A stretch of DNA of 64,000 nt, taken from positions 62,001-126,000 of the forward strand of contig NZ_FXTD01000009.1 of NCBI RefSeq assembly GCF_900182635.1, read 5' to 3'. The position numbers and the translations under genes were made by a program. Positions 1 through 64,000 of this stretch are shown here, piece after piece. Every line of letters begins with the position of its first letter. The first letter of the stretch is position 1. A model generated the notes under the pieces. That model saw only the letters and a list, made by a program, of their open reading frames with translations. It made no database searches and was not told the DNA's origin. This stretch comes from Halorubrum cibi (GTDB lineage: Archaea; Halobacteriota; Halobacteria; Halobacteriales; Haloferacaceae).

Positions 1-145
1 TCCCGAACTTCGTCACCGCCGCGAGGATCGTCCACCCTTCGCGGACGTTCGGCGAGCGGTACGACGCGACGACGAGAACGGCCGCGACGAGCGAGACGAG
101 GACGGCGAGCAGTGGACGTGGGTCCTGTACGATGGCTTCTGTCAT
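1..145 (-). CDS. Na+/H+ antiporter MnhD-like subunit, N-terminal fragment
   Basis: Only the first 48 codons lie inside the window; the gene runs off the left edge. The start ATG (143-145) overlaps the stop of the upstream mnhD gene as ATGA, so it is the next cistron of the antiporter operon. The visible peptide begins with a short polar stretch, then one hydrophobic helix (about residues 11-28, rich in Leu, Val and Ala), then a loop with Arg-Ser-Pro-Asn-Val-Arg-Glu. Haloarchaeal Mrp-type operons often carry a second or third proton-conducting D-type subunit after MnhD. That assignment rests on operon position and the single helix, since none of the conserved D-subunit core is visible. Confidence 0.6.
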   Translation of the reverse strand, partial: MTEAIVQDPRPLLAVLVSLVAAVLVVASYRSPNVREGWTILAAVTKFG

Positions 146-1662
146 GCGAACACCTCCGAGAGATACGGGTCGAGGAGCGTCTCGAACGCGGCCCCCGCGA
201 AGCCGAGTCCGACCGCGACGAGCGCGGCGGCGACGAGGACGACGAGCGGCGCGGTCGGAATCGTCCCAGGAACCGCGGCGTCGCCGCTACCGCCGTCGGC
301 GACCGCGGTGCCGGGGTCGCGTTCGACGCCGGCGAAGTAGAGCCGCTCTATCACGCGGGCGACGTACGCCAGCGTGAACAGCGTGCTGGCGAGGATCACG
401 GCCGCGATGCCGACCCCGACGACGCCGCCCGTCGCGCCGGCGGAGCGGACCGCGCCGAGCGCGATGTACCACTTGCCGAGGAACCCGACCGACGGCGGGA
501 TCCCGACGAGTGCGAGGCCGAGCACGGCGAGCGCGCCCGACGCGAACGGCGCGTCTCGCGCGAGGCTCGCGAGGTCCTCGACGCGACGCGCGCCGTACCC
601 CGCGGCCAGCAGCGCGAGCCCGCAGAAGAGCCCGAACTTCAACAGCCCGTGGCCGACGAGGTGGACGATCCCCCCCAGCAGCGCCGTCTCGTCGGCGATC
701 CCGACGGCGGCGACGATCATCCCGAACTGCGCGACCGACGAGTACGCGAACATCCGCTTGAGGTCCGACTGCATGACCGCGAGCGCCGACCCCGCGAGGA
801 TCGAGACGCCGGAGACGAGGAGGATCACCGTCACGATGGCGTCGTTGGCCGCGAGGAAGTCGACGGTGAACACGGAGTACGTCACCCGGATCAGCGCGTA
901 GGCGCTCGCAGTCGACACCAGCGCGGCGACGAGCGTCGTCACCGCGTCGGGCGCGCGCTGGTAGGCGTCCGGCTGCCAGGTGTGGACCGGGAACAGCGCG
1001 ATCTTCAACGCGAATCCGACCGCGATGAAGGCGAACCCCGCCTGGACGAGCGGGTCGGTGTAGCTCGCCCGTTCGACGATCTGGACGCTCACGTCGGCCA
1101 TGTTCAGCGTCCCCGTCGCGAGGAAGACGTAGCCGACGCCGACGAGGTACAGCGACGCGCCGACGGTCCCCACGACGAGGTACTTCAGCGAGGCGTACGC
1201 GCTCGCGCCCGACCGGTCGGCCGCGATGAGCGCGTACGTGGTCAACCCGACGATCTCGAGGAAGACGAACAGGTTGAACAGGTCGCCCGTGAGCGAGACG
1301 CCGACCAGCCCGCCGGAAAGGAGGAGATACGCGCTGTGGAAGGCGTTCCCGCGCGGGCCGATGACCCGCGAGAGGACGAGCGTGGCCGCGGAAACGAGCG
1401 CGACGAGGAGGAACACCGCCGCCGACAGCTCGTCGGCGACGAGTTCGATCCCGATCGGCGGGGCGAAGCCGCCCAGCTCGTGGTCGAACGGGCCGCCGGT
1501 GTACACCTCGAACGCGACCGCGGCCGCCGACCCGACCAGCCCGAGCGTCGTGACCGCCGCGATCGGCCAGCCGACCTCGTCGTACCGCAATCCGAGCGCG
1601 AGCGGCAGCGTCGCCGCCACGATGGGGACCGCGATCGACAGCGGCAACAGCACGTCAGTCAT
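142..1662 (-). CDS. mnhD: Multisubunit Na+/H+ antiporter subunit D (MnhD/MrpD)
   Basis: A 506-residue polytopic membrane protein of the complex I NuoL/M/N family. It is a proton-conducting subunit of the Mrp-type Na+/H+ antiporter, which exports sodium using proton entry. The core family signature is visible: a Phe-Val-Phe-Leu-Glu-Ile helix near residue 130, the Lys-Tyr-Leu-Val-Val-Gly-Thr segment, Pro-Val-His-Thr-Trp-Gln-Pro-Asp-Ala-Tyr near residue 230, and the Gly-His-Gly-Leu-Leu-Lys helix. The start at 1662 is preferred over an in-frame upstream ATG at 1680 because a GGGGGTGA ribosome-binding site precedes it. It overlaps the end of mnhC by 8 bp and the next gene by 4 bp, so it is translationally coupled within the operon. 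Confidence 0.93.
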   Translation of the reverse strand: MTDVLLPLSIAVPIVAATLPLALGLRYDEVGWPIAAVTTLGLVGSAAAVAFEVYTGGPFDHELGGFAPPIGIELVADELSAAVFLLVALVSAATLVLSRVIGPRGNAFHSAYLLLSGGLVGVSLTGDLFNLFVFLEIVGLTTYALIAADRSGASAYASLKYLVVGTVGASLYLVGVGYVFLATGTLNMADVSVQIVERASYTDPLVQAGFAFIAVGFALKIALFPVHTWQPDAYQRAPDAVTTLVAALVSTASAYALIRVTYSVFTVDFLAANDAIVTVILLVSGVSILAGSALAVMQSDLKRMFAYSSVAQFGMIVAAVGIADETALLGGIVHLVGHGLLKFGLFCGLALLAAGYGARRVEDLASLARDAPFASGALAVLGLALVGIPPSVGFLGKWYIALGAVRSAGATGGVVGVGIAAVILASTLFTLAYVARVIERLYFAGVERDPGTAVADGGSGDAAVPGTIPTAPLVVLVAAALVAVGLGFAGAAFETLLDPYLSEVFA

Positions 1663-2125
1663 CGCGGTCACCCCCGTCACGTCCCGGCTCCGAGCCGGGG
1701 AGGCCCGGACCCGCGGGCAGCGACCCCTCCTCGCGCAGGAGTTCGCGGAGCGTGTCGACCCGGAGCGTTCCGTACTCGTCGTAGATCCGGATACACAGCG
1801 CGAGCGCCACCGCGGTGAGGCTCACGCCGACGACGATGGCCGTGAGCACGAGCACGTGCGGGAGTGGGCTGACGTACGGCCCGCCTCCGCCGCCCGAGGG
1901 GACGATGGGGATCGCCCCGCCGTCGACGTACGCCGAGGCGATGAAGAGCAGGAAGATGGCCGTCTGGAACAGGTTGAGTCCGATCACTTTCTTCACGAGG
2001 TTGGGGTTGGCGATCATCATGTAGAGCCCGATACACAGGAGCAGCGCGAACACCACGTACGCGTGCCGCGTCCCAAGGACGTCGAGCGCCGACTGTGCGG
2101 CGATCGCGGTCGAAGCCGCCGTCAT
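1655..2125 (-). CDS. mnhC: Multisubunit Na+/H+ antiporter subunit C (MnhC/MrpC)
   Basis: A 156-residue NuoK-like subunit with three transmembrane helices (about residues 20-40, 48-68 and 88-112). The family segment Met-Ile-Ala-Asn-Pro-Asn-Leu-Val-Lys-Lys-Val-Ile-Gly-Leu-Asn is clear. The loop between helices 2 and 3 contains a Gly-rich insert, and the C-terminus is a cytoplasmic acidic tail of about 35 residues. A GGAGGTG ribosome-binding site precedes the ATG, and the start overlaps the mnhB stop as ATGA. Its place in the antiporter membrane module is as in bacterial Mrp complexes. Confidence 0.93.
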   Translation of the reverse strand: MTAASTAIAAQSALDVLGTRHAYVVFALLLCIGLYMMIANPNLVKKVIGLNLFQTAIFLLFIASAYVDGGAIPIVPSGGGGGPYVSPLPHVLVLTAIVVGVSLTAVALALCIRIYDEYGTLRVDTLRELLREEGSLPAGPGLPGSEPGRDGGDRDD

Positions 2126-2823
2126 CGGGCACCTCCGTCGGTCGCCGGTTGACCGGCCGAGCCGGAGTTGGGGTCGTCGGTCTCATCCGTCTCGTCGGTC
2201 CCGTCGGCGGCGGGCTCCGCGTCTTCGCTCGTCGAACCGAGGTAGCCGCGCTCGCCGATGGGCGGCCCCGAGCCCTCGCCGTTGAACCCGCGCGCGAGCA
2301 CGAAGAACAGCCCGACGAGCACGCCGCTCACGATGGGCGCGATGCCGACGATCTCCACGGCCTCCATCCCGTACTTCACGGGATCGAGGTACGGCAGCGG
2401 GAGCAGGTCGTACTGGAGGAACGCGCCGCCGCGGGCGACGGGCACCAGCCCGAGCCCGGCGAACACGAGCGTCCCGCCGACTGCGAGCGCGACGACGACC
2501 GTGTTGGCCAGCCACTGCCGGGTGGACTCGATGCCGAACGCGAAGGCGATCATGAACACGACCGCCGCCGTGATCGCGCCGCCCTGGAAGCCGCCGCCGG
2601 GCGAGCCGCCACCGTGGAAGGTGACGAACAGCCCGTAGGTGAACGCGAACGGGGCGACCACTTTCACGGTTGACATGATCACCTGGCTCTCCGTGTACGG
2701 CGGTCCCTGCCGGGTCTCCGAGTCGAGCCGGCCCGCGCTCGCGGAGGAGTCGACGTCGGCTGTCTCCGCGTCGCCGCCGCGCCCGGCGTCGGCGTCCCGG
2801 TCGCTTGCGTCGGCGTCGCTCAT
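2122..2823 (-). CDS. mnhB: Multisubunit Na+/H+ antiporter subunit B (MnhB/MrpB)
   Basis: A 233-residue MnhB-domain protein. A disordered acidic N-terminus of about 50 residues precedes four transmembrane helices. The family hallmark is the His-Gly-Gly-Gly-Ser-Pro-Gly-Gly-Gly-Phe-Gln-Gly-Gly loop near residue 80. The C-terminus is again acidic and low in complexity, a haloarchaeal decoration. The start at 2823 is chosen because it overlaps nothing but the upstream stop (ATGA) and follows GGGAGGTG. The open frame continues upstream of this ATG only as an arginine-rich shadow of the neighbouring gene. Confidence 0.92.
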   Translation of the reverse strand: MSDADASDRDADAGRGGDAETADVDSSASAGRLDSETRQGPPYTESQVIMSTVKVVAPFAFTYGLFVTFHGGGSPGGGFQGGAITAAVVFMIAFAFGIESTRQWLANTVVVALAVGGTLVFAGLGLVPVARGGAFLQYDLLPLPYLDPVKYGMEAVEIVGIAPIVSGVLVGLFFVLARGFNGEGSGPPIGERGYLGSTSEDAEPAADGTDETDETDDPNSGSAGQPATDGGAR

Positions 2824-3449
2824 GCGAACACCTCCCGTCGGAGGACGATGAGCGCGGCGATCCCGGCCGCGAAGACGACGACCGCCTCGCCGAAGGTGTC
2901 GAACCCGCGGAACGCGGCCAACACCGCCATCACGGTGTTCTCGACGCCGGTCCGTGCGTACGTCTCGGCGAGGTACCACTGGCTGACGTCGGGGTTGCCC
3001 CACACCGGCGCGTCCGGCGAGCCGACCGCGGGGACGTCGGCCATCGTGACCGCGAGCCCGGCGAACAGCAGGCCGACCGCGCCCGCCGCCGGGTAGTTCA
3101 CGGACTCGAAGGCGGCCTCGTGGTCGATCCGGGTGGTCTTCGCGAGCGTGAGAAGCAGCAGCACCGTCGTCACGCCGGCCGAGACCGCCGCCTCCGTCAG
3201 CGCCACGTCGGGCGCGCGGTAGAACGTGTACAGCGCGGCCATTCCGAGGCTGTACGCCCCGAAGATGATGACCGCGGCGAGCACGTCGCGAGCGAACGCG
3301 GTCGCCAGCGCCGTGAGGACGACGAACGCGAAGAGGCTCGCCTCGATCGCGGAGATCTCGGCGACGACGGGAGTGACGGAGGTGACGAAGGTGACGGAGG
3401 AGACGGATCCGACGCCGTCAATGGCGACGGGGGCGGTCGCGCCCGTCAT
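2820..3449 (-). CDS. DUF4040/MbhD-type antiporter subunit (MnhA C-terminal equivalent)
   Basis: A 209-residue membrane protein corresponding to the C-terminal part of bacterial MrpA: an MbhD-like DUF4040 region followed by an MbhE-like helix pair. Seen in the sequence: the segment Phe-Gly-Ala-Tyr-Ser-Leu-Gly-Met-Ala-Ala, then Arg-Ala-Pro-Asp-Val-Ala-Leu-Thr-Glu-Ala-Ala-Val, which is the MbhD signature, and later Glu-Asn-Thr-Val-Met-Ala-Val-Leu-Ala-Ala-Phe-Arg-Gly-Phe-Asp-Thr. The large NuoL-like N-terminal part of MrpA is absent, so that function must be supplied by the D-type subunits at the distal end of the operon. It is coupled to mnhG upstream by an ATGA overlap. Confidence 0.88.
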   Translation of the reverse strand: MTGATAPVAIDGVGSVSSVTFVTSVTPVVAEISAIEASLFAFVVLTALATAFARDVLAAVIIFGAYSLGMAALYTFYRAPDVALTEAAVSAGVTTVLLLLTLAKTTRIDHEAAFESVNYPAAGAVGLLFAGLAVTMADVPAVGSPDAPVWGNPDVSQWYLAETYARTGVENTVMAVLAAFRGFDTFGEAVVVFAAGIAALIVLRREVFA

Positions 3450-3775
3450 CGGCGCTCGTCCCCCTCGGTCCACGGCACGATCCCCTCCTCGAAGGCGGCG
3501 CGCGCGATGGCGTGTGCCGCCGTCGGGTTCGTCACGAAGATGAAGAACAACAGGAGCACGGTCTTGAACCCCGCGCCGTCCCAGCCGGCCGCGAGCGCGA
3601 CCGCCGCGAGCGTGAACCCCGCGCCGAGGGTGTCCGCCTGCGAGGCGGTGTGCGCCCGCGAGTAGACGTCCGGCAGCCGGAGCACGCCGGCCATGGACAC
3701 GAACGTGAAGAAGAGCCCGCAGAGGCCGAAGACGACGATCAGCGCGAGCCTGACGGGAGAGAGCGCGTCGATCAC
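3446..3775 (-). CDS. mnhG: Multisubunit Na+/H+ antiporter subunit G (MnhG/MrpG)
   Basis: A 109-residue small membrane subunit with three hydrophobic segments (about residues 8-30, 48-64 and 68-86). The family motif Gly-Val-Leu-Arg-Leu-Pro-Asp-Val-Tyr-Ser-Arg-Ala-His is intact and is followed by the usual Thr-Asn-Pro-Thr-Ala-Ala-His. The start is GTG, overlapping the stop of mnhF as GTGA, which supports coupled translation. Subunits E, F and G form one subcomplex of Mrp antiporters in bacteria; here they are the promoter-proximal three genes. Confidence 0.92.
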   Translation of the reverse strand: MIDALSPVRLALIVVFGLCGLFFTFVSMAGVLRLPDVYSRAHTASQADTLGAGFTLAAVALAAGWDGAGFKTVLLLFFIFVTNPTAAHAIARAAFEEGIVPWTEGDERR

Positions 3776-4077
3776 AGGACGCCACCCCGCTCGACCGTGA
3801 ACTTCGAGATGGCGATGGCCATCAGGAAGTTCAACAGCGCGTACACCAACGCGATGTCGAGGAACGTCGGCTCCCCGAGCGCCGCACCGAGGATCGCGAG
3901 GATCACCACAGTGTTCGTCCCGAGCACGTTGACCGCGAGCACGCGGTCCTGCATCGTCGGCCCCTTCACCGCCCGGTAGAGCATCCCGATCGCGAGGATC
4001 ACGAAACCGGCGGCCACGACGAGCAGGAAGTCCCCCACCGTGTAGCCGGCCGCCAGGGTCGCGTCGACGACGCTCAT
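3772..4077 (-). CDS. mnhF: Multisubunit Na+/H+ antiporter subunit F (MnhF/MrpF)
   Basis: A 101-residue subunit with three transmembrane helices. The conserved Gly-Pro-Thr-Met-Gln-Asp-Arg-Val-Leu-Ala-Val-Asn segment follows the first helix, as in MrpF/PhaF proteins. The ATG start overlaps the end of mnhE by 4 bp. Length and topology match the family with no anomalies. Confidence 0.92.
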   Translation of the reverse strand: MSVVDATLAAGYTVGDFLLVVAAGFVILAIGMLYRAVKGPTMQDRVLAVNVLGTNTVVILAILGAALGEPTFLDIALVYALLNFLMAIAISKFTVERGGVL

Positions 4078-5273
4078 TCCGGCGTCACCTCCTCAGCGTC
4101 CTCGGACCCGTCTGCCTCGGTCGCGTCGGCGGTCGAACCGTCGACCACGGCCGCGCCCTCTCGCTCAGAGCCGCCGTCGGCCCGGGCACCGGGGTACTCC
4201 TCGGTCGCGTCCGGTCCCTGGAAGATCCCGACGTCGTCGCGTTCGCGGGGCGTCGGCAGCCGCGCGGCCTCCCGTCCGTAGAAGACGAACCGGGTCCACC
4301 GCTCCAGCGAGCCGTCGAAGAGCCCGTCGCGGGCCCACGGGATGAGCGAGTGGACGTAGAGGTCCCCGTCGCGCGCACGGACCGTCAGCGTTCCGGGCGT
4401 GAGCGTGATCGAGTTCGCGAGCGTCGTTATCGGGAGCCCGCTGCCGACGATCACGCGGACCCGGTTGAGCGAGGGCTCGATCGGCATCCGCGGGTCGAGG
4501 ATCACTCGCGCCACGACCAGGTTGGATTTGAGGATCTCGAAGAAGAGAACGGGGACGTACACCGCGCCGCGGAGCAGCCGTATCGGGGTTCGCGTCAACG
4601 ACGGGTCGGCGTCGAGGCTGACCCGCGAGAGGGTGACCGCGACGACCGTCGCGCTCGCGACGCCGGTCACGACGTCGAACGGGTAGAAGGGGTCACCGAG
4701 CGCGAGGTAGAAGGCGAGCGACAGCCCGAAGATCGCCGCGAATCGGATCCCGGTCGCCTCCTTGCGGAGCCGCTCGCGACGGGTCGGGCGGGCGACCGGT
4801 GCCTCGCGGACGACGAGGTCGGTCCGCGAGAGCGCGAACTCGAGCGACTGGAGCAGCGTCGTGTTTCCGACCGGCGTGTATTCGGGATCCAACACCACGT
4901 GTTCGATCCCGTGGTCGCCGGCGTACGCGACGAGCTCGCGGACGTAGTCGTCCGCGCCGAAGAGGTACTCGTCGCCGCCGACGACCGTGGTGACGACCTC
5001 CACGTCGTCGACGTCGACCTCGTCGACGTCCGCGAGGTCGGCCTCGGCCCAGGTCGAGACGCGTTCGAGGAGGCGATCGACGCTCGCCTCGCGGTCCGCC
5101 GCCTCCGGGTCGCCGTCGCGCCACGTGGCGAACACGACGAAGTGGATCGCGGAGAACTCGCCGTCGGCCGCGGACTCGACGAGGTGCGTGACCGTCGCGC
5201 GCAGCGTCGGCGTCGACTCGATGGGGACGACGACCGAACCGCCCGTCGAACCCGGGACTCCGTCGTCAGCCAC
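4074..5273 (-). CDS. mnhE: Antiporter subunit E with N-terminal universal-stress-like domain (MnhE)
   Basis: A 399-residue fusion. Residues about 15-150 resemble a universal stress protein fold (Val-Val-Val-Pro-Ile-Glu-Ser start, Thr-Leu-Arg-Ala-Thr-Val, later Gly-Ile-Glu-His-Val-Val-Leu-Asp-Pro-Glu-Tyr). Residues about 170-320 are MnhE: two to three membrane helices, Val-Leu-Phe-Phe-Glu-Ile-Leu-Lys-Ser-Asn-Leu, and the hallmark Asn-Ser-Ile-Thr-Leu-Thr-Pro-Gly-Thr-Leu-Thr-Val. The C-terminus is an acidic tail. Two GTG codons are possible starts. The upstream one (5282) lies inside the GGGAGGTGAA ribosome-binding site, so the second (5271-5273), spaced normally from it, is chosen. This is the first gene of the operon. 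Confidence 0.88.
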   Translation of the reverse strand: MADDGVPGSTGGSVVVPIESTPTLRATVTHLVESAADGEFSAIHFVVFATWRDGDPEAADREASVDRLLERVSTWAEADLADVDEVDVDDVEVVTTVVGGDEYLFGADDYVRELVAYAGDHGIEHVVLDPEYTPVGNTTLLQSLEFALSRTDLVVREAPVARPTRRERLRKEATGIRFAAIFGLSLAFYLALGDPFYPFDVVTGVASATVVAVTLSRVSLDADPSLTRTPIRLLRGAVYVPVLFFEILKSNLVVARVILDPRMPIEPSLNRVRVIVGSGLPITTLANSITLTPGTLTVRARDGDLYVHSLIPWARDGLFDGSLERWTRFVFYGREAARLPTPRERDDVGIFQGPDATEEYPGARADGGSEREGAAVVDGSTADATEADGSEDAEEVTPE

Positions 5274-5445
5274 CGAATTCACCTCCCGTGGCGTCGGGGA
5301 TGGCCGTCTGGCTACACATGGATATGTCTACCCGAGGCGTGGCCCTACCGCCCCAAAACAGTTTGTATCCCGGTCGGATCGCTCCGGATTCCATCGCCCG
5401 ATCCGGCGGCGGTCCGGTGCCGTCGACGGCCGCCGTGATCCGGAC

Positions 5446-6615
5446 TCACCCGTCGCGGTCGAGAACCGCCGCCAGCCGCTCGGCGATCCGGCCTGCGACG
5501 GCGTCCTTCGAGCCCGACACCGGCTCCGGGTCGGTGCCCGCCGCGCCGACGAGCAGGACGCGAGTCCGGTCGTCGCCCATCACGCTCGCGTCGTTGGCGA
5601 CGACGAACGCGAGCCCGACCCGATCGCGGATGCGTTCCGCCTCCGCGACCATCGCCGCGTCGTCGCCGGACGTCTCGGCTTTGAACCCGACGAGCGGGAG
5701 GTCGGGGTTCGCCTCTCGGACGGAGTCGAGAAGCTTCGGCGTCGGCCGAAGGTCGACCGACAGCGGCGAGCCGGACCGGATCTTCTCGTCGACGGCGTCG
5801 GCGGTGAAATCGGAGATGGCCGCCGCCGACACCAGCGCGTCCGCGGTCACGGCCGCCTCCCGGCAGGCGTCGATCATCTCGTCGGCGGTCTCGACCGCGA
5901 TCACGTCGGCGTAGGGGACTTCCCCGCCGTCGTGGACCAGGGTCACGTCCGCCCCCCGGACGTAACACGCGCGAGCGACCGCTCGCCCCGTCTTGCCGGA
6001 CGCCCGGTTCGTTAAGATCCGGATCGGGTCGATCCGCTCCTTGGTCGCGCCCGCCGTGACGACGACGTGAGTTCCCGAGAGCGTATCGGGGGTCGTCGCG
6101 CGAGCGACCTCCGTGAGGACCGTCGACTCCGCCGCGATCTTGGCTTTCCCCTCCTCGATCCGCGGGTCGGCGAACGTCACGCCCCACGCCGCGAGCCGGT
6201 CGAGCGCCTCCAGCACGCCCGGGTGGTCGTACATCGGCTCGTGCATCGCCGGGGCCATCACGACGGGCACGCCCGCGCCGAGCGCCGTGGTCGCGCAGGT
6301 GGTCACCGGCGTGTCGTCGACGGCGGCCGCGATCTTCCCGGCGGTGTTGGCGGTCGCCGGAGCTAAGAGGAGGACGTCCGCCCAGCCGTCGCGGCCGCAG
6401 AGTTCGACGTGCTCGACGTCGCCGGTGATCTCCGTGACGACGGGCTCGTCGGTGGCGAAGTCGACCGCCCACGGGTGGACGATGTTCGTCGCCGCCGGCG
6501 TCATCACCGCGCGGACGCTGGCGCCGTGCCGACGCAGTTCGTGGGCGAGTTCGACCACCTTCACCGCCGCGATGCTGCCCGAGACGCCGAGCGCGACGTT
6601 GACCCCCGCTAACAT
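5446..6615 (-). CDS. coaBC: Bifunctional phosphopantothenoylcysteine decarboxylase / phosphopantothenate-cysteine ligase
   Basis: A 389-residue Dfp/CoaBC enzyme of coenzyme A synthesis. The N-terminal flavoprotein half (about 1-180) has Gly-Val-Ser-Gly-Ser-Ile-Ala-Ala, the active-site His in Asn-Ile-Val-His-Pro-Trp, Ala-Pro-Ala-Thr-Ala-Asn-Thr and the substrate-clamping Pro-Ala-Met-His-Glu-Pro-Met-Tyr. The ligase half starts with Val-Val-Val-Thr-Ala-Gly-Ala-Thr-Lys-Glu and contains Asn-Arg-Ala-Ser-Gly-Lys-Thr-Gly, Ala-Ala-Ile-Ser-Asp-Phe and the Lys-Ile-Arg-Ser loop. A TATA-like ATATAA at about 6641-6647 sits 27 bp before the ATG, so the mRNA is probably leaderless. Transcription is independent of the antiporter operon downstream. 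Confidence 0.95.
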   Translation of the reverse strand: MLAGVNVALGVSGSIAAVKVVELAHELRRHGASVRAVMTPAATNIVHPWAVDFATDEPVVTEITGDVEHVELCGRDGWADVLLLAPATANTAGKIAAAVDDTPVTTCATTALGAGVPVVMAPAMHEPMYDHPGVLEALDRLAAWGVTFADPRIEEGKAKIAAESTVLTEVARATTPDTLSGTHVVVTAGATKERIDPIRILTNRASGKTGRAVARACYVRGADVTLVHDGGEVPYADVIAVETADEMIDACREAAVTADALVSAAAISDFTADAVDEKIRSGSPLSVDLRPTPKLLDSVREANPDLPLVGFKAETSGDDAAMVAEAERIRDRVGLAFVVANDASVMGDDRTRVLLVGAAGTDPEPVSGSKDAVAGRIAERLAAVLDRDG

Positions 6616-6663
6616 TACCGGGCGTTCCCGCCCCGGCGGCTTATATGGTTGCGTTCGGCGACG

Positions 6664-7749
6664 TCACGCCACGCCCATCTCCTCGAGCCGCTCGGGGAGG
6701 TACGTCTCGGTGACGAAGTCGAGGCCACGGCTCGCGAGCGACTGCTGTTCGGACTTCTTGCCGATGTCGAGTTGGAGCTCGATCTGCTCCTCCCAGTAGT
6801 CGGTCTGGAAGCGGGGGTCCTCCAGTTCCGACTCGAGAGCGTTGACGTCGGAGTCCGAGAGCGGGTCAGACGGGAGGTCGTACTCCACGATGTCCGCCGG
6901 CTGGATCCCGACGAACCGCGCCTCCGGCGTCGCGAGGTACTTCGAGAGGTGCGCGGACTTGATCGAGCCGTACGCGACGGAGCCGTAGATCCGGTAGGAC
7001 CACGGGTCGCCGTCCGTGAAGACGACGACCGGGAGGTCGAGCTCGTCGCGGAACCGCTTCGTGAGCCGGCGCGTGGCGCGCGCCGGCTGTCCACCCAGGT
7101 GAACGATCAGCGCGTCGTACGCCTCGTCGAAGCCGTTCTCGACGAGCCGGTCGCGCATCCCGCCGGTCTCGACGCAGAGGACGAACTCGGCGTCGTTCTC
7201 GAGGAACTCGATGGTGTCGGGGTTATTGGGGATCTGGTACCCCCCCTGCCCGACGTCGAGCTGACAGTGGATGTCGCGATCGCCGCGGTTGGTCTGTTCG
7301 CGGAGCCGCAGCGGGCCCATCACCTTCGCGCCCGACTCCTCCGGGCGCATGTGGAAGTCCTCGCGGGTGACGCCCGTGACGATCTCGAGGTCCTCGACGA
7401 GGTCGTTCGACTCGTCCTGAGAGGAGAACTGCGCCTCGTCGTTGTCCCACGACTCCGAGAGGTAGTACAGCTCACGCAGCGTCGAGGAGCGGTCCTCGTC
7501 GAGCTGGTCCGCGAGGAACTCGATGGTGAACGCCGCCTTCAACAGCTTGCGCGCGCCGTTGACGGAGTTCGCGCTCCGGATCGACGTGCGGTCGCCGTAG
7601 GTCCACACCCCGCTCTCCTCGTCGTACTCGATGTTGCTTTTCGTCCGGGTCGGCAGCTCCATCTCCGGGATCTTCCCGGCCGCGAACTGGTCGTAGAAGT
7701 CGGCGGCCAGGTCGATGAGCTCGTCTCGTGCGTCGGCGTCTGTCTTCAT
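6664..7749 (-). CDS. top6A: DNA topoisomerase VI subunit A (Spo11-like)
   Basis: A 361-residue catalytic DNA-cleaving subunit of topoisomerase VI, the type IIB enzyme that relaxes and decatenates DNA in archaea. The winged-helix 5Y-CAP domain carries Arg-Glu-Leu-Tyr-Tyr at residues 92-96, the second Tyr being the expected nucleophile. The Toprim domain has Val-Glu-Thr-Gly-Gly near residue 190 and Phe-Thr-Asp-Gly-Asp-Pro-Trp-Ser-Tyr, supplying the acidic metal ligands. Its start overlaps the top6B stop as ATGA, giving the usual top6B-top6A operon order and stoichiometric expression. Confidence 0.97.
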
Positions 7750-10232
7750 GCGTTCACCGTGAGTTTCTCCGTTTCCACGCCGCCGACGCTGACCTCGAAG
7801 TCGGGGTCGCCGTCGACCGCGTACGTCAGTTCCCGCTCATCGCCCGAGGGAACCTCGGGTTTCCACTGGACGAACCACTCGCCGTCCATGTCCACGGCCG
7901 TCCCCTCGGAGAGATCGGTCGGCTCGGCCGAGACGATGTCCGTGATCTCGAGCCGCTCGTTCACGTCCGAGTGGTTCTCGACGACGAGCCGGACCGTGCC
8001 GTCGTCGACCTCGCGCTCGACGCTGACGTTGTTCATGATCCGCGCCAGCGCGCCGTCGATGTCGGGCCGCGACCGACCGGTCACCTCCGAGACCTTGTCG
8101 GCCATCTCCGGGAGGATGCGCCCGAGCACGTCCTGTTTCTCCCGGCGCTGTTGCATCGAGCGCCGCTTGTTGAGGTACGACTTCAGCTCGCGGGCCGCCT
8201 CCCGGACCGCGAGCTCGATCTCGTCTTCGATCGCGGGGACGTTCGCGATCGCGTCCTTCGACTCGCTCGTGAACGGGACGTTCGTGGACGCGACGTGGAC
8301 GCTTATCACCGCCGGCCCGTTGGGCATCCCCGAGCCGCCGGGCTGGTCGAGCCCGTAGTTGCGCCACCCGATGGTGCGGATCACGTCCGTCGTCGCACAC
8401 GCCCCTCGCTGGTAGACGAGCGGGACGCGGTTCGCGAACCGGAGGAGTTCGACGCTTCCCTCCGCGGGGATCTCCCCGCCGTAGGCGATCCCGGCCTCGA
8501 CGATGAACGGGTCGCCGCCGTGGACCTCCGCGTCGCGGGTCGCCGCCGCGTAGAAGTCGGCGTCGTACTCCTTGCGGAGCCCGGCCTCGACGAGTTCCGC
8601 CGTGATCGGCGCGAGACAGTCCGTCGGCGGCGCGAGGATGTCCGTGCCGCGCATCCCCTCGAGGAGGTCGGCCGCGACGTCGCGGTTCCCCGCCACGTCC
8701 CGCACCCTCGGCGGTTCGTCGGGAACGGTTCGCGCGCGCGACCAGACCGCCTCGATGACGTTCTCACGGGCGGTCTCGCCGAACGTCACGTCGCGCTGTT
8801 CGGCGACGAAGTTCGCCGCGTCCGCGACGAGTCGATCGAGGTCGTCGCGGGCGATTCGGTAGGCGTCGCCTTCGAGGTCGGCGAGCCGGAACGCGATCGC
8901 CTCCGCCATCGCCCTGACCGCTCCGTCGTCCTTCCGCGTCGAGGTGGCCTCGTCGACGAGCGCGTACAGGTCGGCGACGATCGGCGAGTCGCCGTCGTCG
9001 GTCGCGTCCGCCGAGTCGGCCGGGTCGGCGTCGTCCCCGTCCGTCTCACTCGCGCTCCCCGTCGTGATCACTCGCCACGCGGCCGCCGTGGCGTTCTCGC
9101 GCACGGTCGAGCCGAACGTGCGGCCGGTGTCGCCCTCAACGTCGTCCGCGACGTTTCCGACGATCGTCTCGAGTTCGGAGCGCGAGAGGTGGTCGTTCCC
9201 CGCGACCGTCTCCGCGACTCCGTCCGCGAACGCGCTGGTCGCGTCCGCGCCCTTGTTGGCGACGGCGGCCTCGATCGCGTCCTCGACGTCCGCGCTCGTC
9301 GCGCCCGTCACCGTCGACCGGGCGGAGGGCGGCGACCAGGCCAGCTCCCGACCGAAGTGTCGGTCTCGGAACGCGTCGATGACGTTGTCCGCCGTCTTCT
9401 TGCCGACTCGCGTGAACTCCTCCTGGAGGAACCCCGAGACCGAGTACGACTCCGTCGCCTCCAGCATCTTGATGAGCGCGCCGAGCTCGACGCCGTGCGG
9501 GTGCGGGCGGATCTCCTCAGTCTCGGCCGGGAGCTCGTCCGTCGCCCGTTCGAACTTCCACGGCTCCTCGAGTCCCGGCTCGCGCAGCTCGATCCGGGCG
9601 TGCGGGTTGACGACGGCGGTGTGTTTCACGTAGTCGTGGAGCTGCGAGCGGGCCCGCATGTTCGCCTCCATCTCCAACTCGATCCGCGTGCCGTGCGGGC
9701 GGTCCCAGGAGGTGGTCTCGTCGACGCTGATCTCCGGCTCGTTGGTGTCGGTGTCGATGATCAGCTCGAAGTACTGCGCGTCCGATCGCCCCTTCGGCCG
9801 CGACGTGATCTTCGCCGGCTGTCCCGAAGTGAGCTGGGAGTACAGGACGGCCGCCGAGATGCCGATCCCCTGTTGACCGCGATTCTGCTCCCGCTTGTGA
9901 AACCTCGAACCGTACAGTAGTTTCCCGAAGACCTTCGGGAGCTGTTCTTTGGTGATCCCCGGTCCGTTGTCCTCGATCACGAGTCGGTAGTAGTCGCCGA
10001 CCTCCGTGATCTCGACGTAGATGTCGGGGAGGATCCCGGCCTCCTCGGTCGCGTCGAGGGCGTTGTCGACCGCCTCCTTGACGGCGGTGACGAGCCCGCG
10101 AGCGCCCGAGTCGAACCCGAGCATGTGTTTGTTCTTCTCGAAGAACTCGGCGATGGAGATCTCGCGCTGGCTCTCGGCCAGCTCCTCCGCGATCCCCTCG
10201 TCCTCGCCGAGACTCGACTGGAAGGACGTCAT
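7746..10232 (-). CDS. top6B: DNA topoisomerase VI subunit B, with a halophile-type insertion
   Basis: An 828-residue GHKL ATPase subunit. ATP-binding motifs: Glu-Ala-Val-Asp-Asn-Ala-Leu-Asp-Ala at 53-61, Glu-Asp-Asn-Gly-Pro-Gly at 87-92 and Gly-Gln-Gln-Gly-Ile-Gly near 120. The transducer domain and C-terminal Ig-like tail follow. Between residues about 300 and 505, where the H2TH region meets the transducer, there is an insertion of roughly 200 residues. It contains two related units, each ending in Phe-Gly-x-Thr-x-Arg-Glu-Asn-x-x-x-Ala-x-Trp (371-386 and 482-497), joined by an acidic linker. The start at 10232 (Met-Thr-Ser-Phe-Gln) is chosen because upstream in-frame codons read through a tandem-repeat promoter region. 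Confidence 0.96.
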
Positions 10233-10318
10233 TCGGTGCGCGTACCTTTCGCCGATGGGGATAAAAACGAACCGGCAGCGAGGTGAAAGTGAAGACCGGA
10301 TCGGCCCCGCCGCGATCC

Positions 10319-10395
10319 CGACACGGTTCCGGCACGGTTTCGACACGGTTCCGGAACGGTTCCGGCGCGATTCCGGCACGGTTCCGACGGTTCTC
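10319..10395. repeat. Six to seven 11-bp tandem repeats in the top6B/JAMM intergenic region
   Basis: Imperfect head-to-tail 11-bp units of consensus CGGCACGGTTC run from 10319 to 10384: six clear units (CGACACGGTTC, CGGCACGGTTT, CGACACGGTTC, CGGAACGGTTC, CGGCGCGATTC, CGGCACGGTTC). A seventh, degenerate unit follows to 10395. The period is one helical turn. They lie between the divergent starts of top6B and the JAMM gene, just upstream of the latter's TATA box. Their role is unknown; phased protein binding or sensitivity to DNA twist are possibilities. Confidence 0.8.
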
Positions 10396-10412
10396 GCCGA
10401 ACGCGACGGAGG

Positions 10413-10420
10413 GGTTTATG
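10413..10420 (+). promoter_or_regulatory. TATA box deciding the JAMM gene start
   Basis: GTTTATG centred near 10417 lies 27-28 bp before the in-frame GTG at 10445. In haloarchaea this spacing places transcription initiation on the start codon itself. The ATG inside the TATA box (10418) would lie upstream of the transcript and is therefore unlikely to be the start. Confidence 0.55.
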
Positions 10421-10444
10421 CCCCGATCTCGCGTGGTCTCGACC

Positions 10445-10948
10445 GTGATCGAGTTCACCCGCGCGGCCTACGACGCGGTGGTCAACCACGCGGTCCGCGG
10501 CGATCCGGACGAAGTGTGCGGCGTGTTGGCGGGGACGCGTGCCGACCGTGAGGATCGCGAGAGCGACGCCGACAGCGGGAGGAACGTCGATCGCGAGAGC
10601 GGCGCAGAGAGCGGGAGCGACACGAACCGCGGGCGGAGCCGCGTCACCGAAGTCCGCCCCGCCGAGAACGTCGCCGAGACGCCGGAGACCCGCTACCGGA
10701 TCGATCCCGAGGAGGCGGTCGCGGTCGTCGAGTCGATCGAGAACGACGGGCTCGACGTGGTGGGATTCTACCACTCGCACCCCGCGGGACCGGCGCGGCC
10801 GAGCGGGACGGACGTCGCGCGGGCGACGTGGGTCGGGTACTCCTACGCCATCTGCGCGCTCGACGGCCACCCGTTCGTCGGGTCCTGGCGCTGGCGGGGA
10901 GAAGACGGAGGATTCGACCGCGAGGCGGTCGGGATCCGAAGCGAGTGA
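10445..10948 (+). CDS. JAMM/MPN+ metalloprotease, candidate desampylase
   Basis: A 167-residue single-domain JAMM protease. The zinc motif is complete: Glu23 in Asp-Glu-Val-Cys-Gly-Val-Leu, then His-Ser-His-Pro-Ala-Gly followed by Pro-Ser-Gly-Thr-Asp (HxH, then SxxD). Archaeal JAMM1 proteins remove ubiquitin-like SAMP modifiers from proteins or from their own precursors, which is the likely role; the substrate is inferred from the family. An Arg/Asp/Ser-rich insertion of about 35 residues sits after the first strand, making it longer than a minimal JAMM1 of about 140 residues. The GTG start at 10445 is supported by TATA spacing. Confidence 0.88.
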   Translation: MIEFTRAAYDAVVNHAVRGDPDEVCGVLAGTRADREDRESDADSGRNVDRESGAESGSDTNRGRSRVTEVRPAENVAETPETRYRIDPEEAVAVVESIENDGLDVVGFYHSHPAGPARPSGTDVARATWVGYSYAICALDGHPFVGSWRWRGEDGGFDREAVGIRSE

Positions 10949-11019
10949 GTGCCGGCGCAAACGTTTAATTGGGGACGACGCGACTGCCTACGGGAGCCGC
11001 ACGCTTCGCGATCCGACAC

Positions 11020-11106
11020 ATGACACACCACCCACACCGCACGACCGAGCCCGCCCGCAGCGACGCGATCGAGACCGATCCTATAGGCGAGGTGAACAGA
11101 ACGTGA
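11020..11106 (+). CDS. Possible 28-codon upstream reading frame overlapping the ureohydrolase start
   Basis: An ATG at 11020 opens a 28-codon frame rich in His, Thr and Asp. Its TGA (11104-11106) overlaps the GTG start of the next gene as GTGA. A TATA-like TTTAAT at 10965-10970 would start transcription near 10994, so this frame would be in the mRNA leader. It could be a coupled leader peptide that controls entry of ribosomes to the ureohydrolase start. No homologue is recognised, and chance cannot be excluded at this length. Confidence 0.3.
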   Translation: MTHHPHRTTEPARSDAIETDPIGEVNRT

Positions 11107-12131
11107 ACGACCCCGATTCGAGCCGGGGTGACCCGACGAACCGTGCCGCCGCCTTCCGGGAGTCCACCGCGGGCGCGGACGTCGAGATGGCGTACGCCGG
11201 GCTCGACACGTTCCTCAAAGGCGAGCCGCGCGATCCGGACGACCTCGACGACGTCGACGTCGCGGTCTTCGGCGTCCCTTACGACGGGGCGGTCTCCAAC
11301 CGGCCGGGCGCGCGGTACGGGCCGGGCGCGGTCCGCGAGGCGAGCGCGTGGTGGGCGTACCTCTCCGAGTACAAGGGCGCGCTGACGAACATGCGGACCG
11401 GCGACCAAGTCGACTTCGACGAGTTCACCGTCGCGGACGCGGGGGACGCCCCGGTCTTCCCGATGGACCACGAGGCGACCGCCGAGAGCGTCACCGCGTA
11501 CGCCGCGACGCTCGCCGCACGGGCGTTCCCGGTGATGCTCGGCGGCGACCACTACTGTACGTTCCCCGCCTTCCGCGGCTTCCTCGAGGGGTCCGACCAC
11601 GACAGCGTGGGCTTCGTTCAGATCGACGCGCACACCGACACGGTCTCGGAGAGCCCCGTCTTCGGCACCGACTTCCACGGGTCGAGCACGGCGCGGATCG
11701 CGGAGCTACCGGGCGTCGAGTACGACTCGGTGAGCCAGGTCGGGATCCGCGGCTACGAGTCGCCCGACTTCTTCGAGTTCGCCGAGGAGACCGGACTGAA
11801 CCTGTTCACGATGCGCGAGATCGAGGAGCGCGGAGTCGGTCCCGTCGTCGCCGACGCGGTCGAGGCCGCCGCCGAGGACACCGACGCGGTGTACGTCACC
11901 TTCGACATCGACGCCGTCGATCCGGGGTTCGCGCCCGGGACCGGAACGCCGTGTCCGGGCGGGCTGACCTCGGGACAGGCGCTGGAGACGATGGAGGTGC
12001 TCGGCGCGCACGACTCGGTCGGGGCCGTCGACCTGATGGAGGTCGCGCCGCGATACGACGCCACCGAGGGGACGGAACGGCTCGGCGCGTACCTGCTCGT
12101 CACGTTCTTAGAACGCATGTTCGCCCGCTGA
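11103..12131 (+). CDS. speB: Agmatinase/arginase-family ureohydrolase
   Basis: A 342-residue manganese ureohydrolase. The binuclear metal site is complete: Gly-Gly-Asp-His near residue 148, Asp-Ala-His-Thr-Asp near 178, and Asp-Ile-Asp-Ala-Val-Asp-Pro near 266. The N-terminal Gly-Val-Pro-Tyr-Asp and Arg-Pro-Gly-Ala-Arg-Tyr-Gly-Pro segments are also typical. Such enzymes hydrolyse agmatine, guanidinobutyrate or related guanidino compounds to urea. Agmatinase is the commonest archaeal assignment, but substrate cannot be read from the motifs. The GTG start overlaps a 28-codon upstream frame. Gly-Gly-Asp-His is followed by Tyr-Cys-Thr rather than the frequent Ser-Ile-Thr. Confidence 0.85.
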   Translation: MNDPDSSRGDPTNRAAAFRESTAGADVEMAYAGLDTFLKGEPRDPDDLDDVDVAVFGVPYDGAVSNRPGARYGPGAVREASAWWAYLSEYKGALTNMRTGDQVDFDEFTVADAGDAPVFPMDHEATAESVTAYAATLAARAFPVMLGGDHYCTFPAFRGFLEGSDHDSVGFVQIDAHTDTVSESPVFGTDFHGSSTARIAELPGVEYDSVSQVGIRGYESPDFFEFAEETGLNLFTMREIEERGVGPVVADAVEAAAEDTDAVYVTFDIDAVDPGFAPGTGTPCPGGLTSGQALETMEVLGAHDSVGAVDLMEVAPRYDATEGTERLGAYLLVTFLERMFAR

Positions 12132-12199
12132 GACGCGGTCGATCACCGACGGACGGCCGCGGCCAGAAGGTATTTTCCCCCGCGTCACGGAGTTCCCCC

Positions 12200-12901
12200 A
12201 TGGTTCTCCCGTTGGAGATGGGGTGGCGACACCTGCTGTTCGAGAGCTGGCCGGTCGACGCGGACCGGCTGGACGACCACCTCCCCGAGGGGTTCGAGCC
12301 CGACGTCCACGACGGCTCGGCGTGGCTCTCCGTGATCCCCTTCACCAACGTCGACGTGCGGCCGAGGGGGCTCCCGCGCTCGCTCGGCGTGCGGCTCCCG
12401 GAGGTGAACGTCCGGACGTACGTCACTCGCGACGGCGTTCCGAGCGTCTACTTCTTCAGCCTCGACGCGCAGGGGCTCGCGAGCGTCGCCGGCGCGCGGC
12501 TGTTCCACCACCTCCCGTACTACTACGCCCGCATCTCGCTGGAGTGGGTCGACGGGCGGGTCGCCTTCGACGGCCGCCGCCGACACCCCGGCGACCGCCC
12601 CGCCCGCTACGAGGCGACCTACTGGCCGACCGGTGAGCCGTTCGCGGCCGCCGAGGACCCGCTCGCCGAGTTCCTCGTCGAGCGCTACCGCTTCTACACC
12701 GAGGCCCCCGACGGGACGGTCCGCCACACCGACGTGGCTCACGACCCGTGGACGCTGTACCCCGCGGAGGCGAGCGTCGAGACGGACACGCTGCTCCGTG
12801 CCAACGGATTCCGGAGGCCCGAGGGAGAGCCCGTTCGCTACTACAGTCCCGGCGTGGACGTGACCGCCTCGCGGAGCGAGCGGTCGGGGGAGGTGACCTG
12901 A
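12200..12901 (+). CDS. YqjF/DUF2071 family protein
   Basis: A 233-residue soluble protein of the DUF2071 (YqjF) family. Visible hallmarks are the N-terminal Met-Gly-Trp-Arg-His-Leu-Leu-Phe segment, Pro-Val-Asp-x-x-x-Leu-x-x-His-Leu-Pro-Glu-Gly, and later Glu-Val-Asn-Val-Arg-Thr-Tyr-Val. The Gly-Val-Pro-Ser-Val-Tyr-Phe-Phe-Ser-Leu-Asp core and Leu-Phe-His-His-Leu-Pro-Tyr-Tyr follow. The fold resembles acetoacetate decarboxylase, but no enzymatic role is established. It is followed after one base by a DCC-family thiol protein, so the two are co-transcribed. Confidence 0.85.
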   Translation: MVLPLEMGWRHLLFESWPVDADRLDDHLPEGFEPDVHDGSAWLSVIPFTNVDVRPRGLPRSLGVRLPEVNVRTYVTRDGVPSVYFFSLDAQGLASVAGARLFHHLPYYYARISLEWVDGRVAFDGRRRHPGDRPARYEATYWPTGEPFAAAEDPLAEFLVERYRFYTEAPDGTVRHTDVAHDPWTLYPAEASVETDTLLRANGFRRPEGEPVRYYSPGVDVTASRSERSGEVT

Positions 12902-12902
12902 G

Positions 12903-13334
12903 ATGCCCGCGGAACCCGTAGAGTCCACCGAACCCCCGGAGACGCCGGTCGTCCTGTTCGACGGCGTCTGTAACCTCTGTAACGGGGTCATTCAGTTCCT
13001 GATCCCGCGGGATCCCGAAGGCCGACTCAAGTACGCCGCGCTCCAGTCGGAGCCGGGACAGGCACTGTTGGAGCGTCACGACTTCCCGACCGAGGAGTTC
13101 GATTCGTTCGTCCTCGTGGAGGGTGAAAAGACCTACACGAAGTCGGGGGCTGCGATCCGGATCGCGGAGATCCTCGGGTGGCCCTACCGGATCGCAGGGG
13201 TCGGCCGGGTCGTTCCGCGACCGATCCGCGACCGACTGTACGAGTTCGTCGCGGACAACCGGTACGACTGGTTCGGGCGGAAAGACCAGTGTATGATCCC
13301 CGACGAGGACGTCAGCGACCGATTCCTCTCCTGA
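12903..13334 (+). CDS. DCC family thiol-disulfide oxidoreductase (DUF393)
   Basis: A 143-residue protein with the family signature Val-Leu-Phe-Asp-Gly-Val-Cys-Asn-Leu-Cys-Asn at about residues 17-27 (DGxCxLC). Predicted to have a thioredoxin-like fold with a CxxC active site and cytoplasmic location, since no signal peptide is seen. It starts one base after the stop of the DUF2071 gene. The reaction is unknown; the CxxC suggests thiol-disulfide exchange. Confidence 0.88.
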   Translation: MPAEPVESTEPPETPVVLFDGVCNLCNGVIQFLIPRDPEGRLKYAALQSEPGQALLERHDFPTEEFDSFVLVEGEKTYTKSGAAIRIAEILGWPYRIAGVGRVVPRPIRDRLYEFVADNRYDWFGRKDQCMIPDEDVSDRFLS

Positions 13335-13544
13335 CGCGTACCGACGGGACATCGCTTGCCTGCCTCGTATCCCAGACGGTCAGAGTAGTCTCGCTCAGTA
13401 CAGCCACCTTTTTCATCGTCGGGTGCCCTCGCTCACTGCGTTCGCTTCGGGAACCGCTCCTCGAAAAACCTGGAGGGAAAAAGCCGACTCCGCCGTCTTC
13501 GACGGCTCCGTCGGTGAACCGCTCGCTTCACTCGCGGATGCTCA
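13335..13544. other. Non-coding stretch between the DCC gene and repeat copy 1
   Basis: No gene is seen. It holds two hairpins of the tandem-GA type on the minus strand. At 13426-13451 stems CCC/GGG and GC/GC are separated by facing GA pairs; at 13519-13537 CCGC/GCGG encloses GAGTGAAGCGA. A short A-rich run lies near 13460-13490. Confidence 0.6.
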
Positions 13545-13920
13545 CTACAGACGAAGCAACGAGCGATCGCTGGAGCGGTGGCGCGCCTCCGAGTGCCCCG
13601 GAGGGGCGCGAGGAGCCCGCGAGGGATTCCGCGAGCGAAGCGAGCGGCGAGGTTGGGGAGGCATGAGGTGCGGTGCTGTGCGGGGTGGGACTCAAAGGGG
13701 CAGTCGCCGGCGGCGGAGCCGCCGGCTGCCAGAGGCGCAGAGCGCCTCGCTGTCGCGAGGGCGACGCCCGGCGACGTAAGCACCGGAGCGAGCATCGCGA
13801 GCGAGGCGCGCAGCAAGCCGCGCGAGTCCTCGCGACTGGGGCTTTGGAGACCGTCACCGCCCCAGCAACAGTCTCATTTTCATCAACTCGTTTCCGATCG
13901 AAACACCCGTTCTATAAGCA
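13545..13920 (+). repeat. Structured dispersed repeat, copy 1 (candidate ncRNA)
   Basis: Non-coding element between the DCC gene and ilvD. In order: a start ACGAAGCAACGAGCGATCGC; hairpin H2 at 13587-13615 (CTCC-GA-GTGCCCC, GGA loop, GGGGCGC-GA-GGAG); hairpin H3 at 13629-13647 (CCGC around GAGCGAAGCGA); and GGTTGGGGAGGCATGAGG. Then come the constant arm CAAAGGGGCAGTCGC (13693-13707) and its partner GCGACTGGGGCTTTG (13832-13846), enclosing about 124 nt that include GTAAGCACCG. The conserved tail CACCGCCCCAGCAAC and GAAACACCCGTTCTATAAGC ends the element. The strand is assigned from the GA-GA and GGG oppositions, which favour RNA from this strand. Confidence 0.8.
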
Positions 13921-14050
13921 CACTCGATCCAGCGATCGGTTCAGAGACGTCGCGTCCGAGATCGACGTTTTGACCGGACCGCACCGAGACCGAAGGGCGA
14001 ACCGTCCGCCCGACGGCCCGTTTCCGGACGGACTTGTTCGGGTGGGTTCG

Positions 14051-14056
14051 TTTAAG
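14051..14056 (+). promoter_or_regulatory. TATA box of ilvD
   Basis: TTTAAG centred 27 bp upstream of the ilvD ATG at 14080. Transcription would begin at or beside the start codon, giving a leaderless mRNA. The promoter is separate from repeat copy 1, which ends about 130 bp upstream. Confidence 0.55.
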
Positions 14057-14079
14057 ACCCCCGAGCGACAGGTACGACC

Positions 14080-15873
14080 ATGAGCGAACAGCAGCCGCGA
14101 CCCGACGGGGATGAACGCTCCCGACGGCGTGCGGACGACGCGGATCGATTCGCGGGCGAGAAGGACGAAGACCTCCGGAGCCGGGACGTGACCGAGGGTG
14201 CCGACCGGGCGCCGCACCGGTCGATGTTCCGCGCGATGGGGTTCGACGACGACGACCTCTCCTCGCCGATCGTCGGCGTGCCGAACCCGGCGGCGGACAT
14301 CACGCCGTGTAACGTCCACCTCGACGACGTGGCCGACGCCGCGCTCTCCGGGATCGACGACGCCGGCGGGATGCCGATCGAGTTCGGCACCGTCACCATC
14401 TCCGACGCCATCTCGATGGGTACGGAGGGGATGAAGGCGAGCCTGATCTCGAGAGAAGTGATCGCCGATTCGGTCGAGCTCGTCTCCTTCGGCGAGCGGA
14501 TGGACGCCCTGGTCACCGTCGCCGGCTGTGACAAGAACCTGCCCGGCATGATGATGGCGGCGATCCGCACGGACCTACCGAGCGTCTTCCTCTACGGCGG
14601 CTCGATCATGCCCGGTCAACACGGGGGCCGCGACGTGACGATCGTCCAGGTGTTCGAGGGCGTCGGCGCGTACGCCGAGGGCGACATGAGCGGCGAGGAG
14701 CTCGACGACCTGGAGCGACACGCCTGTCCCGGCGCGGGATCGTGTGGCGGGATGTTCACCGCCAACACGATGGCGTCGATCTCCGAGGCACTCGGGCTCG
14801 CGCCGCTCGGCTCCGCCTCAGCGCCCGCGGAGGACGAGGAGCGCTACGAAGTGGCCGCGGAGGCCGGCGAGCTGGTCATGGACTGTATCGAGAACGACCG
14901 CCGCCCGTCCGACCTCCTGACGCGGGAGTCCTTCGAGAACGCGATCGCCCTCCAGACCGCGATCGGCGGCTCGACGAACGGCGTGTTACACCTGCTCGCG
15001 CTCGCCGCGGAGGCGGACGTGGACCTCTCGATCGAGGACTTCGACGAGATATCGAAGCGGACGCCGAAGATCGCGGACCTCCAGCCCGGTGGCGCGCGCG
15101 TGATGAACGACCTCCACGAGATCGGCGGCGTCCCCGTCGTGATCCGTCGGCTCCTCGAGGCGGACCTGTTCCACGGCGACCAGCTGACCGTGACCGGCAA
15201 CACGATCGAAGAGGAGATCGCCGAACTCGAAGCTGACGGCGACCTCCCCGACGACGACGCGATCGACGCCGACTTCCTCTACTCCGTCGACGATCCCAAG
15301 GAGGAGGAGGGCGCGATCAAGATCCTCGACGGGAACCTCGCGCCCGACGGCGCGGTGCTGAAGGTGACCGGCGACGACGCGTTCCACCACGAGGGGCCGG
15401 CGCGGATCTTCGAGAACGAGGAGGACGCGATGGAGTACGTCCAGTCAGGCGAGATCGAGTCCGGCGACGTGATCGTCATCCGGAACGAGGGGCCGACGGG
15501 CGGTCCCGGCATGCGCGAGATGCTCGGCGTGACCGCCGCCGTCGTCGGCGCAGGCCACGAGGAGGACGTGGCGCTGCTCACCGACGGACGGTTCTCGGGC
15601 GGGACGCGCGGTCCGATGATCGGCCACATCGCCCCCGAGGCGGCGGTTGGTGGCCCCATCGGCTTCCTCGAGGACGGCGATCACGTCACGGTGGACATCC
15701 CGAACCGCGATCTCACGGTCGATCTCTCCGAGGAGGAACTCACGGAGCGCGCGGAGGGCTGGGAGGCCCCGGAGCCCCCCTACGAGGGCGGCGTGCTGGC
15801 GAAGTACGGCCGCGACTTCTCCTCGGCGTCGATCGGCGCGGTGACGAACCCGCGGCTCACGCCAGACGAGTAG
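14080..15873 (+). CDS. ilvD: Dihydroxy-acid dehydratase
   Basis: A 597-residue IlvD/Edd family enzyme that dehydrates dihydroxy acids in valine and isoleucine synthesis and feeds pantothenate synthesis. The three iron-sulfur ligands are present: Cys in Thr-Pro-Cys-Asn-Val-His near residue 73, Cys in Gly-Cys-Asp-Lys-Asn-Leu-Pro-Gly near 149, and Cys in [11 protein letters not shown] near 222. Asp-Gly-Arg-Phe-Ser-Gly and Gly-His-Ile-Ala-Pro-Glu-Ala are near the C-terminus. About 45 acidic residues precede the conserved domain. The gene has its own leaderless promoter. Confidence 0.97.
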
Positions 15874-15929
15874 GCGGTCGACCGGCGGGAAAGACGAGAG
15901 AGAAGAGCGCGCTCGACCGCTCGATCCCG

Positions 15930-16187
15930 CTATCCGTCGAGCTCGACGCCGCCGTCGGTCTCCGCGACACGGACCGACTCGGCACGCCAGACGTTGCTCC
16001 GCCGACCGGCGCGGGAGAGTTCCATCTGAACGACGGACCCGGCCGGAAGGTCGGCGACGCGCTCGCGGGCGGTCCCGTCGGCGTAGTCGACGATGTGGTA
16101 CGTCTCGTTGCGAGGATGCGCACGTACTGCGGCGTGATCGTGATCGTTCTGTTCGGAAACGACGGTGAACTTGTTTGACTTCGCCAT
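15930..16187 (-). CDS. Small conserved haloarchaeal protein of unknown function
   Basis: An 85-residue protein, probably a small beta-barrel: alternating hydrophobic strands, a central Tyr-His-Ile-Val-Asp segment, then Leu-Pro-Ala-Gly-Ser-Val-Val-Gln-Met-Glu-Leu-Ser-Arg-Ala-Gly-Arg-Arg. I recall similar short haloarchaeal proteins starting Lys-Ser-Asn-x-Phe-Thr-Val-Val, but no function is known to me. An AT-rich stretch (AATTAT on the minus strand, about 16199-16205) lies roughly 15-20 bp from the start and may be the promoter. It converges with ilvD. Confidence 0.7.
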   Translation of the reverse strand: MAKSNKFTVVSEQNDHDHAAVRAHPRNETYHIVDYADGTARERVADLPAGSVVQMELSRAGRRSNVWRAESVRVAETDGGVELDG

Positions 16188-16334
16188 CTTAACTCTACAT
16201 AATTGGAAACCTTACTTCAAGACTTCGTATAGTTACTCGGGTGACACGGGAGGGACTAATAGGAATATAAGGTGAGTCGGCGAGGCGACGATCCCCACGC
16301 GAGTCGTTCAGCGAGCGACGCGTTACGCTCGGCG

Positions 16335-16703
16335 CTACGCGTTACACTCGGCGAGCCACTCGTTGGCCCACTCGTCGATCTCGGCGAAGACGGGCGCGAG
16401 CGACTCGCCCTTGTCGGTGAGGCTGTAATAGGTCGCGACGGGAGCGTCCTCCTCCATGCGACGGTCGACGAATCCCGACTCCTGGAGGTCATCGAGCACG
16501 CGTGAGAGGGTGCGGGCGTTCGCGTCGGTCTCGCGTTTGAGTTCGTTGAACCGACGCTCGCCGTTCTGTAGCTCGTAGAGGACGACGAGCCGCCACTGTG
16601 AGCCGATCTGCTCGATCGAGTCGACGATCGGACAGGGCGTGTCCGGTGTCGCATCCGTACGTTCGGCCGCCGGGTCGGCTCCCGTGAGGTCCTGTGATGA
16701 CAT
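16335..16703 (-). CDS. HxlR-family winged-helix transcriptional regulator
   Basis: A 122-residue HxlR/DUF24 protein. The signature is Cys-Pro-Ile-Val-Asp-Ser-Ile-Glu-Gln-Ile-Gly-Ser-Gln-Trp-Arg-Leu-Val-Val-Leu-Tyr, followed by the recognition region Arg-Phe-Asn-Glu-Leu-Lys-Arg-Glu-Thr and Arg-Thr-Leu-Ser-Arg-Val-Leu-Asp-Asp-Leu. The single Cys near the N-terminus of the domain is the redox- or electrophile-sensing Cys of several family members. It is divergent from a DoxX membrane protein with only 69 bp between starts, so it probably controls that gene and itself. Confidence 0.9.
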   Translation of the reverse strand: MSSQDLTGADPAAERTDATPDTPCPIVDSIEQIGSQWRLVVLYELQNGERRFNELKRETDANARTLSRVLDDLQESGFVDRRMEEDAPVATYYSLTDKGESLAPVFAEIDEWANEWLAECNA

Positions 16704-16772
16704 CGGTGTTACCTACTAACCCATTTGTCCGGGAAGCGATATATAGGTTGCGTTCGTACACGTAGTTACACG
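16704..16772. promoter_or_regulatory. Divergent promoter and candidate HxlR operator
   Basis: The 69-bp gap holds GTTACCTACTAAC (about 16708-16720), whose ends GTTA and TAAC form an inverted repeat. It also holds a TATATA box at about 16740-16745, 27-30 bp before the DoxX ATG. The inverted repeat lies beside the regulator start, where binding would cover its promoter. Operator assignment is by position and symmetry only. Confidence 0.5.
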
Positions 16773-17222
16773 ATGTTAGCTGAATTCACGACGCTACCGC
16801 TCCAGCTCGATGCGCCGTTCGCCGGCGAACTGTTCCTGCTCGGCCGCCTGCTGTTCGGTGCGACTCTCGCGTTCATGGGACTCAACCACTTCATGGACGT
16901 CGACTCGATGGCCGGCTACGCGGAGTTCAAGGGACTTCCCGCGCCGCGCTTTTCGGTGGTCGCCTCCGGACTGCTGTTGGTTCTCGGCGGGCTCGGCGTC
17001 GCGGCCGGGGCGTTCCCCGTCCTCTCGGCGGGCGCGCTCGCGGTCTTCCTGCTCGTCTCCGCCGTGACGATGCACGACTTCTGGTCGGTCGACGACCCCG
17101 AGGAGAAACAGAACGAGATGACGGGGTTCCTCAAGAACCTGTACGGCGCCGGCGCGGCGCTCGCGCTGCTGGCCGTCGGCGGATCCGCGTGGCCGTACGC
17201 GGTCGGGTTCGGCCTCTTCTAG
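16773..17222 (+). CDS. DoxX family membrane protein
   Basis: A 149-residue four-helix membrane protein of the DoxX family. Helix 1 ends in Leu-Ala-Phe-Met-Gly-Leu-Asn-His-Phe-Met, followed by the loop Gly-Tyr-Ala-Glu-Phe-Lys-Gly-Leu-Pro-Ala-Pro. Helices 2-4 follow with a Met-His-Asp-Phe-Trp loop. DoxX proteins in bacteria act with superoxide dismutase or thiol systems; the haloarchaeal role is not established. The ATG at 16773 is preferred because the TATATA box places the transcript start there; in-frame codons upstream lie in the promoter. It is probably under the divergent HxlR regulator. Confidence 0.85.
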   Translation: MLAEFTTLPLQLDAPFAGELFLLGRLLFGATLAFMGLNHFMDVDSMAGYAEFKGLPAPRFSVVASGLLLVLGGLGVAAGAFPVLSAGALAVFLLVSAVTMHDFWSVDDPEEKQNEMTGFLKNLYGAGAALALLAVGGSAWPYAVGFGLF

Positions 17223-17330
17223 GCTGCCTCGCCTCACCCCGTCCCGCCTCGTCTCGCTTCCGCTCGTTCGATCGCTCGCGAACCGACCTTTCTCGCCAAC
17301 GCCTTTCACGGTGGACGTTCACGTTCCGCT

Positions 17331-17813
17331 ATGGGAGACGCGCCACCGACCACGGGGCTACACCACGTGACGAACATCTGTACGGACATGGAGGAAACCG
17401 TCGCGTTCTACGAGGACGTCCTCGGCTGGCACACGGTCAAGCGGACCCAGAACTACGACGATCCGGGGACGCCCCACTACTACTTCTCGCCGACGCCCGA
17501 GGGCGAGCCCGGCACCAACGTCACGTACTTCGAGTACCCGGACTCGCGGGGAAACCCAGGACCCGGCGCGAGCCACCACTTCGCGTTCGGCGTCGAAGAC
17601 GAGGAGACGCTCCGCGAGTGGCGGTCGCACCTGCGCGATCGGGGCGTCAACGTCTCGGAGGTGAAAGACCGCACCTACTTCAAGAGCATCTACTTCAGCG
17701 ACCCCGACGGACTCGTCTTCGAGCTGGCGACCGGCGGACCCGGATTCACCCGCGACGAGGACGAACCCGGCTCCGAGGAGATTGACCCCTTCGATCGAGG
17801 GTACTCCGGATAG
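17331..17813 (+). CDS. VOC superfamily (glyoxalase/dioxygenase-like) protein
   Basis: A 160-residue vicinal-oxygen-chelate protein with two beta-alpha-beta-beta-beta modules. Metal-ligand positions are intact: His in Gly-Leu-His-His-Val-Thr near residue 11, His in Ser-His-His-Phe-Ala-Phe near 84, and Glu in Val-Phe-Glu-Leu-Ala-Thr near 140. The pattern Phe-Tyr-Glu-Asp-Val-Leu-Gly-Trp-His-Thr-Val-Lys-Arg-Thr resembles the N-terminal half of ring-cleaving hydroquinone dioxygenase-like proteins (PcpA/LinE type). Substrate unknown. An AT-rich stretch (17824-17840) follows the gene and may end its transcript. Confidence 0.8.
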   Translation: MGDAPPTTGLHHVTNICTDMEETVAFYEDVLGWHTVKRTQNYDDPGTPHYYFSPTPEGEPGTNVTYFEYPDSRGNPGPGASHHFAFGVEDEETLREWRSHLRDRGVNVSEVKDRTYFKSIYFSDPDGLVFELATGGPGFTRDEDEPGSEEIDPFDRGYSG

Positions 17814-17865
17814 CGGCGACGGGCATTATATAATATAAGGTATCGGTATCTCTTTTCACGAAGCG

Positions 17866-17871
17866 TTAATA
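17866..17871 (+). promoter_or_regulatory. TATA box of the 39-residue gene
   Basis: TTAATA centred about 29 bp before the ATG at 17898, consistent with a leaderless transcript. It supports the small gene being expressed. Confidence 0.5.
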
Positions 17872-17897
17872 CGCGGATCCGCGCTACTGCCGCCACC

Positions 17898-18017
17898 ATG
17901 ACCGACGCCGACCGCGACACGATGAAGGACGTCACACACACCGCCCCGAACGACACTTCGGCACGGGCCGTCTGGGAGCGAGGCCGGGTTCCGGTCGAAG
18001 AGGAAGAAGAGGAGTAG
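17898..18017 (+). CDS. 39-residue haloarchaeal protein
   Basis: A short acidic protein: Met-Thr-Asp-Ala-Asp-Arg-Asp-Thr-Met-Lys-Asp-Val, a central Thr-Ala-Pro-Asn-Asp segment, Val-Trp-Glu-Arg-Gly and a seven-residue run of mostly Glu. I recall similar tiny haloarchaeal proteins sharing Thr-Met-Lys-Asp-Val and Pro-Asn-Asp, so this is probably a real gene of unknown function. It has its own TATA box at leaderless spacing, and its stop codon abuts the stop of the convergent membrane-protein gene with no gap. Confidence 0.65.
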   Translation: MTDADRDTMKDVTHTAPNDTSARAVWERGRVPVEEEEEE

Positions 18018-18911
18018 TCAGCCGTCGCTACGTTTCCCGTCTTTCTCCTCTCCCGTCCCCTCACTCGGATCGGACGACTCCGCCGCCGGCGATTTCACCG
18101 CCGACTCCGCCGACGGTTCCCGTCCAAGCATCGCCAGAAGCGAGGACCACGCCTCGGTTCTGTCGGCCCCCTTCGAGAGTTGGACACCGTCGAACGACGC
18201 CGCCGCGTGTCTCGTCTCCGGGCCGAGGTGGTCCATGTGCGCGGCTATCCAGGTGAATCCGCCGCCGAGGACCGTCAGGACGGCAAAAGAGACCCACGAC
18301 TCCGCCGCCGAGAGCCCGGCCGCGCCGACCGCGACGCCGGCGACCACGTAGACGAACGCGAGGAAGACGAGGAGCACCGTCACCGTCGCGAGCAGGTCGT
18401 TGACGGCGGTGACTCGGGCGTTGTAGTCGATCCACTCGGCGTAGCTACGGAGCAGGCGCTCGTCGAATCCGGGCGTCGTCGATCCCGCGTCATCGGCGTC
18501 CCGGTCCTCGACGTCCACGGGCGATCCTCGCTCCCGTTCGGCCGCGATCATCGCGTCCACGTCCGCGATGCTCAACCCGCCGCGGAGGTCGGAGGCGGTG
18601 TAGGTGACCGCGGCTAGTCCCGTCGAGACGAGAAGCAGCAGCCCGCCGGCGAGCGTGAACGGGTTGAGGAACCCGCCGAGGTCGACCTCTGTCTGGACCA
18701 CGATCGACCCGCCGGTGACGACGATCCCGATGAGCACGAGGTTGGCTTTGAGGATCTCGATGGCCTTGGTGTCGATCTCGCGAAGCCGTTCGACCTGATA
18801 GGTGAACGTCGTCCGCAACTCCTCGCGGGCCGTCGCGGCGACCGCGGGATCGATGTCCGGGCCGGACTCGCAGTCGGGAGCGTGCTGGTCGTTCCCACTG
18901 CCCTCCGTCAT
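18018..18911 (-). CDS. Four-helix membrane protein of unknown function
   Basis: A 297-residue protein. An N-terminal region of about 50 residues contains Glu-Arg-Leu-Arg-Glu-Ile-Asp-Thr-Lys-Ala-Ile-Glu-Ile-Leu-Lys-Ala-Asn, probably an amphipathic helix leading into the membrane. Two helix pairs follow (about 56-72 and 80-105, then 178-200 and 206-225), separated by an acidic loop of about 60 residues. The C-terminus is polar. The Ile-Asp-x-Lys-Ala plus paired-helix layout recalls membrane sensors or effectors of cytoplasmic signalling systems, but I cannot place it in a named family. Confidence 0.7.
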   Translation of the reverse strand: MTEGSGNDQHAPDCESGPDIDPAVAATAREELRTTFTYQVERLREIDTKAIEILKANLVLIGIVVTGGSIVVQTEVDLGGFLNPFTLAGGLLLLVSTGLAAVTYTASDLRGGLSIADVDAMIAAERERGSPVDVEDRDADDAGSTTPGFDERLLRSYAEWIDYNARVTAVNDLLATVTVLLVFLAFVYVVAGVAVGAAGLSAAESWVSFAVLTVLGGGFTWIAAHMDHLGPETRHAAASFDGVQLSKGADRTEAWSSLLAMLGREPSAESAVKSPAAESSDPSEGTGEEKDGKRSDG

Positions 18912-19039
18912 GGCGGGATCGTACTCAAGAGGGCCGGGTAAGCCTGTCGACGCCTCGTTTTCGACGCTGAGAGGGGTAACGAGACGATCTCACCGGGGAA
19001 ACGAGGGCGGAGTCCCCGTGTTGGCGGCGGGAAAACGCT

Positions 19040-20104
19040 TCACTCGGTCCGGGACGTCTCCGTGCCCGGCTCCCGTGGTGGGAGGTAAAACGACACGGTG
19101 TTTCCACGAGAGCCCCGTTCGATGTCGAGTTCCCCGCCGAGAGACTCGATACACCACTTCATTACGAACAGGCCGAGTCCCGACCCGTGAGACGTACTGG
19201 TGCGTCTGTTGGGATCGAACAGTCCGTCGACCTCGGCGTCCGGGATCCGTGGGTTCGCGTCGCTGACGTCGATCTCGACCCTGCCCGTGTTCGGGGAGGG
19301 GCCGATCTCGACCGTCACGCTGGGCGTGGACGTCTCCGCGTGAACGATCGCGTTCTCGAGGGCGTGTGAGATCGCGTACTCGAAGGCCCTGTCGACGTGG
19401 ATCCACATCGGGCTCCGATCGATCAGCGTGAGATCCGCCGACGGGTACTTCGCGGCGGTCGATTCGATGACGGCCTCCGTCGCGGCTCCCGCGTGACGGT
19501 ACTCGCGGTTCGCCTCGGAGTCCTCGACGGCGTGCTGGAGTTGCTTGACCGCGTCCGCGAGCCCGCCGACGCTCGCCGCCCGCGAGGCGACGGTCTCGGC
19601 CGCGTCACGGACGGTCGGCGCGTCCGACTCCTCCCGGATACGCTCGCTATAGCCGACGAGGGCGGTCACGTCGTTCCGGAGGTTGTGTCGCAGGACGCGC
19701 CAGAGTAGCTCCTCGCGATGGGTCGTCTCGTAGTGATCAGTGATGTCGCGTACCTCCGCGCGAACGCAGTCGGCACCGCCGACTCCCGCCGGTGAGAGAT
19801 GGAACTGAACCCAGACCAACTCGCCGCTCGCACGCTTGACCCGCCACCGGAATTGACGTGTCTCGCCCTCCGCAGCCGCACGAAGTCGCTCGATGAATCC
19901 CGACTCGGAGTACGAGTAGGTGTTCGCGGTGTAGCGGTTCGGCGTGATCTCACACAGGGTCGGGACCGGGTATCCGAGAACAGACGACAGCCGATCGTTC
20001 GCGTCGAGCAGCTTCCCGGAGACCGAGTCGTACAGTCCGATCCCGACGTGAAGCGTTTCGTACTCCGGCGGCAGTTCGGTGGCCGTGTCGATCTCCGACG
20101 CCAT
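19040..20104 (-). CDS. PAS-domain sensor histidine kinase
   Basis: A 354-residue soluble kinase. A PAS domain (about 15-130) contains Gly-Ile-Gly-Leu-Tyr-Asp-Ser-Val-Ser-Gly-Lys-Leu-Leu-Asp-Ala-Asn and ends with a PAC-like Val-Arg-Asp-Ile-Thr-Asp. The dimerisation helix has the haloarchaeal H-box Val-Leu-Arg-His-Asn-Leu-Arg-Asn-Asp near residue 140. The ATPase domain has an N-box (Leu-Glu-Asn-Ala-Ile-Val-His), an Asp-Ala-Asn-Pro-Arg-Ile-Pro G1-like box and Gly-Ser-Gly-Leu-Gly-Leu-Phe. No response regulator is adjacent. No transmembrane segment is visible, so it should sense a cytoplasmic signal. An 18-bp perfect palindrome lies just upstream of its promoter. Confidence 0.9.
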   Translation of the reverse strand: MASEIDTATELPPEYETLHVGIGLYDSVSGKLLDANDRLSSVLGYPVPTLCEITPNRYTANTYSYSESGFIERLRAAAEGETRQFRWRVKRASGELVWVQFHLSPAGVGGADCVRAEVRDITDHYETTHREELLWRVLRHNLRNDVTALVGYSERIREESDAPTVRDAAETVASRAASVGGLADAVKQLQHAVEDSEANREYRHAGAATEAVIESTAAKYPSADLTLIDRSPMWIHVDRAFEYAISHALENAIVHAETSTPSVTVEIGPSPNTGRVEIDVSDANPRIPDAEVDGLFDPNRRTSTSHGSGLGLFVMKWCIESLGGELDIERGSRGNTVSFYLPPREPGTETSRTE

Positions 20105-20147
20105 TCGTTGTCGGCGATTCGAACGAACGATAGATAACGGCTCCTAA

Positions 20148-20165
20148 GAGCGGTACGTACCGCTC
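20148..20165. promoter_or_regulatory. Perfect 18-bp palindrome between divergent kinase and AstE-like genes
   Basis: GAGCGGTACGTACCGCTC is self-complementary over all 18 bases. It lies about 45 bp before the kinase start, just upstream of that gene's TTATCT TATA-like box (about 20132-20137), and about 90 bp before the AstE-like start. This is the position expected of an operator for an activator of the kinase gene. No regulator is assigned. Confidence 0.5.
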
Positions 20166-20256
20166 CGTATCGCTCCCGAGCCGATTCACGACGGTTCCGG
20201 GCGCGATTCCACGCCGCCGCCCGAGGGGTTTTAGGATCGTCGTGTGACTCGATCAC

Positions 20257-21321
20257 ATGAACGACTCGCGTGCCGAGCCGGAGCCGTTCCGCTACGACGC
20301 CGAGGTCGACCCGGGTGAGAAGCGTCACGTCCGCTACGGAGTCGGCGAGACTTACCTCGGCGATCCGATCCGGATCCCCGTCACCGTGATCAACGGCGAG
20401 GGCGGCGGCCCGACCGTGTTCTTCAGCGCCGGGATCCACGGCGACGAGCTCAACGGCGTCAAGGTCGTCCAGGAGATAGCCGACCGGTACGAGCCGGGCG
20501 AACTCCACGGGACGCTCGTCTGTCTCCACGCGTGTAACGTCCCGGCCTTCGAGGCCCAACAGCGGTACACGCCGATCTACGACCAGGACATGAACCGGTC
20601 GTTCCCCGGCAGGGAGGGCGCGAACACGACCGAGCGGATGGCTCACGAGATCTACCGCCGGTTCGTCTCGCCGTGTGACCTCGGGCTCGACTTCCACACG
20701 TCGACCCGGAATCGGACGACGATCTATCACGCGCGCGCCGACCTCGAGGACCCCGACGTCTCGCGGCTCGCCCGCGCGTTCGCCACCAACGTGGTCCTCT
20801 ACGGCGAGGGCGACGCGGGCTCGCTACGGTCCGTGGCGACCGCCGACGGGATCCCGACGGTCACCGTCGAGATGGGGCGGGCACACCGATTCCAGCGCAC
20901 TCTGATCGAGAAGGCCTTGGAGGGCGTCGAGAGCGTCCTCGCGGAGTACGGCGTCCTCCCGGACGAGCCGGTCCACTGGCCGGGGTGGTACGAATCGACC
21001 GCCGCCGACGCCACCAAGCGGTGGCTCCGCGCCGACGCCGGCGGGCTCGTCGAGATGGAGTGGGGGCCGTACCCGCTCGTCCACGAGGACGACCCGATAT
21101 GTACGGTGACGAACCACTTCAAGACCGAGGAGCGCGTCGTCCGCGCGCCCTTCGACGGGCTGATCCTCGGGGCGTTAGAGAACCCCGTGGCGGCACCCGG
21201 CCACCCCCTCTGTCACCTCCTCGGGTTGGACCGCGAGACGAAACGCGAGATCGAACGGGAGATCGACCGCGGGGAGTTCGACGGCTACCGCGCCCACGGC
21301 GACGCCTGGGCGGACGACTAG
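20257..21321 (+). CDS. Succinylglutamate desuccinylase/aspartoacylase-family zinc hydrolase
   Basis: A 354-residue M14-like deacylase. Zinc ligands: His and Glu in Gly-Ile-His-Gly-Asp-Glu near residue 68 and His in Asp-Phe-His-Thr-Ser near 149. Asp-Met-Asn-Arg-Ser-Phe-Pro-Gly near 118 binds the substrate carboxylate, and Val-Glu-Met-Gly near 207 supplies the catalytic Glu. The C-terminal beta-sandwich domain (Val-Arg-Ala-Pro-Phe-Asp-Gly) is typical of AstE/AspA relatives. Such enzymes remove acyl groups from N-acyl amino acids; the substrate here is unknown. A TTTTAGG TATA box at about 20229-20235 gives leaderless spacing to the ATG. Confidence 0.88.
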   Translation: MNDSRAEPEPFRYDAEVDPGEKRHVRYGVGETYLGDPIRIPVTVINGEGGGPTVFFSAGIHGDELNGVKVVQEIADRYEPGELHGTLVCLHACNVPAFEAQQRYTPIYDQDMNRSFPGREGANTTERMAHEIYRRFVSPCDLGLDFHTSTRNRTTIYHARADLEDPDVSRLARAFATNVVLYGEGDAGSLRSVATADGIPTVTVEMGRAHRFQRTLIEKALEGVESVLAEYGVLPDEPVHWPGWYESTAADATKRWLRADAGGLVEMEWGPYPLVHEDDPICTVTNHFKTEERVVRAPFDGLILGALENPVAAPGHPLCHLLGLDRETKREIEREIDRGEFDGYRAHGDAWADD

Positions 21322-21408
21322 GAGAGGCGACGATGGGATCCGCCGGACGTTCTCGCGGTTGATACCCACGGGCGTGGGTTTAACCCGGCCCCCGCCGGAC
21401 CCGAGCCC

Positions 21409-22434
21409 ATGATAGAGGTCGCGGGCCTCGAGAAGACCTACGGCGGGTTCTCGGCGGTCGTCGACAGCACCTTCTCGGTCGAGGACGGCGAGGTGTTCGG
21501 GATCGTCGGTCCGAACGGCGCCGGCAAGACGACGACGCTGAAGATGCTTTCGGGGCTGATAGAACCCACCTCCGGCGAGGCTCGCGTCGCCGGATACGAC
21601 TCCACCGAGTCGGCGATGCGCCACCACCTCGGATTCCTTCCGGAGGAGTCGCCGCTGTACGAGGAGATGACGGCGACGTCGTACCTCCAGTTCTTCGCCG
21701 ACCTCTACGAGGTTCCCCGGTCGGTCGCCGACGAGCGGATCGAGCGCGCGCTCGACCGGCTCGACCTCGACCACCGCGACCGCCGGCTCGGCGACGTCTC
21801 GAAGGGGATGAAACGGAAGGTTGCCATCGCGCGGTCGCTGGTGAACGACCCCGACGTGTTGGTGTACGACGAGCCCGCCTCCGGGCTCGATCCGGTGACG
21901 ACGAACTCGGTGCTGGAGTTCACCCGCGAACTCAGGGAGGCGGGGAAGACCGTCGTGTTCTCGGCGCACAACCTGTATCACGTCGAGTCGGTCTGCGACC
22001 GCGTCGTCATCATGAACGAGGGGCGGATCGTCGCCCGCGGCACCGTCGACGGGATCCGCGAGCGACACGGCGAGACGACCTACCACGTGTACACCGACGT
22101 GCCGCCGGAGGTCGGCTCGGGAGCGACCGCCGTCGACGCGAACGCGATCGGGGACGCCGAGGAGGTCGGCGACCGCTACCGCACGGTCGTGCCGTCGATG
22201 GACGCGGTCGAGCGGGTTCGGGAGATCGTCTCGGACGCCGGCGGAACCGTGGTGGACATCCGCACCCGGGAGCCGAGCCTCGAGGACGTGTTCCTCGACA
22301 TCGTGGGTCGACCGATGCCCGGTCGCCGTGGCGGCGCGGAGAGCGACGGAGCCGACCGCGACGCCGCGTCGCCCGAGGGCGGCGACCGAGGTCCCGACGA
22401 CCGGACGGAGGCGGCACCGAGCGAGGGGACCTGA
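21409..22434 (+). CDS. ABC transporter ATP-binding protein (ABC-2 exporter)
   Basis: A 341-residue nucleotide-binding subunit. Walker A is Gly-Pro-Asn-Gly-Ala-Gly-Lys-Thr-Thr near residue 38; the signature reads Val-Ser-Lys-Gly-Met-Lys-Arg-Lys, a known variant in NatA/YhaQ-like exporters. Walker B is Val-Leu-Val-Tyr-Asp-Glu-Pro-Ala-Ser-Gly-Leu-Asp-Pro. About 40 acidic residues follow the domain. The TATA box TTTAACC (21380-21386) lies 27 bp before the ATG. Its stop abuts the GTG of the first permease gene, so it energises the two downstream permeases as one exporter. Confidence 0.93.
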   Translation: MIEVAGLEKTYGGFSAVVDSTFSVEDGEVFGIVGPNGAGKTTTLKMLSGLIEPTSGEARVAGYDSTESAMRHHLGFLPEESPLYEEMTATSYLQFFADLYEVPRSVADERIERALDRLDLDHRDRRLGDVSKGMKRKVAIARSLVNDPDVLVYDEPASGLDPVTTNSVLEFTRELREAGKTVVFSAHNLYHVESVCDRVVIMNEGRIVARGTVDGIRERHGETTYHVYTDVPPEVGSGATAVDANAIGDAEEVGDRYRTVVPSMDAVERVREIVSDAGGTVVDIRTREPSLEDVFLDIVGRPMPGRRGGAESDGADRDAASPEGGDRGPDDRTEAAPSEGT

Positions 22435-24573
22435 GTGATCCGCCGCGCGGATCGGGCGGTTCGGCGGGTCACGCGTCGATCCCGGCGCGTCGTTCGGGTC
22501 GCCAGGTGGGAGGCGTCGCGGGCGACGGGCGAAGTCGACCGCCGGACCGTGCTGGTCGCTCTGTCGCTCCTCGCCGTCGCCGGCGGCGTCCTCGGCGCGG
22601 GTGCGGCGACCGACGCCGTGGGACTCGACGTGGACCGGGACGTCTACCGAGTCGGCGTCGACCCGGCGTCGCCGTACGCGGACGCGGTCGAGTCGGAGCC
22701 CGCCCTGACCGCCGTACCGATCGAGGAGGCGAGGCTCGGAACGACGGCGGACCTGATCGTTCGGGGAGTGCGAGGCGGCGGAGGCGACTTGGCCGACGAT
22801 CCGGCAGACGTCTTCGTCCGCGCGGTCGACACGCCGAAAGGCGAGGCGGCCGCCGCGTCGTTCCGGGAGGCGGTCGACGCCCACAACGAGCGGTTGATGG
22901 CCGCGGAGCCGAACGAGACCGCCGCGTTTCCGGTCGTCGTCACGCTCCGATACGCGAGCCGCGGATCGGCACTCGACGAGGGGTCGACCTTCGGCGACGC
23001 CTCGACGACCGGTGACGGTGGAAGCGGTGACGGTGGGAGCGGTGACACCGGAACCGCGGGCGACGACGGGAGTGGGGACGGCGGGAGCGGAGACGGAGGC
23101 GACGACGAAAGCGGTGGAAGCGAGGCCGCCGCCGGCGACGGTTCCGGAACCGGGGGCGGATCGGAATCGGATGACTCGGACAGGGAAGGGGACGCGGACG
23201 GCGACGGAGACGCGAACGCAGGCGAAGACGCGAGCGAGGGTGACGGGTCGGGTGGAGGCGGCGGGTGGTGGCCCTTCGGCGGCGACGACGAATCCGGCGG
23301 CCTCGCCGTCCCCTCGATCGGCGGCGGGGCGTTCGGCGCCGACTCGACCGGGTCGCCCGGATCGATCACGCCGCCGTTCCCGTTCGCGTCGCTCGTGTTG
23401 GCGTTCGCGTTCCTCGTCCCGATGAACTTCCTCGCGCAGGCGTACGGTTCGTCGGTGCTCGAGGAACGGACCAATCGGCGGGGCGAACCGCTGCTCGTCA
23501 CCCCGCTGTCGCCGACCGAGATCGTCGCGGGCAAGACGCTTCCCTACGTCGCGGTCGCTGTCGCGGTCACCTCCCTCATCGCCCTCGCCGTCGGCGGCGG
23601 CGCGGTCTCCGTGCTCGCGGTCCTCCCGATCGCGGCGACGTTCCTCGCCGCCACCTTCGTCGGCGCGGTGTTCGCGCGGTCGTTCAAGGAGCTCACCTTC
23701 GTCACGGTCGCGGTGAGCGTCCTCCTCACCTCCTACGCGTTCGTGCCCGCGATCTTCACGAACGTCACGCCCGTCGCGCTGATCTCGCCGCTCACGCTCG
23801 TCGTCTTCGACCTTCAGGGGGAGGCGGTCTCGATCGGGGAGTTCCTGTTCGCGACGGGGCCGACCGCGATCGCCGCCACCCTTCTCTTCGGGCTCGGACT
23901 CGGCGTCTACCGCGAGGAGGACCTCTTCACCCAGAAGCCGGTGACGCGCAAGTTCCTCGACGCGCTCGCGGTCCGGCTCTCGGCGGTCGGCGAGGGCGTC
24001 CACGAGTCGCCGCCGACGGGGATCGCGGCCCGGATCCCGGGCCGGGCGCGCGGACTCGTCGCGGTCGCGTTCCTCACGGCGTGTACGATCCCGTTCGTCT
24101 TCGTCGCGGAGTTGCTCGCGGTCGCGATCCTGTTCGCGCTGCCCGTCACCGTCTCGATCCCCGTCCTGCTCGTCGTCATCGCGTTCATCGAGGAGCTCGC
24201 CAAGAGCGTCCACCTCTACGCCGGGTTCGAACGCGGCGTCCTCGCGCGGACCGACCGGGTCGCGCTCGCGGTCGGGCTCGCCTCCGGGCTCGGCTTCTTC
24301 CTCGCGGAGAAGGCGACCGCGGTCGTCCAGGCGGTCGGGCTCACGGAGCTGTACGTCGGCCGGGCCGCCTTCGGCTCCGTCGCGGGCGTCTCGGGGCTCT
24401 CCCCGCTCCTCCTCGCCGGGCTCTTCCTCGCGCCGCTCGCGCTCCACGGGGCCACGGCGACGCTGTCGGCCGTCGGCGCGCGGCGGGACCGGACGAAGTA
24501 CGCCCTCGCGCTCGCGGCCGCGACGCTGCTTCACGCCGCGTACAACTTCGGGGTGGTGAGCCTCCATGGGTAG
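22435..24573 (+). CDS. ABC-2 permease fused to a PrsW-like intramembrane protease domain
   Basis: A 712-residue fusion. Residues 1-180 hold one membrane anchor and an extracellular domain. Residues 182-310 are a Gly/Ser/Asp low-complexity spacer. Residues 315-500 are an ABC-2 permease core with Leu-Glu-Glu-Arg-Thr-Asn-Arg-Arg-Gly-Glu-Pro-Leu-Leu-Val-Thr-Pro-Leu. The C-terminus (540-712) has all PrsW/M82 motifs: Glu-Glu-Leu-Ala-Lys at 586-590, Gly-Phe-Phe-Leu-Ala-Glu at 620-625, His671 and His700 with Asn704. PrsW proteases cleave membrane-embedded substrates by intramembrane or site-1 proteolysis. The start is GTG directly after the ATPase stop; the end overlaps the next permease by 8 bp. Confidence 0.85.
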   Translation: MIRRADRAVRRVTRRSRRVVRVARWEASRATGEVDRRTVLVALSLLAVAGGVLGAGAATDAVGLDVDRDVYRVGVDPASPYADAVESEPALTAVPIEEARLGTTADLIVRGVRGGGGDLADDPADVFVRAVDTPKGEAAAASFREAVDAHNERLMAAEPNETAAFPVVVTLRYASRGSALDEGSTFGDASTTGDGGSGDGGSGDTGTAGDDGSGDGGSGDGGDDESGGSEAAAGDGSGTGGGSESDDSDREGDADGDGDANAGEDASEGDGSGGGGGWWPFGGDDESGGLAVPSIGGGAFGADSTGSPGSITPPFPFASLVLAFAFLVPMNFLAQAYGSSVLEERTNRRGEPLLVTPLSPTEIVAGKTLPYVAVAVAVTSLIALAVGGGAVSVLAVLPIAATFLAATFVGAVFARSFKELTFVTVAVSVLLTSYAFVPAIFTNVTPVALISPLTLVVFDLQGEAVSIGEFLFATGPTAIAATLLFGLGLGVYREEDLFTQKPVTRKFLDALAVRLSAVGEGVHESPPTGIAARIPGRARGLVAVAFLTACTIPFVFVAELLAVAILFALPVTVSIPVLLVVIAFIEELAKSVHLYAGFERGVLARTDRVALAVGLASGLGFFLAEKATAVVQAVGLTELYVGRAAFGSVAGVSGLSPLLLAGLFLAPLALHGATATLSAVGARRDRTKYALALAAATLLHAAYNFGVVSLHG

Positions 24574-25612
24574 CCGACTGACGGTCGCGAAACGGGAGAT
24601 CGCCGGGTTGCGGGCGGAGAAGACGATCCTGCTCGCGATCAGCATCCAGCTGTTCATCGCGGCGTTCTCCTCGTTCCTCGTCGTCGGGCTCGTCTCGATG
24701 TACGATCCCGGCGCGCTCGACGGTGCGGAGGTCGAGGTCGCGGCCGCCGGCGACGCGGTCGCGGACCTCGAACGCGCCGCCGCGGAGGTGCCGGGCGCGT
24801 CGGTGACGCCCTACGAGGACCCGGCCGCGGCGCGAACGGCCTTCGACCGCAACGCCGCCGACGCGGTGGCGATAGCGACTCGAGAGGACACGGGACGGAT
24901 ATCGGTCGCGGTGACCGCGCCCGACGCCACCGTCGAGACGACCGTGATCGTCGTCCAGCTTCGCGACCTGTTGCGCACCTACGAGCGCGTCGAGCGCGTC
25001 GAGCGGGCGGAGTCGCTGAGTCGCCCGCCGCTCCCCGTGCCCGACTCGACCGGATCCAGCCCGTACTTCACGTTCACGTACACGGTGTTGATCCCCGTGT
25101 TGGTGTTCCTCCCCGTGTTCATCTCGGGGTCGCTCGTCGTCGACTCGATCACGGAGGAACTGGATCGGGGAACGCTCGAGCTACTGCGGGTCGCGCCGGT
25201 GACGATCGGAGAGATCGTCGACGGGAAGGCGCTCGCGGCGGTCGCGATCGCTCCCGGACAGGCCCTGCTCTGGCTCCTGCTTCTCGAACTCAACGGGACG
25301 CCGGTCGCCAACGTCCCGACGATCCTCCTCCTCATGACCGCGCTGACGACGCTCGTCGTCGGGGTCGCCGCCGGGATCGCGGCGGTCGCGCCCGACCGCC
25401 GGGCCGCGCAGTTCCTCTACTCGATCGCCGTGCTCGTGCTCTTCGGCGGCGCGAGCGCGATGGCGAGCGGCCCGACGAACGCGGTCGCGCGTCTCGCGAT
25501 CGACAGCGCCGCCCCGGCGACGACGCTGACCGTCGCCATCTACGCCGCCCTCGCGGCCGTGGCGTACCTCGGAGTTCGGCGATTCATCACCGAAAACGGG
25601 ATCGGGGAGTGA
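24566..25612 (+). CDS. ABC-2 type permease
   Basis: A 348-residue permease of the NatB/ABC-2 type. One N-terminal helix (about 20-42) precedes an extracellular domain (about 45-160). Five further helices follow, beginning with Val-Leu-Ile-Pro-Val-Leu-Val-Phe-Leu-Pro-Val-Phe and the cytoplasmic coupling segment Glu-Glu-Leu-Asp-Arg-Gly-Thr-Leu-Glu-Leu-Leu-Arg-Val-Ala-Pro-Val. It pairs with the PrsW-fused permease, with which it overlaps by 8 bp. The substrate is unknown; Na+ or drug export is known for relatives. Confidence 0.88.
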   Translation: MGSRLTVAKREIAGLRAEKTILLAISIQLFIAAFSSFLVVGLVSMYDPGALDGAEVEVAAAGDAVADLERAAAEVPGASVTPYEDPAAARTAFDRNAADAVAIATREDTGRISVAVTAPDATVETTVIVVQLRDLLRTYERVERVERAESLSRPPLPVPDSTGSSPYFTFTYTVLIPVLVFLPVFISGSLVVDSITEELDRGTLELLRVAPVTIGEIVDGKALAAVAIAPGQALLWLLLLELNGTPVANVPTILLLMTALTTLVVGVAAGIAAVAPDRRAAQFLYSIAVLVLFGGASAMASGPTNAVARLAIDSAAPATTLTVAIYAALAAVAYLGVRRFITENGIGE

Positions 25613-25706
25613 ACCGCGAGGCTGGGAGGCATGAAGTGCGGGAGTCCTCGCGGCCGGGGCGTTGGCGGTGTTCACTGCGTCAGCAACCAGGCAACACCAC
25701 GTAATC
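25613..25706 (+). repeat. Decayed copy 5 of the structured repeat
   Basis: Directly after the permease stop, GAGGCTGGGAGGCATGAAGTGCGG matches the conserved central box of the repeat with small deletions. The whole long-range stem and loop is then missing, and the distal segment GTTCACTGCGTCAGCAAC follows. It is read as an internally deleted relic in the same orientation as copies 1 and 2. Confidence 0.55.
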
Positions 25707-25710
25707 CGAG

Positions 25711-25806
25711 GCGCTCGCTCCGCTCGTTGCGCGCGACCGGTAGGATTCGAACCGCTCCTGCTCCCTCGCTCCAGCCGACTCGCTTCGCTCGTCGGCTTCC
25801 GTTCAG
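25711..25806 (-). repeat. tRNA T-arm-like relic and tandem-GA hairpin
   Basis: On the minus strand, GGTTCGAATCCTACCGGTCG (starting near 25753) resembles a tRNA T-arm plus part of an acceptor 3' strand ending in GCGCA, but it does not fold as a T-arm. A perfect seven-pair hairpin lies at 25773-25797: AGCCGAC, GAGCGAAGCGA, GTCGGCT. The stretch sits immediately 3' of tRNA-Leu and may be an old attachment-site duplication. Confidence 0.4.
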
Positions 25807-25891
25807 TGCGCGGGACCGGATTCGAACCGGCGGACCCCTACGGGATAGCGTCCTAAGCGCTACGCCTTTGGCCTGGCTCGGCAACCCGCGC
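25807..25891 (-). tRNA. tRNA-Leu (anticodon UAG)
   Basis: An 85-nt class II tRNA. The acceptor stem GCGCGGG pairs with CCCGCGC and the discriminator is A. The anticodon stem TAGCG/CGCTA encloses CTTAGGA with anticodon TAG. A long variable arm (TCCCGTAGGGG) and T-arm CCGG-TTCGAAT-CCGG are present. No intron and no encoded CCA. Confidence 0.93.
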
Positions 25892-25999
25892 GCGCTAACC
25901 AGTAGGCGAAACCGATTCAAGAACCTGACGAACGCCAAGCCGACCCCGCCGAACGAGAACCGCGACCCCTTTTTGTACCTCGGCCGCCAACCACGAGGC

Positions 26000-26308
26000 A
26001 TGTACCGGGCGAGTGACCGCGTCGACAATGCCGAGTGGATCGACCGACTCGAGGACGCCTGCGCGACCCTCGATCTCGACGACGACGCCTGCTCGACCGC
26101 GACCGATCTCTTCCTCTCGGAGATCCCCGACGAGGAGCGGTCGAAACCCGCCACCGCCGCCGCCAGCCTCTATGCCGCCGCGTTGATCCGCGGACAGGAG
26201 CGTACCCAGTCCGCCGTCGCCGACGCCATGGACGTCTCGCGGCTCTCCGTCCAACAGCGCTGGAAACCCCTCCTCGAGAACGCCGGCTTCTCGCCGCCGA
26301 CGTGGTGA
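26000..26308 (+). CDS. TFIIB-like single cyclin-repeat protein
   Basis: A 102-residue helical protein resembling one cyclin fold of archaeal TFB with its helix-turn-helix. Segments include Asp-Glu-Glu-Arg-Ser-Lys-Pro-Ala-Thr-Ala-Ala-Ala-Ser-Leu-Tyr-Ala-Ala-Ala-Leu-Ile-Arg-Gly and Ser-Ala-Val-Ala-Asp-Ala-Met-Asp-Val-Ser-Arg-Leu-Ser-Val-Gln-Gln-Arg-Trp. It lacks the zinc ribbon and second repeat of TFB, so it cannot be a full initiation factor. A DNA-binding modulator of transcription is the plausible role. A TTTTTGTA TATA box at about 25971-25977 gives leaderless spacing. Confidence 0.75.
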   Translation: MYRASDRVDNAEWIDRLEDACATLDLDDDACSTATDLFLSEIPDEERSKPATAAASLYAAALIRGQERTQSAVADAMDVSRLSVQQRWKPLLENAGFSPPTW

Positions 26309-26327
26309 TCCCATCGAAGGGAGAGGC

Positions 26328-26963
26328 TCACTTCGGCGTCGCCACGACCCCGAGGTGGTCCTCGTGGAACCGGTCGAGTCGCTCGGTCTCGAGCACCTCG
26401 TAGGTTTCCTCGAGTTCCGCGAGAACGTCGGTAAACACGTCGTCCGGCTCGGCGGTGACGTCCTCGCTGCGGGCCTTCACCGCCAGCAGCAGCCGCCCGT
26501 CGTCTTCGAGGAACCGGGCGTTCCGCGTCGCGACCGCGGCCTGCCCGCGGGTCGCGACGTCCTGAACGATCGCGTCGACGCCGCTCTCGACGACGTGGGC
26601 GTACGTCTCGGGCTTTCGGGCGTCCTTCAGGAGGGGGAACAGCCGGTCGCGGGCCTCGGCCACGTCGAGGAGGTCCCGCGTCGGACGCGGCGCGAACTCC
26701 ACCGCGTACGTCGGCCCGGCGAAGTCGGCGACGTGGCTCGCGGTCGTCCCCGAGGCCGCCCCGAGGTACAACACGGTCTCGCCCCCGGAGAGCCCCGTGT
26801 CGAACCCGAGTTCGAACATCCCGCCGAGCTTCGAGCGCTCGGGGTCCCAGGCGCGCCACTCGCCGTCCGTCGGCTCGCCGTAGACCGGCGGGCCGCGCGT
26901 CGCCAGCCGCGTCCCGCCGTCGATCGCGCGGCGTTCGACGCCCGCGGGAAGCGAGTCACTCAT
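26328..26963 (-). CDS. flpA: Fibrillarin-like rRNA/tRNA 2'-O-methyltransferase
   Basis: A 211-residue fibrillarin. The SAM-binding segment Val-Leu-Tyr-Leu-Gly-Ala-Ala-Ser-Gly-Thr-Thr-Ala-Ser-His-Val-Ala-Asp is near residue 65, with Tyr-Ala-Val-Glu-Phe-Ala-Pro-Arg and Ile-Val-Gln-Asp-Val-Ala (catalytic Asp region) downstream. It is the methyltransferase of C/D box sRNPs, guided by sRNAs with Nop5 and L7Ae. It overlaps the nop5 stop by 8 bp, a coupling common in archaea. Confidence 0.96.
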   Translation of the reverse strand: MSDSLPAGVERRAIDGGTRLATRGPPVYGEPTDGEWRAWDPERSKLGGMFELGFDTGLSGGETVLYLGAASGTTASHVADFAGPTYAVEFAPRPTRDLLDVAEARDRLFPLLKDARKPETYAHVVESGVDAIVQDVATRGQAAVATRNARFLEDDGRLLLAVKARSEDVTAEPDDVFTDVLAELEETYEVLETERLDRFHEDHLGVVATPK

Positions 26964-27831
26964 CGTCGCCCCCCGTTTCGTCCCCGTTCGCGTCCGCCCG
27001 CGCCCGGATCGTCGCCATCCGCTCGCGGAGGTCCTCGTGGAGCACCTCGCGGTACTCGCCCGAGTAGTGGTCGGCGCGCGCCGCGAGCGCCAGCTTCCCC
27101 GCGAGCGCCCGCGCAGCCGACCCGCGGTCCTCGGGGCGGGTCCCCCGCACGAACTCGTGAGTGTAGATGATCCCGTGTTTCGGCGAGGGGGCCCGCCCGG
27201 AGAGGTGCGCGAACAGCGCGTCCTCGGCGCCGAGCACCTGGACGGTCCCCGAAGGTTTCTTCGCCAGCGACTCCAGCCCGCCCGCGAGCGCGATCAGCCG
27301 CGCCGCGAGCTCCGGGCCGGCCATGTCGGCGAGGTTCGGCGCGACCGCGGGGGCGACCCGGTCGATCGTCGCCGCCAGCGCGTCCCGCTCGTCGGCGAGG
27401 GCGGCCGCGCGCGACGCCAGCGAGATCACCCGCCGGTCGAGGTCGTCGTCGGCCTCCCGCTCGGCGATCTCGCGGGCTCCCGCGATCCCGGAGTCGACGC
27501 CGTCGAAGCGGCTCCCAGCCCACTCGACGGCCCGCTCGGCGAGTTCGTTCGCGACGCGCTCGCAGTCGTCCACGGCGCGGACCGCGTGGATCAGCTGCCG
27601 GTCGTCCGCGCGCTCGCGCTCCGCGACGGCCTCGCGGGTCGCGTGGAGGGTGGCCTCGCGGAGACGGTCGTAGTAGTTGTCGGAGTCGTCTGCGAAGCCA
27701 GACTCGACCGCGAGCCGCGGCCAGTCCGCGGGCGACTCGGCGCTCCCGCCGTCGATCGCGTCGCGGGCGGCGGCGAGGTCGTCGGGCGGGACGGACGCGA
27801 ACCAGCCCGCGTCGCTCTCGTCGGTGGTCAT
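26956..27831 (-). CDS. nop5: C/D box sRNP core protein Nop5/Nop56
   Basis: A 291-residue scaffold of C/D box sRNPs. The coiled-coil middle region is followed by the Nop domain (about 165-270) with Ala-Pro-Asn-Leu-Ala-Asp-Met-Ala-Gly-Pro-Glu-Leu-Ala-Ala-Arg-Leu, Lys-Lys-Pro-Ser-Gly-Thr-Val-Gln-Val-Leu-Gly-Ala-Glu and the Lys-His-Gly-Ile-Ile-Tyr-Thr-His motif. The short N-terminal domain is reduced, and the Lys-rich eukaryotic tail is replaced by an acidic one. Co-translated with flpA. Confidence 0.95.
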   Translation of the reverse strand: MTTDESDAGWFASVPPDDLAAARDAIDGGSAESPADWPRLAVESGFADDSDNYYDRLREATLHATREAVAERERADDRQLIHAVRAVDDCERVANELAERAVEWAGSRFDGVDSGIAGAREIAEREADDDLDRRVISLASRAAALADERDALAATIDRVAPAVAPNLADMAGPELAARLIALAGGLESLAKKPSGTVQVLGAEDALFAHLSGRAPSPKHGIIYTHEFVRGTRPEDRGSAARALAGKLALAARADHYSGEYREVLHEDLRERMATIRARADANGDETGGDDE

Positions 27832-27924
27832 ACTCGGAGAACTGCGGGCGAACTCGTATATGCGTCCCGGTGTGTCGGCCGAGGACCCTTCCCGTTCAAC
27901 GAGACGGCGCGACGGTCGCCCGTC

Positions 27925-28167
27925 TCAGACGGTCGAGTCGCTCGCTTCCGCGTCGTCGCCCGATTCCGCCCCGTCTTCGGACCGCAGACCGCCGAAGAGA
28001 TCACACTCGCCGACCCGGATCTCCCCGATAGTCGCGCCGGCGAGGCCGCCGAGCGCGCCGCCGGTGCTCGCGGCGTTCCGGTTCACCAACCCGCCGATCG
28101 CCGCCCCGAGGGCCGCGCCGACGGCGGCGTACTTCGCCCGTGAGATCGCGGTTCTGATTCGTCCCAT
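27925..28167 (-). CDS. Small glycine-zipper membrane protein
   Basis: An 80-residue protein. A basic N-terminus (Met-Gly-Arg-Ile-Arg-Thr-Ala-Ile-Ser-Arg-Ala-Lys) leads into a Gly/Ala-rich helix-turn-helix pair (about 14-50) with GxxxG repeats, then an acidic tail. Glycine zippers of this type usually insert in membranes or oligomerise. Function unknown. Confidence 0.6.
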   Translation of the reverse strand: MGRIRTAISRAKYAAVGAALGAAIGGLVNRNAASTGGALGGLAGATIGEIRVGECDLFGGLRSEDGAESGDDAEASDSTV

Positions 28168-28248
28168 ACCCCGAACTACTCGGCTCGTTTACAAAAAGGT
28201 GTCCGTCGGGCGGGCGCGACGGCGGGCGGTCGCTCGACTCCGGCGGCC

Positions 28249-29442
28249 CTACTCGCGGGCGATCGGCGTCGTCATACAGTGGAGGCCGCCCGCCCCGTTC
28301 GTGAGCGCGGCGCGCGGGATCCCGACCCCGTCGGGCAGGACCTCCACGCCGCGGGCGCTGAGCGCCTCGATCGTGGGGTTGTTCTCGGGTCGATACTCCC
28401 CCTCGTCGTCGGGTTCGAAAAGCGGGATCACCGTGCCGTCGTCGATCGCGAGGAAGTTGGTCGGCCACCGCTCCCCGTCGGCGACGTCGATCACGTCGAA
28501 CCCCTTCTCGTCGCGCACGTACTCCAGCGTCGAGGTGGTGTGGCTGTGTTCGTAGACGTCGCCCCGCTTCCGGTACACGTCGACGTCGGCCGCCTCGGCC
28601 AGGTCGGCGTCGAGCACGGCGAGCCCCTCGGCCGCGATGTTGAACCAGCCGAGCAGGTGCATCACCCGAGAGCCGAGCCCGCGGTCGACCCGGTGTCTTC
28701 GATCGGCCTCCAGCGGGGCGCGCACCAGCCCGAACTCGTCGTATCCGACCGCCCCGTCCGCCATCAACCGCTCGCCCGCCTCGTAACTGGTCCGGATGAC
28801 GTGCTCCTCGCCGTCGACCTCGGCGGAGACGCCGAGCAGCGCGAACTCGCCCGCGGGCATGAACTCACCGCCCTCCAGCGGCTCGCCCGTCATCTCGTAG
28901 CGGAGGTCCGCGCCGATCGACTCCCAGGCGCGCTTGACGATCGGCTCCTCCCGTCGCCGGATCGGCTTCGACATGTGACAGAGGATCGGTCCCCGGTCCC
29001 CGACGATCGTCGTGTCGCGCTGGAAGTAGACGTTCGAGATCGGCGAATCGAGCGTCATCGACGCCCCGTCGGTCCCGCCGTCCGCGGTCGTCTCGGGCGT
29101 GAGGCTCGGCCGCGAGAGAATGATCTGGAGCTTCTCGCGCGGCGAGAAAGCGGCGAGCACGTCGTCGACGCGGTCGACGTCGCCGTCCTCGAGGGCGTCC
29201 CGCGTCAGGTCGTCGAGCGCGTCGCCGGCGAGGTCGTCCGCCAGGCGGTGGACCTCGACGTGCGTCGACTCCAGCGTGTCGACGAGCTGTTCGTGTTCCC
29301 GGCGCGCCTGCTCGGGCGGGACGTGGTCCTCGAAGAGGTTCGCTTCGGGCGCGAGACTTCCCGACCACAGCTCCAGCCCCGGCGTGTGGACCCTGACCGC
29401 GGAGAGCCGTTCCCACTCCGCACGGACCGAATACTCGGACAT
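28249..29442 (-). CDS. Arginine deiminase-like guanidino-modifying enzyme
   Basis: A 397-residue pentein-fold protein close in length to arginine deiminase. Preserved active-site positions: Asp in Phe-Gln-Arg-Asp-Thr-Thr near residue 143, Glu in Leu-Glu-Gly-Gly-Glu-Phe near 191, His in Val-Met-His-Leu-Leu-Gly near 258, and the nucleophile Cys in Gly-Gly-Leu-His-Cys-Met-Thr near 389. Classical arginine deiminases read Met-His-Leu-Asp at the His position; here the Asp is Leu. The enzyme may act on another guanidino substrate or use a changed mechanism. A GGAGGT lies too close to the ATG to serve as a ribosome-binding site; a TATA-like TTTTTCG near 29465 suggests a leaderless mRNA. Confidence 0.8.
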   Translation of the reverse strand: MSEYSVRAEWERLSAVRVHTPGLELWSGSLAPEANLFEDHVPPEQARREHEQLVDTLESTHVEVHRLADDLAGDALDDLTRDALEDGDVDRVDDVLAAFSPREKLQIILSRPSLTPETTADGGTDGASMTLDSPISNVYFQRDTTIVGDRGPILCHMSKPIRRREEPIVKRAWESIGADLRYEMTGEPLEGGEFMPAGEFALLGVSAEVDGEEHVIRTSYEAGERLMADGAVGYDEFGLVRAPLEADRRHRVDRGLGSRVMHLLGWFNIAAEGLAVLDADLAEAADVDVYRKRGDVYEHSHTTSTLEYVRDEKGFDVIDVADGERWPTNFLAIDDGTVIPLFEPDDEGEYRPENNPTIEALSARGVEVLPDGVGIPRAALTNGAGGLHCMTTPIARE

Positions 29443-29485
29443 ACCTCCAAGTCTCCGCCGGACTCGAAAAAGCTCCCGGCCGCGG

Positions 29486-30268
29486 TCACTGGAGCCGCTT
29501 CGTCGTCTCGACGAGCGGGTGACGCGCGTAGTCGACGACCTCGATGTCGGCGATCGACTCCAAGCCCTCCTTCTCCGCGGTCTTCGCCATGCCGAGGTCG
29601 ACCGGGCTCCTCGTGACGATGACGTACGCGTCCATCGTCTCGATCCCCATGTCGTGGGCGGCCATCACGCGGTGGTGGCCGTCGGCGAGGTGGAGGACGC
29701 CGTCGTTGTCGATGACCACGAGCGGCTCGGCGAGCCCCCGGTCCAGCTCGTACTGTCTCCCCTCCAGCTCGTCGGCGTACACCCGCGCCTGCGTCGGCGT
29801 GAGGTCGTCGAGGCGAACCTCGCGGCGCTCCTCGTCGAGTGCCACCCCGTGGATCTGCTCGAGCGTGCGCATCAGCTTGCCGACCTTTCCGGGGGTCGCC
29901 CGCTCGATCTGCGAGCGAACGACGTCCGTGTTGGAGATGATCCCGACGAGGTTGTCGGCGTCGTCGACGACCGGGAGCTTCTGGATCCCCGACCGGAGGA
30001 TGACGCGGGCCGCATCGGTGACCTTCATCTCGGGATGGGCGACGATCAGGTCCTCGGACATCACCGTGAACACGGGGGCGTCGTCGTCGGCCAAGAGCAG
30101 ATCGCCCGCGGAGACGAACCCCTCGACGGTCCGTCCCTGCGTGACGGGAAACCCCTTGTGACCCGCCGTCTCGACCATCCGCTTCGCGACCGACGCCACG
30201 GTGTCGTCGGGGCTGACGGTCTCGACGTCGCGAGTCATGTACTCGCCGACCGTCGGCTTTCCGGACAT
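29486..30268 (-). CDS. CBS-pair protein with ParB/Srx-fold domain, possibly SerK-like
   Basis: A 260-residue fusion. Two CBS motifs (about 6-125) begin with Tyr-Met-Thr-Arg-Asp-Val-Glu-Thr-Val-Ser-Pro and contain Val-Thr-Asp-Ala-Ala-Arg-Val-Ile. A ParB/sulfiredoxin-fold domain (about 145-260) has the signature Leu-His-Leu-Ala-Asp-Gly-His-His-Arg near residue 195. CBS pairs bind adenine nucleotides or SAM. The archaeal ParB-fold protein SerK of Thermococcus is a free-serine kinase, so a CBS-regulated serine kinase is one option; an sRNA- or DNA-linked nuclease-like role is another. The sequence shows the fold, not the substrate. Confidence 0.75.
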   Translation of the reverse strand: MSGKPTVGEYMTRDVETVSPDDTVASVAKRMVETAGHKGFPVTQGRTVEGFVSAGDLLLADDDAPVFTVMSEDLIVAHPEMKVTDAARVILRSGIQKLPVVDDADNLVGIISNTDVVRSQIERATPGKVGKLMRTLEQIHGVALDEERREVRLDDLTPTQARVYADELEGRQYELDRGLAEPLVVIDNDGVLHLADGHHRVMAAHDMGIETMDAYVIVTRSPVDLGMAKTAEKEGLESIADIEVVDYARHPLVETTKRLQ

Positions 30269-30332
30269 GGAGTTCAGTACGTTCTCGACCGTACAAAAAG
30301 GGGCGGGGAACGGCCGAGGCCGTACGGAGGCG

Positions 30333-32627
30333 CTACTGCGGGCTCGGACTGGATGGACTCGAGACGCCCTGGTCTTTCAGCGCCGAGCCGGTGATCGACT
30401 TGAGCCGGGAGACGAGCGAGTCCTTCTCGGCTTCGCCCTCCAGGGCGATATCGAGCACCTCGCTGATGTGGCTCACCGGAATGACCTCGATCATGTCCTC
30501 GTACTCCTCCTCGATCATCACGTCCTGCTCGTTGGCCTGCGGGATGATCACCCGCGTACAGCCGGCCTTCGCGGCCGCCTCGATCTTGTGGGTGACGCCG
30601 CCGACGGGGAGCACGTCCCCGCGCACCGACAGCGACCCCGTCATCGCGAGGCTCTGGTCGACGCCGACGTTCTCCAGTGCGCTGATCACCGCGGTCGCGA
30701 CCGTGATGGACGCGCTGTCCCCGTCCACGCCCTGCTGGCCCGCCTGGACGAACTGGATGTGGATGTCCATCTCCGAGATGTTCTCGTCGGAGAACTTCTT
30801 GATGATAGCGGAGACGTTCGAGACCGACTCCTGGGCCATCTCCTTCAGCTGACCCGTGGCGATGACCTCGCCCGGCCCCTGCGAGGGCGCGACCTCGGCC
30901 ATCACCGGGAGCATGATCCCGGAGTCCTCGCCCATCACGGCGAGCCCGTTGACGCGGCCGACGACGTAGCCGTCCGAGACCTGTAGCTCGTAGTCCTTCC
31001 GGCGCTCGATGAAGTCGTCGGCGAGCTGCTGTTCGATGGAGCGCGAGCGCCCCTTCGCGGACAGCACGTGCTCGCGGGTGGTGAACTCGGCGTCCTCGCC
31101 GCGGGCGATGTCGCCGGCGACGCGGACGAGCCCGCCGAGGTTCCGGAAGTGAAGCGTCAGGTGACCCTTCCGCCCGGAGCGGCGTTTGGCCTCGAGGATG
31201 ACCTCCTCGATCGCCTCCGCCGTGAACTCCGGCAGCCGACCGTCCTTGGCGACCTCCTGGGCGATGAACCGCACGTACTGGCGGCGCATCTCGGGGGTGT
31301 CCTCGATGGTGTCCTCCATGTACACCTCGTAGCCGTACCCCTTGATCCGGGAGCGCAGCGCCGGGTGCATGTTCTCCATCGCGTCGAGGTTCCCGGCCGC
31401 GATCATGACGAAGTCCGTCGGGACGGGCTCGGTCTGGACCATCGCGCCCGAGGAGCGCTCGGACTGGCCCGTGATCGAGAACTCGCCCTCCTGGATCGCC
31501 GTCATGAGGTGCTGCTGGCTCCGGATGTCGAGCGTGTTGATCTCGTCGATGAACAACACGCCTTTGTTCGCCTTGTGGATCGCGCCGGCCTCGACGCGGT
31601 CGTGGCTCGGCGTCTCCATCCCGCCGGACTGGAACGGGTCGTGTCGCACGTCGCCGAGGAGCGCGCCGGCGTGTGCGCCCGTCGAGTCGCGGAACGGCGC
31701 GGACTTGGTGTCCGCGTTGTTCACGAGCAGGTTCGGAATCATCGCGTCCGAGCCGCGGTTCAGGTAGCGGAAGACCAAGTAGACGACCCCGGCGGCGATG
31801 ATGCCGACGAGGATCTGGCCGACGATGATGAGCGCGTAGCCCAACACGACGGCGATGATGATCCACATGAGAAGCGACCGCATCTGGTTGCGCTTGCGGG
31901 CCTCCTCCTTGTGGGCGTCGACGATCTGTTCGCCCTTGCCGGCCGGGACGGTCCGGACCTTCGGCTTGTTGCCGTCGTCGGGGTTGTGATACACCAGGAC
32001 GTCCTGAAGCTCCTCCTTGGGGAGGAGTTCGGACATCGCCTTCGCGAGCATCGACTTCCCGGTCCCGGGCGAGCCGATCATCATCACGTGGCGGCGCTGT
32101 TTGGCCGCCTTGATGATCACGTCGCGGGCGTGTTCCTGCCCGATCACCTGGTCGACGAGCCGGTCGGGGATCGAGATCTCGGAGGTGGTGTCGATCTTGA
32201 GTCCCCCGAGCAGGTCGTCCTCGTCGGGGTCCTCATCGATCTCCGCGCCCTCGACCTCGACGGTGCTGCCGAGGTCGTCGATCCCGCCGTCGTCGGGGTC
32301 GTCGCTCTCGTCCTCGACGGACTCGAGTCCCCCGTCTCCGGGGTCGATCCCGTTCTCGTCGAGGTCGTCCCCGACGACAGAGGCGTCGCCGTCGGTCGGG
32401 TCCTCCTCGACCGGGGCGACCTCGGGCTCGCGGAACCCGTCGTCGATCGGGTCCGATTCCGTGTGATCCGCCCCACCTCCGGAGCGGCCCCGACGCTCCT
32501 CGTCGGGGGCGTCCTCGCCGTTCTCGGTCGGACGCCGGACGTCCTCGTCCGGCTCCTCCGACGCGGAGTCGTCCGGGGGCGCGGCGTCCTCCTCCGGCGG
32601 GTCGTTCGTGTCCTTCTCGTTGCTCAT
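30333..32627 (-). CDS. lonB: Membrane-anchored ATP-dependent protease LonB
   Basis: A 764-residue archaeal LonB. Residues 1-145 are an acidic disordered extension. The AAA+ domain has Walker A Gly-Ser-Pro-Gly-Thr-Gly-Lys-Ser at 185-192 and Walker B Val-Leu-Phe-Ile-Asp-Glu-Ile-Asn. Two transmembrane helices (about 252-292) are inserted within it, the hallmark of LonB. The protease domain has the Ser-Lys dyad: Ser638 in Gly-Asp-Ser-Ala-Ser and Lys681 in Thr-His-Lys-Ile-Glu, with the family spacing of 43. LonB is the main membrane quality-control protease of haloarchaea. The start at 32627 is chosen because upstream in-frame codons lie in the promoter. Confidence 0.97.
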   Translation of the reverse strand: MSNEKDTNDPPEEDAAPPDDSASEEPDEDVRRPTENGEDAPDEERRGRSGGGADHTESDPIDDGFREPEVAPVEEDPTDGDASVVGDDLDENGIDPGDGGLESVEDESDDPDDGGIDDLGSTVEVEGAEIDEDPDEDDLLGGLKIDTTSEISIPDRLVDQVIGQEHARDVIIKAAKQRRHVMMIGSPGTGKSMLAKAMSELLPKEELQDVLVYHNPDDGNKPKVRTVPAGKGEQIVDAHKEEARKRNQMRSLLMWIIIAVVLGYALIIVGQILVGIIAAGVVYLVFRYLNRGSDAMIPNLLVNNADTKSAPFRDSTGAHAGALLGDVRHDPFQSGGMETPSHDRVEAGAIHKANKGVLFIDEINTLDIRSQQHLMTAIQEGEFSITGQSERSSGAMVQTEPVPTDFVMIAAGNLDAMENMHPALRSRIKGYGYEVYMEDTIEDTPEMRRQYVRFIAQEVAKDGRLPEFTAEAIEEVILEAKRRSGRKGHLTLHFRNLGGLVRVAGDIARGEDAEFTTREHVLSAKGRSRSIEQQLADDFIERRKDYELQVSDGYVVGRVNGLAVMGEDSGIMLPVMAEVAPSQGPGEVIATGQLKEMAQESVSNVSAIIKKFSDENISEMDIHIQFVQAGQQGVDGDSASITVATAVISALENVGVDQSLAMTGSLSVRGDVLPVGGVTHKIEAAAKAGCTRVIIPQANEQDVMIEEEYEDMIEVIPVSHISEVLDIALEGEAEKDSLVSRLKSITGSALKDQGVSSPSSPSPQ

Positions 32628-32764
32628 AGAATCGATATCCGTTACCCGAACGGAAGGGTCGGCTACTGATATACTTTCTCCCCGCGACACTCGCGCCCCA
32701 ACGCGTTAGACCTCCGATATCGGCATATAACGCCCGTATACGTCGGCGTTCGGGTCCCACGGGG

Positions 32765-32772
32765 TTTATAAA
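32765..32772 (+). promoter_or_regulatory. TATA box of nadM
   Basis: TTTATAAA centred 27 bp before the ATG at 32795, one of the clearest TATA boxes in the window. The mRNA should be leaderless. Confidence 0.65.
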
Positions 32773-32794
32773 TTCGACACCACATCGTGTACGC

Positions 32795-33325
32795 ATGCGG
32801 GGTTTTTACATCGGGCGGTACCAGCCGTTTCACGACGGCCACCGACACATGGTCGAGGAGATAGCCGAGGAGGTCGACGAGCTGGTGTTGGGGATCGGTT
32901 CCGCCGGCGACTCGCACACGACCCGTAACCCCTTCACCGCCGGAGAGCGGGTGATGATGGTCACGAAGGCCGTCCAGGACCTCGACGTCACCACCTACGT
33001 CGTCCCCATCGAGGACCTCGACCGCAACTCGGTGTGGGTCAGCCACGTCCGGAGCATGACCCCGCGGTTCGACGTGGCGTACTCGAATAACCCTCTCGTC
33101 GTGCGGCTCTTCGAGGAGGCCGGCGTCGAGGTTCGCCAGTCGCCGATGTTCCGCCGCGACGTCCTGGAGGGGACGGAACTCCGGGAGCGCATGATCCGCG
33201 GGGGCGACTGGGACGTCCTCGTTCCCGACGCCGTCGTCGACGTGATCGAGGAGGTCGGCGGCGCCGAACGCATCCGTCGGATCGCCGAGACCGACTCGAA
33301 CGGCGGCGATCCCTCGGACCAGTAG
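32795..33325 (+). CDS. nadM: Nicotinamide-nucleotide adenylyltransferase (archaeal NadM)
   Basis: A 176-residue nucleotidyltransferase that makes NAD+ from NMN and ATP. The motifs are Gly-Arg-Tyr-Gln-Pro-Phe-His-Asp-Gly-His at residues 7-16, Gly-Ile-Gly-Ser-Ala near 33, Asn-Pro-Phe-Thr-Ala-Gly-Glu-Arg near 45, and Gly-Thr-Glu-Leu-Arg-Glu-Arg-Met near 126 (an ISSTxxR equivalent with Gly-Thr in place of Ser-Thr). Length matches the archaeal family. The divergent lonB start is 167 bp away. Confidence 0.95.
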   Translation: MRGFYIGRYQPFHDGHRHMVEEIAEEVDELVLGIGSAGDSHTTRNPFTAGERVMMVTKAVQDLDVTTYVVPIEDLDRNSVWVSHVRSMTPRFDVAYSNNPLVVRLFEEAGVEVRQSPMFRRDVLEGTELRERMIRGGDWDVLVPDAVVDVIEEVGGAERIRRIAETDSNGGDPSDQ

Positions 33326-33461
33326 CTCGATCACCGCGGTTCGGGCGCGATGACCGTCCTCGAGGCGCCGCCACCGGATCGACTTATACACGTTGTCGGC
33401 GCTGGTCGCTCGGGAGACGCCGTCCGTCCCTTTTAAGCGTCCGCCGGACGCCGACTCCGGT

Positions 33462-34304
33462 ATGATCACGCTCACCTCCGACTTCGGCTCGCCGTACCCC
33501 GCCGCGATGAAGGGCGTCATCCGCCGGCACACGGACGCCGAACTGATCGACGTCGCCCACGATCTGCCGCGCGGCGACCCGCGCGCGGCCGCGTTCTGGC
33601 TCCGATTCGTTCTCCCGGAGTTCCCGCCCGCGGTCCACTGCGCCGTGATCGACCCCGGCGTGGGGACGGACCGCGACGCCATCGTCGTCCGCGCCGGCTC
33701 GCACGCCATCGTCGCGCCCGACAACGGCCTCGCGATGCCTCCGGCGCGGGCGCTGGCGGCCGAGGAGTCCGATATCGAGGCGTGGAGCATCGCGGTCGAC
33801 GACCCGGCGAGCGAGACGTTCCACGGCCGCGACGTGTTCGCGCCGACCGCCGCACGCGTCCGAGAAGCCGTCGACGAGCGAGCGGCCGGCGAGGAGTCGA
33901 TCGCGACCGACCCCGAGGCGGTCGCCGACGCGCTCGATGCCATGGACGACCTCTCGCCCGCGAGCGACCCCTTCGACCTCGTCTTCCCGGAGCCGAGCGT
34001 CGAGCGCGACGGCGACGGCGACGCCGCCGCGATCGACGGGGAGGTGCTCGCGATCGACCGCTTCGGTAACGTGATAACCAACGTCCCCGGCGAACTGGTC
34101 CGCGGGCGCGACTGGGTCCGCGTCGACGGCGACCTCACGCCGGTCGCGGAGACGTTCGGCGCGGTCGATCCCGGCGAGCGACTCGTCACCGTGGGCAGCC
34201 ACGGCTACGCGGAGTGCGACGTCAACGACGGCCGCGGGGACGGGGCGTTCGACTTGCGGCCGGGCGATTCGGTGCGGTTCGTCGCCGACAACGTCAGTCT
34301 GTGA
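33462..34304 (+). CDS. SAM hydroxide adenosyltransferase (DUF62/SalL family)
   Basis: A 280-residue protein of the DUF62 family, which hydrolyses SAM to adenosine and methionine using water. The start Ile-Thr-Leu-Thr-Ser-Asp-Phe-Gly, then Gly-Val-Ile, Val-Ile-Asp-Pro-Gly-Val-Gly-Thr near residue 64, Ala-Pro-Asp-Asn-Gly near 84, Thr-Phe-His-Gly-Arg-Asp near 119 and the C-terminal Asp-Arg-Phe-Gly-Asn-Val-Ile-Thr-Asn match the family. No chlorinase-specific feature is evident. A TTTTAAG TATA box (about 33431-33437) gives leaderless spacing. Confidence 0.92.
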   Translation: MITLTSDFGSPYPAAMKGVIRRHTDAELIDVAHDLPRGDPRAAAFWLRFVLPEFPPAVHCAVIDPGVGTDRDAIVVRAGSHAIVAPDNGLAMPPARALAAEESDIEAWSIAVDDPASETFHGRDVFAPTAARVREAVDERAAGEESIATDPEAVADALDAMDDLSPASDPFDLVFPEPSVERDGDGDAAAIDGEVLAIDRFGNVITNVPGELVRGRDWVRVDGDLTPVAETFGAVDPGERLVTVGSHGYAECDVNDGRGDGAFDLRPGDSVRFVADNVSL

Positions 34305-34334
34305 TCCGGGGCGTCGAGACGGGACGGACCGAAA

Positions 34335-34802
34335 TCACAGTTCGACGCCCGAGGGGATCAGGCTCTCGCTCCGGAGGAGGTTCCCCTCGTGGTCGTACAC
34401 GAGGAACGTCTCCTTGTCGTAGCTCACGAGGCGATCGCCGTCGATGTCTATCTCGACGCGGTAGCGCGCGTCGTCGCCGTCGGCGGCGTTGACGGATTCA
34501 CGCGCCGCGCGGATGAAGGGGAGCACGTCGTTTGCGGTCTCGTTGAGTTCGAGGACGAAATCGCCCGTGAACCGGTTCGTCACGCCGACGACGCCCTCGG
34601 CGTCGCCGCTCTCGAGCGGCTCGCGGAGCCGGAAGGCCACGTCGATCGCGCCCGCGGAGAGCAGGTCGCCGTCCGCGTTCGAGAGCCGATCGCGTAACAG
34701 CCCCTCCGGTCCGTGGAAGTCGATGCGAACCAGCGGGGTCGTCGGCTCGCCGGCGTCGTTTCCGACGCCCTCGACGGTCAACTCGAAGTAGTCACGCCGC
34801 AT
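34335..34802 (-). CDS. DUF5793 family haloarchaeal protein
   Basis: A 155-residue protein matching my recollection of the haloarchaeal DUF5793 family: Met-Arg-Arg-Asp-Tyr-Phe at the start, then Val-Arg-Ile-Asp-Phe-x-Gly-Pro, Asp-Val-Ala-Phe-Arg-Leu and Thr-Gly-Asp-Phe-Val-Leu-Glu-Leu-Asn. It is a mixed beta protein with no membrane segment. Function unknown. The start at 34802 is the first Met of the conserved region; the frame upstream is an unconserved shadow of the divergent pilus gene. Confidence 0.8.
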   Translation of the reverse strand: MRRDYFELTVEGVGNDAGEPTTPLVRIDFHGPEGLLRDRLSNADGDLLSAGAIDVAFRLREPLESGDAEGVVGVTNRFTGDFVLELNETANDVLPFIRAARESVNAADGDDARYRVEIDIDGDRLVSYDKETFLVYDHEGNLLRSESLIPSGVEL

Positions 34803-34929
34803 TGCCTGCCTGACGCTTAGCGGCCCGTCCGTATGAACGTAACGGGCACCCCACGATCGGGGACTCGCAGATCCGATAATCGACGAGGTCCTTTTAACTC
34901 GGTGCCGTGTGTACACCGGTACGACAACG

Positions 34930-36573
34930 ATGGCGGGGGACGCACAGACGGCGGGAGACACGGGCGCGGAGAGGGCCGGAGACGCCGTCGAGGCGCTCCG
35001 CCGACGACTCGAGCGCACGTGGGAGATGCTCCGAGGGTCGGAGCTCGCGGTCCGCCCGTTCAGGCCGGCCGAGGACGGGCCGCTCGCCGCCTTCACCGCG
35101 CCGCCGGACGAGCGCGAGGTCGACCGCTACTGGGTGAACGCGCCGTACGCGTACGTCGTGATCACCTACGACGAGGTCGAGAGCGAACACCGCTACTACG
35201 CGGTCGAGCCCGACCTCGACGAGTTCGAGCGGGAGCTGCTCGACCGCGTCGCCGACGACATCCGTGACCCCCTCCTCTACCGCGAGGGGACCGGTCGAAC
35301 CGACGAGGAGACGCTCCGGGCCGAACTCGAGTCGCTGCTCGAGGGGTACGGCGTCGAGGCCGGGATGGACACGTTCCACTCGCTCGCGTACTACCTCTAC
35401 CGCGACTTCCGCGGGTTCGGAAAGGTCGACCCGCTGTTGAACGACGACCACATCGAGGACGTCTCCTGTGACGGGTACGATCTCCCGATCTTCGTCTACC
35501 ACGACGAGTACACCGACGTCGAGACGAACGTCTCGTTCCCGAAGGCGGAGCTCGACAACTACGTCATCCGGCTCGCCCAGCAGTCCGGCCGGCACGTCTC
35601 GGTCGGCGACCCGATGGTGGAGACGACGCTCCCCGACGGCTCGCGCGCCGAGCTCGCGCTCGGCGAGGAGGTCACCCCGCGTGGGTCGGCGTTCACCATC
35701 CGACAGTACGCCGACGAGCCGTTCACCCCGATCGACCTTATCGAGTACGGGACGTTCTCAGTCGAGCAGATGGCGTACTTCTGGCTCTGTATCGAGCACA
35801 ACAAGAGCCTCATCTTCGCGGGCGGGACCGCCTCCGGGAAGACCACCTCGATGAACGCGGTCTCGATGTTCATCCCGCCGCGCGCGAAGGTGCTCTCGAT
35901 CGAGGACACCCGCGAGCTCTCCCTGTATCACGACAACTGGCTCTCGTCGGTCACCCGCGAGCGACGCCACGAGGGCAACGACATCGACATGTACGACCTG
36001 CTGCGGTCGGCGCTGCGGCACCGCCCGGAGTACATCATCGTCGGCGAGGTCCGCGGCGCGGAGGCGATCACGCTGTTCCAGGCGATGAACACGGGACACA
36101 CCACGTTCTCGACGATGCACGCCGACTCGATAGAGACCGTGATCAACCGGCTCGAGAACGACCCGATCAACGTCCCGCGCGCGATGGTCCAGTCGCTCGA
36201 CATGCTCTCGGTCCAGACGCTGACGCGCTCGGACGACCAGCGGGTCAGGCGGGCGAAGACCATCGGCGAGATCGGCGGGATCGACCAACGGACCGGCGAG
36301 CTCGACTACTCCTCCGCGTTCGAGTGGCGAGCGGAGACCGACGAGTTCCGACGCAACGACTCGATGCTCCTCGAGGAGATACAGGAGGAGCGCGGGTGGA
36401 CCCGATCGGAGCTGCTCCGGGAGGTCGACCGCCGCGAGCGGTTCCTCGAGCTGCTCTCGGAACTCGGCGTGAACGGGTACAGGCGGTTCACGGCGCTCGT
36501 TAACGAGTACTACGCCGATCCCGATCGGGTGATGGAGCGGCTCGAGGAGCGGGCGGGGACCGGTGGCGGATGA
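34930..36573 (+). CDS. Type II/IV secretion (archaeal pilus) ATPase
   Basis: A 547-residue VirB11/PilB/TadA-type ATPase that powers assembly of adhesion pili. Walker A is Gly-Gly-Thr-Ala-Ser-Gly-Lys-Thr-Thr near residue 300. Asp-Thr-Arg-Glu-Leu (Asp box region), Ile-Val-Gly-Glu-Val-Arg-Gly-Ala-Glu-Ala (Walker B) and Thr-Met-His-Ala-Asp (His box) follow. The N-terminal 270 residues hold the pre-ATPase domain. The ATG at 34930 is chosen over a GTG at 34909 because the TTTTAAC TATA box (34892-34898) places the transcript start near 34922. Its stop overlaps the membrane-platform gene as ATGA. Confidence 0.92.
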   Translation: MAGDAQTAGDTGAERAGDAVEALRRRLERTWEMLRGSELAVRPFRPAEDGPLAAFTAPPDEREVDRYWVNAPYAYVVITYDEVESEHRYYAVEPDLDEFERELLDRVADDIRDPLLYREGTGRTDEETLRAELESLLEGYGVEAGMDTFHSLAYYLYRDFRGFGKVDPLLNDDHIEDVSCDGYDLPIFVYHDEYTDVETNVSFPKAELDNYVIRLAQQSGRHVSVGDPMVETTLPDGSRAELALGEEVTPRGSAFTIRQYADEPFTPIDLIEYGTFSVEQMAYFWLCIEHNKSLIFAGGTASGKTTSMNAVSMFIPPRAKVLSIEDTRELSLYHDNWLSSVTRERRHEGNDIDMYDLLRSALRHRPEYIIVGEVRGAEAITLFQAMNTGHTTFSTMHADSIETVINRLENDPINVPRAMVQSLDMLSVQTLTRSDDQRVRRAKTIGEIGGIDQRTGELDYSSAFEWRAETDEFRRNDSMLLEEIQEERGWTRSELLREVDRRERFLELLSELGVNGYRRFTALVNEYYADPDRVMERLEERAGTGGG

Positions 36574-38774
36574 TCGCGTACATCCCGCTCGTCCTCGCGG
36601 TCGTCTGCTGTCTCGCGCTCGCGGCGTCGCGGGCGGTCCCGCGGGCGGACCTGGTCGTCACGAGACTGGCGCTGTCGCTCTTCGGCGACTACGTCGCGAG
36701 CCGCGGTCGCAGGCAACGCGAGCGCGACCTGATGCGCGCCGCTCACGTCGGGGGGACTCACCGGGAGTACGCCTCGCGGACCCTGCTCTACGCCGGTGTT
36801 CTCGGCGTCGCCGGCGGCGTGATCGGCGTCTACCTCGCGGCCGCGGTCCTGACGGCGCTCGAGGTCGGCGGCGACCGCCTGAGTGAGGTCCTCCCCGACC
36901 CGCTCTCCTTCGTGGCCGGACTGACGCGGTTGACGGAGGTCGGTCTCCTCGAACTGTTCGTCCTCCTCGCGGTCGCCTCGGCGACCGCGGGCACGGCGCT
37001 CTCCGCCGGCGCGTACTACGCTCGCTGGGCGATTTTGAGCCAGCGAGCGACCGCCCGCGCCGCGGAGATCGACGCCACGCTCCCGCGGACGGTGGCGTTC
37101 GTGTACGCGCTCTCGCGGTCGGGAATGCCGTTCCCCCGAGTGATGGACACGCTCGCCGAGAACGAGGCGGTGTACGGCGAGGCCGCCACGGAACTGTCGG
37201 TCGCGGTCCGCGAGATGAACGCGTTCGGGACCGACGTGTTGACCGCGCTGCGACACACCGCGCGGCGGACACCGAGCGACGACCTCTCGGAGTTCGCCGA
37301 GAACCTCGCGTCGGTCCTCGGGACTGGTCGGTCGCTGTCGGCGTTCCTCAACGACCAGTACGAGCGCTATCAGGAGGAGGCCGAGACGAAACAGGAACAG
37401 TACCTCGAGCTGCTCTCGACGTTCGCGGAGGCGTACGTCACGACGCTCGTCGCCGGTCCGCTGTTTTTCATCACCATCCTCGTCGTGATCGGGCTCGTCT
37501 TGGAGGACACGCTCCCGCTCCTGCGCGTCGTCGTCTACGTCGCGGTCCCGCTGGCGACGTTCGGGTTCGCGGTGTACGTCGACAGCATCACCCAAGGGAT
37601 CGGCGGCACCGAACGAATCCACGCGTCCGAGACGCTCCACGGTCGCACCGCCGGAGGTGACTTCGCCGGTCGCGACGACGACCGCGGCGGCAACGGTGAC
37701 AGGGGCGGAACCGGAGACCGCAGGGATCACACGGCAGCCGCGACGACGACCTCGTCGCCCCGCTCTGACGGGGGGATCGTCGCCGACGGGTGGCAGGCGA
37801 GCCGCGAGCGGCTCCGAGCCTACGACCGGTTCCGCTCGGTCCGGGCGTGGGCGAGCTCGCCGGTCGAACACGTCCTGCGGTCTCCGGAGGCCGTCCTCGC
37901 CGTCGCCGTCCCGATCGCGATCCTCGGTGCGGCCGCCACCGTTCACCCGCTGTCGGCGGGAGAGCCGACGGAGATCGCTGCGCGGATCGACGCTCCGATC
38001 GTGGGCGCGTCCGCGTTCGTCCTCGCCGTATACGCGATCGTCTACGAGATCAGGAAGCGTCGGATCCGTCGCATCGAGGCGGCGATACCCGACTTCCTCG
38101 ATCGGCTCGCCAGCGTCAACGAGGCGGGGACGTCGGTCGTCGCAAGCATCCGTCGCGTGGCCGGAACCGACCTCGATGCGCTGACGACCGACCTCGAGCG
38201 AACCCGCCGAGACATGGACTGGGGCGCCGACGTGACGTCGGCGCTCCACCGGTTGGAACACCGGGTCGCCTCGCCGATGACCTCACGGGCGGTCGTGCTC
38301 GTGACGAACGCGATACACGCGAGCGGCGACGTCGCTCCCGTCCTTCGGATCGCGGCCGACGAGGCGCGGGCGACGTGGACGCTCCGCCGGGAACGCAGAC
38401 AGGTGATGTTGACGTACCTAATCGTCATCTACATCTCGTTTCTGGTGTTTCTCGGCGTGATAGCCGCGCTTTCGGTGTCGTTCATCCCCGCGATCGAGGA
38501 GGCGTCGGTCGCGGGAACGGCGTCCGGATCCGGAACCGGCGTCGGGACGGGCGCAGGCGGGGCGGGCGTCGGCGGAGGACTCGCCGCCGGACTCGGCGAC
38601 ATCGACGGGAACGCGTACGAGCGATTGTTCTTCCACGCGGCGGCGATCCAGGCGGTATGTTCGGGGATCGTCGCCGGACAGCTCGGCGAGGGGTCAGCCA
38701 AGGACGGCGCGAAACACGCCGCGATCCTGCTCACGTTGACGCTCGTCGCCTTCGCGGCGATGGGCGGGCTGTGA
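36570..38774 (+). CDS. Pilus assembly platform protein (TadC/PilC-like, duplicated)
   Basis: A 734-residue polytopic membrane protein, the platform partner of the preceding ATPase. It has two T2SSF-like halves. The first (about 160-300) has Glu-Ile-Asp-Ala-Thr-Leu-Pro-Arg-Thr-Val-Ala-Phe-Val-Tyr-Ala-Leu-Ser-Arg-Ser-Gly. The second (about 490-640) has Arg-Ile-Glu-Ala-Ala-Ile-Pro-Asp-Phe-Leu-Asp-Arg-Leu-Ala and Asn-Ala-Ile-His-Ala-Ser-Gly-Asp. About nine helices are visible. A Gly/Asp-rich linker (about 360-410) separates the halves, and a Gly-rich loop precedes the last helices. No pilin gene with a class III signal peptide is adjacent. Confidence 0.9.
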   Translation: MIAYIPLVLAVVCCLALAASRAVPRADLVVTRLALSLFGDYVASRGRRQRERDLMRAAHVGGTHREYASRTLLYAGVLGVAGGVIGVYLAAAVLTALEVGGDRLSEVLPDPLSFVAGLTRLTEVGLLELFVLLAVASATAGTALSAGAYYARWAILSQRATARAAEIDATLPRTVAFVYALSRSGMPFPRVMDTLAENEAVYGEAATELSVAVREMNAFGTDVLTALRHTARRTPSDDLSEFAENLASVLGTGRSLSAFLNDQYERYQEEAETKQEQYLELLSTFAEAYVTTLVAGPLFFITILVVIGLVLEDTLPLLRVVVYVAVPLATFGFAVYVDSITQGIGGTERIHASETLHGRTAGGDFAGRDDDRGGNGDRGGTGDRRDHTAAATTTSSPRSDGGIVADGWQASRERLRAYDRFRSVRAWASSPVEHVLRSPEAVLAVAVPIAILGAAATVHPLSAGEPTEIAARIDAPIVGASAFVLAVYAIVYEIRKRRIRRIEAAIPDFLDRLASVNEAGTSVVASIRRVAGTDLDALTTDLERTRRDMDWGADVTSALHRLEHRVASPMTSRAVVLVTNAIHASGDVAPVLRIAADEARATWTLRRERRQVMLTYLIVIYISFLVFLGVIAALSVSFIPAIEEASVAGTASGSGTGVGTGAGGAGVGGGLAAGLGDIDGNAYERLFFHAAAIQAVCSGIVAGQLGEGSAKDGAKHAAILLTLTLVAFAAMGGL

Positions 38775-38850
38775 GCGCGGGGCGGCTCGGAGAGACGGAG
38801 ACGGCGGGCGGGTCCACCGCACCTATATCCGTCGCCGCCGACCGGCGGGT

Positions 38851-39504
38851 ATGGACCCGCAGTCGACGTACGACCGGATCGCCGGCCACTTCTCGAAGAC
38901 GCGGGAGTACGCCTGGCCCGAGGTCGAGTCGTTCCTCGAGGGACGGCGCGTCGACCGCGCGCTCGACGTCGGCTGCGGGAACGGACGGCACACCGAACTT
39001 CTGGCCGACCGCGCGGAGAGGGCGGTCGGCGTCGACCTCAGCCACGGACTGCTCCGAGAGGCGGTGCGACGGGCGCGCGACCGCGGATTCGACGACCGGG
39101 CTGCGTTCGTCCACGGCGACGCGGCGGCGCTCCCGGTCGCGACGGACGCGATCGATCTCGCGGTGTACGTCGCCACGCTCCATCACCTCTCGCCGCGATC
39201 CGCGCGGGTCCGGAGTCTGGACGAACTGGCGCGCGCACTCCGTCCGGGCGGGGTCGCGCTCGTGAGCGCGTGGAGCACGGCCCACGACCGGTTCGACCGC
39301 GAGGAAGGGTTCGACACGACCGTCGACTGGACGCTCCCCGGCGGCGAGACGGTGCCCCGGTACTACCACGTCTACGACCCCGAGGAGTTCGAAACGGATC
39401 TCGCGGAGAGCGACCTCGTCGTCGACGACGTCGACGTCTCGAGCGGGAACTGCTACGGAACCGTTCGTGCGCCGGGGACGCGGACCCGCCGGTTCGACGG
39501 ATAA
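38851..39504 (+). CDS. SAM-dependent methyltransferase, Trm9/ALKBH8-like
   Basis: A 217-residue class I methyltransferase. SAM motif I is Leu-Asp-Val-Gly-Cys-Gly-Asn-Gly near residue 39. The N-terminal Tyr-Asp-Arg-Ile-Ala-x-His-Phe-Ser-Lys-Thr-Arg-x-x-x-Trp-Pro is the characteristic start of Trm9/ALKBH8 proteins, which methylate modified wobble uridines in tRNA, and Val-Ala-Thr-Leu-His-His-Leu-Ser is also shared. A tRNA wobble methyltransferase is therefore likely, though the partner Trm112 is not in the window. A TATATCC TATA box (about 38824-38830) gives leaderless spacing. Confidence 0.8.
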   Translation: MDPQSTYDRIAGHFSKTREYAWPEVESFLEGRRVDRALDVGCGNGRHTELLADRAERAVGVDLSHGLLREAVRRARDRGFDDRAAFVHGDAAALPVATDAIDLAVYVATLHHLSPRSARVRSLDELARALRPGGVALVSAWSTAHDRFDREEGFDTTVDWTLPGGETVPRYYHVYDPEEFETDLAESDLVVDDVDVSSGNCYGTVRAPGTRTRRFDG

Positions 39505-39531
39505 CCGTCGCGGCCTGGACGGACGGAGAGT

Positions 39532-39606
39532 CAGAAGAGCCGTAAAACCGGAACAGAAGAGCCGTAAAACCGGAAGGGCCGTAGAACCGGAATCGGAAGA
39601 GCCGTG
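39532..39606. repeat. 21-22 bp short tandem repeats
   Basis: AGAAGAGCCGTAAAACCGGA occurs twice in tandem (from about 39534 and 39556), followed by two degenerate partial units containing GGGCCGTAGAACCGGAA and GGAAGAGCCGTG. It lies between the convergent Trm9-like gene and the small membrane gene of the DoxX pair. It is not a CRISPR: there are no spacers. Confidence 0.7.
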
Positions 39607-39619
39607 CCGAAACGCGGCG

Positions 39620-39910
39620 TCAGTCGGCCGTCACGCCGGTCCGATCCGCCGTCCCCTCCGGCATCGGCGTCACGAGCCGGTAGGCCGCGTAGAGGCCGAG
39701 GACTCCGATCCCGGCGAGGACGAAGGCCGTCCGGAGCGTCGGGTCGAAGAGCGGGGTCGCGACCACCTCGCCCGCGTCGTTGGTTATCGGGACCGGACTG
39801 TAGGGTTGCCCGGCGAGGATCTCGATCACGCCGAGTACGACGATCCCCGTGAGCATCAGTCCGGCGCTCAGCGCCATCGCCGCCCTGTCGATGATGTCTG
39901 GTTGGGTCAT
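39620..39910 (-). CDS. Small two-helix membrane protein, partner of DoxX protein
   Basis: A 96-residue protein with two transmembrane helices (about 14-33 and 62-79) joined by a 28-residue extracytoplasmic loop with Pro-Tyr-Ser-Pro-Val-Pro. A GGAGGTGA ribosome-binding site precedes its ATG, and it lies 14 bp after the DoxX-family gene, so the two are an operon. It may be an accessory subunit of the DoxX protein. Function unknown. Confidence 0.75.
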   Translation of the reverse strand: MTQPDIIDRAAMALSAGLMLTGIVVLGVIEILAGQPYSPVPITNDAGEVVATPLFDPTLRTAFVLAGIGVLGLYAAYRLVTPMPEGTADRTGVTAD

Positions 39911-39924
39911 TGGGTGTCACCTCC

Positions 39925-40449
39925 TCAGCCGAGCAGGTACCGCAGCTTCGGGTGTCGTTCGACGAACTCGGTGCGCTCGATGACCGCGTCGAGGCCGTGG
40001 TACCGGCCGGCGGCCAGCACCATCACGGTCAGGAACAACAGCAGGCCCATGAAGTCACCGTTGACGAGGCCGTTGCCGAAGCCGGCGTTGCCGATCCAGA
40101 ACAGGACCATGAATATGGCCCCGCCGAACGCGGCGAGCCGGGTGACCGCGCCGGCCATGAGCGCCAGCCCGATCAGCGTCTCGAACAGCGGGACGCCGGG
40201 CTCGATGAGCCACGCGAGGTTGTTCCCCATCCAGACCGGGATGGGTCCGAGCGCCGTGCCGGTCATCTCCGACATGTACGCCGGACCGTAGGTGAACGCC
40301 AACCCGTTCTCGATGAGTTTCGTCACGCCGGCGTGGAAGAACCACCAGCCGGTGACGACGCGCAGGAACGCGACCCAGTAGGCGGTCCACGGGCCGTCCA
40401 GCGCGAACTCGACGTCGGTCGTCAGGGGATTCCCCGTTTGGTATGCCAT
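39925..40449 (-). CDS. DoxX/DoxD family membrane protein
   Basis: A 174-residue DoxX-family membrane protein with four helices: Leu-Arg-Val-Val-Thr-Gly-Trp-Trp-Phe-Phe-His-Ala-Gly-Val-Thr-Lys in helix 1, then Leu-Phe-Glu-Thr-Leu-Ile-Gly-Leu-Ala-Leu-Met. In Acidianus the related DoxD forms thiosulfate:quinone oxidoreductase with DoxA. No DoxA domain is nearby, so a redox role is only a suggestion. The ATG at 40449 is preferred; the upstream GTG at 40458 lies inside the GAGGTGA ribosome-binding site. Confidence 0.82.
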   Translation of the reverse strand: MAYQTGNPLTTDVEFALDGPWTAYWVAFLRVVTGWWFFHAGVTKLIENGLAFTYGPAYMSEMTGTALGPIPVWMGNNLAWLIEPGVPLFETLIGLALMAGAVTRLAAFGGAIFMVLFWIGNAGFGNGLVNGDFMGLLLFLTVMVLAAGRYHGLDAVIERTEFVERHPKLRYLLG

Positions 40450-40644
40450 GAGCGTCACCTCACGTGTGAAAGTTGGCTCGGAACCGAGTTATACTCCGGC
40501 GACGACTCCCGCCCGACGGGAAGCGTTCCGAGGGGGTGAGAACGCGAGATCGTCGAAGTCGACGGGTGATCACTTCGGTCGAACCCCAACGCGACCCGTC
40601 GATCGTTCGTAGTAGGTTTGAACTCCCCATGGCGAAAACAGGCA

Positions 40645-41055
40645 CTAACGCTCCGGTCGTGGGGCGGTTTCGTATCGTTCGATCTCGTTGGTCTTCTCTA
40701 TTCGCTCGTAGATCTCTCGAAGCGTCTCCCGTGCTCGAAGGAGCTTGTGGTCTTCGAGGAACTCCCGACCAGCGTCACTGATGCCGTAGAACTTGTAGGG
40801 CATGTCGTTCCGCCGTTCGTCCTCCGGTAGAAACACTTCCTCGGCGATGCCGGCATCGACGAGCTGCTGGAGGTGCTGGCGGATCGTCGTCCGGCTCTTA
40901 CTCGGGTTGACGTAATCGAGTTCCTTCAGGGTCGGGAGTCCCGACGGATGGCCGAGGATGTCCTGGATCAGCGCGAATCGAGTCTCCTGTGTGACGACGC
41001 TGAGCTGCTCTCGAACCGATTCTGGATCGCTTGGCGGACGATCGGAGGTGCTCAT
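40645..41055 (-). CDS. Winged-helix transcriptional regulator
   Basis: A 136-residue ArsR-like winged-helix protein. The helix-turn-helix lies about residues 20-75: Thr-Gln-Glu-Thr-Arg-Phe-Ala-Leu-Ile-Gln-Asp-Ile-Leu-Gly-His-Pro, then Pro-Thr-Leu-Lys-Glu-Leu and Ser-Arg-Thr-Thr-Ile-Arg-Gln-His-Leu-Gln-Gln-Leu-Val. The wing contains Tyr-Lys-Phe-Tyr-Gly-Ile-Ser, followed by a C-terminal helix that is probably for dimerisation. No effector-binding domain is present. The start at 41055 is the Met before the conserved region. Target unknown. Confidence 0.85.
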   Translation of the reverse strand: MSTSDRPPSDPESVREQLSVVTQETRFALIQDILGHPSGLPTLKELDYVNPSKSRTTIRQHLQQLVDAGIAEEVFLPEDERRNDMPYKFYGISDAGREFLEDHKLLRARETLREIYERIEKTNEIERYETAPRPER

Positions 41056-41219
41056 ACCCCGTTGTTGAAATGGTACGTCGAAAAGCGTTTCGCTCAAATA
41101 CGAATTGGTTAAAAGCGAAGTAGAGCCTGTCGATTACTGAACTCGTAGGTACGCAGGGATCGACATCGACGACGCCAAAGGGTAAACTCCTTATTCCGGC
41201 ACCGAATTCAAACAGACGC

Positions 41220-41290
41220 GCGCCGGTGGTCTAGTGGTAGGACCTGAGCCTTCCAAGCTCATGGCCCGGGTTCAAATCCCGGCCGGCGCA
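41220..41290 (+). tRNA. tRNA-Gly (anticodon UCC)
   Basis: A 71-nt tRNA. Acceptor GCGCCGG pairs with CCGGCGC, discriminator A. The anticodon stem TGAGC/GCTCA encloses CTTCCAA with anticodon TCC. D-arm and T-arm (CCGGG-TTCAAAT-CCCGG) are intact. Its 3' end is duplicated twice downstream. Confidence 0.95.
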
Positions 41291-41355
41291 TCCTCCCGGC
41301 ACATGACGAACGAGGAGCGACAGCGACGAGTGAGTCCGTGCCGGGAGGATGCGCC

Positions 41356-41408
41356 GAGGGTTTGAACCCTGGAAGTCGCAGCCCGCGCAGCGAGCGAAGC
41401 GAGCGAGC
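41356..41408 (+). repeat. tRNA T-arm-like relic, copy A
   Basis: AGGGTTTGAACCCTGGAAG followed by TCGCA, GCGCAGC and GAGCGAAGCGA. It resembles a tRNA T-arm and acceptor 3' strand followed by a tandem-GA hairpin module. Related stretches occur at 41550-41590 and, inverted, at 25711-25757. Confidence 0.5.
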
Positions 41409-41422
41409 AGGACCGTTTTCCT

Positions 41423-41446
41423 CCGGTTCAAATCCCGGCCGGCGCA
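41423..41446 (+). repeat. Duplicated 3' end of tRNA-Gly, candidate attachment site
   Basis: From 41425 the 22 bases GGTTCAAATCCCGGCC plus GGCGCA repeat exactly the last 22 bases of tRNA-Gly 156 bp upstream. Such exact 3'-end repeats mark attachment sites of tRNA-targeting integrases. Confidence 0.7.
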
Positions 41447-41505
41447 CTCCCTTCGGTCGTGCGCCGCCCGTACTCCCGCTCGCTCACCCAGTTCGCTCGC
41501 GAGAG

Positions 41506-41519
41506 TCCCGGCCGGCGCA
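41506..41519 (+). repeat. Second partial duplicate of the tRNA-Gly 3' end
   Basis: TCCCGGCCGGCGCA repeats the last 14 bases of tRNA-Gly. It is consistent with a second integration or excision scar downstream of the first. Confidence 0.6.
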
Positions 41520-41549
41520 TTTCTCGAACGAAGTGAGAGGAATCGCCGA

Positions 41550-41590
41550 ATGGGATTTGATCCCTATCAGTCGCGCGCAGCGAACGACCA
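41550..41590 (+). repeat. tRNA T-arm-like relic, copy B
   Basis: TGGGATTTGATCCCTATCAG followed by TCGCGCGCAGCGAACGAC. It aligns with copy A (41356) and with the inverted copy near 25711, differing by point changes. Confidence 0.45.
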
Positions 41591-41606
41591 CGACGATCGA
41601 GGCCGG

Positions 41607-42482
41607 TTATTCTGATGGAATCGACGTGTCGTCCACGAACATCACGTTCCCTCCGTTACCGCCGATGCTCACGGTGGTTCGGTCGATACCGTCGGCGTCG
41701 TTGAAGAACGGGACGTCCTGCGCCCGCTCGGCTCCGTTCACGCGCACCACGCCGACGACGTTCTCGTCCCAATCGATCTCCTCAAGCGTCACGTGGAAGA
41801 ACTCCTCGCTCGAGGGCCAAGGTAGCTCCGCCACGACCGCACCCTCCTCGATGTCGCTCGGCTGAGCTCCCGAGCCGTTGACCGCCAGGAAGCCGTTCGA
41901 CCAGTTGTAGTTGACTCTGAACACGACCGTTCCGTCGATCTGCCACTCAGTGTAGGAGTCGGCGTATATCTCTCCGGTCTCCAGCGCGTGGGCAGTTTCC
42001 AGCGTCGTCGGTCGTTCAGCGGCACCGACGTTCTCCCACTTCGGATTATCGTCCGCATTGCCCTCGGCGAATTCGACGGACCACGAACCCGACGAACTCC
42101 GTCCTTGTGACGGTTCGAAACTCGACGTCAATTCCGGGGCCGGATCCCAATCCGAAGCGCTCCCGTCCTCGAAGTCGTCGATATCGAAGGCACCGCCCGA
42201 AGACGTATCCGAGTCTCCCCCCTCAGTAGAGTCTTGATCATCAGACGTGTCCTGCTCCTCGGAGGACTGTTGGTCCCCGTCGGACTGGCCGTCTCCCGAC
42301 GACTGTTGTTCCTCCTCCGTCGTCTCTTGACCGTCGGAGGAGTTCCGGACGCCGGACGCTTCCCCCTCCGGCGTGTCATCCGACTGGATCCCGAGCAGCT
42401 CCTCTGCCCCGAGATAGAAACCGACCATGAGTCCGATGGATCCCGTTCCGACGTAACTCAAAAACTCGCGTCGAAGTCCCAT
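41607..42482 (-). CDS. Tat-exported acidic protein with C-terminal beta-sandwich-like domain
   Basis: A 291-residue secreted protein. The N-terminus Gly-Leu-Arg-Arg-Glu-Phe-Leu plus a hydrophobic stretch (10-25) is a twin-arginine signal. No lipobox Cys is seen, so it is probably anchored or released. Residues about 35-120 are a low-complexity Ser/Glu/Asp/Gln linker. The C-terminal 160 residues, beginning Phe-Asp-Ile-Asp-Asp-Phe-Glu-Asp-Gly, resemble carbohydrate-binding or concanavalin-like modules. Base composition is lower in GC than in neighbours. The gene lies beside the tRNA-Gly scars, consistent with acquisition by transfer. No exact family recognised. Confidence 0.75.
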   Translation of the reverse strand: MGLRREFLSYVGTGSIGLMVGFYLGAEELLGIQSDDTPEGEASGVRNSSDGQETTEEEQQSSGDGQSDGDQQSSEEQDTSDDQDSTEGGDSDTSSGGAFDIDDFEDGSASDWDPAPELTSSFEPSQGRSSSGSWSVEFAEGNADDNPKWENVGAAERPTTLETAHALETGEIYADSYTEWQIDGTVVFRVNYNWSNGFLAVNGSGAQPSDIEEGAVVAELPWPSSEEFFHVTLEEIDWDENVVGVVRVNGAERAQDVPFFNDADGIDRTTVSIGGNGGNVMFVDDTSIPSE

Positions 42483-42760
42483 ATCATTCGGATTCGGAAC
42501 AATACGGATAAACACGACGGAATATGTATAAATCAGTCCTATCGACACGTCAGTTGCGAACTGGATTTGCCGATCCACGGAATTCAATTGACGGACACAC
42601 GTCAGAACAGATCGTCCGTCGTCTCGGCAGTCCGCAACGCTCCTAACGTCGTAGACCGAAGGGACTGCGGATACTTCATCTCGAGCGGGATCGCGTCTAC
42701 CAACTCGTAGGAGATTCCCGTCTCAGAATCTCAACGATTTGATTCCCGAAAAACCACCAC

Positions 42761-43531
42761 CTACAGACTCGCTCCCCCGTCGACCCACACGGTCTCGCCG
42801 GTCACGTAGCTCGCGCCCTCAGAAGCGAGGAAGAGGTACGCGTCACGCAGGTCCGCGGGAGTGCCGGCTCGGGACGGGAGTCCGTCCGAGTCTTCGATCT
42901 CGCTCGCCTCCTCCGACCAGCCCTCGCGGATCTCGGTCGCGATCGGTCCCGGAGCGACCGCATTCACCCGGATCCCGTGTCGATCGAGTTCGAGGGCCGC
43001 GCTCCGGGTGAGCATCCGGATGCCGCCCTTCGTCGCCGCGTAGTGGGAGTGGTTCCACTCGGCGCGCTCGGCCGTCGTCGATGACGTGTTCACGATCGTC
43101 CCCTCGACGCCGCGGTCGATCATGTCCCGCGCGGCCAGCTGCGTGCCGAAGAACGTACCCCTGAGGTTGACGCCGTGGACGGCGTCGAAGTCCTCGGGGG
43201 TGACGTCGAGGAACTCGAGGCTGCGGTGAACGCCCGCGTTGTTCACCATCACGTCGACTCCGCCGAACTCGCCGGCCGCCTCGATCACCGACGCGATCTG
43301 ACTCGGCTTGGAGACGTCCGTCCCGACGAAGGCGGCGGTCCCGCCGCGCTCCTCGATGGTCTCGTGCGTGGGGACGTCGGCGTCGGTGTCCTTCGGTGCT
43401 TCCCGAACGTCGGCGTTGATCACGGTCGCTCCCGCGTCGCCGAATCCGGTCGCGACCGCGCGGCCGATCCCGCTCGATCCCCCCGTGACCACGACCGTCT
43501 CGCCGGAGAAGTCCGCGTCGATGGTTCCCAT
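42761..43531 (-). CDS. Short-chain dehydrogenase/reductase
   Basis: A 256-residue classical SDR. The dinucleotide motif is Thr-Gly-Gly-Ser-Ser-Gly-Ile-Gly near residue 18, then Asn-Asn-Ala-Gly-Val-His near 94. The catalytic residues are Ser in Thr-Ser-Ser-Thr and Tyr-Ala-Ala-Thr-Lys near 160. The Pro-Gly-Pro-Ile segment and the C-terminal Trp-Val-Asp-Gly-Gly complete the pattern. An Asp-rich acidic loop after the second strand is a halophilic trait. Substrate unknown; 3-oxoacyl-ACP reductase-like or sugar/alcohol dehydrogenases are the usual relatives. A T-rich TATA-like box lies about 27 bp before the ATG. Confidence 0.9.
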   Translation of the reverse strand: MGTIDADFSGETVVVTGGSSGIGRAVATGFGDAGATVINADVREAPKDTDADVPTHETIEERGGTAAFVGTDVSKPSQIASVIEAAGEFGGVDVMVNNAGVHRSLEFLDVTPEDFDAVHGVNLRGTFFGTQLAARDMIDRGVEGTIVNTSSTTAERAEWNHSHYAATKGGIRMLTRSAALELDRHGIRVNAVAPGPIATEIREGWSEEASEIEDSDGLPSRAGTPADLRDAYLFLASEGASYVTGETVWVDGGASL

Positions 43532-43634
43532 ACGAACGGTCGAGCGCGGCGGATCAAAAAGGTCGGCATCGTCGTCCGTCGATCGGCTCGTCGACTCGGT
43601 TGGGAAGCCGTGAGGACCGGGCGAGCGAGCCGTC

Positions 43635-44723
43635 TCAGTCGTCGTCCGCGGCCGCCTCCGGCTCCGTCGACGGAGACTCTCGCGGCCCGCCGGCGTGTCC
43701 CTCGTGGGCGACCGCGGTCGCCAGGAGTTCGGGGGAGATCGCGGGCACCTCGTCGTCGCTCACGGAGCCGTCGCGCGCGATGGCCTCCTTCGCGCGCGGG
43801 AACTCGCGGATCTCCTTGTGGATCGCGAGGCCGGCCTTCGCGCCCTGCCCCATCGCCACCGGGATCTGGTTGTGGCCGGGGGTGACGTCGCCGACCGCGA
43901 AGACGCCGTCGACGCTCGTTCGCCCGTGGTCGTCGACGTCGATCGTGCCGTCGTCGGTCAGATCGCAGCCGAGCGACTCCGCGAGGGCGGTGTTGTAGTC
44001 GGAGCCGTACATCGGGAAGCCGCCGCGGTACTCCCGGCGGGTGCCGTCCGCGAACTCCAGCGCCTCGAGCCACCCCGAGTCCGGGTCGTTCTCGACGCCC
44101 GTGACCTCCTCGCGGACCACCTCGATCGGGTGCGCCTCGAGCTGGGCCGCGGTCTCGTCGCTCCACGTCGGCTCCGCCCCGCGGGTCAACAGGTCCACGT
44201 CGTCGGTGACGTTGAGCATGATCATCGCGACGTGGGCCGCGGCCTCGCCGTGGCCCATGACGTACACCGGCTCGTCGACGAACATGTACGCGTCACAGTG
44301 GAGACAGTAGTGGAGGCCCTTGCCCGTTCGGGGCAGCGGCGGGTCCGGTCGCTTATCGGAGAACCCGGTCGCGAGGACCACCCGCTTCGCCGAGAACTCG
44401 TCGTCGCCGGCGACGAGCCGGAACCGATCGTCTCCGTCCTCCCCGTCGTCGGTCCGCTCGATCGACTCGACGAAGCCGCGCTCGAAGTCGCCGCCGTAGG
44501 AGGCCACCTGCTCGCGGGCGGTCGCGAGGAACTCGTTGCCTGAGGTCTCCTCGGTGACACCGATCACGTTGTGTGTGTCGGCCATCATCGCCGCGCGGCC
44601 GCCTCCTCGGTCTATCAGCACCGTCTCGTGGCCGAGTCGCGCGCCGTACAGCGCCGTCGTCAGTCCGGCCGGACCGCCGCCCACGACCGCGACGTCGTAC
44701 CTCTGCTCGTCGGAAGCACTCAT
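43635..44723 (-). CDS. Thioredoxin reductase-like FAD/NAD(P) oxidoreductase
   Basis: A 362-residue flavoprotein. The FAD motif Val-Val-Gly-Gly-Gly-Pro-Ala-Gly is at residues 13-20. The redox centre His-Tyr-Cys-Leu-His-Cys-Asp near residue 143 replaces the CATC of thioredoxin reductase. The second Rossmann site Val-Met-Gly-His-Gly-Glu-Ala-Ala and the C-terminal Gly-Val-Phe-Ala-Val-Gly-Asp-Val are intact. A C-terminal extension of about 40 acidic residues follows. It should reduce a thioredoxin- or glutaredoxin-like partner, or act as a ferredoxin-type reductase. TTTAAC near 44747-44753 is a leaderless-spaced TATA box. Confidence 0.88.
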   Translation of the reverse strand: MSASDEQRYDVAVVGGGPAGLTTALYGARLGHETVLIDRGGGRAAMMADTHNVIGVTEETSGNEFLATAREQVASYGGDFERGFVESIERTDDGEDGDDRFRLVAGDDEFSAKRVVLATGFSDKRPDPPLPRTGKGLHYCLHCDAYMFVDEPVYVMGHGEAAAHVAMIMLNVTDDVDLLTRGAEPTWSDETAAQLEAHPIEVVREEVTGVENDPDSGWLEALEFADGTRREYRGGFPMYGSDYNTALAESLGCDLTDDGTIDVDDHGRTSVDGVFAVGDVTPGHNQIPVAMGQGAKAGLAIHKEIREFPRAKEAIARDGSVSDDEVPAISPELLATAVAHEGHAGGPRESPSTEPEAAADDD

Positions 44724-44858
44724 TGGCGGTTGTACGGGTCGGATCGGGTTAAATGTCCATGAGGTGTGCGCGGCGATCGGCCAGCCGCGGGCAACGGGAA
44801 CCGACAGGGATCACGGGCAGTCAGGGAGTTTATGCGCGCCGGGCGCGTGCTCCCGGTC

Positions 44859-45176
44859 GTGCCGGGACGTCTCGCCGCCGCGGTCGCCCTCCTGCTCGTC
44901 GGCACCGTCGCCGACGTGTGGTCGACGTACCTCGCGATCTCGACCGGCGAGTTCGTAGAGGGCTCGCCCGTCGGCCGGACGTTCATCACGTGGCTCGGCC
45001 CGCTCCGCGGGATGCTCCTCACGAAGGCGATCGGAATGGTCGTCATCGGGATCCCCGTCGCGGTCGCGGGCGGGAGCCGCCGGCTCGTCGCGGCGGTGAT
45101 GTGCGCCGGCGTGGGCGCGATCTCGCTTCTCGCGGCCGTCCGAAACCTGCTCCTCGTCGCGGGCTATCTCGGGTGA
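44859..45176 (+). CDS. Three-to-four-helix membrane protein, DUF5658-like
   Basis: A 105-residue membrane protein: helices at about 3-20, 43-63 and 70-95. The first helix contains Val-Ala-Asp-Val-Trp-Ser-Thr-Tyr-Leu, and the loop has Glu-Gly-Ser-Pro-Val-Gly-Arg. It resembles the DUF5658 family; function unknown. Three in-frame starts exist. The ATG at 44832 forms part of the TTTATG TATA box, whose 27-bp spacing points to the GTG at 44859, so that start is chosen. Confidence 0.65.
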   Translation: MPGRLAAAVALLLVGTVADVWSTYLAISTGEFVEGSPVGRTFITWLGPLRGMLLTKAIGMVVIGIPVAVAGGSRRLVAAVMCAGVGAISLLAAVRNLLLVAGYLG

Positions 45177-45203
45177 CCCGACCGTTCGACTCCGTGGTCC
45201 GTC

Positions 45204-45902
45204 TCATTCCCCGCGATACAGCCGTTCCGCGGTCCGCTCTGGCAGGCCCGCCCGTTCGACCGCCTCGGCGACGCGGTCGACGTCGTATCCGACCCGCCTG
45301 AGGTCGACCTCGCCGGCGTCGGTATCGAGCACCGCGTAGGCGGCGTCGGGGTCGCCGTCGCGGGGCTGACCCACGCTGCCGGGGTTGACGACGAGCCGAC
45401 CGCTGACCGACCGAGCCCCCTGGACGTGGGTGTGGCCGAGGACGAGGCCCTCGAGGTCCGTCGCGTCCTCCTCGCCAGCGAGCTCCTCGAGGTGCCGGTC
45501 GAGCGCCGGGAACTCCTCGGGGTAGACGTACGCGTCCTCGCGGTCGGGGGCGGGGTGCGAGTGGACGAGATGGTGGCGGCCGTCCGCGAACCGCGTCGCT
45601 CGCGGCAGCTCGCGGAGCCACGCCAGTTGCTCCGACGAGAGTTCGCGTTTCGCGTGTTCCAAGCCCGCCTCGGCCATCCGGTTGGCGCGATATCGTTCGG
45701 GCGTCTCGACGATGCGATCGTGGTTCCCGCGGACCGTCGCCGCCGCGACCTCGCGAACGCGGGCGAGACACTCGGCGGGCCACGGGTTGTAGCCGACCAC
45801 GTCGCCGGCACAGACGATCACGTCCACCGCGGGCATGTCCTCGAGGACCGCCTCCAGTGCCGGCAGGTTCGCGTGGACGTCCGAGAGGAGTCCGACCTTC
45901 AT
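45204..45902 (-). CDS. Metallophosphoesterase (YfcE/MJ0936-like)
   Basis: A 232-residue calcineurin-like phosphoesterase. Metal ligands: Leu-Ser-Asp-Val-His near residue 6-9, Ala-Gly-Asp-Val-Val-Gly near 33, Gly-Asn-His-Asp near 58, His-Ser-His-Pro near 108, and Gly-His-Thr-His near 150. The order and spacing match archaeal phosphodiesterases of the MJ0936/YfcE group with a longer insert. The physiological substrate is unknown. The ATG at 45902 is chosen over the adjoining GTG. Confidence 0.9.
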   Translation of the reverse strand: MKVGLLSDVHANLPALEAVLEDMPAVDVIVCAGDVVGYNPWPAECLARVREVAAATVRGNHDRIVETPERYRANRMAEAGLEHAKRELSSEQLAWLRELPRATRFADGRHHLVHSHPAPDREDAYVYPEEFPALDRHLEELAGEEDATDLEGLVLGHTHVQGARSVSGRLVVNPGSVGQPRDGDPDAAYAVLDTDAGEVDLRRVGYDVDRVAEAVERAGLPERTAERLYRGE

Positions 45903-46021
45903 CACGTGCGGGTTCGAGAGCGAGGGCGGAATACCTTTTGTCGGCGTGTGTCGGGACCCGAACCCGACGCGTGCCCTCTCCCGCCCGAGGGCTTATCATC
46001 GCAGGACCGAAGGGACCGGTA

Positions 46022-46723
46022 ATGGCACCGACCCTTCTCAACGCCGCGCTCGGTGCGCTCCTCGCGGCGGCGCTTCTCGGGCCGGCGTTCGACGGCCGAA
46101 CGGTCTCCGTCGTCGTCGCGGCCGCCGTCCTGCCGAACCTCGACGCGGTCGCGAGCCTCGCGGTCGCGGGCGCGACGAATACGCTCCTCCATAACGTCTG
46201 GATCCCGCTCGCGCTCGCGGGGCTGCTCTACTGGGACACGGCGCTCCGCGAGCGATCCACCCTCCGCGAGCGCCACGGCTGGCGGGGCGTACGGACCGCG
46301 TGGGTCGTGCTCGCGGGATTCGCGGCCGCCGGGGTCGCTCCGGATCTGTTCGGTACGCCGGGAGCGAACCTCCTGTACCCGATCGAGGACGCGTACTACG
46401 TCGTGGACGGCCTCCTGCTGTTCTCGACGCAGGACGGGATCGTCCAGACGTTCGTCTCGGCGACCGCCGACGGCCCCGGCCTCCTCCCGTTCGAGAGCAC
46501 GGGGACGACAGAGACGCGCGCGATCCCGACGTGGGTGAACCCCGACGGCCGGCCCGGCCTCGCGCTCGGGGCCGAACGCGAGTTCGTCGTCGTCGAGGCC
46601 GGCTGGCAGGCTGTCGTCCTCGCGAGCGCGGTCGCGTCGCTCGCGGTCCGGTTCCGGCCGCGGACGCGAGCGAGCGCCGAGACGGGAGACCACGCGGGCG
46701 ACGCGGGGGAGGCGAGCCGGTAG
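46022..46723 (+). CDS. DUF457/YdjM-like membrane protein lacking key metal ligands
   Basis: A 233-residue membrane protein with four or five helices, paralogous to the next gene: both share an N-terminal helix, a Pro-x-x-Asp motif (Leu-Pro-Asn-Leu-Asp), a His-Asn after helix 2, Arg-Glu-Arg-x-x-x-Arg-Gly-Val-Arg, and an Asp-Gly-x-x-Gln-Thr-Phe-Val stretch. The metal-binding residues of YdjM-type hydrolases are partly lost: residue 7 is Asn rather than His, and the later His-Val-Ser-Leu-Asp reads Gly-Val-Ala-Pro-Asp-Leu. It is therefore probably non-catalytic. Start codon follows a TTATCA TATA-like box. Confidence 0.75.
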   Translation: MAPTLLNAALGALLAAALLGPAFDGRTVSVVVAAAVLPNLDAVASLAVAGATNTLLHNVWIPLALAGLLYWDTALRERSTLRERHGWRGVRTAWVVLAGFAAAGVAPDLFGTPGANLLYPIEDAYYVVDGLLLFSTQDGIVQTFVSATADGPGLLPFESTGTTETRAIPTWVNPDGRPGLALGAEREFVVVEAGWQAVVLASAVASLAVRFRPRTRASAETGDHAGDAGEASR

Positions 46724-47407
46724 ATGGTCTCCTCGATCGTTCACGCCGGGTTCGCGTTGGTGCTCGCGGCGGGGTTGCTGAGAGGGTCGTACGACCGCCG
46801 GGCGCTCGCCGTCGTCCTCGCGATCGTTCTCCTCCCCGAGGCCGACTCCCTTCTGGGGCCGGTCATGTCCGGCGCGCATCGGACCGTCGGGCACAACTTC
46901 GTGTTCCCGGCGGCGGCCGCGCTCCTGATCTACTACGACACGCGGATCCGCGAGGAGTCCGCCATCCGCGAGCGTTTCGCCGACCGCGGCGTCCGGATCG
47001 CCTGGGTCGCGCTGTTCGTCCACGTCTTCGCGCACGTCTCGCTCGACTGGGCGCACCTCGATGGCGTCAACGTCCTGTGGCCGCTCCACGACTCCTTCTT
47101 CCGACTGGAGGGCGAGTTGGTCTGGTCGTCGGCCGACGGCCTCGTTCAGACGTTCGTCGACGTCGAACTCGATCCGGAGACCGGCGACCGGCGGGTCGAC
47201 GCCGGCAGCACGGGGACCACGCAGTCGGTCCACGTGAACAACCCGGTCGAACCGGACGATCCGGAAGCCCTCGCCGAGGCGGAGACGATAGACCGACGAT
47301 TCCCGGTCGCGGGACGCGGGTGGCGGCTCTACCTCCTCGGACTCGGTCTCTTCACCGTGATCGCCCGAAAACTCCAGGGCGACCCGCCGGTCGGTTCGAC
47401 GGAGTGA
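46724..47407 (+). CDS. DUF457/YdjM-like metal-dependent membrane hydrolase
   Basis: A 227-residue membrane protein of the LexA-regulated YdjM/DUF457 family. The putative metal ligands are intact: His7 in Val-His-Ala-Gly-Phe, Pro-Glu-Ala-Asp near 38-41, His-Arg-Thr-Val-Gly-His-Asn near 52-58 and His-Val-Ser-Leu-Asp near 106. It starts on the base after the stop of its paralogue. The extracytoplasmic C-terminal half contains Asp-Gly-Leu-Val-Gln-Thr-Phe-Val-Asp. Relatives are proposed membrane hydrolases of unknown substrate. Confidence 0.8.
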   Translation: MVSSIVHAGFALVLAAGLLRGSYDRRALAVVLAIVLLPEADSLLGPVMSGAHRTVGHNFVFPAAAALLIYYDTRIREESAIRERFADRGVRIAWVALFVHVFAHVSLDWAHLDGVNVLWPLHDSFFRLEGELVWSSADGLVQTFVDVELDPETGDRRVDAGSTGTTQSVHVNNPVEPDDPEALAEAETIDRRFPVAGRGWRLYLLGLGLFTVIARKLQGDPPVGSTE

Positions 47408-47469
47408 GTCCGTGGCTCTCGGTCGTACCGTTGAACCCTCGGCGGATGAGAGGCTTTGATCGGCTCGCG

Positions 47470-47819
47470 GTCAGTACAGACGAAGGAACGAGCGATCGCC
47501 GGAGGGGTGGCGCGCCTCCGAGTGCCCCGGAGGGGCACGAGGAGCCCGCGAGGGACGCTGCGAACGGAGTGAGCAGCGAGGCTGGGGAGGCGTGAGGCGC
47601 GGTTGCGGGGCGGTCGGGTGGGACTCAAAGGGGCAGTCGCGAGGCGGGCGCAGGCGACGTAAGCACCGCAACGAGAGAGTGAGCGAAGCGAACGATCGAG
47701 TGAGGAGCGCAGCGAGCGTGCGCCCGCCTCGCGACTGGGGCTTTGGAGACGTTCACCGCGCCAGCAACGATCCTCTTCTATTCTCCTCGACCACTCACGA
47801 AACACCCGCCATATAAGCC
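47470..47819 (+). repeat. Structured dispersed repeat, copy 2 (best-preserved, candidate ncRNA)
   Basis: Non-coding element downstream of the DUF457-like pair and convergent with the oxidase genes. H2 lies at 47516-47544 (CTCC-GA-GTGCCCC, GGA, GGGGCAC-GA-GGAG). H3 lies at 47556-47578 (CGCTGC, GAACGGAGTGA, GCAGCG). The conserved box GGCTGGGGAGGCGTGAGG follows. The long-range stem pairs 47626-47652 with 47719-47745: CAAAG/CTTTG, three facing G-G, then 19 perfect pairs (CAGTCGCGAGGCGGGCGCA). The distal GTTCACCGCGCCAGCAAC and GAAACACCCG tail are present. An antisense TATA-like TTATAT lies at the far end (about 47811-47817). Confidence 0.85.
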
Positions 47820-47945
47820 ATCAAGATCTAACGGCCGGTTCAGACGAATTCGTCCTCAAAAAACGCGATAACGACGGATCTCCGCCGCCAGCCCTCCGAA
47901 AGAAGATCCGCCGCAGTTCCGACGCCGAAAGAAGACCCGCCTCCC

Positions 47946-50444
47946 TCAGAAGAGGTAGAACAGCGGGAAGAGGAACACCCAGACGATGTCGACGAAGTGC
48001 CAGTAGAGCCCGAAGTACTCGACCGGCCGCTCGTCCTCCAAGTACGCCCCGTGGTACGCCCGGTAGAACAGGAACCCGGCGATCAACAGCCCACCGACCA
48101 CGTGAACGCCGTGAAGTCCCGTCGTGACGTAGTAGATCGACGCCTGGACCGGGTCGCCGTGAGAGTTCGACGCGATCGTGACGCCGACGTCGTAGATCTC
48201 GTGGTGCCACTCCCACATCTTGATCGCGAGGAACGTCAGACCGAGGACGATCGTCGTTCCCAGCGACGCGAGCAGCCCCTTCCGGCTGTTGCGGTGAGCG
48301 GCCACTAACGCGAGGATCACGGTGAACGAGGAGGTCAACAACACGAACGTGTTGATGAGCCCGGGCAGCGACTCGGTCAGCGGCGACCACTCGCGCCAGC
48401 CGGCGTTATACCGGATGAACACCGCCGCCGAGATGAACGCCCCGAAGACGATCACGTCCGACGCGAGGAAGAACCACATCCCCAGTTTCACCTTCTCGAC
48501 GCCGTTGAACGGCCAGCGCTCCGCGAACTCGGCGGGGGGCGCATAGAAGTCCTCGAAGCCCCACTTCACACCGGTGTACACGAGTCCGAGCAGCCCGACG
48601 ACCGTCAGTATCGGATACACCGGGTTGCTGATCGTCACCGGCGTGGTCGCCAGCGAGTCGGCGGCGCCGATAGAGATGGAGTCGTTGAACCCGGAGAGTC
48701 CGAGGAACATGACGAGCGTCGCCATCGAGAGCGCAAACGGCCAAATGCTCGCGTGGCTCGGGTGTTTATCCCAGTGTGCGTACTCGCGGATGTGGTCCGC
48801 GTGGCTGTCCCCGCCGTCGGTGGCGGCGTTGCCGTTCTCGTCGGCCTTGACCGCCGGACCGCCGTCCGGGACGTAGTCCTTCACGAACTCCAACTTACCG
48901 GAGGCGTACGACGGCCGGTTCGGCCAGTTCTCTATCGGCGGCGGCGAGGGGACCGCCCACTCGGCCGTCCGCGAGTAGTCCCACGGATTCTCGCCCGCGT
49001 CGGGACCCGAGACGAACGACTTCAGGAAGTTGTAGAACATGATGAAGAAGGAGAATCCGAGCAGGAACGCGCCGATCGTCCCGATCTGGTGGAAGATCTG
49101 GAACTCGGGGTTGTACTCGAACACCCGGCGGGGCGTCTCCCAGCCGATGAACATCGAGGCGTAGACCATGTTGAAGCCGATGAAGAAGGCGACGAAGTGG
49201 ACCTTGCCGAGGAACTCGTCGTACATCTTCCCCGTCATCTTCGGGAACCAGTAGTAGGCCCCGCCGAACAGCGCGGTCGCGCCGCCGAACATCACGTAGT
49301 GGAAGTGCGCGACCACCCAGTAGGTGCCGCGGAACTCGTAGTCGAGGACGATGGCGCCGAGGAAGACGCCGGTGATGCCCCCAAGGATGAACAACAGCAG
49401 CGCGCCGAACGCGAACAGGAAGGGCGTCGTGAACTGGATGCGGCCCTTCATCAGCGTGTAGATGAGCGAGAAGACGACCAGGTCGAACGGAAGCGAGATA
49501 CCGATCGTGGTCGCCATCATCAGCGTCTTGATCTCGAGGTTGATCGTCGTCAGGAACATGTGATGCATCCACACGAGGAACGACTGAACGGAGATCAGAC
49601 AGATGGCGATGATGACCCACTTCCGGCCGACGAGCCGGCGGCCGGAGAACGTCTGGAACAGCTCGAGCATGACGCCGAGCGCCGGGAAGAAGACGATGTA
49701 CACCTCGGGGTGCCCGAAGAACCAGAAGAGGTGGCCCCACAGCAGGGAGCCGCCCTCGGTCGCCGAGAAGTAGACGCTCCCGAGAACGCGGTCGGACGCG
49801 AGGATGAGCCCGAGGGCGAGTAGCGCGGCGAAGGCGAAGAGCATCATCCAGACCGTCGCGAGCATCGACCACGTGAACATCGGCATGTCCATGATCCCCA
49901 TCCCCTCCGCACGCGAGTGGTGTATGGAGGTGAGGAAGTTCACCGTCGAGGCGGTGATGCCGATGACGAACATCGCGAGCGCCAGGACCGCGCCGGTCGA
50001 TCCGATACTCGGCGTGTACATCGGGACGTTGAGCGGCGCGTACATCGTCCAGCCGGCGCTGAGGGTACCGCCCTGGAAGAAGCTGATCCCGAGGAGGACC
50101 CCGGAGAGCAGGTACATCCAGTAGGAGAGCGCGTTCAACCGCGGGAACGCGAGGTCGTCAGCCCCGATCTGGAGCGGGACGAAGTAGTTCGCGAACCCGA
50201 ATCCGAACGGCGAGAGGAACCAGAACACCATTATGAGGCCGTGAGCGGTGACCGCCTCGTTGTACGCCAGCCCGGAGAGGACCTGGTTCGCCGGGTCCCA
50301 CAGTTGGACGCGGATCAGCAGCGCCAGAACCCCGCCGAAAAGCAGGAAGAACAGCGCCGTGATCATGTAGAGGATCCCGATGTCCTTGTGGTTGGTCGTG
50401 ACGAGCCAGCGACGGACGGAGGTCGTCGGCGGGAGCTCGCTCAT
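47946..50444 (-). CDS. coxA: Cytochrome c oxidase, fused subunits I and III
   Basis: An 832-residue fusion of haem-copper oxidase subunits. Subunit I (about 1-570) has twelve helices and the A1-type motifs: Phe-Gly-His-Pro-Glu-Val-Tyr near residue 245 (CuB His with cross-linked Tyr), Trp-Met-His-His-Met-Phe near 300 (CuB His pair) and His-Phe-His-Tyr-Val-Met near 385 (haem ligands). After a polar linker, subunit III (about 580-832) has seven helices, including Met-Trp-Phe-Phe-Leu-Ala-Ser-Asp. A similar I-III fusion is known in Thermus caa3 oxidase. It reduces oxygen to water while pumping protons. A GGAGGTG site precedes the ATG, which overlaps coxB. Confidence 0.96.
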   Translation of the reverse strand: MSELPPTTSVRRWLVTTNHKDIGILYMITALFFLLFGGVLALLIRVQLWDPANQVLSGLAYNEAVTAHGLIMVFWFLSPFGFGFANYFVPLQIGADDLAFPRLNALSYWMYLLSGVLLGISFFQGGTLSAGWTMYAPLNVPMYTPSIGSTGAVLALAMFVIGITASTVNFLTSIHHSRAEGMGIMDMPMFTWSMLATVWMMLFAFAALLALGLILASDRVLGSVYFSATEGGSLLWGHLFWFFGHPEVYIVFFPALGVMLELFQTFSGRRLVGRKWVIIAICLISVQSFLVWMHHMFLTTINLEIKTLMMATTIGISLPFDLVVFSLIYTLMKGRIQFTTPFLFAFGALLLFILGGITGVFLGAIVLDYEFRGTYWVVAHFHYVMFGGATALFGGAYYWFPKMTGKMYDEFLGKVHFVAFFIGFNMVYASMFIGWETPRRVFEYNPEFQIFHQIGTIGAFLLGFSFFIMFYNFLKSFVSGPDAGENPWDYSRTAEWAVPSPPPIENWPNRPSYASGKLEFVKDYVPDGGPAVKADENGNAATDGGDSHADHIREYAHWDKHPSHASIWPFALSMATLVMFLGLSGFNDSISIGAADSLATTPVTISNPVYPILTVVGLLGLVYTGVKWGFEDFYAPPAEFAERWPFNGVEKVKLGMWFFLASDVIVFGAFISAAVFIRYNAGWREWSPLTESLPGLINTFVLLTSSFTVILALVAAHRNSRKGLLASLGTTIVLGLTFLAIKMWEWHHEIYDVGVTIASNSHGDPVQASIYYVTTGLHGVHVVGGLLIAGFLFYRAYHGAYLEDERPVEYFGLYWHFVDIVWVFLFPLFYLF

Positions 50445-51238
50445 GCGGAGACACCTCCGACGGCCGGCGCCGTAACGCTCGCGGTGCCGAGGTCACCCTC
50501 GACGCTCGAGCTGTTGGCTCCCTCGGAGTCACCCTCGGTGCCCGCGTACCACTCCTCCCATTCGTCCTGGGGAATGACCGTGATCTGCCCTTTCATCGCC
50601 GAGTGGCCGGAACCGCACAGCTCGAAGCACTCGACGAGGTAGGTCGCCTCTCCGCCCTGTTCTCGGACTTCCTCGGAACTCACGGTGAACCAGGTCTCGC
50701 TGGTCTCACCGGGGATGGCGTCGGATTTTATCCGTAAGTCCGAGGATCCGAAGTTGTGCCACACGTCCCTCGAGGTTATTTTCAAGTCGATCCGCTGGTC
50801 CGCGGGGACGATCAGTTCGTTCATCTCCGTGTGGCCGTTGGGGTAGAAGTACTCCCAGCCGAACTGGTACCCCTCGACGGTGATCTCGATGTCTCCCTCG
50901 TCGCCCGTGTCGGGGCCGTCCTCGACGTACAGCAGCAACCCATACGCGTACACGACGAGACTGATGACGACGATCGCGCTCAGTCCGAACGACAGGAAGA
51001 GTTTCTTCGCCTTCGGGCCGCCCTGTCCGGTGGGCAGCTCGCCGACGACCGGCGCGTCGAAGTCCTCCGGCGCCTCGCTGCCGTCGTCACGATACTTGTA
51101 GACGTTCCACAACGTGTACGAGACCACGATGATACCGATGACCGTCCCCAGCGTGAGGAAGACGAAGAAGATCTCGTCGAACACCTCCGCTTGTGCCCGC
51201 CAGTCGGTCCCTTGTTGTAGGGTTATTGGGTCTATCAT
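50441..51238 (-). CDS. coxB: Cytochrome c oxidase subunit II
   Basis: A 265-residue subunit II. Two transmembrane helices (about 20-45 and 85-108) precede the periplasmic cupredoxin domain. CuA ligands are complete: His in Asp-Val-Trp-His-Asn-Phe near residue 161 and Cys-Phe-Glu-Leu-Cys-Gly-Ser-Gly-His-Ser-Ala-Met near 205-216. The aromatic Gln-Phe-Gly-Trp-Glu-Tyr-Phe-Tyr electron entry loop is present. It hands electrons from a blue copper protein or cytochrome to subunit I. Its stop overlaps the coxA start by 4 bp. A Ser-rich extracellular tail of about 40 residues is a haloarchaeal addition. Confidence 0.95.
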   Translation of the reverse strand: MIDPITLQQGTDWRAQAEVFDEIFFVFLTLGTVIGIIVVSYTLWNVYKYRDDGSEAPEDFDAPVVGELPTGQGGPKAKKLFLSFGLSAIVVISLVVYAYGLLLYVEDGPDTGDEGDIEITVEGYQFGWEYFYPNGHTEMNELIVPADQRIDLKITSRDVWHNFGSSDLRIKSDAIPGETSETWFTVSSEEVREQGGEATYLVECFELCGSGHSAMKGQITVIPQDEWEEWYAGTEGDSEGANSSSVEGDLGTASVTAPAVGGVSA

Positions 51239-51375
51239 GTTCGTCTCTCAGCTCTTATCGTTCCCTTGGCGATGGCGCACTTAGCTCTTGTGTACGCCGG
51301 CGTCCGCAGGGTGCGTGGGGGCGCATACGAAGGCTATTTGTACACGCGTCCGGACCGGGTAGTAACGAGGAATTC

Positions 51376-51828
51376 ATGGCTTCGCTTACCCTCTTGAGTA
51401 CGGCGTTGATGGGGCTGCTCGTCCTGGCCACGGTCGTCGCCGCCGCTCGGATCGGCGGGCAGCGCGCGCCCGGAGCGGACGAGACGGAAGACACCTATAC
51501 CGCACTCACACGGCAGCTATCCGGGATCGCGCGGACTCCGGCCGTGTGGTCCGTCGCGTTCGTCGTCATCGCGTTGGGCGTCGGCGCACTCGTCGTTCTC
51601 TCGGTCGGGAACTTCGCGTTCGTCGAGGGCTTCACCGGCTCGCTCCTCAGCGCGTTGTACGCCGTCGTCGGACTGCTCGTCACCGGGTTCGTCTTCCTCG
51701 GCGCGTACTTCGGCGTGCGCGGACGGGGGCTCGGAAACGCACACGGCGTCGCCGCCGGATCGTTCGCGGCCGGACTGGTCTTTCTCGTGTTGATCGCGGT
51801 CCAGCTGCTCGTCGGCGTCATCGGCTAG
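51376..51828 (+). CDS. Four-helix membrane protein divergent from cox genes
   Basis: A 150-residue protein with four predicted helices (about 3-22, 55-78, 82-107 and 118-145) and a short polar loop after helix 1 rich in Asp, Thr and Gly. It is divergent from coxB with a 137-bp gap. It may act in the oxidase or its assembly, judged by position only. GAGG lies upstream of the ATG. No family is recognised with confidence. Confidence 0.65.
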   Translation: MASLTLLSTALMGLLVLATVVAAARIGGQRAPGADETEDTYTALTRQLSGIARTPAVWSVAFVVIALGVGALVVLSVGNFAFVEGFTGSLLSALYAVVGLLVTGFVFLGAYFGVRGRGLGNAHGVAAGSFAAGLVFLVLIAVQLLVGVIG

Positions 51829-51963
51829 CGGCGGAGGAGGGGTTGGAGGCCGGGGACGGTCACGTTCGCCAGGGTTGACCGCGTTCTCCGGCGTGTCTCC
51901 ACTCGACACGTCCCTCTACTCGGCGTGTCCCCCTACCCGACGTGTTCTCCGGGAGTACGGGCC

Positions 51964-52164
51964 CTACGCGAGCGAGACGCCGTTACGGCAGAGATACGCG
52001 CTCGCGTCCTTGATCTCGACCGGGCTTCCGATGATCCGGCATCGACTATCAGCCTCGATGATCGTCAGAGTGAACCGCTCTTCGAGCCCGTCGCGGAGCC
52101 CGTCGAGCGCGCAGGCGGGGACCAGGATCTGCGTGCTGTCACGGAACGTCGAGGCGTCTGGCAT
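51964..52164 (-). CDS. VNG_1110C-like small haloarchaeal protein
   Basis: A 66-residue protein. The pattern Asp-Ser-Thr-Gln-Ile-Leu-Val-Pro, Leu-Glu-Glu-Arg-Phe-Thr-Leu-Thr-Ile-Ile-Glu-Ala-Asp and Arg-Ile-Ile-Gly-Ser-Pro-Val-Glu-Ile-Lys matches my recollection of the VNG_1110C family of small haloarchaeal proteins. Predicted alpha-beta fold, cytoplasmic, function unknown. A TTATCC TATA-like box lies about 30 bp before the ATG, consistent with a leaderless transcript. The gene is convergent with the membrane protein to its left. Confidence 0.75.
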   Translation of the reverse strand: MPDASTFRDSTQILVPACALDGLRDGLEERFTLTIIEADSRCRIIGSPVEIKDASAYLCRNGVSLA

Positions 52165-52323
52165 TCGACGTGTGCCGCGAGGGGCGACCTCCGGATAACC
52201 GTGTCGAAATGTCTCTCCGGTAACGTGTCCGGTCGCGGCCGCCGGGGCAGCCGACGGCGGCCCACGGTCTCCCCGGCTGTCGAAGGAACACTTTTAACGA
52301 GTCGAGCGGCCGAGGTAGTATCG

Positions 52324-53433
52324 ATGGGACTGGAAGCAGAGATAGAGGAACTCCGCGAGGAGATCGCCGAGACGCCCTACAACAAGTCCACGGAGGCACA
52401 CATCGGGCGGCTGAAGGCGAAGCTCGCGGAGAAAAAGGAGAAACTGGAGAACCAGTCCTCCGCCGGCGGCGGCCACGGCTACGCCGTCGAGAAGCACGGC
52501 GACGCCACCGTCGCGCTCGTCGGGTTCCCGAGCGTGGGCAAATCCACGCTGATAAACGCCCTCACCAACGCCGACAGCGAGGTCGGCTCCTACGAGTTCA
52601 CGACCCTCGACGTCAACCCCGGCATGCTGAAGTACCGCGGCGCGAACGTCCAGATACTCGACGTACCGGGGCTGATCGAGGGGGCCGCCGGCGGTCGCGG
52701 GGGCGGCAAGGAGGTGCTGTCGGTCGTCCGGACCGCGGATCTGGTCGTGTTCATGCTCTCCGTGTTCGAGATCGAACAGTACGACCGGCTGAGCGAGGAG
52801 CTGTACGCCACCAACATCCGGATCGACGCGGAGCCGCCGAACATCAACATTCGGAAGACGCACAAGGACGGCATCGGGGTGACGATGAGTGACGACGTGA
52901 GCCTCGCCGAGGACACCGTCAAGCAGGTGCTCCGCGAGTACGGCTACGTCAACGCCAAGGTGACGATCCCCCACGACCTCACGATCGACGAGCTCGTCGA
53001 TGCCGTGATGGACAACCGCGTCTACCTCCCCTCGATGGTCGCGGTCAACAAGGCGGACCTCATCGACAAGAGCTACCTTCCGACCGTCAAAGAGGAGCTT
53101 CGCGACCGCGGGCTCGACCCCGACGACGTGGTCTTCATCTCCGCGGAGGAGGAGCGCGGACTGGATGGGCTCAAAGAGCGGCTCTGGAAGGAGTTGGGAC
53201 TCATTCGGATCTACATGGACAAGCCGGGGCGCGGCGTCGACTACGAGGAGCCGCTGATCCTTTTTTCGGGAGCTACCGTCGGCGACGCCTGCGAGAAGAT
53301 CGGCGGCGAGTTCGACGAGCGCTTCAAGTTCGCGCGCGTGAGCGGCGAGAGCGCCAAACACGACGACCAGCAGGTCGGGAAGGGCCACGAGCTCGCCGAC
53401 GAGGACGTGCTCCGGATCGTCGCCCGTAAGTAG
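52324..53433 (+). CDS. DRG/Rbg-family GTPase
   Basis: A 369-residue developmentally-regulated GTP-binding protein. A helical N-terminus (Glu-Glu-Leu-Arg-Glu-Glu-Ile-Ala-Glu-Thr-Pro-Tyr-Asn-Lys) and a Lys-rich hairpin precede the G domain. G1 is Gly-Phe-Pro-Ser-Val-Gly-Lys-Ser-Thr near residue 66, G2 is in Phe-Thr-Thr-Leu-Asp, G3 is Asp-Val-Pro-Gly-Leu, G4 is Asn-Lys-Ala-Asp near 240, and a TGS domain ends the protein. Archaeal Rbg proteins associate with ribosomes or translation factors. TTTTAAC at about 52292-52298 gives leaderless spacing. Confidence 0.95.
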   Translation: MGLEAEIEELREEIAETPYNKSTEAHIGRLKAKLAEKKEKLENQSSAGGGHGYAVEKHGDATVALVGFPSVGKSTLINALTNADSEVGSYEFTTLDVNPGMLKYRGANVQILDVPGLIEGAAGGRGGGKEVLSVVRTADLVVFMLSVFEIEQYDRLSEELYATNIRIDAEPPNINIRKTHKDGIGVTMSDDVSLAEDTVKQVLREYGYVNAKVTIPHDLTIDELVDAVMDNRVYLPSMVAVNKADLIDKSYLPTVKEELRDRGLDPDDVVFISAEEERGLDGLKERLWKELGLIRIYMDKPGRGVDYEEPLILFSGATVGDACEKIGGEFDERFKFARVSGESAKHDDQQVGKGHELADEDVLRIVARK

Positions 53434-53453
53434 CGAATAGACCGGATTCGTGT

Positions 53454-53822
53454 GTCGTTGCTGACGCGGTTTTAGCTTTCGGAGCCCCAGCCGCTGGACC
53501 GTCCAAATCGAGACACAGAGTCTCGGTGAACACCAGCAAAGCCCCAGTCGTGAGGACTCGGGGGCCTCGCTGCGCGCTTCAGTCGCTCACTTCGTTCGCT
53601 CCTTCCAGTGCTTACTTCGGCCGCCATCGCCCTCACGACTGCCCCTTTGAATCCCACCCCGCCCCGCGGCCCCGCACCTCATGCCTCCCCAGCCTCGTCG
53701 CCGGACTACGTCCGGCTGCCAGAGGCGCGTAGCGCCTCGCTGCGACTCCCTTCGGTCGTCGCGTCCCTCGCGGGCCGGTCGCGGGCCGAAGGCCCGCTCC
53801 CGGGCGCGCCACCGCGACAGAG
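53454..53822 (-). repeat. Structured dispersed repeat, copy 3, interrupted (candidate ncRNA)
   Basis: Minus-strand copy between the two GTPase genes. H2 lies at 53775-53803 (CCGG-GA-GCGGGCC, TTC, GGCCCGC-GA-CCGG) and H3 at 53742-53762 (GCGAC, GACCGAAGGGA, GTCGC). The long-range stem pairs 53631-53649 with 53537-53555 (CAAAGGGGCAGTCGTGAGG with its partner), enclosing GTAAGCACTG. The loop carries a nested tandem-GA hairpin at 53581-53603. The distal segment is split: GTTCACC ends near 53525, and CGCGTCAGCAACG resumes near 53470 after about 55 extra bases. An extra hairpin is inserted between H3 and the conserved box. Confidence 0.78.
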
Positions 53823-53907
53823 AACCGAATCAGGTGTCGATGAGGACAGATGGGATCTCGAAGCGACCGACCGAAAGGCGCTTTTCACGCGGCCGCGACC
53901 CACGAGC

Positions 53908-55095
53908 ATGATCACGGTCGCTCTGGCGGGGAAGCCGAACGCGGGCAAGTCAACCTTCTTCACGGCCGCGACGATGGCCGACGTCGACGTCGCCAACTAC
54001 CCGTTCACGACGATCGACGCCAATCGCGGGGTCACCGCGGTCCGCACGGAGTGCCCCTGTCTCGACCGCGAGGAGCGCTGCGGAAACGAGCGCTGTCACG
54101 ACGGCACGCGGTACGTCCCGGTCGAACTCCTCGACGTGGCCGGGCTCGTCCCCGGCGCACACGAGGGGAAGGGACTCGGCAACAGGTTCCTCGACGAGCT
54201 GACGAACGCGGACGTGGTGTTGAACGTCGTCGACGCCTCGGGCGCGACGAACGCCGAGGGAGAACCCGTCGAGCCCGGCAGCCACGACCCGGTCGCCGAG
54301 GTGGACTTCATCGAGACGGAGATGGACCTCTGGCTCGCCGGCGTGATCGACGACAACTGGGAGGGGATAGAGCGGGGCTCGCGCGCGCCCGACTTCGACC
54401 TCGAGGCATCGCTCACCGAGATGCTGACCGGGGTGGGCGCGACCGAGGCCGACGTGGCGGCGGTCCTCCGGACGCTCGAGTACCCCGCCGATCCGAAACG
54501 CTGGGACGACGCGGACCGCGAGGCGCTGGCCCGCGAGATCCGCCGCCGGACGAAGCCCATGGTCGTCGTCGCGAACAAGGCTGACGTCGCGCCGCCGGAG
54601 ACCCTCGACCGCCTCCGCGAGGCGACCGACAAGCCCGTCGTCCCCGCGACCGCCGACGGTGAACTCGCGCTCCGCCGGGCCGCCGAGGCGGGCGTCGTCG
54701 CCTACGACCCCGGCGACCCCGACTTCGCGGTGACCGGCGACGTCTCCGACGAGCAGCGCGCCGCCCTCGAGTCGATCCGCGAGGTGATGGAGACACTCGG
54801 CGGAACCGGCGTCCAGTCCGCGCTGAACGCGGCCGTCTACGACCTGCTTGACCGGATCACGGTCTACCCGGTCCAGGACGCGAGCAAGTGGACCGACGGG
54901 ACGGGAAACGTCCTCCCCGACGCCTTCCTCCTGCCCGACGGGGCCACGCCCCCCGATCTCGCGTACGCGGTCCACACCGACATCGGCGAGGGGTACCTCC
55001 ACGCGGTCGACGCGCGGTCGAACCGCCGGATCGGCGAGGACCACGTCCTCTCGGAGGGGGACGTGGTGAAGATCGTCTCGACCGCGGGGCCGTAG
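53908..55095 (+). CDS. ychF: YchF/OLA1-family GTP/ATPase with TGS domain
   Basis: A 395-residue OBG-family P-loop protein. G1 is Gly-Lys-Pro-Asn-Ala-Gly-Lys-Ser-Thr near residue 9, switch Tyr-Pro-Phe-Thr-Thr, G3 Asp-Val-Ala-Gly-Leu and G4 Asn-Lys-Ala-Asp. A Cys cluster near residues 51-65 (Cys-Pro-Cys, Arg-Cys, Arg-Cys-His) is typical of archaeal members and could bind zinc. The C-terminal TGS domain spans about 320-395. Bacterial YchF and human OLA1 prefer ATP and bind ribosomes. TTTTCA at about 53882 may be the TATA box. Repeat copy 3 ends 86 bp upstream. Confidence 0.95.
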
Positions 55096-55129
55096 GGCTG
55101 AAAGGAACGCGACCGCTCGGTCTACCGGC

Positions 55130-56689
55130 CTACTCCGCGGAGATCACGTCGTCGATCCGGAGGAGCATCGTCGCCGCCTCGGTCGCCGAGTCGACGGCCT
55201 CGCGTTTCACCGCGGCGGGGTCGACGATCCCCGCCTCGAGGGGGTCGCCGACGCGGGCGGTCCGGCCGTCGGCGACGACGCCCGCCCGACCCTCGCGGTC
55301 GTGGGTCGCCCGCAGGTCGACGAGGGTGTCGATCGGGTCCGCCCCGGCGTTCTCCGCCAGCGTGCGGGGGAGGGCGTCGACGGCGTCCGCGAACGCCTCG
55401 ATCGCGAGCTGTTTGCGCCCCTCCACCGAGGCCGACGCTCTGCGGAGGTGCGCCGCGATGGCGACCTCGGTCGCGCCCGCGCCGGGGACGATCCCGCTCT
55501 CGCGGGCGGCGACGACGGCGTCGACCGCGTCGTTCACGGCGCGCTCGAGCTCGTCCACGACGTGCTCGGTCGAGCCGCGGACGAGCAGGGTCACCGCCCG
55601 GCTCGCGTCGCCGCCGCGGACGAAGACGAGGTCGTCGTCGCCCTCGCTCTCGACCGCGATAGACTCCGCGTGGCCGAGGTCGTCGGTCTCGACGTCGTCG
55701 AGGGTCCCGAGCCGCTTCGCGCCCGTCACGCGGGCGACGTCGGTGGCGTCGGAGGACTTCACGCTCTCGAACGCCAGGATCCCGGCGTCGGCGAGGTATC
55801 CGGCCACGCGGTCGTCGATCTTCTTCCGGCAGACGAGGACGTCGACGCCGGCCTCGGAGAGGGCGTCCGCGTAGCCGCGTAGCTCGTCGTCCTCCGCTTT
55901 CAGCGCCGCGTTGAGTCCGTCGACGGAGGAGATCGTGTACTCCGCGTCGACGTCGCCCTGTCGAACCTCGAGTTTCGTCTCGAGGAGCGCCACCGAGGCG
56001 TCCTCGACCGTCCGGGGCATCCCGTCGTGGACGGGCTCCTCCTCGATGACGATCCCGTCGACGAGCTCCGTCGCCGACGACGCCGCGCCGGTCCGGGGGT
56101 GGACGTGGACCGAGTCGCGGTCGATCCCGTCGTCGGCGACCCGATCGACCGCCTCGACGACGAGTTCGGCGAGATCGTGGGCGGCGGTGTCGCCGGTTCC
56201 CTTGCCGGTCATCGACGACTCCGCCACGGACGCGAGCAGGTCGTCCGCGTCGTCGACGTCGACCAGTTGCTCGTCGATCGCCTCGGCCGCCAGCCGGGCC
56301 GCCTCGGCGTACCCCTCGACGATCACGGTCGGATGGAGGTCGTCCTCGAGCAAGTCCTCGGCCCGCGAGAGCAGTTCGCCGAGGAGCACGGCCGCGGTGG
56401 TGGTCCCGTCGCCCACCGACTCCTCCTGGGACTCCGCGACCTCGACGATCATCTGGGCCGCGGGGTGGTCGATGTCCATCTGGTCGAGGATCGTCGCGCC
56501 GTCGTTCGTGACGACGACGGTGCCCGTCGAGTCGACGAGCATCTTGTCCATCCCGCGGGGTCCGAGCGTCGTGCGGACGGCCTCGGCGATCGCCTTCCCC
56601 GCGGCCACGTTGGACTCCTGGGCGGCGCGGCCGCGCGTTCGTTCGCTGTCCTCCGAGAGCACGTACAGGGGTTGAGTACGGGATGCCAT
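55130..56689 (-). CDS. Thermosome subunit (group II chaperonin)
   Basis: A 519-residue archaeal chaperonin subunit that folds proteins in an ATP-driven double ring. Motifs: Thr-Leu-Gly-Pro-Arg-Gly-Met-Asp-Lys near residue 42, Asn-Asp-Gly-Ala-Thr-Ile near 64, Gly-Asp-Gly-Thr-Thr-Thr-Ala near 93, and Gly-Ala-Gly-Ala-Thr-Glu near 388. The usual Gly/Met-rich C-terminal tail is absent; the protein ends at Asp-Asp-Val-Ile-Ser-Ala-Glu. It is probably a minor paralogue, as haloarchaea encode two or three. The ATG at 56689 is fixed by a TATA box 27 bp upstream; the frame continues far upstream without homology. Confidence 0.95.
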
Positions 56690-56711
56690 ACGTCGCGGAT
56701 ACTCGGTCAGC

Positions 56712-56721
56712 GGTTCTATAT
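56712..56721 (-). promoter_or_regulatory. TATA box of the thermosome gene
   Basis: On the minus strand GTATATATAG is centred 27 bp before the ATG at 56689, so the transcript should be leaderless. It is one of the strongest TATA boxes in the window. Confidence 0.65.
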
Positions 56722-56836
56722 ATACTCGTCGTTCCTGATCGACGGAGATCGCCCGAAGGGAACGGGTCGGGTGGAAAGGCGACCGCGCCGACGTCGACCG
56801 ACAGGCACATGCGATGCGCGTGGGATACTCACGCGA

Positions 56837-57667
56837 ATGCTGGGGTTGGAACACGACTTCCGGATCGTCGACACCCACGCCTCTCTCGACCCGGACGAGG
56901 CCTCCGTCGCCGCGCACGGTCGGGACATCACGCCGGAGCGTCTCGAGCGCGAGATGCACCAGGCGGGGATCGTCCGCGCGGTCGCGAGTCCCGGTCGCCG
57001 CGCCTCCGGACGGAGCTACCTCCGCGCCAACAACGCGGTCGCCCGGCTCTCCGTCGACCGTCCCTTCGTCGCGTTCGCCCGACTCAACGGTCCCCGCGAC
57101 GCCGGGAGCGGCCCCGTCTCCGCCGTCCGCAACCTCAGAGCCGAGCGCGACGACCACCACGCCCGCCCGGACGACGTCGAGCAGTACTCCTACGACGACC
57201 GGTTTCACGGGTTCACGCTCGTGCCGCCGTACGACGGACTGCCGAACGCGGACGTCCTCGAGCGGTTGGAGGCGGCCGACCTCCCCGTCATCGTCCACGG
57301 CGGGGAGCGCTTCCCGCCGGACGCGGTCGAACGCGAGCTGCTCGGCTACGACTTCCCGGTCGTGCTCGCCAGCTTCGGCGGCTACCCACTCGACACCGAT
57401 CTGATGAACCGGACGCTCGACCTCTTGGAGGAACACGACCGGCTCTACGTCGACACGAGCGCCGTCCGCTACCGCGAGATCCTCGAACGCGGCGTGTTGG
57501 AACACCCCGACCGCGTCGTGTTCGGCTCCGGTGCGCCCCACGTCCACCCGAACGTCGGGGTGATGGAGGTGTTGACTCTCGACGTCTCCGAGGACCTGAT
57601 GCGGCGCGTCTTCGCGAAGAACCCGGTCAGGCTCGTCCCCGCGCTCGCCGAGGGCGCGGACGTCTGA
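56837..57667 (+). CDS. TatD/amidohydrolase-like metal-dependent hydrolase
   Basis: A 276-residue TIM-barrel protein. It begins Phe-Arg-Ile-Val-Asp-Thr-His, a DxH strand-1 signature, and later shows Val-Ile-Val-His-Gly-Gly near 150, Leu-Ala-Ser-Phe-Gly-Gly near 175, Tyr-Val-Asp-Thr-Ser near 205 and Phe-Gly-Ser-Gly-Ala-Pro-His near 233. The last is the strand-8 Asp position of amidohydrolases but reads Gly-Ala. Several ligands are thus altered, so activity is uncertain. It lies divergent from the thermosome gene and 68 bp before the DUF371 gene. Confidence 0.78.
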   Translation: MLGLEHDFRIVDTHASLDPDEASVAAHGRDITPERLEREMHQAGIVRAVASPGRRASGRSYLRANNAVARLSVDRPFVAFARLNGPRDAGSGPVSAVRNLRAERDDHHARPDDVEQYSYDDRFHGFTLVPPYDGLPNADVLERLEAADLPVIVHGGERFPPDAVERELLGYDFPVVLASFGGYPLDTDLMNRTLDLLEEHDRLYVDTSAVRYREILERGVLEHPDRVVFGSGAPHVHPNVGVMEVLTLDVSEDLMRRVFAKNPVRLVPALAEGADV

Positions 57668-57735
57668 AGGGAGGGGCCGCAAGCGTCGAGGCCCGAAGCG
57701 ACGATCACTTGTCGCGTCGTCGCCGACGGGCGGGC

Positions 57736-58218
57736 ATGAACGAGGACCCCGTCGACGACCACCCCGCCGGCGACCCGCGCGTCGAACACGTCGAGGTCGT
57801 CCGCGCGCGCGGCCACGAGAACGTCACCGCCGAGCACGCGAGCACCTTCGAGTTCACGACCGACGACTGGCTCACGCCCGCGGGCGACTGTATCCTCGGC
57901 GTCGCGGCCGACCGAACCCCGCGGGACTTCTCCGCGGCGTTCCGGGAGGCGTGTCAGGATCCGGACGCGACGATCGCGGCGACGATCACGGTCGAGGCCG
58001 AGGATGGCGAGACGCACACGGAGACGATCGTCGGCCGGGGCGACCCCGGTCTCGCGCTCGTCGACGATCGGTCGATGGTCGGCCGGACGAGCGAGTACTC
58101 CGACGACGAGCGGACGATCTTGGTCGACGCCGACGCGGCCGCCGCCGACCTCGACCGCGACCTCGTGGCCGCGCTCGCCGACGGCGCGGACGTGGAGTTG
58201 CGGCTCGAGGTTCGGTGA
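57736..58218 (+). CDS. DUF371 family archaeal protein
   Basis: A 160-residue protein of the archaeal DUF371 family: Val-Arg-Ala-Arg-Gly-His-Glu-Asn-Val-Thr near residue 22, then Thr-Thr-Asp-Asp-Trp-Leu-Thr-Pro-Ala-Gly-Asp-Cys-Ile-Leu-Gly-Val near 43-58. It is mostly beta, cytoplasmic, of unknown function. It probably follows the amidohydrolase in one transcript. Confidence 0.88.
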   Translation: MNEDPVDDHPAGDPRVEHVEVVRARGHENVTAEHASTFEFTTDDWLTPAGDCILGVAADRTPRDFSAAFREACQDPDATIAATITVEAEDGETHTETIVGRGDPGLALVDDRSMVGRTSEYSDDERTILVDADAAAADLDRDLVAALADGADVELRLEVR

Positions 58219-58354
58219 GCGTCTGGTGCTCGCAACCTACTCACACGAATCAAGCCAAGTACCACGGACCCCTCGGAACGGCGGTCATGAACGGCGACAC
58301 GGACTGGGAACGAGATATATCAGCGGAGTGAGAACTCAATAAGGGAGAATAAGA

Positions 58355-58468
58355 ATGAACATCAATCGATTCTGGACGACGGCCGGCGAGTTCGATCTGT
58401 CCAAGGTGCTGATCTGGGGTGGCCTGCTGGTGACACTGATCCCCGGCTTCTATCTGATCTTTGCGTAG
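58355..58468 (+). CDS. 37-residue single-helix membrane protein
   Basis: A very short protein: a polar N-terminus (Met-Asn-Ile-Asn-Arg-Phe-Trp) and one transmembrane helix (about 18-37, Val-Leu-Ile-Trp-Gly-Gly-Leu-Leu-Val). An AAGGGAG ribosome-binding site lies 9 bp upstream, and a TATATC box at 58313-58318 would start the transcript near 58343. The combination of promoter, ribosome-binding site and clean helix supports a real gene. Function unknown; small respiratory or transport subunits have this shape. Confidence 0.6.
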   Translation: MNINRFWTTAGEFDLSKVLIWGGLLVTLIPGFYLIFA

Positions 58469-58478
58469 CGACAGAACG

Positions 58479-58506
58479 CTTATTCCGTGGTAACTACTAC
58501 TATCAC
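58479..58506 (+). promoter_or_regulatory. hicBA promoter and candidate HicB operator
   Basis: A TATA-like CTTATTCC at 58479-58486 is about 27 bp before the hicB ATG. GTGGTA (58487-58492) and TATCAC (58501-58506) form an imperfect inverted repeat spaced by 8 bp, across the transcript start. Toxin-antitoxin promoters are usually repressed by the antitoxin, so this is a candidate HicB site. Confidence 0.5.
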
Positions 58507-58508
58507 CT

Positions 58509-58712
58509 ATGAGTACTGGCCGGGAGATCCGCCTGATCGAGGAGGACGAGGGCGGTTGGTCGGCGATCGACCAGGAGTTGAACGTCGCCAGCCAAGGCGA
58601 GACGCGCGAGGAGGCGCTTGCGAACCTCGACGAGGCGATCGAACTGACGGAAGAAGCCCGTGAGGCGGATACGCCCGCGCCGGAACCGGACGCTCCCTGG
58701 TTCGAGGGATGA
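58509..58712 (+). CDS. hicB: HicB-family antitoxin
   Basis: A 67-residue HicB-like protein: Arg-Leu-Ile-Glu-Glu-Asp-Glu-Gly-Gly-Trp-Ser-Ala, then Gln-Gly-Glu-Thr-Arg-Glu-Glu-Ala-Leu-Ala-Asn-Leu-Asp-Glu-Ala-Ile-Glu-Leu, the typical partial RNase H fold. No DNA-binding domain is fused, so operator binding may need a complex. It overlaps the toxin gene by 4 bp (ATGA), with the antitoxin first. Confidence 0.88.
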   Translation: MSTGREIRLIEEDEGGWSAIDQELNVASQGETREEALANLDEAIELTEEAREADTPAPEPDAPWFEG

Positions 58713-58960
58713 GCGGCCCGCCGCGAAATTTCTCCGGTCGAGAGATCGTCAACGTCCTCACCTCGGTCAACTACCGCAAGGACCGCCAGCGCGGAAGCCA
58801 CGCGATTCTGAAGTACACGAACTCCGACACCGGCGAGGTTCGAACCGTCACCGTCCCGCTTCATGACCGGGTGAAGATCGGAACGCTTCAGTCGATTGCC
58901 GAGCAGTGCGGCGCAGAGGACTTCGACGCGTGGTGCTACTGGATCGACGAGCATCGTTGA
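58709..58960 (+). CDS. hicA: HicA-family mRNA interferase toxin
   Basis: An 83-residue HicA/YcfA toxin of double-stranded RNA-binding fold. The catalytic His is in Arg-Gly-Ser-His-Ala-Ile-Leu-Lys-Tyr at residue 31, with Ser-Gly-Arg-Glu-Ile-Val-Asn-Val-Leu before it and Thr-Val-Pro-Leu-His-Asp after. HicA cleaves mRNA when freed from HicB. The pair is intact with no frameshift and is likely functional. Confidence 0.9.
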   Translation: MSGPPRNFSGREIVNVLTSVNYRKDRQRGSHAILKYTNSDTGEVRTVTVPLHDRVKIGTLQSIAEQCGAEDFDAWCYWIDEHR

Positions 58961-58965
58961 TACAG

Positions 58966-59130
58966 TCACACGTCTACCTGTCCGGTTCTGACGGCTCGGA
59001 TACTCGAACATCGCGACCAGTGCGGCGAGGCTGTCAATTCGGGACGCTGTTCGCGTTCTCCCTCGTCGATGGGGAGGCCGCAGAACTCACAGCAAACGGG
59101 ATCGAGAAGCGTCTCCTCGGTTTCCGTCAT
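58966..59130 (-). CDS. Possible 54-residue Cys-rich protein
   Basis: A minus-strand frame with Asp-Pro-Val-Cys-Cys-Glu-Phe-Cys-Gly-Leu-Pro-Ile near residues 11-22, reminiscent of a zinc ribbon knuckle. The second knuckle is degenerate (His-Trp-Ser-Arg-Cys-Ser). Haloarchaea encode many 50-70-residue double-CxxC zinc proteins, so this could be a real but decayed one. It is convergent with hicA and ends 5 bp after it. The rest of the 338-bp gap to tRNA-Ala holds no gene that I can see. Confidence 0.4.
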   Translation of the reverse strand: MTETEETLLDPVCCEFCGLPIDEGEREQRPELTASPHWSRCSSIRAVRTGQVDV

Positions 59131-59298
59131 GCTGCGTTCCCCCATTCACGATCGCCCGACGGCGTCGACCCGCCTTCGGGGTCCGCAAGAACTATGTTTT
59201 CAGATGGGACATCGGCGACACCCGATTTTGCCGTTGATTCGCCGTAGAGAGTTTCTACTGTCTGTTTGAGAACAATCGGTACGACGGAGGAATCGGGA

Positions 59299-59370
59299 TG
59301 GACTCGCGGGGATTTGAACCCCGGGCCTTCCCCGTGCCAGGGGGATGATCTACCACTGATCTACGAGCCC
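59299..59370 (-). tRNA. tRNA-Ala (anticodon GGC)
   Basis: A 72-nt tRNA. Acceptor GGGCTCG pairs with CGAGTCC (one G-U pair), discriminator A. The anticodon stem TCCCC/GGGGA encloses CTGGCAC with anticodon GGC. The T-arm CGGGG-TTCAAAT-CCCCG is intact. No intron. Confidence 0.93.
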
Positions 59371-59453
59371 TCGTACGCATCCACCAGTTCCCCGGTGCGT
59401 ATATTAAGGCCTTCGACTCGGGGATCAGGGGGTCGAGCCGTGCCGGCGACGAC

Positions 59454-59999
59454 TCAGATCCGATCCGAGTCGACGTACACCTCGAGGTCGACGTCCCGAG
59501 TCGATCCTTCCAGATCCCGGACCGCCCGCTCGATCACTCGCTCGGCCTCCCCGCGAATGAGCGGGATCGCCTTCTTCAACACCCAGTCGAACGAGACGAG
59601 CCGTGGGAGATCGAGTGCGTCCGGGCTCGCCGACCCCGGATCGAACTCGACCTCGAGAGCGACCTCGCATGTCGGCTCGTCGCTCTCGCCGGACTCCTCA
59701 CCGTCGGCTCCCTCCCTCGGCGTCACCCGCCAGCAGCCGCCGGCGTCGATGTCCTTCGTGATCTCCCAGTCGATCCGCTCGGGCGGTTCGACGTCGGTCA
59801 CCCTCGAGTGGGCGGTGTAGGTGAGTTTCCACCACGCGAAGGTGAGCGCGTAGCGGGTTCCGGGGCCGCCGTCGCCCGCGAGCGTCCGGACCTCACGGAG
59901 GTATTCGGAGTAGTGCGCGTATCCCTGAAAGTCCAGCAGGAACTCGTAGACGGCCTCCGGATCGGCGTACACCTCGGTGCGCACGACGAGTTCGTCCAC
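59454..59999 (-). CDS. SRPBCC (START-like) family protein
   Basis: A 181-residue helix-grip protein: an N-terminal strand with Val-Val-Arg-Thr-Glu-Val-Tyr-Ala-Asp-Pro-Glu-Ala-Val-Tyr-Glu-Phe-Leu, then Pro-Gly-Thr-Arg-Tyr and Pro-Pro-Glu-Arg-Ile-Asp-Trp. A long C-terminal helix includes Glu-Ala-Glu-Arg-Val-Ile-Glu-Arg-Ala-Val-Arg. It resembles polyketide cyclase/dehydrase-like proteins that bind small hydrophobic ligands. Ligand unknown. CTTAATACG at about 60023-60030 is a TATA-like box at leaderless spacing. Confidence 0.85.
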   Translation of the reverse strand: MDELVVRTEVYADPEAVYEFLLDFQGYAHYSEYLREVRTLAGDGGPGTRYALTFAWWKLTYTAHSRVTDVEPPERIDWEITKDIDAGGCWRVTPREGADGEESGESDEPTCEVALEVEFDPGSASPDALDLPRLVSFDWVLKKAIPLIRGEAERVIERAVRDLEGSTRDVDLEVYVDSDRI

Positions 60000-60164
60000 G
60001 CGGGAGGGTTCTCCCGGCGCGTATTAAGCGGTCCGCCCTCGAAGTCGTTGGGCGGACGGGAGAACGGCCGGGGAGAGCACGACGAAGGAGGGTGAGCGGA
60101 CGAGGGCTTCGTTGATGTCCTTTCATAAATGTGACTTGAACTGAAACGGCCGTCATGTTTCGAG

Positions 60165-60490
60165 TGCTAGTAGAACGGGTGTTTCGTGAGTGATCGGATC
60201 GATGAGAACGGGACCGTTGCTGGCGCGGTGAACACGTCCAAAGCCCCAGCCGGCTCCAGTCGAGGGCCTCGCTGGGCTCCTCACTCACTTCGTTCGCTGC
60301 GGTGCTTGTGTCGGCCGTCTTCCCGGAGCCGGCTGCCCCTTTGAGTCCCACCCCGCACAGCACCGCAGCCTCACGCCTCCCCAGCCTCGCGGTTCGCTCC
60401 GCTCACCGCGTCCCTCGCGTTCCGGTCGCGGGCCGCCGGCCCGCTCCCGGGCGCGCCACCGCGATCGCTCGTTGCTTCGACTGAGGAGTC
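60165..60490 (-). repeat. Structured dispersed repeat, copy 4 (candidate ncRNA)
   Basis: Minus-strand copy beginning about 48 bp after the glutamate synthase stop. It starts TCGAAGCAACGAGCGATCGC. H2 lies at 60423-60451 (CCGG-GA-GCGGGCC, GGC, GGCCCGC-GA-CCGG) and H3 at 60388-60410 (CGCGGT, GAGCGGAGCGA, ACCGCG). The GGCTGGGGAGGCGTGAGG box follows. The long-range stem pairs 60325-60343 with 60239-60257: the same CAAAG-GGG-CAG cap, but the stem below reads CCGGCTCC/GGAGCCGG. Loop GACACAAGCACCG. The distal GTTCACCGCGCCAGCAAC and GAAACACCCGTTCTA tail are present. Confidence 0.83.
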
Positions 60491-60537
60491 CAACGGAGCC
60501 GGACGAGGAGAAGACAGAGGAGAGGACGCCCGCCGAC

Positions 60538-63500
60538 TCAGTCGTCGCTCGAGACCTGTCCGGTCGCGTCGCGGGCGGCGTCGGGCGCGGCGTCGGCGGG
60601 GGTGGGCGGCTCCTCGCGCACGTCAGTTCCCGTGCCCTCGGCGATCACGTCGGCGTACGCGTCGGGGAAGACGCGCACGAAGTCCGAGAGCGCGTCCTCC
60701 CAGTTGTCGAGCAGCTCGGCGGCGCGGTCGCTGTCGGTGTACGCCTGGTGGTTCTCGACGAGTCGGCGAAGCATGGCCTCGTCGCTGGCGTCGAGGTCGC
60801 GCGAGAGCGACACCATCCCGCGGTTGAGCCGCTCGCCGAGCCGGTCGTCGGGGTCGTAGACGTAGGCGACGCCGCCGGACATCCCGGCCGCGAAGTTGCG
60901 GCCCGTGTCGCCGAGCACGGCGACGACGCCGCCGGTCATGTACTCACAGCCGTGGTCGCCGACGCCCTCGACGACGGCTTTCACGCCCGAGTTGCGCACG
61001 CCGAACCGCTCGCCGACGACGCCGTTGACGTAGGTCTCGCCCGCGGTCGCGCCGTACAGACAGACGTTGCCGGCGACGACGTTGTCGGCGGGGTCGTAGC
61101 CCGCGTCCTCGGGCGTCGAGATCACGATCCGCCCGCCGGAGAGGCCCTTGCCGACGTAGTCGTTCGCCGCGCCGGCCAGTTCCATCGTGATCCCCTGAGC
61201 GAGGAACGCGCCGAAGCTCTGGCCGGCGTGCCCGTCGAACCGACAGGTGACGGTGTCGTCGGGGAGCCCCTCGCCGCCGTGTTCGGAGACGACCCGGTTC
61301 GAGAGCGTCGCGCCGACCGCGCGGTCGACGTTGTCGACGTCGCGGGTGAGCGCGACCGGCGTGCCGTCCTCGATGGCGGGCGACGCCTCCTCGATCAGGT
61401 CCCAGTCGAGCAGCGACTCGATGCCGGCGTGGGTCTGTGCGCGCGTCTTGGTGCGGGAGTCGCCGGCCGGGTCGGCGATCACCGCCGAGAGGTCGAGGTG
61501 GCTCGCCTTCTCGTGATCGGTCTCGCGTTGGGTCAAGAGGTCGGGCCGGCCGACGAACTCCTCGAGTTCGGTGAACCCGAGCTCGGCCATGAGCTCGCGC
61601 AGCTCCTGGGCGATGAACGTCATGTAGTTGATGACGTGGTCGGGCTGGCCGGGGAAGCGCTGTCTGAGGTCCTCGCGCTGGGTGGCGACGCCGACCGGAC
61701 ACGTGTTCTCGTGACACTGCCGGGCCATCACGCAGCCGGAGGTGACGAGCGAGGCGGTGCCGAAGACGTACTCCTCCGCGCCGAGCGCCGCGGCGACGGC
61801 CACGTCGCGGCCGGTCTTGAGCCCGCCGTCGGCGGCGATGCGGATCCGGTCGCGCAGCCCGGTCGCGCGCAGCATCTGATTCGCCTCCGCGAGTCCGAGT
61901 TCCCAGGGAAGCCCCGCGTTCTTGATCGACGTCTTCGGCGACGCGCCCGTGCCGCCGGAGTGTCCGGAGACGTGGACCACGTCGGCGTTCGCCTTCGCGA
62001 CGCCCGCCGCGATGGTACCGATCCCGGCCTCCGAGACGAGCTTCACGTTGACGTCGGCCGAGGGGTTCACGGCCTTCAGGTCGAAGATGAGCTGTTTCAG
62101 GTCCTCGATCGAGTAGATGTCGTGTTGCGGGGGCGGGGAGATGAGCCCCACGCCGGGCGTGGAACACCGGACGTGGGCGATCATCTCGTTGACCTTCTCG
62201 CCGGGGAGGTGACCGCCCTCGCCGGGCTTCGACCCCTGTGCCATCTTGATCTGGAGCTCGTCGGCGCTCGCGAGGTACTCCGCCGTGACGCCGAAGCGAC
62301 CGGAGGCGACCTGTTTCACGTTGCACTCCTTCTCGGTGTCGAACCGCTCCGGCGGCTCGCCGCCCTCGCCGGTGTTGGACTTCGCGCCCAGCCGGTTCAT
62401 CGCGATCGCGTTGTTCTCGTGGGCCTCCGGCGAGAGGCTCCCGAGGCTCATCGCGGCCGTCGAGAAGCGCTCGACGATCGACTCGACGGGCTCCACCTCC
62501 TCGACCGGGACCGAGTCGCGGTCGGAGTCGAACTCTAAGAGTCCGCGCAGCGTCTGGAGCGTCTCGGACTGGTCGTTGACTAGGTCGGCGAACTCGCCGT
62601 ACTGCTCGTAATCGCCGCTGCGAACCGCCTGCTGGAGCGTCCCGACCGTCTGGGGGTTCCACCCGTGGTGGACGCCCGACGAGCGGTTCTCGTACTCGCC
62701 GATCGTTTCGAGTTCCGGATCGACGCCGAAGGCCATCGCGTGGCGGGTCCGGAGGTCATCCTCGATCTCCTCGATACCGATCCCCTCGGTGCGGATCTCG
62801 GTGCCCTCGAAGAACTCGGCGACGAGCCCGGAGTCGAGCCCGACCGCCTCGAAGATCTGTGCGCCCTGATAGGACTCGACCGTCGAGATCCCCATCTTCG
62901 CCATCGTCTTCAGGAGGCCGTCCTCCAACGCGCCCCGGTAGGCGGCGAGCGCGTCCGCCTCGTCCGCGCCGTCCGGGCCGGCGACCACGTCGGCGATGGA
63001 GGCGTACGCGAGGTACGGGTCGACCGCGTCCGCCCCGTAGCCGACGAGCGTGGCGAGGTGGTGGACCTCGTGGGGCTCGCCGGATTCGACGACGAGCCCC
63101 GCGCGGTTCCGCAGACCGTTGCGCACGAGCAGATGGTGGACCGCGCCGGTGACGAGCAGGCTGGGCACGGCGAGCCGGTCCGGACCGACCGCCCGGTCCG
63201 AGAGCACGACCACGTCCGCGCCCGCCTCGATCGCGTCGGACGCCTCCCGGCGGATCCGGGTGACGGCGTCGGTGAGGGACGTGCCGCGGTCGTAGGTGGT
63301 GTCGACGGTCTCCGCGGAGAAGCCCGAATCGCCGTCGAGCCGCTTCAGCGCCGCCGTCTCGGCGTTCGACAGGACGGGGGAGTCGGCGACGATCTGGCGG
63401 GCGTGTTCGGGCGTCTCCGCGAGCAGGTTGCGCTGGTTGCCGATCCGCGACTCGAGCGAGGTGACGAGCTCCTCGCGGATGTAGTCGATCGGCGGGTTCG

Positions 63501-64000
63501 ACACCTGCGCGAACAGCTGTTTGAAATAGGTGAAAAGCGGCCGGTCGACGTCGGCGAGCACCGACAGCGGCGTGTCGTCGCCCATCGACCCGACGGGGTC
63601 CTTCCCCGCCTCCGCCATCGGCTCCACGAGGTGGTTCAGCGAGTCCGTGGTGTAGCCGAAGGCGGCTTGGTGAGCCCGGACGGTGTGCTCGCCCCCGTCG
63701 TCAGAACGTCCGTCGAGTTCGTCGAACCCCGAGTCCCCTCCGTCCCCGTCGACGAGGGCGTCGAGCTCGACCTGCCCGTCGTCGACCCACTCGCCGTACT
63801 TCTCGTCGGTGAGGTCGTCGAACACCTCGTCGTCGGGGACGATCCGCCCCTCCTCGGGGTCGGCGACGAAGATCTCGCCGGGTTGGAGCCGGCCGCGGCG
63901 CGTCACGTCCGCGGCGTCGGTCGGGAGCGCGCCGACCTCGCTACCGACGACGAGCCGGTTGTCGGTCGTGACCTCGTAGCGGCAGGGCCGGAGCCCGTTG
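60538..64000 (-). CDS. gltB: Glutamate synthase large subunit, 5' end outside the window
   Basis: About 1153 codons are visible; the gene continues past the right edge, so the N-terminal glutaminase Cys and most of that domain are not seen. Visible are the central domain (Pro-Leu-Ser-Val-Leu-Ala-Asp-Val-Asp-Arg-Pro), the FMN synthase domain (Gly-Glu-Gly-Gly-Glu-Pro-Pro-Glu-Arg, Gly-Glu-Gly-Gly-His-Leu-Pro-Gly, Val-Ser-Gly-His-Ser-Gly-Gly-Thr-Gly-Ala-Ser), the 3Fe-4S cluster Cys run (Cys-x5-Cys-x4-Cys-Pro) and the C-terminal beta-helix rich in Gly. It transfers glutamine amide nitrogen to 2-oxoglutarate. The small subunit is not adjacent downstream. Repeat copy 4 follows the stop by about 48 bp. 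Confidence 0.95.
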   Translation of the reverse strand, partial: NGLRPCRYEVTTDNRLVVGSEVGALPTDAADVTRRGRLQPGEIFVADPEEGRIVPDDEVFDDLTDEKYGEWVDDGQVELDALVDGDGGDSGFDELDGRSDDGGEHTVRAHQAAFGYTTDSLNHLVEPMAEAGKDPVGSMGDDTPLSVLADVDRPLFTYFKQLFAQVSNPPIDYIREELVTSLESRIGNQRNLLAETPEHARQIVADSPVLSNAETAALKRLDGDSGFSAETVDTTYDRGTSLTDAVTRIRREASDAIEAGADVVVLSDRAVGPDRLAVPSLLVTGAVHHLLVRNGLRNRAGLVVESGEPHEVHHLATLVGYGADAVDPYLAYASIADVVAGPDGADEADALAAYRGALEDGLLKTMAKMGISTVESYQGAQIFEAVGLDSGLVAEFFEGTEIRTEGIGIEEIEDDLRTRHAMAFGVDPELETIGEYENRSSGVHHGWNPQTVGTLQQAVRSGDYEQYGEFADLVNDQSETLQTLRGLLEFDSDRDSVPVEEVEPVESIVERFSTAAMSLGSLSPEAHENNAIAMNRLGAKSNTGEGGEPPERFDTEKECNVKQVASGRFGVTAEYLASADELQIKMAQGSKPGEGGHLPGEKVNEMIAHVRCSTPGVGLISPPPQHDIYSIEDLKQLIFDLKAVNPSADVNVKLVSEAGIGTIAAGVAKANADVVHVSGHSGGTGASPKTSIKNAGLPWELGLAEANQMLRATGLRDRIRIAADGGLKTGRDVAVAAALGAEEYVFGTASLVTSGCVMARQCHENTCPVGVATQREDLRQRFPGQPDHVINYMTFIAQELRELMAELGFTELEEFVGRPDLLTQRETDHEKASHLDLSAVIADPAGDSRTKTRAQTHAGIESLLDWDLIEEASPAIEDGTPVALTRDVDNVDRAVGATLSNRVVSEHGGEGLPDDTVTCRFDGHAGQSFGAFLAQGITMELAGAANDYVGKGLSGGRIVISTPEDAGYDPADNVVAGNVCLYGATAGETYVNGVVGERFGVRNSGVKAVVEGVGDHGCEYMTGGVVAVLGDTGRNFAAGMSGGVAYVYDPDDRLGERLNRGMVSLSRDLDASDEAMLRRLVENHQAYTDSDRAAELLDNWEDALSDFVRVFPDAYADVIAEGTGTDVREEPPTPADAAPDAARDATGQVSSDD

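Follow-up and report, generated by a model that had tools for sequence, protein, structure and literature searches.

Tandem-GA hairpins of haloarchaeal intergenic DNA as arms of a dispersed, folded repeat with a G-rich core

Introduction

The REP sequences and REPINs of bacteria are high-copy, palindromic repeats of intergenic DNA, associated with RAYTs (PMC3116915, PMC8049555). In Haloquadratum, the palindrome-associated elements known as PATEs are related to IS605 and carry IS605-type palindromes near their termini (PMC3119063). According to a study of Haloferax volcanii, potential quadruplexes are abundant in this organism, and quadruplexes have been visualized in both its DNA and its RNA (PMC12873603).

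Here, we analyze a stretch of 64,000 nucleotides from Halorubrum cibi (referred to as the window; position 1 is its first letter), which contains four copies of a previously undescribed element, namely a folded repeat with a G-rich core. Like REPINs and REP sequences, this element is intergenic and palindromic, reaches high copy number, forms paired inverted copies and persists for long in a lineage. It differs from them in its length (~250-300 nt), in its tandem GA arms and a core resembling a G-quadruplex, and in that several genomes rich in copies are without a Y1-type transposase; nor was a GTAG tag seen by eye. The Haloferax volcanii study deals with generic motif predictions, and its main text apparently does not describe the element family (PMC12873603). 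With PATEs, the element shares its haloarchaeal hosts, the lack of a transposase, the palindromes and the high copy number, but it has an internal core, and genome G000 has no Y1_Tnp.

A further likeness is structural. DNA mini-hairpins of the type d(GCGNAGC) are extra-stable and have a C-GNA-G triloop with sheared pairs. Mini-hairpin DNA has been used as a stabilizer (PMC4686876). The hairpins described here share the C-GNA-G triloop, but they are natural, occur genome-wide, and are set inside longer helices with tandem GA/GA pairs. To our knowledge, no conserved genetic element based on a quadruplex and supported by comparative evidence has been described in haloarchaea.

Results and Discussion

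Tandem-GA hairpins in the window

An earlier note on the window had cited ten sites with a tandem-GA pattern. At all ten, the pattern is borne out; that is, one strand reads stem-GA-inner stem-triloop-inner stem'-GA-stem'. This GA-sense strand is the minus strand for seven of the hairpins, and the plus strand for three (13629, 41520 and 47556). Five of the sites (13629, 47556, 53581, 53742 and 60388), including the most regular ones, are arms of the four element copies. The others are adjacent to tRNA genes (25773; 41477 and 41520) or lie in intergenic DNA beside copy 1 (13426 and 13519). Because these five are outside the element copies, the hairpin module also stands alone. They are listed here together with a perfect hairpin at 41441-41467 that had been overlooked:

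13426..13451, minus strand: doubly nested tandem-GA hairpin with a GCA loop and one additional A next to the outer GA; intergenic, just upstream of copy 1
13519..13537, minus strand: tandem-GA hairpin with a single G.T in the inner stem (GT GAA GC); intergenic, just upstream of copy 1
25773..25797, minus strand: solitary tandem-GA hairpin directly downstream of tRNA-Leu, with no G-core nearby
41441..41467, minus strand: solitary tandem-GA hairpin downstream of tRNA-Gly, CGGCGCAC-GA-CC-GAA-GG-GA-GTGCGCCG; identical sequence in genome G009
41477..41501, minus strand: doubly nested tandem-GA hairpin with a TGG loop
41520..41542, plus strand: solitary tandem-GA hairpin whose outer T.G pair is T-A in genome G259

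To compare the frequency of these hairpins with chance, the check that had been set for them, we searched both strands of the 12.3 kb of intergenic DNA in the window with the descriptor GA-NC-NNN-GN'-GA, in which N and N' are paired and the outer stem has at least 3 pairs, and used 500 dinucleotide shuffles of the same DNA as control. Intergenic and genic DNA were separated by gene calls (81% coding) from a model of codon usage, for which the long open reading frames of the window itself served as training set. The expected excess is found: there are seven matches, compared with a mean of 0.31 and a maximum of 3 in the shuffles. When the loop is restricted to GNA, the intergenic DNA of the window still yields seven, compared with a shuffle mean of 0.02 and a maximum of 1, and the ~52 kb of genic DNA in the window yields none. 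The descriptor was counted in the window and in the stretches compared with it; the genome-wide figures given below are from searches with core patterns and covariance models.

The second, outer GA/GA proposed for 13426-13451, 41477-41501 and 53581-53603 is present at each. Two other aspects of the pattern require revision. The three bases described as a free loop do form a triloop, but the triplet is constrained to GNA (GAA, GGA or GCA), with a closing pair that is mostly C-G. The inner stem NC...GN' does occur, but only as a special case, since inner stems range from 2 to 6 bp.

Architecture of the element

The flanks of the hairpins at 13629, 47556, 53742 and 60388 are homologous, and the hairpin at 53581 sits in the tip of helix P3 of the copy that includes 53742. 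Over its length, the element consists of GCGGTGGCGCGCC, hairpin H1 (X-GA-Y-loop-Y'-GA-X'), GCGAGGGA, hairpin H2 (the module reported earlier), GAGGCTGGGGAGGCGTGAGG, a variable stretch, GGGTGGGACTCAAAGGGGC, the long helix P3, GGGGCTTTGG and TTCACCGC. The invariant core is GGG-Y-GGG-ACT-(P0 SAAAG)-GGG-(P3, any sequence)-GGG-(CTTTS'), where P0 is a five-base helix. The ends of the element are fuzzy, and the GCGGTG and CACCGC ends are able to pair. The copies in the window and their parts are:

13575..13860, plus strand: element copy 1, from the 5' block GCGGTGGCGCGCC to CACCGC
13629..13647, plus strand: H2 of copy 1, CCGC-GA-GC-GAA-GC-GA-GCGG
13685..13701, plus strand: 5' half of the G-core of copy 1, GTGGGACTCAAAGGGGC; tract 1 (GGG) ends with its first G
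13838..13845, plus strand: 3' half of the G-core of copy 1, GGGGCTTT, i.e., G-tract 4 and the 3' strand of P0
47504..47759, plus strand: element copy 2, absent at the orthologous place of G259
47556..47578, plus strand: H2 of copy 2, CGCTGC-GA-AC-GGA-GT-GA-GCAGCG
47618..47634, plus strand: 5' half of the G-core of copy 2
53523..53815, minus strand: element copy 3
53742..53762, minus strand: H2 of copy 3, GCGAC-GA-CC-GAA-GG-GA-GTCGC
53641..53657, minus strand: 5' half of the G-core of copy 3, GTGGGATTCAAAGGGGC
53581..53603, minus strand: hairpin at the tip of P3 in copy 3, with doubly nested tandem GA, AG-GA-GC-GA-AC-GAA-GT-GA-GC-GA-CT
60225..60462, minus strand: element copy 4, absent from G259
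60388..60410, minus strand: H2 of copy 4, CGCGGT-GA-GC-GGA-GC-GA-ACCGCG
60335..60351, minus strand: 5' half of the G-core of copy 4

This comparison of sequences shows that the tandem-GA/GNA hairpins are peripheral arms of a dispersed intergenic element of haloarchaea. The familiar GAGCGAAGCGAGC runs, which the earlier note had suspected of being one structured module and not just low complexity, do behave like such a module, with a C-GNA-G triloop, tandem GA/GA and complementary stems, but the hairpin is not the unit. That is, the claim about GAGCGAAGCGAGC stands for the hairpin, while the larger biological object is the element with the G-core.

Further features recur in other copies. At the tip of P3, two or more conserved types are seen, including GACGYAAGCACCG/GCGCAGCGA and AGCGACCCCTATC/GATATGTCGCTGAGCGACC (L063, L066, L067, L070, L072 and L105), which are apparently exchangeable modules. 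Many Halorubrum copies (e.g., L030, L042 and L055) have another conserved stretch, resembling GAAACACCCGTTCTATAAGCA, in their 3' flank, ~60-90 nt past GGGGCTTT. Immediately 3' of the element, 100-220 nt beyond the core in all subfamilies, the A+T content is 0.41-0.44, versus ~0.35, and the 5' side shows no such rise; this possibly reflects a target preference.

Conserved pairing of the stems

To assess whether P3 is a helix, we set the 12 bases that follow GGGGC against the 12 that precede GGGG in 208 copies, anchored by the flanks and with no alignment fitted. Across this 12-bp stem, 88% of the pairs are Watson-Crick and another 5% are G.T, whereas partners shuffled between different copies give 46% Watson-Crick pairs. 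G.T pairs outnumber A.C pairs by about 5:1 (123 vs 24). This excess is not expected from double-stranded DNA, or from the C-rich strand; thus, we conclude that the fold acts on the G-rich strand, in single-stranded form. The first pair of P0 is swapped between C-G (146 copies) and G-C (120), and matched changes such as AAAG/CTTT to AACG/CGTT are seen. In the RNAalifold consensus there are 25 pairs, 21 of them with changes on both sides.

The hairpins vary in the same manner. Stem covariation, which the earlier note had named as a test, is found at the homologous H2 slot, where several different outer and inner stems are all paired. Among the 109 hairpins at this slot, 55 have a readable 2x2 internal loop, which is GA/GA in 49. 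Tandem GA pairs also break P3 repeatedly, and the same pairs recur in H1 and H2.

The G-rich core and its two subfamilies

Tracts 3 and 4 form a symmetric GGG/GGG internal loop that divides P0 from P3, and GGG-Y-GGG is located three bases before P0. Retrieval by GACTSAAAGG gives copies whose upstream tracts are 92-98% G, with T as the single base between them in 86%. The tail GGGGCTTT, which is in no retrieval pattern, is 95-99% conserved when anchored by the P3 arm alone. A likeness to CRISPR repeats (GTGGGAYTGAA) was set aside, since what else the core contains is a helix that pairs and covaries.

Genomes with few copies revealed a second subfamily, whose core is CTGG-Y-GGA...AAAG-GG-C-GA-(P3)-GA-G-GG-CTTT. 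The four tracts are of equal length and change together, as 3-3-3-3 in 193 copies and 2-2-2-2 in 25, with no mixed copies (three-base tracts upstream with two-base tracts in the loop, or the reverse) and irregular upstream tracts in 20; some subfamily search patterns fixed tracts 1 to 3, and the unbiased part of this evidence is therefore tract 4 throughout, tract 1 in subfamily 1, and those subfamily 2 copies found by the covariance model of subfamily 1. Exceptions with a shorter first tract are found in G001 and G007. The change from three to two bases, which separates the subfamilies, may have been a single evolutionary event.

From this sequence evidence, we infer that P0 and P3 flank a G-quadruplex formed by stacking of the four tracts, with three layers in subfamily 1 and two in subfamily 2. 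The haloarchaeal cytoplasm is rich in K+, at molar concentration, and thus favors quadruplexes. In L092 and L321, P3 is deleted and GGGGCCGGGGGCTTT is left. Copies without P3 retain the four G-tracts, and in ViennaRNA modeling the quadruplex is the preferred prediction for them. Minimal subfamily 2 copies of ~50 nt, consisting of the core and a short stem-loop, are also observed (L369, L371, L372 and L374-L378; family f9 and others).

Copy number and distribution

Genome G000 contains 62 matches to the core with at most 2 mismatches, compared with 1 for the reversed pattern. With at most 1 mismatch, the subfamily 1 core is found in 172 of the 242 genomes of the class, with controls near zero; subfamily 2 is found in 136 of the 242, in up to 68 copies (controls, 0-1). 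Across 30 genomes of the same genus as G000, subfamily 1 alone varies from 7 to 167 copies per genome. When a covariance model was built from the core, it found the element in 38 of 43 haloarchaea, but in none of the 204 other Halobacteriota searched. Every named contig that contains the exact 19-mer is haloarchaeal, apart from one of Bacteroidales (L107), a match that we attribute to chance because it has neither the tail nor the stem. Searches of curated Rfam models against the window returned only tRNA, and a sub-threshold mir-981 match outside the element; the element itself had no match. Likewise, the core sequence gave no match as a search string in the full text of the papers searched.

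The copies are intergenic. This confinement, the spread over most haloarchaea, and the lack of any match in the viral contigs and phages searched, with only partial matches on 7 haloarchaeal plasmids, are consistent with a site that organizes the chromosome or controls recombination, i.e., a mark of quadruplex or hairpin DNA bound by a protein that might, for example, pause forks or bound domains. We nevertheless consider such a role improbable. Some haloarchaea carry no more than one or two copies, and others lack the element; the sites turn over rapidly, as described below; and a replication-strand bias was rejected, since the copies along one chromosome of G175 are 47 forward and 48 reverse.

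Turnover of copies and exchange of their parts

We compared four sites between species of the same genus, and found copies that some species share and others lack. G259 has neither copy 2 nor copy 4 at the orthologous places, where only 30-45 bases are unaligned, and G009 has an extra copy at window position 33332-33365. At the place of copy 3, G259 retains the 5' half alone, which demonstrates that loss occurs. What G259 has at site D is the remnant of a deletion, and a scar may persist at site A of the window; some absences are thus losses. Gain of copies is likely as well. No target-site duplication, of the kind expected for a MITE, was seen at the four sites, none of which provided a clean empty site.

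Between orthologous copies, whole P3 cassettes can differ, and each is still internally paired; in copy L014, the loop of P3 is inverted between intact arms. Recombination between copies is therefore active. Together with the half copies and the deletions, such active recombination at hairpins is what one would expect if the copies were passive palindromes, that is, remnants of old insertion sequences whose arms are kept complementary by templated repair (strand switching) and not by selection on the fold. This explanation appears very improbable to us. Correction of this kind would erase GA/GA mismatches and GNA loops, yet both are kept; a double-strand process predicts equal numbers of G.T and A.C pairs, and not a fivefold difference; and the G-tracts, which are outside both helices, are nonetheless among the most conserved positions.

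Known routes of mobilization were also considered. Five copy-rich genomes (G000, G009, G011, G025 and G193, with about 55-100 copies each) have no match to Y1_Tnp (PF01797), and mobilization by IS200/605 or RAYT was rejected on this basis. Similarly, the reverse transcriptase PF00078 was found in 0 of 22 element-rich genomes, while controls matched, so that reverse transcription, as by a retro-element or a derivative of a group II intron, was rejected. Inverted pairs, with head-to-head cores ~27-28 nt apart, are found in g26 and in Haloarcula rara; they are not the rule in Halorubrum.

DNA or RNA

The same fold could in principle belong to a family of structured non-coding RNAs, in which a transcribed RNA, with a quadruplex and GA-kinked helices, acts in trans or in untranslated regions and might, for instance, bind a protein or stabilize a transcript; its copies would arise by duplication and be kept by dosage or local regulation. 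The strong compensatory change, with its asymmetry of the G.U type, would fit an RNA, as would a consensus column with C-G, U-G and U-A. The non-canonical internal loops conserved in the element are typical of RNA modules, and the P3 module GACGYAAGCACCG/GCGCAGCGA looks RNA-like. Outside G000, moreover, there is a mild excess of copies with the upstream gene in sense (99 vs 68). Against this, no TATA-like site is enriched in the 180 nt before the core of the G000 copies, and the orientation relative to genes is inconsistent between genomes. (A 3'-end bias in G000, with the downstream gene on the minus strand in 37 cases and on the plus strand in 16, was rejected, as it is not upheld in other genomes.) Copy numbers that differ so widely within one genus, the absences from orthologous sites and the lack of an Rfam match also argue against an RNA. 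Triloops flanked by GA are GNA in 62%, whereas tetraloops are fewer and only 8-31% of them are GNRA. The C-GNA-G triloop is exceptionally stable in DNA. The lack of a TATA-like box, the inconsistent orientation and the dominance of C-GNA-G favor single-stranded DNA; an RNA family, although the strongest of the alternatives, seems rather unlikely to us.

The explanation that we rank first, and to which we assign about an even chance, is that the element is a non-autonomous, REPIN-like resident of the genome, dependent on its structure and moved as single-stranded DNA by a hypothetical factor. Its G-rich strand would be exposed in single-stranded form, e.g., at replication forks. The folded strand would then be recognized by the hypothetical factor, encoded on the chromosome, which would copy or move the element. 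Selection on the fold would keep the stems, the GA pairs and the G-tracts while the sequence drifts, and cassettes would be swapped between copies by recombination. More tentatively, and with the balance somewhat against it, we propose a new class of element, present order-wide in haloarchaea: a quadruplex-duplex hybrid that would serve as a recognition unit in single-stranded DNA (or RNA) in a cytoplasm with molar K+, with two- and three-layer subfamilies, and that would spread without a Y1 transposase or a reverse transcriptase. Because copies within one genus range from 7 to 167 per genome, the mobilizing factor is a concrete target. Quadruplex-duplex folding can be tested on the hundreds of natural variants, and the family accounts for part of the familiar 'low-complexity' in haloarchaeal intergenic DNA.

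Solitary hairpins and tRNA genes

In 314 kb, comprising the window and stretches of G009, G259 and G170, 17 of 29 GA/GNA hairpins have an element block no more than 220 nt away. The remainder include solitary hairpins beside tRNA genes, some of them kept between species with changed stems. At the place in G259 that matches the 25773 hairpin, for example, there are two tandem-GA hairpins with other stems. Lastly, at window positions 41220-41560, the 3' end (GGTTCAAATCCCGGCCGGCGCA) of tRNA-Gly (41220-41290) is repeated, wholly or in part, with tandem-GA hairpins in between; these repeats resemble footprints left by integration events that recurred at the tRNA gene.
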